Source of the DNA: a virus
Direction: 5' to 3' (one strand)
Length of the DNA stretch: 22,108 bases
Virus record (IMG/VR): IMGVR_UViG_3300048597_000282
Location: 1-22,108 of that record
The translations under genes and the position numbers were made by a program. How positions within the stretch are numbered: position 1 is the stretch's first letter; every line of letters starts with the position of its first letter. Of this stretch, positions 1 through 22,108 are shown piece by piece. The notes beneath the pieces are model-generated. The model saw only the letters and a list, made by a program, of their open reading frames with translations, did no database searches and was not told the DNA's origin.

Positions 1-26
1 GGCAAATCTTGTCTTACAATCATCAT
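1..26 (-). CDS. Start of an unidentified leftward gene (partial)
   Basis: Reading leftward, an ATG at 26 (with a second ATG directly after it) opens a frame that runs off the window edge after eight full codons (MMIVRQDL). It is preceded by AAGAGG with a 6-nt gap, a good ribosome binding site, and about 70 nt further up by a strong promoter-like pair. Too little is present to name a product. The start signals are the reason for calling it. Confidence 0.45.
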
Positions 27-60
27 TGTGAACCTCTTGGATTAAATTGATAGGTTTACT

Positions 61-91
61 GCCCTCGGATGCTGATTACATCACGGAGGGC
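61..91. other. Stem-loop in the leader of the leftmost gene
   Basis: GCCCTC (61-66) pairs with GAGGGC (86-91), and inside it GATG (68-71) pairs with CATC (79-82), with a small internal loop. Read leftward, it lies almost exactly at the predicted transcription start of the promoter at 96-125, so the mRNA of the leftmost gene would begin with this hairpin. Read rightward, it is followed by TTTCATTATA and could instead terminate a gene lying left of the window. The sequence does not decide between these. Confidence 0.5.
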
Positions 92-95
92 TTTC

Positions 96-125
96 ATTAT
101 ACCTTTTATTTTAAAACGTCGGCAA
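96..125 (-). promoter_or_regulatory. Sigma70-type promoter for the leftmost gene
   Basis: On the minus strand, TTGCCG (125-120) and TATAAT (101-96) are separated by 18 bp. The predicted start is near 89. It points at the partial gene at 1-26. An inverted repeat TTGCA-N6-TGCAA (129-144) sits just upstream of the -35 box, placed where an activator or repressor would bind. Confidence 0.6.
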
Positions 126-128
126 AAG

Positions 129-144
129 TTGCACCCATCTGCAA
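129..144. promoter_or_regulatory. Inverted repeat TTGCA-N6-TGCAA, candidate operator
   Basis: TTGCA (129-133) and TGCAA (140-144) form a perfect 5-bp dyad three bases upstream of the -35 box of the leftward promoter. The same half-sites occur in the larger symmetrical elements at 195-235 and 14317-14357, so this may be a third site for the same protein. Ownership by a particular regulator is inference. Confidence 0.35.
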
Positions 145-145
145 T

Positions 146-184
146 TTATAGCCACAACCTAAGCCCCATAAGGGTTTGAGCCAT
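146..184 (-). CDS. Possible 12-codon leader ORF
   Basis: ATG at 184 begins MAQTLMGLRLWL and stops at 148-146. It has GGAG 7 nt upstream, adjacent to the right-hand CAATTGCA arm (195-202) of the operator-like element. The capsid operon start has the same order (operator arm, GGAG, ATG), so this may be a leader peptide or the remnant of a gene whose body was lost. It is short enough to occur by chance, so support is only moderate. Confidence 0.25.
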   Translation of the reverse strand: MAQTLMGLRLWL

Positions 185-194
185 CCACTGACTC

Positions 195-235
195 CAATTG
201 CAGTTATCTTAATATAGTTAAAGCGTATGCAATTG
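195..235. promoter_or_regulatory. 41-bp symmetrical operator/promoter element A
   Basis: CAATTGCA (195-202) and TGCAATTG (228-235) flank a central TTAATATAGTTAA (207-219). The layout is 8-6-13-6-8. Element B at 14317-14357 has the same length, arms and core, and the rightward strand of A matches the leftward strand of B over about 26 bases with one mismatch. On the plus strand it contains TTAATATAGT (209-218); on the minus strand the core reads TTAACTATATTAA, so it may fire in either direction. Rightward transcription would be antisense to the first tail gene. Confidence 0.55.
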
Positions 236-246
236 ATGGCTGTTTA

Positions 247-282
247 GACAAAAACAACCCCCAACCAACAAGGAAGGGGGTT
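247..282 (-). terminator. Intrinsic terminator of the tail-tube operon
   Basis: Read leftward, AACCCCC (282-276) pairs with GGGGGTT (262-256) around a 13-nt loop, followed at once by GTTTTTGTC. It lies about 35 nt beyond the stop codon of the last tail-tube paralogue and is a convincing end for the leftward tail operon. Confidence 0.75.
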
Positions 283-315
283 TGCTGTAAGAGTTTTAAT
301 CCGTCAATGGCTATA

Positions 316-1104
316 CTAAACAGGCAAAGGAAAGCCAGCCAGTTTACAGCTATCGGTGATAGCAGTTTTAACCGCAGTGGACTCGGCATCATAGAGGGTG
401 GTTTTCAGCCAAGGAGACTGGAAGTCCAACATCAATGATGGGCGGCGGATCTCATCTAGTGGTAGGTCATCACCATCAATAGTTACCAAGGCAGTTCCGA
501 AAGTGAATTCATAGCCTCCTACACCATTGCTAGCGGGGACGGCGATCGCCGCATTAACCGTACCGTTGTAACCAGCTTTGTTAAGGGCAGCAGGCAAAGC
601 ATGGTAAAAATAGCCACGGTCACCAGGGCTAACATTCAACTGGCAAGTGGCGTTAAACGTCCGACTAACACGCTCTTGAGCACCCTGTTCCCCATAGGCG
701 TGGGTCTTAGCATCAACTTTACCAACCTCCTCGCCATTAGCAATAGAAGTGGTGGGTAGGGTGATTAGCCCGTAGGTTAAAGCTTCATCCCCCAGGTCAA
801 CCGCAGCGGCGGCGGGCTGAATAGCAATAATAGTGCCAGTAGTCTCAACCAATTTAGACTCAGCGGCAACAATGACTTTAGTGCCTTCAAAATAAAGGTA
901 AGTCCCTTTTTCAATCCAGCAATCAACGTCAGCAGACAAATCCGCCGTTTCATCATCTTCAGCAATGGCAGTATCAGCCGCAATTGTGTATTCAGTGGGA
1001 TAAACCTCCTGAATAGGAAAGGCGTGGATTTTAACCAAACTGCCAACAGTACGCACCCCTAATCTAGTATCCCCACCTTGGGCAACGGTAGAATAATCAA
1101 CCAT
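316..1104 (-). CDS. Tail-tube-like protein, paralogue 1
   Basis: A 262-aa protein and the last of three tandem relatives. Residues 1-25 and about 128-247 are almost identical to the next gene upstream (1201-1983). The part between (about 26-115) is diverged and beta-rich, with a motif around CWIEKGTYLYFEG that resembles small beta domains often inserted in virion proteins. The conserved C-terminal part is a plausible tube subunit of a long tail; this is inferred from size, position after baseplate genes and multiplicity, not from a recognised signature. ATG at 1104 has GGAG 9 nt upstream. A weak hairpin separates it from paralogue 2, and CTATAGCTATAG lies upstream, so it may be transcribed independently. 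A major tail or decoration protein are the alternatives. Confidence 0.7.
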   Translation of the reverse strand: MVDYSTVAQGGDTRLGVRTVGSLVKIHAFPIQEVYPTEYTIAADTAIAEDDETADLSADVDCWIEKGTYLYFEGTKVIVAAESKLVETTGTIIAIQPAAAAVDLGDEALTYGLITLPTTSIANGEEVGKVDAKTHAYGEQGAQERVSRTFNATCQLNVSPGDRGYFYHALPAALNKAGYNGTVNAAIAVPASNGVGGYEFTFGTALVTIDGDDLPLDEIRRPSLMLDFQSPWLKTTLYDAESTAVKTAITDSCKLAGFPLPV

Positions 1105-1117
1105 AATAATTTACTCC

Positions 1118-1132
1118 AAACTATAGCTATAG
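1118..1132. repeat. Repeated palindrome upstream of tail paralogue 1
   Basis: AAACTATAGCTATAG occurs here and again, identically, at 1998-2012 upstream of paralogue 2. The last 12 bases (CTATAGCTATAG) are a perfect palindrome and contain TATAGT on the minus strand when read into the flanking T. The distance to the start codon is similar in both cases (about 15 nt). It may be a promoter core or binding site copied with the gene during duplication. Confidence 0.5.
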
Positions 1133-1149
1133 TAGTATCCATTATTAAT

Positions 1150-1177
1150 AATAAAAGCCCCAACAAACGTCAGGGCT
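1150..1177 (-). terminator. Weak leftward terminator between tail paralogues
   Basis: Read leftward, AGCCC (1177-1173) pairs with GGGCT (1160-1156), followed by TTTTATTATTAAT. The stem is only 5 bp with a 12-nt loop, so termination would be partial. If it works, it would set the ratio of the two near-identical tail proteins. Confidence 0.4.
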
Positions 1178-1200
1178 ATCTAACACCAATATGGCAACAA

Positions 1201-1983
1201 TTATGCAGGCAATGGGAAGCCAGCTAACTTGCAACTTTCAGCAATAGACGCTTGCACACTGGCAGATTCAGCCGCATACAAGGTAGTCTTTAACCAAGGA
1301 GATTGGAAGTCTAACATCAGGCTAGGACGGCGAATTTCATCCAATGGTAAATCATCACCATCAACAGTTACTAATGCCGTTCCAAAGGTAAATTCATAGC
1401 CACCAACGCCATTACTAGCAGGTACAGCAATGGCAGCATTAACAGTACCGTTATAACCAGCTTTATTCAGAGCCGCAGGGAGCGCATGGTAGAAATAACC
1501 ACGATCGCCAGGGCTGACATTAAGCTGGCAGGTAGCATTAAAAGTACGGCTCACCCGTTCCTGTGCCCCTTGCTCACCGTAAGCATGAGTCTTGGCGTCA
1601 ACCTTACCTACCTCCTCACCATTAGCAATAGTGGTAGTAGGAAGGGTAAGCAACCCATAGGTTGTGCCCTCAGTGGTAGAAACAATCTCAGCCAGGGCAG
1701 GTTGAATGGCAATACTGGTAGCACTAGTGCCGATAGATTTAGATTCAGCGGCTACAACAAAATTAGAGCCAAAATAAAGGTAAGTACCTTTCTCAATCCA
1801 ACAGGCAACGTTAGCACTTAAAGATGCAGTAACAGCGGCAACGGCGATGGTAGTACCAACAGTTAAAGTGTAAACCGTGGGAGCGACCCCAGACATTTTA
1901 TGGATTTTAACTAAACTCCCAACGGTTCTAACTCCTAAACGAGTATCGCCACCTTGGGCAACAACAGAATAATCAACAGGCAT
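1201..1983 (-). CDS. Tail-tube-like protein, paralogue 2
   Basis: A 260-aa protein. From IANGEE to KTTLY (118 residues) it differs from paralogue 1 at one position (Val for Ile), although the DNA of the two genes differs at roughly a fifth to a quarter of bases where I compared them, mostly in third codon positions. The N-terminal half holds the same beta-rich insert in diverged form (CWIEKGTYLYFGS). Start ATG at 1983 has GAGGA about 7 nt upstream. The gene lies 56 bp after paralogue 3 and has its own CTATAGCTATAG site. Function as tail tube is inferred as for paralogue 1. Confidence 0.7.
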   Translation of the reverse strand: MPVDYSVVAQGGDTRLGVRTVGSLVKIHKMSGVAPTVYTLTVGTTIAVAAVTASLSANVACWIEKGTYLYFGSNFVVAAESKSIGTSATSIAIQPALAEIVSTTEGTTYGLLTLPTTTIANGEEVGKVDAKTHAYGEQGAQERVSRTFNATCQLNVSPGDRGYFYHALPAALNKAGYNGTVNAAIAVPASNGVGGYEFTFGTALVTVDGDDLPLDEIRRPSLMLDFQSPWLKTTLYAAESASVQASIAESCKLAGFPLPA

Positions 1984-1997
1984 AATATTTCCTCAAT

Positions 1998-2012
1998 AAA
2001 CTATAGCTATAG
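1998..2012. repeat. Repeated palindrome upstream of tail paralogue 2
   Basis: Second copy of AAACTATAGCTATAG (first at 1118-1132). Both copies are followed rightward by AT-rich sequence with ATTAATAATA. They sit at equivalent distances before the two near-identical tail genes. Confidence 0.5.
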
Positions 2013-2039
2013 CGTCATTAATAATAATAAAATCATTAA

Positions 2040-2816
2040 TCAATCTATCCTTTTAGGTAATCCACACAATGGAATCTGTGCATCTATTAAAGCCTTAATA
2101 GCTTCTGGCTCTGCCCAATAAACAGAAGTTTTTAACCATGGAGCTTGGAAGTTTAAAGTAACACTAGGGCGGCGTAATTCATTAACTGGATTAGCATCAC
2201 CATCTACTGTTACCAATGCAGTCCCAAAGGTAAATTCATAAAGATTTTTACTTTTTAAAACAGGGGCGGCAATTGCCACATAAACCTTACCAGACTGCCC
2301 AGCTTTATTGAGAGCCGCTGGTAATGCTTCATAAAAGTAAGCTCTATCATCAGGGGCTACTATTAACTCACAACTAACTTTTAATGCCCTAGATAATCTT
2401 TCCTCTGTCAACTGTTCCCCTAATAAATGATTCTTAGATGGAATGGTTGCTACCTCTTCATTGTTATTAACATTAGTGGTGGGCAGTGTTAACAGTCCAT
2501 AGGTTGAGCAAGTACCTGATATAGTAGCAAGTGCGGGCTGAATAGCTATGTCGGTTGCACTGGTTCCAATTACTTTAGATTCACTGGGAATAATGAAGTT
2601 AGACCCAAAATATAGATAACTACCTTTTTCCACAAACAAAGCAACACTAGCAGATAAAGATGCGGTAGTTGCCCCAATAGAAGCACTACCAGTTATGGTG
2701 TAAGTTACTGGAGTTTCACCACTACCCAATGATTTGATTTTAACCAAAGTTCCACCAGTACCTATACCTATCCTACTGCTACCGCCACCTGCCACGCCGC
2801 TAAAATCGATAGCCAT
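2040..2816 (-). CDS. Tail-tube-like protein, paralogue 3
   Basis: A 258-aa protein, clearly related to the two genes downstream (shared VEKGSYLYFGSNF, IGTSAT, IAIQPALA, YGLLTLPTT, YEFTFGTALVTVDGD, LRRPS and PWLKTS segments) but much more diverged. It is the first of the three to be transcribed. Its ATG overlaps the stop of the 142-aa gene by one base (TAATG), which suggests translational coupling. The order from diverged to near-identical suggests an old duplication followed by a second one. A distinct role, such as tail terminator or different tube layer, is possible. Confidence 0.65.
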   Translation of the reverse strand: MAIDFSGVAGGGSSRIGIGTGGTLVKIKSLGSGETPVTYTITGSASIGATTASLSASVALFVEKGSYLYFGSNFIIPSESKVIGTSATDIAIQPALATISGTCSTYGLLTLPTTNVNNNEEVATIPSKNHLLGEQLTEERLSRALKVSCELIVAPDDRAYFYEALPAALNKAGQSGKVYVAIAAPVLKSKNLYEFTFGTALVTVDGDANPVNELRRPSVTLNFQAPWLKTSVYWAEPEAIKALIDAQIPLCGLPKRID

Positions 2817-3244
2817 TATAATCTAGTCCTAAACTCATATACTTTAAATTTTAAGTTCCACTGAGGGAAGTTCCCCACTTCAGGATTGGCGGGAATGTAA
2901 ACAATATTTAAACCTTGTAAAATACCAGAACGTTCTAACATCAAAATAGCATTATGCCCTTGCAATCCTGAATGCTCAACTAATGCCAGTCGATAACATT
3001 TATCACTATAAATATCGCCAGCACAAATTGGAAAAGATTCTTTGGTGTCAGGGTAAAGTAAGACAGCTTCTAGTCCTTCAACCTTATTAACTTGGGGAGT
3101 TCTACCAATGGCAAAAGCTACATTTTGAAAGCCAGAAGCATAGGTATATTTTCCCAGTAATCCATAGTTAGTTGGTTGACCATTATTGTTACGGGTAACA
3201 CCTAAAACAGATTCAATTCTAGTCTTAATATCAATGGGATTCAT
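2816..3244 (-). CDS. Tail-associated protein of unknown function
   Basis: A 142-aa protein that I do not recognise as a family. It has no membrane segment and mixed alpha/beta character, ending in a basic FKVYEFRTRL. Its start codon overlaps the stop of the DUF2163-type gene (ATGA), and its stop overlaps the start of tail paralogue 3 (TAATG). This three-gene coupling suggests a structural or assembly part made in fixed proportion to the baseplate hub and tail tube. A tail-terminator or neck role is a guess from position. Confidence 0.6.
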   Translation of the reverse strand: MNPIDIKTRIESVLGVTRNNNGQPTNYGLLGKYTYASGFQNVAFAIGRTPQVNKVEGLEAVLLYPDTKESFPICAGDIYSDKCYRLALVEHSGLQGHNAILMLERSGILQGLNIVYIPANPEVGNFPQWNLKFKVYEFRTRL

Positions 3245-4005
3245 CGCCTTAAATCCTCTTTAGTGGGGAAGAAATGTAAACCTTCTGCAATACCACCCCA
3301 GTTATCTATATTATCAAAGTTATTTTTGCACATTCCCATAGTGCCATCACAGCCGGGAATAATCTTTAATTCGTCCCCTATCTCTACCTCGTAAGGTGGC
3401 GCAACCCTTAAACTCAATCCACCACTTTGGACGGTATCAATGGCTAGTTTATAACCAGCATTGGATCCGGTAGTAAATTCTACATAACCAGCACCTCCAG
3501 ACCAGTTATAAATCAATGCAGGACTAGGCACACTGGCTAAAGTAAATGTTTTATTTCCAGATAACCCTGTAACAGTAGTTGTCACAATAAAACTGTTTAA
3601 GTTAACACCACATCTAGGGTCAGTTAATCGCTTAGACCAACGGCAAGAACGTCCTAATGATTGATGTACTGACTGCTGTAAAATATCTGCTGGTGTTCTG
3701 ATGGTAACTGACCAAGTTTGGTCTGTCTTTTGGACTTGTCCCCATCGACCATTAGCTAAAGTTTTAACTACTTCCCCAGTAATAAAGTCAGCGATAAAAA
3801 CTCTAACCCTTTCACCATTAAACTTACCAGCCCGAAGGTCAAGGTCACTGATTAAATTACTATCAATTAAACCTTTAACGTCTAGATTGTTAGATTCTAG
3901 TGCTGAGTTTTGTTTTACGCTAGATGGGTCGATAGCCCCCTGGGGGTGATAATCAACATCAGCAATAGTTATCTTGCGATCAATAGAGGTAAAACCTAGA
4001 CTCAT
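3241..4005 (-). CDS. DUF2163/BR0599-type baseplate hub protein
   Basis: A 254-aa protein. The N-terminal half has the pattern of the DUF2163/BR0599 phage family: a start of ITIADVDYHP type, then a region around GERVRVFIADF and a GRWGQVQ strand, and the cysteine-containing SLGRSCRWSKRLTDPRCGV block at about residues 116-134. The C-terminal part ends in CDGTMGMCKNNFDN (about 219-232), also typical. In gene-transfer agents and related siphophages this protein forms part of the tail hub next to DUF2460 and the large tip protein. It is transcribed leftward, diverging from the tail-tip gene across only 35 bp. No Shine-Dalgarno is visible before the ATG at 4005. Confidence 0.8.
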   Translation of the reverse strand: MSLGFTSIDRKITIADVDYHPQGAIDPSSVKQNSALESNNLDVKGLIDSNLISDLDLRAGKFNGERVRVFIADFITGEVVKTLANGRWGQVQKTDQTWSVTIRTPADILQQSVHQSLGRSCRWSKRLTDPRCGVNLNSFIVTTTVTGLSGNKTFTLASVPSPALIYNWSGGAGYVEFTTGSNAGYKLAIDTVQSGGLSLRVAPPYEVEIGDELKIIPGCDGTMGMCKNNFDNIDNWGGIAEGLHFFPTKEDLRR

Positions 4006-4040
4006 AATAATATTAGAAAGCTTACTCTTATAATAATTCC
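4006..4040. promoter_or_regulatory. 35-bp divergent promoter region
   Basis: This spacer separates two outward-pointing start codons, neither with a visible ribosome binding site. On the plus strand, TATAAT (4029-4034) ends 6 nt before the ATG at 4041, which places the predicted transcript start on the A of the start codon. On the minus strand, TAATAT lies a few bases before the ATG at 4005. No convincing -35 boxes are present. Leaderless mRNAs are the simplest reading, but this is inference. Confidence 0.4.
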
Positions 4041-7000
4041 ATGGCTAATGTTGCGCTCGGTCTTGGTGTCAGTTTAGGGCTTAATATGCTTAGTAAAGCA
4101 TTAAGTCCAACTAAGTCTGTTTTTAATCAGACTGAGACTGGCAAGCTAGAAGATGTTAGCACCCGTAAAACTGGGGGGGGCTGGACATTAGCTAAAGTTT
4201 ATGGACGGGTATTGATTAAAGGTTGCCCGATTATCTGGGCTCCACCTAGACGAGAAGAAGCTATTGTTACCAGTGAGACTGAATCTACTGGCGGAGGTAA
4301 AGGTAATAGCAATAATTCAACTACAACAGAAACAACAACCTATCGTTATTATGGCAATTTTGCCTTTGCTATTTGTGATGGCTCGGTAGATAGAATAGTT
4401 CGGATTAGTTTTAATGATGTTGTCTGGTTTAATCGAGATGGTGAATTAGACTCAACTATTGCAGATAATGATTATAAGTTAGAAAATTATTTAACAACTT
4501 ATACCGGCGCAAGTGACCAGAATATTAACACTACGATAGAAGAATTTGAAGGTAATGAAAATGGCGATAAAAATATGCGCCATCTGGTTTATTGTGTAGT
4601 AAGGGATTTTCCCCTTGATAGTTTAGGTGGTGAACTACCTGGGACTATTGATGTAGTAGTAGAAAGAATAAATAGTGAAGCTAATGTTATTCAGAATGTT
4701 ATTTATGAAGTATGTGAATCAGTTGGGTTAATTAGAGATGTTGATGTTGTAGCCCCTGAAGTAGGAGGGGATAGAATCAATGCAATCTATAAACAAGATG
4801 GTAGTAGTGCCGCTGATTTTCTAAATGAAATAATCCAGAGATATTTTCTTCTAAGCTTTACCAACGCCGATGGTCAACTGCAATTTATAAGGGCTGACAA
4901 TGCATCGGCAATTACTCCAGTTGATGTTGGTTGGACTGGCTTAGGGGCAACAGAATATGGTAATGAACCCATCGATCCTTACGATGAAACGATTATTGAT
5001 TCTGGGGAATTGCCGTCAGGAGTTAGTATTACCTACACTGACTTAAATGAAGATTTTAATAGTAATAGTGAATATCGGGCTTATCCGATGGCATTCCATT
5101 ATAATCCCAAGTCAATTAATACCAGTTTGATGATGACTTCGGGGGATGCTAAAACATGGATATGGCGTTACCTAGAAGCAACATGGCAACAGGCTAATCG
5201 TTACAACGTAAAAGTATTACCGGAAGATGGAGCTAATTTAATAGAAGGGCAAACTATAGCTTTTCCATTAGTAGATGGTCAAGACCCTATAACCTTCCAG
5301 ATTGCATCTGTTGTTACTGGAGCTAACCTAATTGCTGAATGTGAGCTTTATACCTATGATGGTGATATTTTTACTGCCCAACCTTTTGTAGGATACAACA
5401 CTAACACAGCCTATACTGGCACGGCTATTCAATTAGCCCCTGACATTGATTGCGATACGGTAGTGGTCAGTAGTGGGGAAACTATTTTTGTTGAAGGGAT
5501 AGATTATGAAATCGATTGTGAGACTGGGCTGTTAACAATCTTGCCGGGTGGAGATATTGATGTTGATACAGAATTAACTATTACTTATAATGCCCCACCC
5601 AGTACAGTAGTTAATCCATCTAATCCTAGTCTTGAAGCTAAAGATTATGGTGAACCAATAATAACAATAGTTGAAACTAATAGGGTTAGAAAAACAGACC
5701 CACCTTGTATATATGCGGCGGTCAATCGTGACGGTGTTGACTTTGGACAAACTACAATCTTTGCCAGGTTTAATGGTGGTAGTTATTCAGCCGTGGCTGT
5801 TACTGTCGCCCCTACCACTAAAGGTACGTTGTCAGGCTCCATGACCAAGGTGGTAGGGCTGGATGAAACCAATACCATTACAGTTATTTTAGATGAAGGA
5901 ACATTATCACCATTAAGCCAGAATCAATTTGACAACCAAGAGGTTATTTTATTGGTTGGAGAGGAACAGATAGTAGCCCGTGATGTTACCTTAGTTAGTC
6001 TCAACACCTATGAGCTTGAATATATCCAAAGGGGCGTTAATGGTACTCCCCCGGTTGCCCATGTTGCCGATGAGTTAATCTATGTCGTGAAAGGTACATC
6101 AGGGCAAGTCGTTAGATTAACAGCTAACGCTGATGCCATTGGTCAAACTTTTGACTTTAAAGCAGTACCCATCGGACGTAACGTAACTGATATTACTAGA
6201 GTCACAACCTACACTGTTCTAGGCATTTATTTTAAACCTTACGCTTCCATTGATGCGACTGCTACGAAAGACAGTGCTGGGAATATAACTATTAGCTGGG
6301 TGGGATTAAATACTGGTTTAAATCCATTAGACCCACAGGTTTATGAAATAGATGTTATTGGAGGTTCCACTCTTTACTTTGACCAACCATTTGCTGATGG
6401 ATTAGTCTTATCTCTTTTATATCCCGTAGCCCAGCAAATTATAGATTTTAGCTCTGCTCAATCAGTTATTGATGTTGAAATTTATCAACTATCTTTAGAG
6501 TATGGAAGAGGCTATGTTGGAGAGTTTGAGTTAACGCCTACTCTGCTAGACTTGCCCCCTATTGTCGATGATTTTGCCCCTAGGCAGGGTGATATAGATA
6601 CGGTTGTTACAATCTATGGTTCCCGATTTACAGCGGCTACAAGTGCCGAAATAAATGGAGTAGAGATAGATGATTTTGCAGTTGTAAGTGACACTGAAAT
6701 AACTGGAACTGTGGCGACTGGAACTACTACTGGCAAGGTTGAAGTTATCGCCCCTGCTGGCACTGGAATTAGTGTTAGTGATTTTGTAATAGTCAATGGT
6801 GATATAGAGTGGGGGCAAATCACTGGCACTCTAGCCAATCAAACCGATCTGCAAAGTGTCCTGGCTCGCACCAGAATTTACACCACCATCGTCGGCAATG
6901 TCACTGCCCCGGGGGTTGGAGCAACGGTCGATGTCACGGTGGCAGAAAATTATGGCTTTGCTCCCGGTGTTCCGGTCACGTTATTTAGGCAAACCGCTCC

Positions 7001-7565
7001 AGGTCTTGGTGGCGGGGGCTATGCCCAGTTGAATTGCACCGCCGTTGCTGGCAATGTTTTGACTCTATCCGTTGAGGTGATCGGACGCAGGACAACCAGT
7101 AGCTTTTTAGATGGCGATCTTATTGGACCCATTGTGGAGCAAACCGTGGGTGTTTACGGCGGGATTCCTGATGGGTTTCAGTTTATTGATGAAGTCGAAG
7201 AAAACCAGTATTTTGGGACAAATGCAGACAATGAATTGGGCTATCACGACTTACCCACTGGCTCAATCAAAGCCAAAAACATTGAATCAATATCGGCTAC
7301 CAAAACGCTGATTTTAACCGATGCTTATTTCCAATTTCTAACACCCACGGTGTCGTCAGTTATCGTCAAACTGCCCGCCGTTACCGGAACTGATTACTAT
7401 GAGGGAGAAATTATTAATGCAGGGACAGGGACTAACGCTCTAGCTATCCAAGAAAATGACGGGACGGCAATAATTACATTGTCTGATGCTGGGGATGCTG
7501 TTCGTTCCATTTACTACTATTGGGACGGCACTATCTGGCGAGTATTTGAGAGGAGTTTTTACTAA
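4041..7565 (+). CDS. Large tail-tip / receptor-binding protein
   Basis: An 1174-aa protein resembling the large tip proteins of lambda gpJ and gene-transfer-agent type. The N-terminus is glycine/alanine-rich. Residues about 30-210 contain the tip-specific block with ISFNDVVWFN. Residues about 215-420 match the phage-tail_3-like region (VCESVGLI, SSAADFLNEI, then the YNPKSINTSLMM and YNVKVLPEDGANLIEGQ strands). An IPT/TIG Ig-like domain lies at about 836-922 (DFAPRQGDIDTVVTIYGSRF). WGQITGTLANQTDLQSVL (about 924-941) is a linker type common in phage tail fibres, and the remainder is probably receptor-facing. Base composition becomes more GC-rich from about 6815. The gene is on the strand opposite to its structural neighbours and is coupled to the next gene by TAATG. 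Confidence 0.85.
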   Translation: MANVALGLGVSLGLNMLSKALSPTKSVFNQTETGKLEDVSTRKTGGGWTLAKVYGRVLIKGCPIIWAPPRREEAIVTSETESTGGGKGNSNNSTTTETTTYRYYGNFAFAICDGSVDRIVRISFNDVVWFNRDGELDSTIADNDYKLENYLTTYTGASDQNINTTIEEFEGNENGDKNMRHLVYCVVRDFPLDSLGGELPGTIDVVVERINSEANVIQNVIYEVCESVGLIRDVDVVAPEVGGDRINAIYKQDGSSAADFLNEIIQRYFLLSFTNADGQLQFIRADNASAITPVDVGWTGLGATEYGNEPIDPYDETIIDSGELPSGVSITYTDLNEDFNSNSEYRAYPMAFHYNPKSINTSLMMTSGDAKTWIWRYLEATWQQANRYNVKVLPEDGANLIEGQTIAFPLVDGQDPITFQIASVVTGANLIAECELYTYDGDIFTAQPFVGYNTNTAYTGTAIQLAPDIDCDTVVVSSGETIFVEGIDYEIDCETGLLTILPGGDIDVDTELTITYNAPPSTVVNPSNPSLEAKDYGEPIITIVETNRVRKTDPPCIYAAVNRDGVDFGQTTIFARFNGGSYSAVAVTVAPTTKGTLSGSMTKVVGLDETNTITVILDEGTLSPLSQNQFDNQEVILLVGEEQIVARDVTLVSLNTYELEYIQRGVNGTPPVAHVADELIYVVKGTSGQVVRLTANADAIGQTFDFKAVPIGRNVTDITRVTTYTVLGIYFKPYASIDATATKDSAGNITISWVGLNTGLNPLDPQVYEIDVIGGSTLYFDQPFADGLVLSLLYPVAQQIIDFSSAQSVIDVEIYQLSLEYGRGYVGEFELTPTLLDLPPIVDDFAPRQGDIDTVVTIYGSRFTAATSAEINGVEIDDFAVVSDTEITGTVATGTTTGKVEVIAPAGTGISVSDFVIVNGDIEWGQITGTLANQTDLQSVLARTRIYTTIVGNVTAPGVGATVDVTVAENYGFAPGVPVTLFRQTAPGLGGGGYAQLNCTAVAGNVLTLSVEVIGRRTTSSFLDGDLIGPIVEQTVGVYGGIPDGFQFIDEVEENQYFGTNADNELGYHDLPTGSIKAKNIESISATKTLILTDAYFQFLTPTVSSVIVKLPAVTGTDYYEGEIINAGTGTNALAIQENDGTAIITLSDAGDAVRSIYYYWDGTIWRVFERSFY

Positions 7566-7924
7566 TGGCTAATATTTTATACAAAGGTTCTGGCGGTGGT
7601 GGCGCAACAATAGCAGATGTAGGGTCTGTTATTTTCCCTTATCCATTTAATACAACGCAAAGATTAATTGTTACGCCTTACGCCCTATTGTTTGATGAAG
7701 TGCTGGGGGTGGTTTGCACAACGGGAACACTAACCTTAAGCTTTTTGATTAATGGGGTAGGTATAACGGGACTAACTAGCATATCTGTCAATCAGACTCC
7801 ACAGGATATTTCGTCCACAGCGTTAAATACAATGGCAGTGGGAGATGTATTGACTTTTACCATAGCAAGCGCATCAAGCGACTCAAGTTTCCTTAGCTTT
7901 ACCACTAGCTTTATAGATCCATAA
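7565..7924 (+). CDS. Small tail-fibre-associated protein
   Basis: A 119-aa protein beginning with a glycine run (YKGSGGGGATIADVG) and continuing as alternating beta strands rich in Thr, Ser and Val. I see no recognised family. Start ATG overlaps the stop of the tail-tip gene, with GAGGAG 9 nt upstream inside that gene. Size, beta character and location between the tip protein and a LamG-like protein suggest a small tail-tip accessory or capping protein. Function is inferred from context only. Confidence 0.6.
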   Translation: MANILYKGSGGGGATIADVGSVIFPYPFNTTQRLIVTPYALLFDEVLGVVCTTGTLTLSFLINGVGITGLTSISVNQTPQDISSTALNTMAVGDVLTFTIASASSDSSFLSFTTSFIDP

Positions 7925-7925
7925 T

Positions 7926-8621
7926 ATGACTTTATTTAATCACATAATCCAACTAGGAAAACTAATAACAGCCCCGACAGATTGGTATAAAGTTGTTTCG
8001 TCTCGTTACCTCACTTTTCCAACACCCACTTACACTAGATCCAACTTTACCGCAATAACAATTGAATGGAAAAGTGATAGTTTTAATATTCCATTCTCAA
8101 ACGGAGATTTATTTAGTTTTGATGTAAGTTCTGGAAATGAACCTATAAGGGGAGTGGTTTTTGGAGTGGGGCAATTACAACCGACAATAACAGCATCTAC
8201 AACCGCAAGGGTTTTCCCTACTTACCAAATCATAGACAACAATAATGTCTGGATGCATTACGCATTGGCTTTATATCCAAATCCATCCAATCTTTGCATT
8301 GAATTTTACCGCAATGGCTCCCTGCTAAATAGGCAGTTTTTGTCCATAAGCAACATGAGAGCTAGTAACGCTTCATTATTTTTGGGACATAGAAGGGGAA
8401 TTACAACTGACAATAGAATTGATTATCGAATATCCGACTTTAGAATATGGAATTTAAGACGAACTCAAACGCAAATTGCTGACAACATGGACGATATTTT
8501 GGCAGGGCAAGACACCGGGCTTATATCAAGATGGCTTTTTGACGAAGGGACTGGTACTACTGCAACAAATACTGGCGGGGGGAGTAATGGCACTGTTAAC
8601 GCTTCTGATTGGAATATTTAA
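7926..8621 (+). CDS. LamG-like (concanavalin-A fold) tail adhesin
   Basis: A 231-aa protein. The C-terminal two thirds match the LamG/jellyroll pattern: a strand with WMHYALAL, EFYRNGSLLNRQ, a glycine-containing LFLGHRRG, then DYRISDFRIWNLRRTQTQIA (about 162-181) and ISRWLFDEGTGT (about 202-213). Proteins of this fold bind glycans, and in phages they often occur in tail fibres or decoration proteins. It starts two bases after the preceding stop with no clear ribosome binding site, so it is probably coupled. Its stop codon shares a TTAA tetramer with the stop of the convergent DUF2460 gene. Confidence 0.7.
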   Translation: MTLFNHIIQLGKLITAPTDWYKVVSSRYLTFPTPTYTRSNFTAITIEWKSDSFNIPFSNGDLFSFDVSSGNEPIRGVVFGVGQLQPTITASTTARVFPTYQIIDNNNVWMHYALALYPNPSNLCIEFYRNGSLLNRQFLSISNMRASNASLFLGHRRGITTDNRIDYRISDFRIWNLRRTQTQIADNMDDILAGQDTGLISRWLFDEGTGTTATNTGGGSNGTVNASDWNI

Positions 8622-10249
8622 GTGCATTGTGGAACGTCAATAGTTAATCTCACTAAACCTGATCCATGGTTGACGTGCATAATTTTAAAAGAAATAATAT
8701 TGTCAGAAATAAATCCCCTTGCCGCCATTTGTGACAACGAAATAGCATTGTGAGGCTGGGACAAAACTCCCATATCAATGACTCCTTGGATCGCCTCTGA
8801 CAAAGGCATAGTCTCCCCTCCGGGGATGCTGTATGTTTGCCCCCCGAAAACGTAGTTTGTGGTCAGCGGATCATCTATCGAACCATCTGCTAAATTTGGA
8901 TTGTTGCCATCTACAACAACCAAAGCATGGGAGGGAAGATTAATTATCCTGGTGCTTCCATCAAGAGAATAAGCTGAATTAATATCAAAATCAGACTGGA
9001 CAATAAAGGAGAAATCGTCCAAAGCAAAAGCCGATACCGGGAGAACATCCCCCTGAAACATTGACAGGTCAAAAGTTGCTGTAATTGTTTCCCTTGGTTC
9101 GTCAGATGTGGATGCTAGTAATCGCAGATCTGCGGTGTACGTTCCGCCTATCATGCAAGCTAGTGTATTATTCACAAATGTACCAATATCAATATAATGC
9201 GCCCATGTTTTTATTTCATTCTCGCCATTATTCAAAACCTGGATCATATCTAAGCCCGTAACAGTCCATACCGGATTAGACTCCATTTGAGCGTTAAAAG
9301 TATCGCTATCTAATCTAACCAACGTATCCTCAAACTCAAAAGGCACAAGCCGCCCCTTTGATGCCATGAACAGGTTATAGTAACGCACTGCTGACAGGTA
9401 AGGCATGGCATTATCAGCTATTAAATATTTACGACGATTAACGTTTAAACCGTCTTTAACTTCCCTTTTATTATCCGCTAAACTTATCCTGGTTAACTTA
9501 CGATCAGCATAGGTTACGTCAGCTAATGGACTGCCATCAAAAACATAATCATTAGTAGTTTTCCAATCTTCAGCCAGCAAAGGAGAACTGCGATCATAAT
9601 TCATATCCTCAACTAACCTAAAATTAACTGGGATATAAATAGAAGTATCATTAGCTACCCTGGCATCATCAATTGCTCTTTTAATCTGGGTCAATTGTAA
9701 ATCATCAACATCAAAACGCATGGGCAATCTAAACTGACAACTAACGGTCATACCATCATAGTCACCTGTAATTATGCCAGTTTCATAATCAATGGTAGGA
9801 GTAGGCTCTATTAAAGTTTCCCCATCGTAAATTAAAACTGTTCCCTCTACTGGCTTGATAATCGTTTTATAACTGCTAACACTACCTACCGTGTACTTTT
9901 TAACAATGCGACTATTGCCACCTTCAATACCCACTACAATGCCCTGACAATAGCTATCAGCATCAAGAGATTCAGGCTCATGAGAGCAATAATAATCCAA
10001 TGGACATTTAAAGGGAAACGTGCCAGCTTTGCCCTCACTGTCGATAAAAAACTGTTTAAATAAATCATAGTCATCATCCCTTAAAACAAAGTCCGACCCT
10101 TCAATAGTAAACCTAGGTTCAGTAATCTTAGGTATCCTATTTTCCTTACCACCACGGTTTTCTGTTATCTGCGTTGACCACTCTACCGACACACTTAATA
10201 AAGGCTCAGTAGCATAGGTTCTATTCTCATAGATGTTCAACTCAGACAT
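8618..10249 (-). CDS. DUF2460-type distal tail protein with extra C-terminal domains
   Basis: A 543-aa protein. Residues about 15-210 follow the DUF2460 pattern: an N-terminal WSTQITENRGGKENR strand, LFKQFFIDSEG...TFPFKCPLDYY, a TIDYETGIITG turn and the closing LPMRFDVDDLQL. Residues about 210-350 look like a second, diverged copy (VNRRKYLI, YYNLFMASKGRLVPFEFED). The last 150 residues are unrecognised. Members I know are about 200 aa, so this is a more than double-length fusion. In gene-transfer agents DUF2460 is a distal tail protein next to DUF2163. The frame opens at a GTG (10258) with no ribosome site; ATG at 10249 has GGTGG 5 nt upstream and is preferred. It overlaps the adaptor gene by 8 bases. 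Confidence 0.75.
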   Translation of the reverse strand: MSELNIYENRTYATEPLLSVSVEWSTQITENRGGKENRIPKITEPRFTIEGSDFVLRDDDYDLFKQFFIDSEGKAGTFPFKCPLDYYCSHEPESLDADSYCQGIVVGIEGGNSRIVKKYTVGSVSSYKTIIKPVEGTVLIYDGETLIEPTPTIDYETGIITGDYDGMTVSCQFRLPMRFDVDDLQLTQIKRAIDDARVANDTSIYIPVNFRLVEDMNYDRSSPLLAEDWKTTNDYVFDGSPLADVTYADRKLTRISLADNKREVKDGLNVNRRKYLIADNAMPYLSAVRYYNLFMASKGRLVPFEFEDTLVRLDSDTFNAQMESNPVWTVTGLDMIQVLNNGENEIKTWAHYIDIGTFVNNTLACMIGGTYTADLRLLASTSDEPRETITATFDLSMFQGDVLPVSAFALDDFSFIVQSDFDINSAYSLDGSTRIINLPSHALVVVDGNNPNLADGSIDDPLTTNYVFGGQTYSIPGGETMPLSEAIQGVIDMGVLSQPHNAISLSQMAARGFISDNIISFKIMHVNHGSGLVRLTIDVPQCT

Positions 10250-10595
10250 GGAATCCACCGTAATAATTAGTCTTTAAAAAGCGCATTAACCGCTGACCAT
10301 ATTGATTAGCAGTATAATCGCCTGAACCTATATTAGAGACAGCATACTCAACTTCATCATTAAGGCTTTTAACCCGTTTAACATTACCGGATAATAAAGC
10401 GTTGACAGGGTAAGTGTTCTCAACTTCAAACGCCACCCTTAAGGCGATCGCCTGCAATTGTAAGGCTTCAGTCTTTAACCCTTCATACTGGCAAGTCTCT
10501 AGCTCTATCTGTTCAATTAAAGCTTCTAAGACTTCCTCATCTACCCTGCCCTCAAACTCTGGAAACTTAGTCAAAAATACATTAAGTGTTAGCAT
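10242..10595 (-). CDS. Head-tail adaptor / head completion protein
   Basis: A 117-aa, mainly helical protein starting MLTLNVFLTKFPEFEG, then DEEVLEALIEQIELET. This N-terminal 'FPEF' plus paired helices is typical of phage head-tail connector adaptors (DUF4054/gp6-like), which bind beneath the portal. It lies in the leftward operon between small genes and the DUF2460 gene. The start ATG overlaps the stop of the 54-aa gene (TAATG). Confidence 0.65.
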   Translation of the reverse strand: MLTLNVFLTKFPEFEGRVDEEVLEALIEQIELETCQYEGLKTEALQLQAIALRVAFEVENTYPVNALLSGNVKRVKSLNDEVEYAVSNIGSGDYTANQYGQRLMRFLKTNYYGGFHV

Positions 10596-10759
10596 TATTC
10601 CTCTTCACAAACAGTAGTTGTTATCGTTGCGCTGAAAATTGTAGGCTTAGTAAAATATGACCAAAAATGCTGCGTTACTTCATCGTCTACCATCATCCAC
10701 AACCAAAGCACTAATGTAAAAGCAAACTCTTTAAATCCAAACTTAATTTTTTCTAACAT
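10595..10759 (-). CDS. 54-aa small protein of the head operon
   Basis: This short frame is easily missed. It runs from ATG at 10759 to TAA at 10597-10595 and has an ideal AGGTGG 5-6 nt before the start, inside an 11-bp gap after the 74-aa gene. Its stop overlaps the adaptor start (TAATG). The protein begins MLEKIKFGFKEFAF, has an aromatic/hydrophobic stretch (TLVLWLWMMV, about 15-24), and ends acidic (CEEE). The hydrophobic run is short for a membrane span. I do not recognise it. Confidence 0.65.
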   Translation of the reverse strand: MLEKIKFGFKEFAFTLVLWLWMMVDDEVTQHFWSYFTKPTIFSATITTTVCEEE

Positions 10760-10770
10760 AATCCACCTGT

Positions 10771-10995
10771 TTAATATATTTTTCTAATTTGATCCAATGC
10801 CTGCATTAGCAAGTCAGCCGTTTCTTCATAAAAGCCAAGAGACTCTTTAGTTATCCACTGTTTATCAAGCTTTTCTTGATATTCAATTAAAAGTCCATCT
10901 TCGTCGCCTTCGTAAACATTTGTGACAACCCATCGATACCTACATATTCCAGACTCAGCAATAATGAATTGTTTAATCAAACAATGGTCACTCAT
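10771..10995 (-). CDS. 74-aa small protein, first gene of the second head unit
   Basis: A 74-aa protein with beta strands (IAESGICRYRWVVTNVY) followed by a C-terminal helix (TADLLMQALDQIRKIY). No family is recognised. GGGGGTG precedes the ATG by about 6 nt. A TTAATATAGT box lies 27 nt upstream, directly after a terminator hairpin, so this is probably the first gene of a transcription unit that continues through the 54-aa, adaptor and DUF2460 genes. Confidence 0.6.
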   Translation of the reverse strand: MSDHCLIKQFIIAESGICRYRWVVTNVYEGDEDGLLIEYQEKLDKQWITKESLGFYEETADLLMQALDQIRKIY

Positions 10996-11022
10996 CGGTT
11001 CACCCCCAATAGATTAACGTAA

Positions 11023-11032
11023 ACTATATTAA
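11023..11032 (-). promoter_or_regulatory. TTAATATAGT promoter box, second head unit
   Basis: TTAATATAGT on the minus strand, 27 nt before the start codon of the 74-aa gene. The same 10-mer occurs 26 nt before the protease/scaffold start and 27 nt before the gene at 14426. It is read as a -10-like element (TATAGT). No consensus -35 box is present at the usual distance, which suggests an activator or the phage sigma factor. Confidence 0.5.
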
Positions 11033-11054
11033 AGCCCCAGCAATGCCAGGGCTT
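11028..11054 (-). terminator. Terminator between capsid and adaptor units
   Basis: Read leftward, AAGCCC (11054-11049) pairs with GGGCTT (11037-11032). The stem continues through two G-U wobbles to a GC/GC closing pair around a 3-nt loop, so the RNA stem is about 10 bp. It is followed by TAATATAG, a poor U-run, so read-through is likely. The hairpin foot abuts the TTAATATAGT box of the next unit. Confidence 0.55.
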
Positions 11055-11070
11055 ACAATCAGTTTTGGTT

Positions 11071-11340
11071 TTAACCTTGGGGTGCATCCACCAATAAAGG
11101 TGAAGTGGGAACAGGCTTTTTTCGCCCCCGACTAATAGGTTTAACCTCTTTAGCCTCTTCAGTTTCACCCTCCACAATGACCCCTAAGCCAATAAACTTA
11201 TCGTAGTCAGGATGGGCTTTAAGCTTGTCAAAATCAGCCTCCGTTAGCTCATTGCCACCGGGCTTTAATTTGACCTTAGCCATCCGAAACACAACAGACT
11301 TGGTTAAGGGATTTTTGTCAGGATAGTAGGTTACTTTCAC
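11071..11340 (-). CDS. 89-aa protein following the major capsid gene
   Basis: An 89-aa protein with an N-terminal beta strand, a helical ELTEADFDKLKAHPDYDKFI segment (about 31-50), and a basic, proline-rich tail (SRGRKKPVPTSP). Small proteins with an 'LxxxxFDxLKxHPDF' helix commonly follow capsid genes in phages, with uncharacterised function. It starts with GTG at 11340, supported by AGGAGG 7 nt upstream in the 11-bp gap after the capsid gene. Confidence 0.65.
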   Translation of the reverse strand: MKVTYYPDKNPLTKSVVFRMAKVKLKPGGNELTEADFDKLKAHPDYDKFIGLGVIVEGETEEAKEVKPISRGRKKPVPTSPLLVDAPQG

Positions 11341-11351
11341 TAGTCAACCTC

Positions 11352-12338
11352 CTAAATTCCAACGGTAATCTTGTTAACAAAACGGTACTCAAACTCGGTA
11401 GGAAAATCCATCCGAACTTGACCAATATCTTGCAAAAAGATTTGAGTGTAAGTGCCCATAGAATAGTCCAAGGGAATAGTCCGAGGATTATTGTAGGAAC
11501 GGCTAGCTGCATCTTGGGCAACAGGAGCGACCATTACCAGGTCTTTATCTGTACCCTCAGCCTGAATACCATACTCTTCAAGAATTTCAGACTTACATTC
11601 TTTCATGCTGACAATGCCCCGCAGAGTACCACCAGATGCCGGACCAAGGTTGGACAACACAGACTCAAGCACACTAACAGAAGTACCACTCAGGAATTGG
11701 GTAGCCCAATAGTTACGCAAGCGTTCCGGCACAACGATTACACTGACCTGAGCAACATCATTGGTGCGATCAGGTAAACCAGTGTAAAGGTCATTAATAA
11801 AAGCGATAGAATCTAACGCAGTAGTACCCGAGTCAGTAGGGTCATAACTAGAGTTTTCACTAGGAACATTAGGATCGTTAAAAAATCCAGTGATACCCAG
11901 CGAATCATTGCCACCATAAAAGGGAGCAGAGCCAGCCAATACAAACTTTTGATGCGCCTCTGCTAATACACGGGGCACAAAGCTAGTGCGACGGGTAACA
12001 ATATCACGGGGGGTAGAGCGTTGAGTATTGGCATACCCTGCCTGCTCTAGCTCTACATGACTCCAGGTAACACCAGTGGCAAAAGTAACAACCCGATAAC
12101 CTTGCTCGTCTTCAGTGAAGTTGATCAAGGGAATATCTTTGCTGTCTTTGCCGTAAATCAGAGCCTCCCCAGCTTGCTCCATCAATTCTTTGGTTTCGTA
12201 CTGAACCCCAACGGGCAGGTCAGCAGCAGCAGGAATTAAAGCACCATCAGCAATGGGCAACTGAGGGAAACGACGGGTTAAAGTACCCGGTAATTTGCGC
12301 TCAAGTTCACCATTTAAAAACTGTCTAAAATCAGTCAT
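11352..12338 (-). CDS. Major capsid protein, DUF2184 type
   Basis: A 328-aa protein with the order expected of the DUF2184 major capsid family (HK97-like fold). It has an N-terminal arm and helix (residues 1-50), VQYETKELMEQAGEALIYG, a strand pair around VVTFATGVTWSHVELEQA, LGITGFFNDPNV (about 147-158), a VIVVPERLRNYW block (about 200-211) and a C-terminal MGTYTQIFLQDIGQVR. Length is normal. The start has AGGAGG 5 nt upstream, one of the best ribosome sites in the window, fitting a highly expressed protein. It follows the cement gene by 14 bp. Confidence 0.8.
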   Translation of the reverse strand: MTDFRQFLNGELERKLPGTLTRRFPQLPIADGALIPAAADLPVGVQYETKELMEQAGEALIYGKDSKDIPLINFTEDEQGYRVVTFATGVTWSHVELEQAGYANTQRSTPRDIVTRRTSFVPRVLAEAHQKFVLAGSAPFYGGNDSLGITGFFNDPNVPSENSSYDPTDSGTTALDSIAFINDLYTGLPDRTNDVAQVSVIVVPERLRNYWATQFLSGTSVSVLESVLSNLGPASGGTLRGIVSMKECKSEILEEYGIQAEGTDKDLVMVAPVAQDAASRSYNNPRTIPLDYSMGTYTQIFLQDIGQVRMDFPTEFEYRFVNKITVGI

Positions 12339-12352
12339 TTCACCCTCCTAGG

Positions 12353-13078
12353 TTATAAATTGACTTCAACACGCACCAACTGACCGGCAGCAACATCGGA
12401 CAGCACCTTCAACCCACTCAATTCCTTAGCCCTTGCAATGGTGCCAGTATCAGCAGTAGAACTGATATTAGAATTGGTCTTAGCAAAGGTAAACGTGGTC
12501 GTAGTAGGCACAGCCACAACTGTATAGGTACCGTTCAAAGCAGTAGTAGTCAACCCTGCAATGGTGACAACCTGACCAACCACAAACCCGTGAGCCCCAT
12601 CGGTGGTAATGGTGGCAACATTACTGGTCAAAGCAACGTTAGTAATGCCCAAAGCATCGGCATCAGAACGAATCCGACCTAAAGCTTTATCACCCGCAGC
12701 ACCAGAGGGCATAATGACCCGGTAAAAGACAGAATCACCGTAATCAATCGCATTTTCAGCCAGCATCCAAATGATTGCTTTTTTTGCAACCGTTAGAGAG
12801 AATTTGTCAGGAGTACCAGCATTACCGCCAAAGTTAGCATCAGACTCATAATGAGCCATACCAATCGATACACCAGCAACAGTCTCATCTAGATTTGCAG
12901 GCAATCCTTGACCGTTAGTTTTGTTAGTCAAAACCCGACCAAAAGGAATAGCAGCACCAGTGGCATTGACCATGCCTTCTAAAGTACCCCGCAGGTCAAA
13001 ACCGACGATAGAACCAGCAGGTGCACCCTCATAACCTTTGGGCGACTGTAAAGAATAATTGTCTAAAGCAATAGCCAT
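12353..13078 (-). CDS. Capsid cement / decoration protein with inserted beta domain
   Basis: A 241-aa protein placed between protease/scaffold and major capsid genes, where DUF2190/Gp24-like structural cement proteins are usual. The flanking parts (APAGSIVGFDLRGTLEG; then VAKKAIIWMLAENAIDYGDSVFYR; and the ending AGQLVRVEVNL) fit that family. Residues about 143-212 form a separate beta module with VATITTDGAHGFVVGQVVTI and NGTYTVVAVPTTTTFTF, a type common in many phage proteins, which explains the excess length over a typical cement protein. Start overlaps the upstream stop (TAATG) and has AGGAGG 7 nt upstream. Confidence 0.65.
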   Translation of the reverse strand: MAIALDNYSLQSPKGYEGAPAGSIVGFDLRGTLEGMVNATGAAIPFGRVLTNKTNGQGLPANLDETVAGVSIGMAHYESDANFGGNAGTPDKFSLTVAKKAIIWMLAENAIDYGDSVFYRVIMPSGAAGDKALGRIRSDADALGITNVALTSNVATITTDGAHGFVVGQVVTIAGLTTTALNGTYTVVAVPTTTTFTFAKTNSNISSTADTGTIARAKELSGLKVLSDVAAGQLVRVEVNL

Positions 13079-13689
13079 TATTTACCTCCTAGAAAACCTA
13101 AAGCGTTGGCTTCAACTTGCTTGTTACGCTCAGCAAAAGCGGCTTCAAGCTTACTGCGGGCATCCCCATCTTGGGTATTATCCAAAATGGTTTTAGCCCT
13201 AGAATTAGAACTTTGATTCAAAGCTCCACTCTCTAGCAGACCAGCGTAAAAAGCAGTAACGTAATCGTCAGTCTTATCTGCTAAGTCAATGCCTTTAACA
13301 GCCTTAACCGCAGACCGTTTTAAATCAGCAACAGACAAAGCAAAAACTTCATCGCCACCATCAGCCAACATGGGCTTAACTTCAGAGTACGTCTGCAACC
13401 ATGATTTACGCTCATCGGCTTCCACCGTGGCAGATTGGGCATCGGCAAGCTGTACTTTTTTGGCTTCCAATTCACCAGTTACAATATCAAGCTTTTTAGT
13501 TAGCTCAGTTACTTGAGATTGCAAGCCTTCATAATCACTTACGGAGTCCTGTAGCTTAACAACTTGACTAGTTAGTTCTGCCTTCTCTTTAGTCAACGAT
13601 TCAAAGGTCTTAAAAATGTCTTTGGCGTTATCGCCCGACAAGTCAACACTAGAACCGTCATGAAGGCTAATAGAAAATTTCTTTTCCAT
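13078..13689 (-). CDS. Possible nested scaffold protein (internal start)
   Basis: Met207 of the protease/scaffold gene is preceded by AAGGA with a 7-8 nt gap, a good ribosome binding site inside a coding region. A start here would give a 203-aa protein (MEKKFSISLHDG...) containing the coiled coil but not the protease domain. This mirrors the known lambda C/Nu3 arrangement of a protease with a nested scaffold. That this site is used is inference. Confidence 0.45.
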   Translation of the reverse strand: MEKKFSISLHDGSSVDLSGDNAKDIFKTFESLTKEKAELTSQVVKLQDSVSDYEGLQSQVTELTKKLDIVTGELEAKKVQLADAQSATVEADERKSWLQTYSEVKPMLADGGDEVFALSVADLKRSAVKAVKGIDLADKTDDYVTAFYAGLLESGALNQSSNSRAKTILDNTQDGDARSKLEAAFAERNKQVEANALGFLGGK

Positions 13690-14307
13690 AGTTAATTCCT
13701 TAATAACATTACCATTGTCTATATTAATAATAATATCCTCGTTTTGTTCTGCACTGTCAAATGTAGCCTTACTTCCTGCCCTAGCTCTTTTAACTAACGC
13801 CACATGATTACCCTTTAAATTGGCAATTTCCAAATCATAGTTAAAAGCCTTACCTTTTTCCTGCACTCCAACCTCATCCAACCACTGACCAGAGCTATCA
13901 ACCAACTCGGCATTTTTAGCCCCTACAGAAATTTCTTTGTAACCATCAAAGTAAGCCTTAATAGCTTTGGGATGGGTTAATAACATCTTGCCCTTGACCC
14001 AGCCTGTCGCCTCATCAAACCAGGCATCTACTACACTGCCAGACCATTCCTTTTCCGCATTAGCCAAACTAACTCCATCAGGGGGATGCCCAACGGTTAC
14101 AGGCTTGTTTTTAAGCTGCTCAGCAGTATCTTTAACCACCTGAGCAGACCTGTAAACCTGATAAACCCTATCCGGCGATCGCCCTAGCTCTTTACCGCCA
14201 TAGGGCATCACTCCCACCCTAGCCAGATTCCCTGTTACCTCTAAATAGCCCTCATCCGTGATAACTGCTGATTCCGGCAGTCTTGCCTCATCCCATAAAA
14301 ATACCAT
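13078..14307 (-). CDS. DUF2213-type prohead protease fused to scaffold
   Basis: A 409-aa protein. Residues 1-175 match DUF2213 (TDEGYLEVTGNLARVGV, KPVTVGHPPDGV, YKEISVGAKN, NHVALVKRARAG). His74 and Ser127 are the likely protease catalytic pair of a herpesvirus-type fold; this is inferred from family resemblance. Residues about 236-298 are a strongly predicted coiled coil, typical of a scaffold, and the C-terminal ~100 residues are helical. The frame extends to a TTG at 14319, but ATG at 14307 has GGAG 6 nt upstream and is preferred. An internal in-frame start at 13689 may give the scaffold alone. It is the first gene of the leftward capsid operon. Confidence 0.78.
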   Translation of the reverse strand: MVFLWDEARLPESAVITDEGYLEVTGNLARVGVMPYGGKELGRSPDRVYQVYRSAQVVKDTAEQLKNKPVTVGHPPDGVSLANAEKEWSGSVVDAWFDEATGWVKGKMLLTHPKAIKAYFDGYKEISVGAKNAELVDSSGQWLDEVGVQEKGKAFNYDLEIANLKGNHVALVKRARAGSKATFDSAEQNEDIIINIDNGNVIKELTMEKKFSISLHDGSSVDLSGDNAKDIFKTFESLTKEKAELTSQVVKLQDSVSDYEGLQSQVTELTKKLDIVTGELEAKKVQLADAQSATVEADERKSWLQTYSEVKPMLADGGDEVFALSVADLKRSAVKAVKGIDLADKTDDYVTAFYAGLLESGALNQSSNSRAKTILDNTQDGDARSKLEAAFAERNKQVEANALGFLGGK

Positions 14308-14316
14308 AGCCAACTC

Positions 14317-14357
14317 CAATTGCAGACATATTAACTATATTAAGAGAACTGCAATTG
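14317..14357. promoter_or_regulatory. 41-bp symmetrical operator/promoter element B
   Basis: CAATTGCA (14317-14324) and TGCAATTG (14350-14357) flank TTAACTATATTAA (14331-14343), in the same 8-6-13-6-8 layout as element A. On the minus strand it contains TTAATATAGT (14343-14334), 26 nt before the capsid-operon start at 14307. Transcript start near 14327 would leave a ~20-nt leader with the GGAG ribosome site touching the operator arm. A protein bound to the arms would therefore cover the promoter and possibly the ribosome site region. Confidence 0.6.
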
Positions 14358-14388
14358 AGCTTTAACCGTTACTGTACTTAGGTTGTTT

Positions 14389-14398
14389 TTAATATAGT
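14389..14398 (+). promoter_or_regulatory. TTAATATAGT promoter box for the 129-aa gene
   Basis: TTAATATAGT on the plus strand, 27 nt before the ATG at 14426. It is the same box as in the divergent capsid promoter (14343-14334) and at 11032-11023. A second TATAGT follows at 14409-14414. TTGTTT (14383-14388) is too close to the first box and 20 bp from the second, so no good -35 is seen. Confidence 0.45.
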
Positions 14399-14425
14399 AG
14401 GGCAAAAATATAGTGATTAAAACAA

Positions 14426-14815
14426 ATGAGCCAGATTGCAGCGGTGATCAAAGGTAGTCCTAAAAGTTACACCAGAAAAAAAGACGGTAAGATTGGCTCT
14501 GTCGTTACTGCCACCCTGGACAATGGCGATGATGTGCCCCTTTTTGGTGGTGAAAATGACCCACTAATCATGAGCCGTTATGAAGGTGAGATAGTAATGC
14601 TGGTTAAAAGCGGCAACTTTTATAACATTGATGCCATTATTAACAGTGATGGTGAGATGGTTAACCCTAATGAGATTAAAGCCACCCCACCTGACAATGA
14701 AGAAATAAAAAAATACATTCGATTCCAAGCTAAAATTTTAGATTATTGCCTAGAACAGAACTCTAGTCACGGTGTTATTTTATATCAACAAGCTTGCAAA
14801 AAGTTTAATTTATAA
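14426..14815 (+). CDS. 129-aa protein of unknown function
   Basis: An unrecognised protein. The N-terminal half (SPKSYTRKKDGKIGSVVTATLDNGDDVPLF, here split by eye into strands) looks like a small beta barrel, possibly an OB fold, with basic residues Lys12, Arg17, Lys18 and Lys19. The C-terminal part is helical (EEIKKYIRFQAKILDYCLEQ). It is divergent from the capsid operon and convergent with the 140-aa gene, overlapping it by 11 bp. No ribosome binding site is visible. A nucleic-acid-binding role is possible but not shown. Confidence 0.55.
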   Translation: MSQIAAVIKGSPKSYTRKKDGKIGSVVTATLDNGDDVPLFGGENDPLIMSRYEGEIVMLVKSGNFYNIDAIINSDGEMVNPNEIKATPPDNEEIKKYIRFQAKILDYCLEQNSSHGVILYQQACKKFNL

Positions 14816-15227
14816 CTGGCAACAAATTAGGCTCTGTAAATATTCCTAACACCTTACAAAATGCAAAATGTCCATAGTGTTTAACATCAATGCGATACTG
14901 CGCTTGCTTTGAATCAAAGACACCATAGGCAATCTGGGCGTTAGGTAGTTCATAATTAATGTTAGCTTTATTAAGAAATACCGCAAGTGTCTCACATGGC
15001 ATATTGTAATAAATTATCGTTCCATTTGCCCTATCGTAAATAAAGCTTGCGCCCATATCTTTAGCGCAATGGTATTTTAAAATATCAAGTCTAATTTTAT
15101 CTTCTAATTGTTTTAAAGTAGCGGCGGTAAACTCTGTTAATTTTACCTTTTCATTAGCAGCATAACCCTGCCAACCGCCATCTTTTACGCTTTCAATGAA
15201 CACAGAAAAGCTAAGAAAATTATTCAT
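14805..15227 (-). CDS. 140-aa protein of unknown function downstream of the primase
   Basis: An unrecognised protein with alternating strands and helices and no membrane segment or metal-binding cluster. It starts 29 bp after the primase-helicase stop and may be in the same transcript. A box TTAATATAAA (15260-15251, minus strand), related to TTAATATAGT, lies 23 nt before its ATG and could give it independent expression. No Shine-Dalgarno is seen. Its 3' end overlaps the oppositely directed 129-aa gene by 11 bp. Confidence 0.6.
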   Translation of the reverse strand: MNNFLSFSVFIESVKDGGWQGYAANEKVKLTEFTAATLKQLEDKIRLDILKYHCAKDMGASFIYDRANGTIIYYNMPCETLAVFLNKANINYELPNAQIAYGVFDSKQAQYRIDVKHYGHFAFCKVLGIFTEPNLLPVIN

Positions 15228-15256
15228 TGCAAATAATTGAATACGTCTCTTTTATA

Positions 15257-18200
15257 TTAAGCATTTGCCATAGTATTGTGAGCAACGTTAAACAAACGAG
15301 CTATAATGGCTAATCCTTGATTATGTTTAATACGTCCTATAGCTTCTAAAAAGTCATCCCAGCAACATGATTTTAGAATCAACATGAGGTCTTGCCCGAT
15401 TTGTTCATTGGGGCACGATAGCAAGGGAGGAATTAAAACATCTGCAAGGGCTTGGATAAATTCAAGGCGTTCTTTAGGTAGTTTGCCGTCGGGGGTCTTT
15501 TTACGGTGGATAACAGCAATGACCATTTGCTGGAAGCGCTCAAAGGCTTGACCTTTTTTATCGCCAGATAAGCCAAAATACTTATCTAGCCAACGGCATA
15601 AGCTACTAGCGGCACGGTCTAATAATTCTGCCAATTCAGCCTGGGTTAGGCTCAGCCATTGGTCTAAGTCCATATCAAAGGCAATCCTAGTTGCCATGGC
15701 TAGATACCTTGCTCTGGCACCCTGACGACGTAGCCCTAGTTCTGGGTACAACTCGTAAGTATTAATGTCTTGCACTTTATAGCCAGCAGCATGGAGGAAG
15801 CTAACATCACCATCACCAAGCAAAATAAACTTAACCGACTCACTGCGACGGTTAGCCCTCAACCGCCCAAATTCCTGAATGATATTAGCGGCGGTAGCGT
15901 GGTTATAATATTTGGCGTAATCATCGTCTTCATAACTGGCGATCGCCTGGTTGGTTAAAGCTTCAAACTCTAAAGCAACGGCAGTCATATTGGGACGGGG
16001 CAAACCTATTGCTACTACGATGTCTTTAGCTTGGTAGGCATTACTGCCTCGACTATCACCGCAGTGGATTAAGTCGCTAGACTCCCGTTTCTGCTTCCAA
16101 TCAATAAAGCCAATGTTGGGATGTTGCTCTTTTAATTGTTGGCGGATAGTTTTAATTAAAGCGTCCTGGCTTTCCGTCCTACCGTTAGACAGATTACCTA
16201 AGCCCTTCCAATGCTCAATGGTTAAATTTTCCGGCACCGTTGACCGCTGACATATCACCACAATGTCATCGACATCAATACCTAAAAACCATGCCATGTG
16301 TTGTGGTGATAAAGTAGCATCTTGAAACACAGTAGATTTAGAAGCAATGCAGGCATTACGCAGTCTAAAGTTAGGCTGACTAATGGTTAACTTGGTTTTG
16401 CTGATATGTAGTGAACCTGGCTGTTTTCTGGTCAAGATACCTAGCAAGTCATGGAAGAATAGCTTAGGCACCTCTGCAAATTCATCTACTGGGTCAGGGG
16501 CTAAGGTCAATTCAGCCTTTAAAATTTCCTGCAGGTTGTCAATTAATAACTGGGGAATGTCAATATCTTTTTCTAAAATATCTGCCAGTTTTAAACCATA
16601 CCTAGGCAATTCTTCTGTGTAAATCTCTTCTAACTCGTTAGCCACTACCATGATTAATTTAGACAGTTGCTTACAGACTTCAATTGCTTTAATGATTTGA
16701 TTGCGTTCATCTGCAAAAGCGTCGGGATTAGCTTTGTATTCTGCGCTAGCCTCCAATTGCTCTAACTGGTCAGCCCTAGCAGTTAACAAAGCTTTTTTAA
16801 TCCGGTGGCATGACCCTCTAAATTCCGCCCAATCCACCACTACATCATAAGTCCATGTGTATTGCCCTGCTTCATCGCAGAATAAGGCAGTGGGGAATGC
16901 TGTTACCTTGTCTGAGTCCAACCATTGGGGGCTAGTCCTGATATAGTTTTTGGTAGTCCACTGGGTAGAATCCTTTAAATATCCATAGCCATCACCTTGG
17001 CTGGTGGCACATTTAGCTTTTAAATTACAAGCGCCACAAATGCCATCAGTGGGCTGGTTGGCAGCGTAGTAATTATAAAATTGTTGGTAATGCTTACAGT
17101 TAGACTCTGTGCGATCCAGGTCTGCTAATTTAAATAATTCATCATCAGTAGCGGATTCTCTATAAGGATTACCCGCAGCGGTTAGTTTATCGTGGTTCAG
17201 TTTATAGCCACCGTTTCTGGCTACAGTCTCAAAGTAATTTTTCTCTAACTCTTTATTAGTGGGATTACGGTGGGAGGGGCAGGCATAGATGATTTTATTA
17301 TTGTTGCCGTCATCACCATCGGGGATTAGTAAAGAACGTTGGGCACTGATTTGCCCCATGGCATAGGATTTACCACTACCAGTGGGACTAATATCTAAAA
17401 TGTATTTGTGCTTGCGGGTCATTTCTTCCGTAAAAGCAACCCGGTCATCACCGTTAAAATAGATAACGTTTTTGGCTTTAATCAGACCTTTTGAGCGTCG
17501 TTTTAGTTTATCTTTAACCGCATCAACAATGCCGTTAAGGGTAGCTAACAAGCCCTTTTTAGCGTCTATACCTTTAGCTGGCTTGGTTTGAATATTGTTA
17601 ATCTGTTCCCAGACCACATCCCCATTTTTACGTTGCCATGCCTTTATACAATTCTCTATGGCATCAGCAGACAGAGTGGGAGTGGGATTAGTTTTAGCTG
17701 CATCCTTTAATACTTTTTCAACATCTTTAGAGCCATGGTAGGACTCTGAACTGTTGAGGGCAAATTGGGTAAATAAACTTTCTGCTGTGCCTTCAAAACG
17801 ATAGCCAGCAGACTGCAAAAACTTTTCCGTACCAATCAGGTTACAAGCCAACTTGTAACCTTGAATATAGCCCTCACCCTTAGCCACACCATAATCAATT
17901 AAATCTCTATCTTGCTTTGATAGGCATATTTCTAAGGGGAAAGCTTCATTACTGGGGATGATGGTTTGACGCTTAGATTTTAGCTCTTGGGCTTTAGCTT
18001 GCCAGTCTTCATCTACTTCTTTACTATCAGCCCATTTACTACCGTCCCACTCTGGCAATAGACTAGCGATCGCCGCCACATCATAGACGTTATCGGTCTG
18101 GGCTTGGATGTTGACCTTAACTGGATAGTGGTCTTTTTTCTGGTGTTTAAAACCAGCTAACCGCATCAACCTAGATGGGTTATGAATGCTCCGATCAGAC

Positions 18201-18697
18201 TCCATTAGTTGGATTAGGCGTTGCTGTAGAGTACGCCATTCTTCAGGTGTGATGCCTGCGGTTAGTCTGTAATAAACGTGTAAACTATTTCTGGTTTGGA
18301 TTATCAGGCTTGGTTCTAGTGGTAATCTCCAGATTCTTTCCCACTGCTCAATTAAGTCAATATCATCACACTCATAGAATAGCGCCCTGCATTCTTTTAT
18401 GTCCTCATCAGCCCTACCACCGGGATTAACTACCAAGTAAATGCCATAACCATCATCGTTGTATCTCTGTAGCGCATCTAGTCCAAACTTGGTGACATAT
18501 TTTACTCCCCCGCCTTGCTTCTGACTGTGTAACCGTGTAAACTCCCATGTTCCTACCGTTAGATAGCCATCAAAGGGGTAGAGTTTATCTGCTTTAACGT
18601 CAAACCCTTTGCCAGGCAAGCAACGTATGTATAGTTTATCTCCTGGCTGATAGCCTAGGAGTGTCGTTTGCTGGGTAACTTGAGATAATACTTCCAT
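15257..18697 (-). CDS. Primase-helicase replication protein (AEP-like primase plus SF2 helicase)
   Basis: An 1146-aa protein. The N-terminal 200 residues resemble an archaeo-eukaryotic-type primase: an acidic motif in LFYECDD (about 105-111), QTRNSLHVYYRL (about 134-145, histidine motif) and RLMRLAGFKHQK. The second half is an SF2-type helicase: Walker A in SPTGSGKSYAM (about 437-447), cysteines in SNCKHYQQF and ICGACNLKAKC (about 533-562) that could hold zinc or an iron-sulphur cluster, Walker B as FCDEAG (about 606), DATLS (about 795) and QEFGRLRANRR (about 944). A possible HTH (LTQAELAELLDRAASSLCRW) lies near the C-terminus. It probably primes and unwinds DNA for phage replication; some cyanobacterial plasmid Rep proteins have comparable architecture. 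No clear ribosome site precedes the ATG. Confidence 0.75.
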   Translation of the reverse strand: MEVLSQVTQQTTLLGYQPGDKLYIRCLPGKGFDVKADKLYPFDGYLTVGTWEFTRLHSQKQGGGVKYVTKFGLDALQRYNDDGYGIYLVVNPGGRADEDIKECRALFYECDDIDLIEQWERIWRLPLEPSLIIQTRNSLHVYYRLTAGITPEEWRTLQQRLIQLMESDRSIHNPSRLMRLAGFKHQKKDHYPVKVNIQAQTDNVYDVAAIASLLPEWDGSKWADSKEVDEDWQAKAQELKSKRQTIIPSNEAFPLEICLSKQDRDLIDYGVAKGEGYIQGYKLACNLIGTEKFLQSAGYRFEGTAESLFTQFALNSSESYHGSKDVEKVLKDAAKTNPTPTLSADAIENCIKAWQRKNGDVVWEQINNIQTKPAKGIDAKKGLLATLNGIVDAVKDKLKRRSKGLIKAKNVIYFNGDDRVAFTEEMTRKHKYILDISPTGSGKSYAMGQISAQRSLLIPDGDDGNNNKIIYACPSHRNPTNKELEKNYFETVARNGGYKLNHDKLTAAGNPYRESATDDELFKLADLDRTESNCKHYQQFYNYYAANQPTDGICGACNLKAKCATSQGDGYGYLKDSTQWTTKNYIRTSPQWLDSDKVTAFPTALFCDEAGQYTWTYDVVVDWAEFRGSCHRIKKALLTARADQLEQLEASAEYKANPDAFADERNQIIKAIEVCKQLSKLIMVVANELEEIYTEELPRYGLKLADILEKDIDIPQLLIDNLQEILKAELTLAPDPVDEFAEVPKLFFHDLLGILTRKQPGSLHISKTKLTISQPNFRLRNACIASKSTVFQDATLSPQHMAWFLGIDVDDIVVICQRSTVPENLTIEHWKGLGNLSNGRTESQDALIKTIRQQLKEQHPNIGFIDWKQKRESSDLIHCGDSRGSNAYQAKDIVVAIGLPRPNMTAVALEFEALTNQAIASYEDDDYAKYYNHATAANIIQEFGRLRANRRSESVKFILLGDGDVSFLHAAGYKVQDINTYELYPELGLRRQGARARYLAMATRIAFDMDLDQWLSLTQAELAELLDRAASSLCRWLDKYFGLSGDKKGQAFERFQQMVIAVIHRKKTPDGKLPKERLEFIQALADVLIPPLLSCPNEQIGQDLMLILKSCCWDDFLEAIGRIKHNQGLAIIARLFNVAHNTMANA

Positions 18698-18769
18698 TTA
18701 ATTCAAGGGTTATACAGCTTTCATGAATGGCTCACATCTATTTTAAATCATTTCATTCAAATGTGACAC

Positions 18770-18811
18770 AAAAAGATAAACCCCGCCTTGAAGCCATTCA
18801 GGCGAGGTTTA
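18770..18811 (-). terminator. Strong leftward hairpin terminator in the primase-clamp gap
   Basis: TAAACCCCGCCT (18777-18788) pairs with AGGCGAGGTTTA (18800-18811). The single mismatch is a G-U wobble in leftward RNA, and three more pairs follow after a bulge. Leftward it is followed by TTTATCTTTTTGTG. Because the neighbouring genes point outward, it does not end an obvious gene. It would stop leftward read-through from the HTH regulator gene that runs antisense to the sigma and clamp genes. Confidence 0.6.
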
Positions 18812-18812
18812 G

Positions 18813-18872
18813 TTTGCAAGTATAATCCTTGATTCATTTAAATTGTAGCCTATAACGTTAATCATTTGCAAG
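18813..18872. repeat. Two TTTGCAAG sites upstream of the clamp gene
   Basis: TTTGCAAG occurs at 18813-18820 and 18865-18872, 52 bp apart, between the hairpin and the clamp promoter. The core TTGCAA is related to the TTGCA/TGCAA half-sites at other promoters here. They may be regulator sites, but eight-base matches in AT-rich DNA are weak evidence. Confidence 0.3.
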
Positions 18873-18896
18873 ATACCCTTTAAAATTAATTTTTTA

Positions 18897-18924
18897 TTGC
18901 GGATTTGCGGTGGTGTTTTATAAT
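18897..18924 (+). promoter_or_regulatory. Sigma70-type promoter of the clamp gene
   Basis: TTGCGG (18897-18902) and a perfect TATAAT (18919-18924) are spaced by 16 bp. The start is expected near 18931, leaving a ~20-nt leader with the AGAGG ribosome site before the ATG at 18951. Unlike the head genes, this promoter should be read by host polymerase directly, which fits early expression of the replication genes. Confidence 0.65.
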
Positions 18925-18950
18925 AGCGTCTGTAATCAGTCAGAGGAACT

Positions 18951-20027
18951 ATGGAATTTTACGTTAACGCTAAAACGTTATCCACTGCTTTAAATATAGT
19001 AGGAAGGAGTATTCCCTCCAAGCCATCTCACCCTATTTTAGGCTCAGTCAAGCTTGACCTGCAAGAGGGGCGGGCTTTTATTTGTGGCTTTGACCTTGCC
19101 ACTGCCATTATCCACACTATAGATGTGGACAGCGTTAAAGGAGTGGGAGAGTCCATTTGCATCCCATATCGGATGCTGAATGACATTTTTGGCAGGCTTG
19201 ATGGTGACTTATTTGTAAGTGAAATTGAAAATGGCATCCAGATTAAAAGCGACACTGGCAAATATAAGTTGGCAGTCCATGCGGCGGCGGATTATCCAGA
19301 ACTCCCAATTTGTGAGGGAGAGCGTATTGCTTTATCGGGCACCGTCTTTAAAGAGGCGATCGCCACAGTAGGCGGATGTGCCAGTAGTGGAGAAACTAAA
19401 CAGGTTTTAACTGGCATCAACTTGGCCACCACTAAAGGCAAGTTGTGTTTTGCCGCCACTAATGGTCATGTTTTGTCTCGGTACTGGTCTGATGGTTGTA
19501 GTGAGGACATCACCGCTACCATCCCTGCTCATGTACTGACTGCCTTTGCTCGTGGCTTAGAAGAAGACCTTACCTTACAGATGGATGAGCAACAGGTTTG
19601 CTTATCCAGTGGCGATGTTACCGTTATCTCTCGACTGTTGGATGGTGCTTACCCTGATGTCACTCAACTATTGCCAGAGGATTACAAGATCAAGGCGACG
19701 GTCAATGGGGCGGAGCTAAAGTCAGCGCTTAATCGCTTAGCCGTATTCACCGACCCCAAAAACCAGATCATTAAGCTAAGCTTTGGCGATCGCCTTACCT
19801 TATCTAGTGAAGTACAGGACATCGGCAATGGTGTGGAGCAGATTGATTGCGAACTAGATGGTGAAGCTATCGAGCTTGCAGGTAATCTCAAATACCTACA
19901 GCTAGGCTTAAACAGCTTGGAAGGGGAAAACCTGACCTTTCAAATCAACCATCCCCGCCATCCGGTCACAGTAAAAGCCAATGACCACTCTATCTTTCTG
20001 TTTATGCCTATTAAATTAGTGGAATAA
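18951..20027 (+). CDS. dnaN: DNA polymerase III beta subunit (sliding clamp)
   Basis: A 358-aa protein with the full three-domain clamp pattern of bacterial DnaN. It has an N-terminal MEFYVNAKTLSTALNIVGRS helix, SIPSKPSHPILGSVKL, ADYPELP at about 112-118, a middle domain with LTGINLATTKGKLCFAATNG, GAYPDV at about 226-231, and the closing IFLFMPIKLVE in place of the usual 'MPMRL' end. Length is slightly short of host DnaN (about 365-390 aa). The ring would tether polymerase to DNA. It is the first gene of a rightward unit with the sigma factor and has its own good promoter and AGAGG ribosome site. A phage-borne bacterial-type clamp is uncommon. Confidence 0.92.
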   Translation: MEFYVNAKTLSTALNIVGRSIPSKPSHPILGSVKLDLQEGRAFICGFDLATAIIHTIDVDSVKGVGESICIPYRMLNDIFGRLDGDLFVSEIENGIQIKSDTGKYKLAVHAAADYPELPICEGERIALSGTVFKEAIATVGGCASSGETKQVLTGINLATTKGKLCFAATNGHVLSRYWSDGCSEDITATIPAHVLTAFARGLEEDLTLQMDEQQVCLSSGDVTVISRLLDGAYPDVTQLLPEDYKIKATVNGAELKSALNRLAVFTDPKNQIIKLSFGDRLTLSSEVQDIGNGVEQIDCELDGEAIELAGNLKYLQLGLNSLEGENLTFQINHPRHPVTVKANDHSIFLFMPIKLVE

Positions 20028-20038
20028 TTGCAACTGCG

Positions 20039-20079
20039 CCAATTGCTTGCAATTGTTTGAAATAATTGTAAGCAATTGG
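20039..20079. promoter_or_regulatory. 41-bp near-perfect palindrome before the sigma gene
   Basis: Reading inward from both ends gives CCAATTGCTT, one variable base, CAATT, a variable base, TTT, with differences only at two paired positions and the centre. Each arm holds two AATTG-type sites, so four half-sites are arrayed in about 40 bp. It lies in the 86-bp gap between clamp and sigma genes. AT-rich stems and no U-run argue against a terminator; an operator for a multimeric regulator is more likely. Confidence 0.6.
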
Positions 20080-20113
20080 TAGGATGTTGAGAGACTAATT
20101 AATAGGTGTTAGG

Positions 20114-20863
20114 ATGACTGTAACAGTAGCAAGACAGACTGCACTACGTTGTACTGGGGTTATGGCTAAAAACATACGATTAAACCCCCTAACCAAGTCA
20201 GAGCAGATAGAACTCTGGCGAGATTTTAAGCCCCTCAAGGATAAGCTCAGGGCTTTAATTGGTAAAGATTTTCGTGGCGGGTGGAAAAAATTAAACTTGC
20301 TAGAAGCCCGCAAGCGCATCCCTGACACGCCAGAGATTAAGCGGGCACAGCGGGCAATGGAAAAGTTGGTAGCTCACAACACTGGCATGGTGGCAAGGGA
20401 GGTACACCGACGTTGGCGACATCATAAAATTGCCAACGCTGATGACTTATTGCAAGCGGGCAAGATTGGCTTAATCTATGCCCTTTATCTTTATGACCCG
20501 TTCCATGATGGTAAAGAGATTAAGTTTAGTAGCTATGCCTTCAGTTGGATTAAGGCTTTAATTGATGAAGAATTACATGGCGATCGCACCATCAAACCTC
20601 CTACGTCTGAGCGTAAATATCAATTTGCCTTTATCACCAGCATCAAAGGAGGTGATGGGGAGATTATGGACATTTTTGATATGTTAGACGATGAAAGAGC
20701 AGACCTATTGTCCAAACAGGTTGAAGATGCTCTAACGCCAGCAGAATATACCGCCTTTACCCAAGAGCCGTTAGAGGCAATGTTAGAGTTAGGCGTTAAT
20801 TACAATCAGTTGGAACAGATTAAAGAATCTGCCAAGCAACGTATATTAGATGCTATTGCTTGA
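20114..20863 (+). CDS. Small sigma-70 family factor
   Basis: A 249-aa protein. Residues about 84-165 match sigma region 2: LVAHNTGMVAREVHRRW, ADDLLQAGKIGLIYALYLYDPF, KFSSYAFSWIKALIDEEL and IKPP, covering the core-binding and -10-recognition helices. The C-terminal 43 residues (LTPAEYTAF...LGVNYNQLEQIKESAKQRI) look like a shortened region 4. Region 3 appears largely missing. It would redirect RNA polymerase to phage promoters; the TTAATATAGT boxes are candidates. The ATG at 20114 has AGGTG 5 nt upstream; Met17 is a less supported alternative. Downstream of the clamp and a 41-bp palindrome; its 3' end overlaps the HTH regulator by 11 bp. Confidence 0.8.
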   Translation: MTVTVARQTALRCTGVMAKNIRLNPLTKSEQIELWRDFKPLKDKLRALIGKDFRGGWKKLNLLEARKRIPDTPEIKRAQRAMEKLVAHNTGMVAREVHRRWRHHKIANADDLLQAGKIGLIYALYLYDPFHDGKEIKFSSYAFSWIKALIDEELHGDRTIKPPTSERKYQFAFITSIKGGDGEIMDIFDMLDDERADLLSKQVEDALTPAEYTAFTQEPLEAMLELGVNYNQLEQIKESAKQRILDAIA

Positions 20864-20872
20864 GAGCATCTA
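20847..20872. repeat. Inverted repeat at the sigma/regulator convergent junction
   Basis: TAGATGCT (20847-20854) and AGCATCTA (20865-20872) form a perfect 8-bp stem with a 10-nt loop centred on the overlapping gene ends. Because of the symmetry, both proteins end with a Leu-Asp-Ala segment encoded by the same repeat. It could act as a weak bidirectional terminator, but neither side has a U-run. Confidence 0.4.
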
Positions 20873-21578
20873 GCATGGTTTGAGCATCGGGAAAGGTGGC
20901 AGATGGATTGGTAATGATGGGCTTATCTGCCTCATTCCATCCTTCTGGCACACAAAGAAAAGGTAATAAGGTGGCATATTTCTCCAAATTAAAGCCGTAT
21001 TGCATATCATTGATAATGCTTTCAACCACATCCTTTGCTGCTCCAGCTTCAATGATTGAACGGGTATCCTGACCACGATATAGGTTAGAGAATTCAATCA
21101 AAGACTTTAATCGCTTCTTTTCAGTTGGTTGCAAGGTGATGTGAGCGTCAAACTTATCTTCCTTGCTAAAGTCTAATTCTTTAGGATTCAGAATCAAGAA
21201 TAATTGACTGATAAGCTTAAGCAACTCCATGGTGCTGAGGGTTTTAGCATCATTTAGCACTGTTGCAATGGTAACTTCTTCCTTTGCATGGATACGTCTG
21301 CAAGACCCTCTTTGCTCCCACAATTCATCAAGGGATACATCGCCATTAAGATAGTCTTCAAACAACTGATCACTAATCGATAGCAAGTAGGGCACCGCTG
21401 ACAATGACTGCTTAACTGGCTTATTATCTCCATCTGCCCAGCGCTGGATGGTAGTAGGACTAACCTTAACCAATGTTTTAATCTCAGCCGGGTTGTAAGT
21501 GTCGCAGATACGCTTTGCAATTTCGATCACCCGCAAGTCACGGGGCGAGACATCTGGCGCAGTTGTAATAGTTTGCAT
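20853..21578 (-). CDS. HTH DNA-binding regulator
   Basis: A 241-aa protein. Residues about 16-53 form a helix-turn-helix (IEIAKRICDTYNPAEIKTLV then SPTTIQRWADGDNKP), with TTIQRW as the recognition helix. The remaining part is helical and unrecognised; it has no LexA/CI-type peptidase signature, so induction by RecA cleavage is not expected. GAGGG lies 7 nt before the ATG. It is convergent with the sigma factor and preceded by CAATT-type repeats (21621-21646), consistent with autoregulation. A repressor or activator of the phage programme is the likely role; direct binding to the arrays is inference. Confidence 0.7.
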   Translation of the reverse strand: MQTITTAPDVSPRDLRVIEIAKRICDTYNPAEIKTLVKVSPTTIQRWADGDNKPVKQSLSAVPYLLSISDQLFEDYLNGDVSLDELWEQRGSCRRIHAKEEVTIATVLNDAKTLSTMELLKLISQLFLILNPKELDFSKEDKFDAHITLQPTEKKRLKSLIEFSNLYRGQDTRSIIEAGAAKDVVESIINDMQYGFNLEKYATLLPFLCVPEGWNEADKPIITNPSATFPDAQTMLDALKQ

Positions 21579-21620
21579 AGTGGTGCCCTCAATGTTTTAT
21601 CCAATCCTAACCACAAAAAT

Positions 21621-21646
21621 CAATTATTGCCAATAATGACAATTGC
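21621..21646. promoter_or_regulatory. Candidate operator upstream of the HTH regulator
   Basis: Contains a 15-bp inverted repeat ATTATTG-C-CAATAAT and, at its right end, CAATTGC. CAATT ... AATTG also forms an outer dyad. Positioned about 45-70 bp upstream of the regulator start and overlapping the stop of the 122-aa gene (21647). A leftward promoter TTGATT-N16-GATAAA may follow, but is poor. Autoregulation is inferred. Confidence 0.45.
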
Positions 21647-22015
21647 TTAATTTGTTAGCCATCCTGCTATGGCTTTGCCAAATAATACATCTAGCCCTAA
21701 GCGGCTGACGGGTGTAGAAACCACATAAAAACGTGCGGATTTAACGCCAGTTTGGAGTGAAATGGTGATGTTGTAATAGAGGTTTGGTTTTAATTCATCT
21801 GGTAAGTTATCAAGTATCCTTCCTTCTAGATATGCCAGGGGATTATCCACACCGGGCAGGCTAAGGTCTTTAGGTGGTGTGGTTTCCTCTAACGTTGCCC
21901 TAACTGTTTTATAGGTAGTACCAGTAAAGGCAGGCTCTCCCGTGTAGGGGTCAAAGCTGGTGGGGGTGGAGGGATTAACGGGGATAGTAATGGTGGCGTT
22001 GGCAAGTCCTAGCAT
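21647..22015 (-). CDS. 122-aa protein, possible virion connector
   Basis: A 122-aa protein. The beta-rich sequence starts MLGLANATITIPVNPSTPTSFDPYTGEPAF, split here by Pro/Thr-rich turns, then TVRATLEETTPP, LYYNITISLQTG and SARFYVVSTPVSRLGLDVL. Size and strand pattern resemble small head-closure or tail-completion proteins of phages, but I recognise no family. No ribosome binding site is seen before the ATG; TATTCT lies only 4 nt upstream, so a leaderless transcript is possible. It diverges from the membrane peptide gene at 22046. Confidence 0.5.
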   Translation of the reverse strand: MLGLANATITIPVNPSTPTSFDPYTGEPAFTGTTYKTVRATLEETTPPKDLSLPGVDNPLAYLEGRILDNLPDELKPNLYYNITISLQTGVKSARFYVVSTPVSRLGLDVLFGKAIAGWLTN

Positions 22016-22045
22016 TATTAGAATAGGTTTTAAGGAGGGTTACTA

Positions 22046-22108
22046 ATGATTGTATTTTTGCTTGGTCTGTTTGTTGGTGGTGTAATTCTATTTGTTGGGT
22101 TTATTTTA
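22046..22108 (+). CDS. Start of a small membrane protein (partial)
   Basis: ATG at 22046 has an ideal AAGGAGGG 6 nt upstream and opens a frame of 21 residues to the window edge. They are almost all hydrophobic (MIVFLLGLFVGGVILFVGFI...), so they form a transmembrane helix with a GxxxGG-like pattern. A holin-like or other small membrane protein is possible; the rest lies outside the window. Confidence 0.55.
   Translation, partial: MIVFLLGLFVGGVILFVGFIL

Follow-up and report, generated by a model that had tools for sequence, protein, structure and literature searches.

Two tandem virus genes, here called P1 and P2, encode proteins with a nearly identical core of 124 residues, while the silent sites of the same codons are saturated and keep no detectable memory of a common origin. 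The core protein is frozen relative to silent change, and an insert in front of it varies freely between the two copies. Our leading reading, held tentatively and at slightly less than an even chance, is that P1 and P2 are duplicates of a tail-tube gene, present in tandem in this lineage only, that co-polymerise in the same tube, and that the shared rings froze the core while the silent sites ran to saturation. What we infer in this reading is the tube identity, the co-assembly, and co-assembly as the cause of the freeze.

The tandem genes and their surroundings

The window, by which we mean the whole stretch of DNA analysed, is a virus record of 22,108 bases. On its minus strand, head genes (maturation protease, major head protein, head completion) are followed by the genes of a DUF2460 protein, a Gp84/BR0599-type baseplate hub protein (3241..4005; PF09931 5e-26, PF09356 2e-15, phrog_778 8e-41) and a 142-aa protein (2816..3244), and then by three tandem paralogues: P3 (2040..2816, 258 aa), P2 (1201..1983, 260 aa) and P1 (316..1104, 262 aa), the latter two being putative tail-tube proteins. 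P1 is 81% identical to P2 in amino acids and 72.5% in nucleotides. P3, at 57% to P2 and 51-52% to P1, is the most diverged copy, yet it follows immediately on the 142-aa gene, at the place that the sole tube gene takes in the related phages. In each of the three phages the gene of the 142-aa protein immediately precedes the tube gene. This protein is possibly a tail terminator; family and phage searches with it gave no match.

The leaders of P1 (1105..1155, minus strand) and P2 (1984..2039, minus strand) are similar, with a local alignment score of 29.5 compared to 11.5 +/- 2.1 for shuffles. Both contain CTATAGCTATAG, which consists of two copies of the palindromic CTATAG and precedes the ribosome-binding site of P1 (1121-1132), P2 (2001-2012) and the G001 tube gene described below (7980-7991). 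The other relative, G002, has one CTATAG near 13042, and the P3 leader has none. A weak sigma-70-like -10 element (TATAGT) overlaps CTATAGCTATAG in the P1 leader. Between P2 and P1 lies a hairpin resembling an intrinsic terminator (1156..1177, minus strand; AGCCCTGACGTTTGTTGGGGCT and TTTATTATTA), which is a consensus match only, the count of such hairpins not exceeding that in shuffles.

Several other genes of the window deserve mention. The plus strand encodes an Rcc01698/Phage-tail_3 tail protein (4041-7565), and the tail-tip genes of this strand (4041-8621) together with the DUF2460 gene sit between the head completion and hub genes (region 4041-10258). Near its C-terminal half the 546-aa DUF2460 protein contains the segment TGLDMIQVLNNGENEIKTWAHYI, which forms the N-terminus of the hub protein in both relatives, and this arrangement looks like a rearrangement with gene splitting and fusion. 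A sliding-clamp-like protein (18951-20027; DnaN matches of about 28%) and an RNA polymerase sigma factor (20114-20863; phrog_351) both have relatives in G001 and G002. The last gene of the window encodes 122 residues (21647-22015). Because its G001 orthologue adjoins a 3736-aa tape-measure ORF (35041-46251; the searched part matches tape-measure families at 6.8e-32), the tape measure of the window is probably located just beyond the right end. The G001 tape measure predicts, from its sequence, an unusually long tail. The tube genes also contain GCGATCGC, seen directly in the sequence at about 541-550 in P1, near 8553 in L004 of G001 and near 13781 in L007 of G002, which we take to be HIP1-like sites and which suggests a cyanobacterial host. 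The virus is probably a long-tailed siphovirus and a cyanophage.

A conserved core with randomised silent sites

The core comprises residues 115-238 of P1 (391..762, minus strand) and 113-236 of P2 (1276..1647, minus strand), with 122/124 amino acids and 290/372 bases identical. A preliminary description of this DNA had reported a 118-residue stretch with a single Ile/Val difference and DNA differing, in the part compared, at roughly a fifth to a quarter of the bases, almost all of them silently. The codon alignment bears out both, the stretch covering residues 121-238 of P1 and 119-236 of P2, and the core DNA being 22% different with nearly all differences silent. The silent divergence is not only high, as described, but exceeds the earlier estimate and is in fact saturated: at identical residues 47 of the 120 degenerate codons match, while 48.1 +/- 4.6 are expected from a permutation that shuffles the codons within each gene and so uses each gene's own codons. 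Four-fold degenerate sites differ at 40 of 62 positions, and pairwise maximum likelihood (GY94) sets a 95% profile bound of about 4 below which the core dS does not fall, with an omega of at most about 0.004, so that the low silent divergence that had been named beforehand as speaking against the description was not found. Among the ten core pairs of the family P1/P2 is the only one whose codon identity does not exceed chance (z -0.25), the other nine ranging from 0.24 to 2.44 with a mean of 1.3. The longest exact run shared by the cores is 13 nt (permutation 17.2 +/- 4.2, P 0.10), and over all coding parts of the gene it is 15 nt (17.8 +/- 4.0, P 0.31). One serine of the core (column 223) has switched between TCN and AGY codons.

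Three simple causes can be set aside. A shift in composition is too small, with a GC3 of 0.43 in P1 and 0.34 in P2, and the permutation already uses the codons of each gene. A recent plain duplication is rejected because a core dS below about 4 is excluded. Gene conversion homogenising the core would have left residual silent similarity, of which there is none, and is thus absent from the core.

The remaining parts of the proteins behave differently. The first 26 codons have 25/26 identical residues, whereas the insert (residues 27-114 of P1, 763..1026; residues 28-112 of P2, 1648..1902; both minus strand) has 47/85 in the domain-wise codon alignment, and the last 24 codons, which vary like the insert, have 15/24. 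P1 and P2 therefore combine the same core with different peripheral parts. A P1/P2-specific omega for the N-terminus and insert does not differ from that of the rest of the family (2dL 0.1-1.7, codon model), in agreement with the earlier statement that the N-terminal insert has been free to vary. A Fisher test suggests lower silent divergence in N-terminus and insert than in the core (P 0.025), but we do not rely on it, since the N-terminus gives low values whichever pair is taken and the profile for the insert is compatible with saturation as well. With silent sites saturated over almost the whole gene, the ages cannot be put in order.

Single-copy orthologues in related phages

Searches of IMG/VR viral contigs, GTDB species genomes, GenBank phages and plasmids found only two related contigs, the IMG/VR contigs 3300047564_004575 (IMGVR_UViG_3300047564_004575, here G001 with the tube-like gene L004) and 3300043446_004515 (G002 with L007). 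The pair is thus known from one contig and is compared with two relatives; all three sequences may be incomplete, and the tandem site is contiguous in each of them. L004 and L007 are single copies, 68-69% identical to P2, and have a 142-148-aa gene and a Gp84-type hub as neighbours. Accordingly, the tandem pair is lineage-specific, and it is dispensable for this tail type since the relatives have one copy. The preliminary description had named relatives lacking one copy as evidence against it, and both relatives lack one; yet co-assembly in a phage that has the two copies is not refuted by this.

Compared with P1/P2 or with one another, the L004 and L007 cores have about 30% of their residues changed, at similar silent divergence; for this single-copy pair the core omega is about 0.09 and the pairwise dS 2.65. 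Core and insert drift alike between L004 and L007 (35/122 and 22/85 differences, P 0.75) but unequally between P1 and P2 (2/124 and 38/85, P 1e-15). The P1/P2 pattern does not belong to the protein as such. Because 48 of the 122 core positions shared by P1 and P2 vary in L004/L007, the freeze goes with the presence of two copies, and given the drift of the single-copy cores any constraint would have begun with the duplication. Furthermore, at 23 core positions P1 and P2 carry a common residue that none of the other copies has, so the two derive from one duplication of an ancestor that had already diverged from the others. For a segment of 124 codons, P1/P2 is the extreme case among all orthologous pairs of the three contigs.

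In a five-sequence codon model of the core, an own omega for P1/P2 beats a single omega. With branches kept realistic, at most 10 synonymous substitutions per site each, the improvement is 2dL 25.6-32.1 (P 4e-7 to 2e-8), and with unlimited branch lengths it is 8.9-10.0 (P 0.002-0.003), where a single omega can be upheld only if the branches leading to L004, L007 and P3 take up about 70-200 synonymous substitutions per site. None of 1000 simulations at the family omega of 0.047-0.09 gave at most two amino acid changes together with a four-fold divergence of at least 0.645, whatever the age; the pattern requires that omega not exceed about 0.005 and that dS have reached or passed saturation. An old duplicate under the ordinary constraint of the family is thereby rejected, and the preliminary view that the pair is neither a recent plain copy nor an old free copy stands.

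Clock models covering P1, P2, L004 and L007 describe the pair in two ways. If amino acid change slowed to 5-8% (13-21-fold) after the duplication, lnL is -1587.06 with one site class and -1570.53 with two. If instead silent change became 32-53-fold faster on the P1/P2 tips, lnL is -1587.29 and -1570.61, and the duplication would be only about 5-7% as old as the L004/L007 split is deep. In either model the rate change coincides with the duplication. Under the clock a protein slow-down and a silent speed-up are equally likely, and sequence alone cannot separate them.

Are P1 and P2 tail-tube proteins?

Calling them tail proteins, as had been done before, is reasonable from the context but finds no counterpart in homology or fold: PHROG, Pfam, NCBIfam and PDB searches of the five tube-like members returned no match, and a profile comparison with one annotated tube protein gave a probability of 0.3%. 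AlphaFold2 models built from five-sequence alignments had a pLDDT of 34 and 38, too poor for a fold search. In all three phages, however, the tube-like genes are the last of the head-tail cluster, after the Gp84-type hub and the 142-aa gene. G001 has a tape measure, lying away from the tube-like gene, a portal and a terminase, and among the part of its ORFs that was scanned there is no other recognised tube gene. Because of this gene order and the lack of another recognised tube gene among the scanned ORFs, P1 and P2 are probable tail-tube proteins.

The tape measure of Bacillus phage SPP1 has about 1000 residues. The SPP1 tail tube consists of about 40 rings (PMC8718954). Scaled accordingly, a tape measure of 3736 residues would correspond to roughly 140-150 rings and 850-900 subunits per tail, if the proteins indeed form the tube. 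With such a long tape measure in a relative, tube protein is probably needed in bulk, which might be a reason to keep extra copies.

Co-assembly or silent recoding

In our leading reading the tail-tube gene would have been duplicated in tandem in this lineage only. Both copies would be made in bulk from their similar leaders and would co-polymerise in one tube, which might be decorated in two ways because the inserts (residues about 27-114) and the C-terminal ends differ. With the copies in shared rings nearly any core substitution in either of them would be disfavoured, so that the core protein would freeze while the silent sites drift on to saturation without gene conversion. This is supported by the core omega of P1/P2 compared with that of the single-copy pair. 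In addition, the silent differences look like random codon choice with exact runs that are not significantly shortened, the insert has diverged in protein, and the serine switch lies in the core. On the other hand, the freeze must cover the 48 positions that are free in single-copy orthologues, not all of which are probably at interfaces, a phage tail protein with an omega near 0.002 would be an extreme case, and relatives build their tails with one copy. The strict shared interface proposed in the preliminary description thus survives as a constraint by co-assembly that is as likely, by lnL, as silent recoding, but not as a general property of the protein, since single-copy cores drift.

Silent recoding against recombination, the second proposal of that description, fits equally well by the clock models and is in our view possible but rather less probable than not. 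Here the tandem duplication would be young. Two direct repeats of 780 bp about 100 bp apart would be lost by recombination although two copies pay, and synonymous variants that break the homology would be favoured until no long match remains. The protein would look young because it is young, and only the silent sites would look old. In the same doubtful way, P1/P2 could be a natural pair whose silent sites were selected apart against tandem deletion and which is kept because a long tail needs much tube protein. The core protein and the P1/P2-specific similarity of the noncoding leaders do look young, but the leader is partly conserved in the relatives too and is therefore not a clean clock. 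Anti-recombination recoding is expected to leave tandem copies with nearly the same protein over saturated silent sites, as seen here. The longest shared exact run of 15 nt (13 nt in the core against a permutation mean of 17.2, P 0.10) and the lack of excess codon identity in P1/P2 alone point the same way, and engineers stabilise repeats in the same manner. However, neither the over-dispersion of silent change nor the run-length test is significant, the identity corresponds to random codon choice, and selection should relax well before full randomisation. The serine switch offers no easy silent step, and the protein divergence of insert and C-terminus speaks against youth of the entire gene, unless these segments came in by a swap. 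We rank the freeze slightly above recoding because it does without selection on silent sites, which would have to be proved.

It is unlikely that the pair is ordinary, with all members of the family having a tube core omega of about 0.001-0.004, with extremely old splits to L004/L007 and P3, and with P1/P2 simply as the sole close pair sampled. The single-omega model with unlimited branches is only 4.4-5.0 lnL units worse (P 0.002-0.003), and conserved enzyme segments of G001-G002 come near to P1/P2 (terminase 116/124 aa at a four-fold divergence of 0.53, helicase 118/124 at 0.49), but the required 70-200 synonymous substitutions per site contrast with the dS of 2.65 for the L004-L007 core and of 0.45-1.03 for neighbouring capsid genes. 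Least probable of all is a xenologue, one copy having come from another phage lineage with a strictly conserved core and persisting in tandem, where an exact copy could not, by its silent divergence: phage mosaicism, the core codons of P2, which share more with P3 (z 2.4) than with P1, and the inserts and C-termini of P1 and P2, which resemble the L004/L007 copies in different patches, would fit, but a core of the donor type was not found in IMG/VR, GenBank phages, plasmids or GTDB species genomes, and an extremely constrained core would still be needed in the donor's branch.

Comparison with known systems

The nearest parallel to co-assembly is SPP1, where one tube is built from gp17.1 and gp17.1* at 3:1, two forms with the same core (PMC8718954). 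P1 and P2 likewise share a core and differ in peripheral parts. SPP1, however, uses one gene and frameshifting and hence one core DNA, whereas here there are two genes with randomised silent sites; co-assembly has been demonstrated in SPP1 and is proposed for P1/P2 from the genes. The tube-like genes of G001 and G002 are orthologous, with the same neighbours and the CTATAG leader motif, but differ from P1/P2 in being single and in having diverged cores. That self-assembling proteins can be constrained after duplication has been described as a principle, known as paralogue interference or retained heteromers (PMC6711710), in which divergence is slowed as both copies enter one complex, as we infer for P1/P2. 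That work is based on yeast paralogues and simulations, while the slow-down proposed here comes from one pair and is far stronger. Synthetic tandem repeats have been synonymously recoded against recombination, with identical protein (100%) at about 70% DNA identity (PMC4083281). Those were designed by people, whereas P1/P2 is natural and selection on its silent sites is a proposal. Tandem tube genes showing such a pattern did not turn up in our searches of the open-access literature.

Implications

Silent sites commonly serve as a neutral clock for duplicates, and here the protein and the silent sites of one pair disagree strongly, in a manner peculiar to this pair. If the freeze is true, a protein that drifts freely on its own can become frozen once it enters a polymer with its copy. 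If recoding is true, selection for repeat stability can recode silent sites, and P1/P2 would parallel in nature what engineers do by recoding. Both outcomes matter for the retention of tandem duplicates in phages and for the dating of duplicates by dS.
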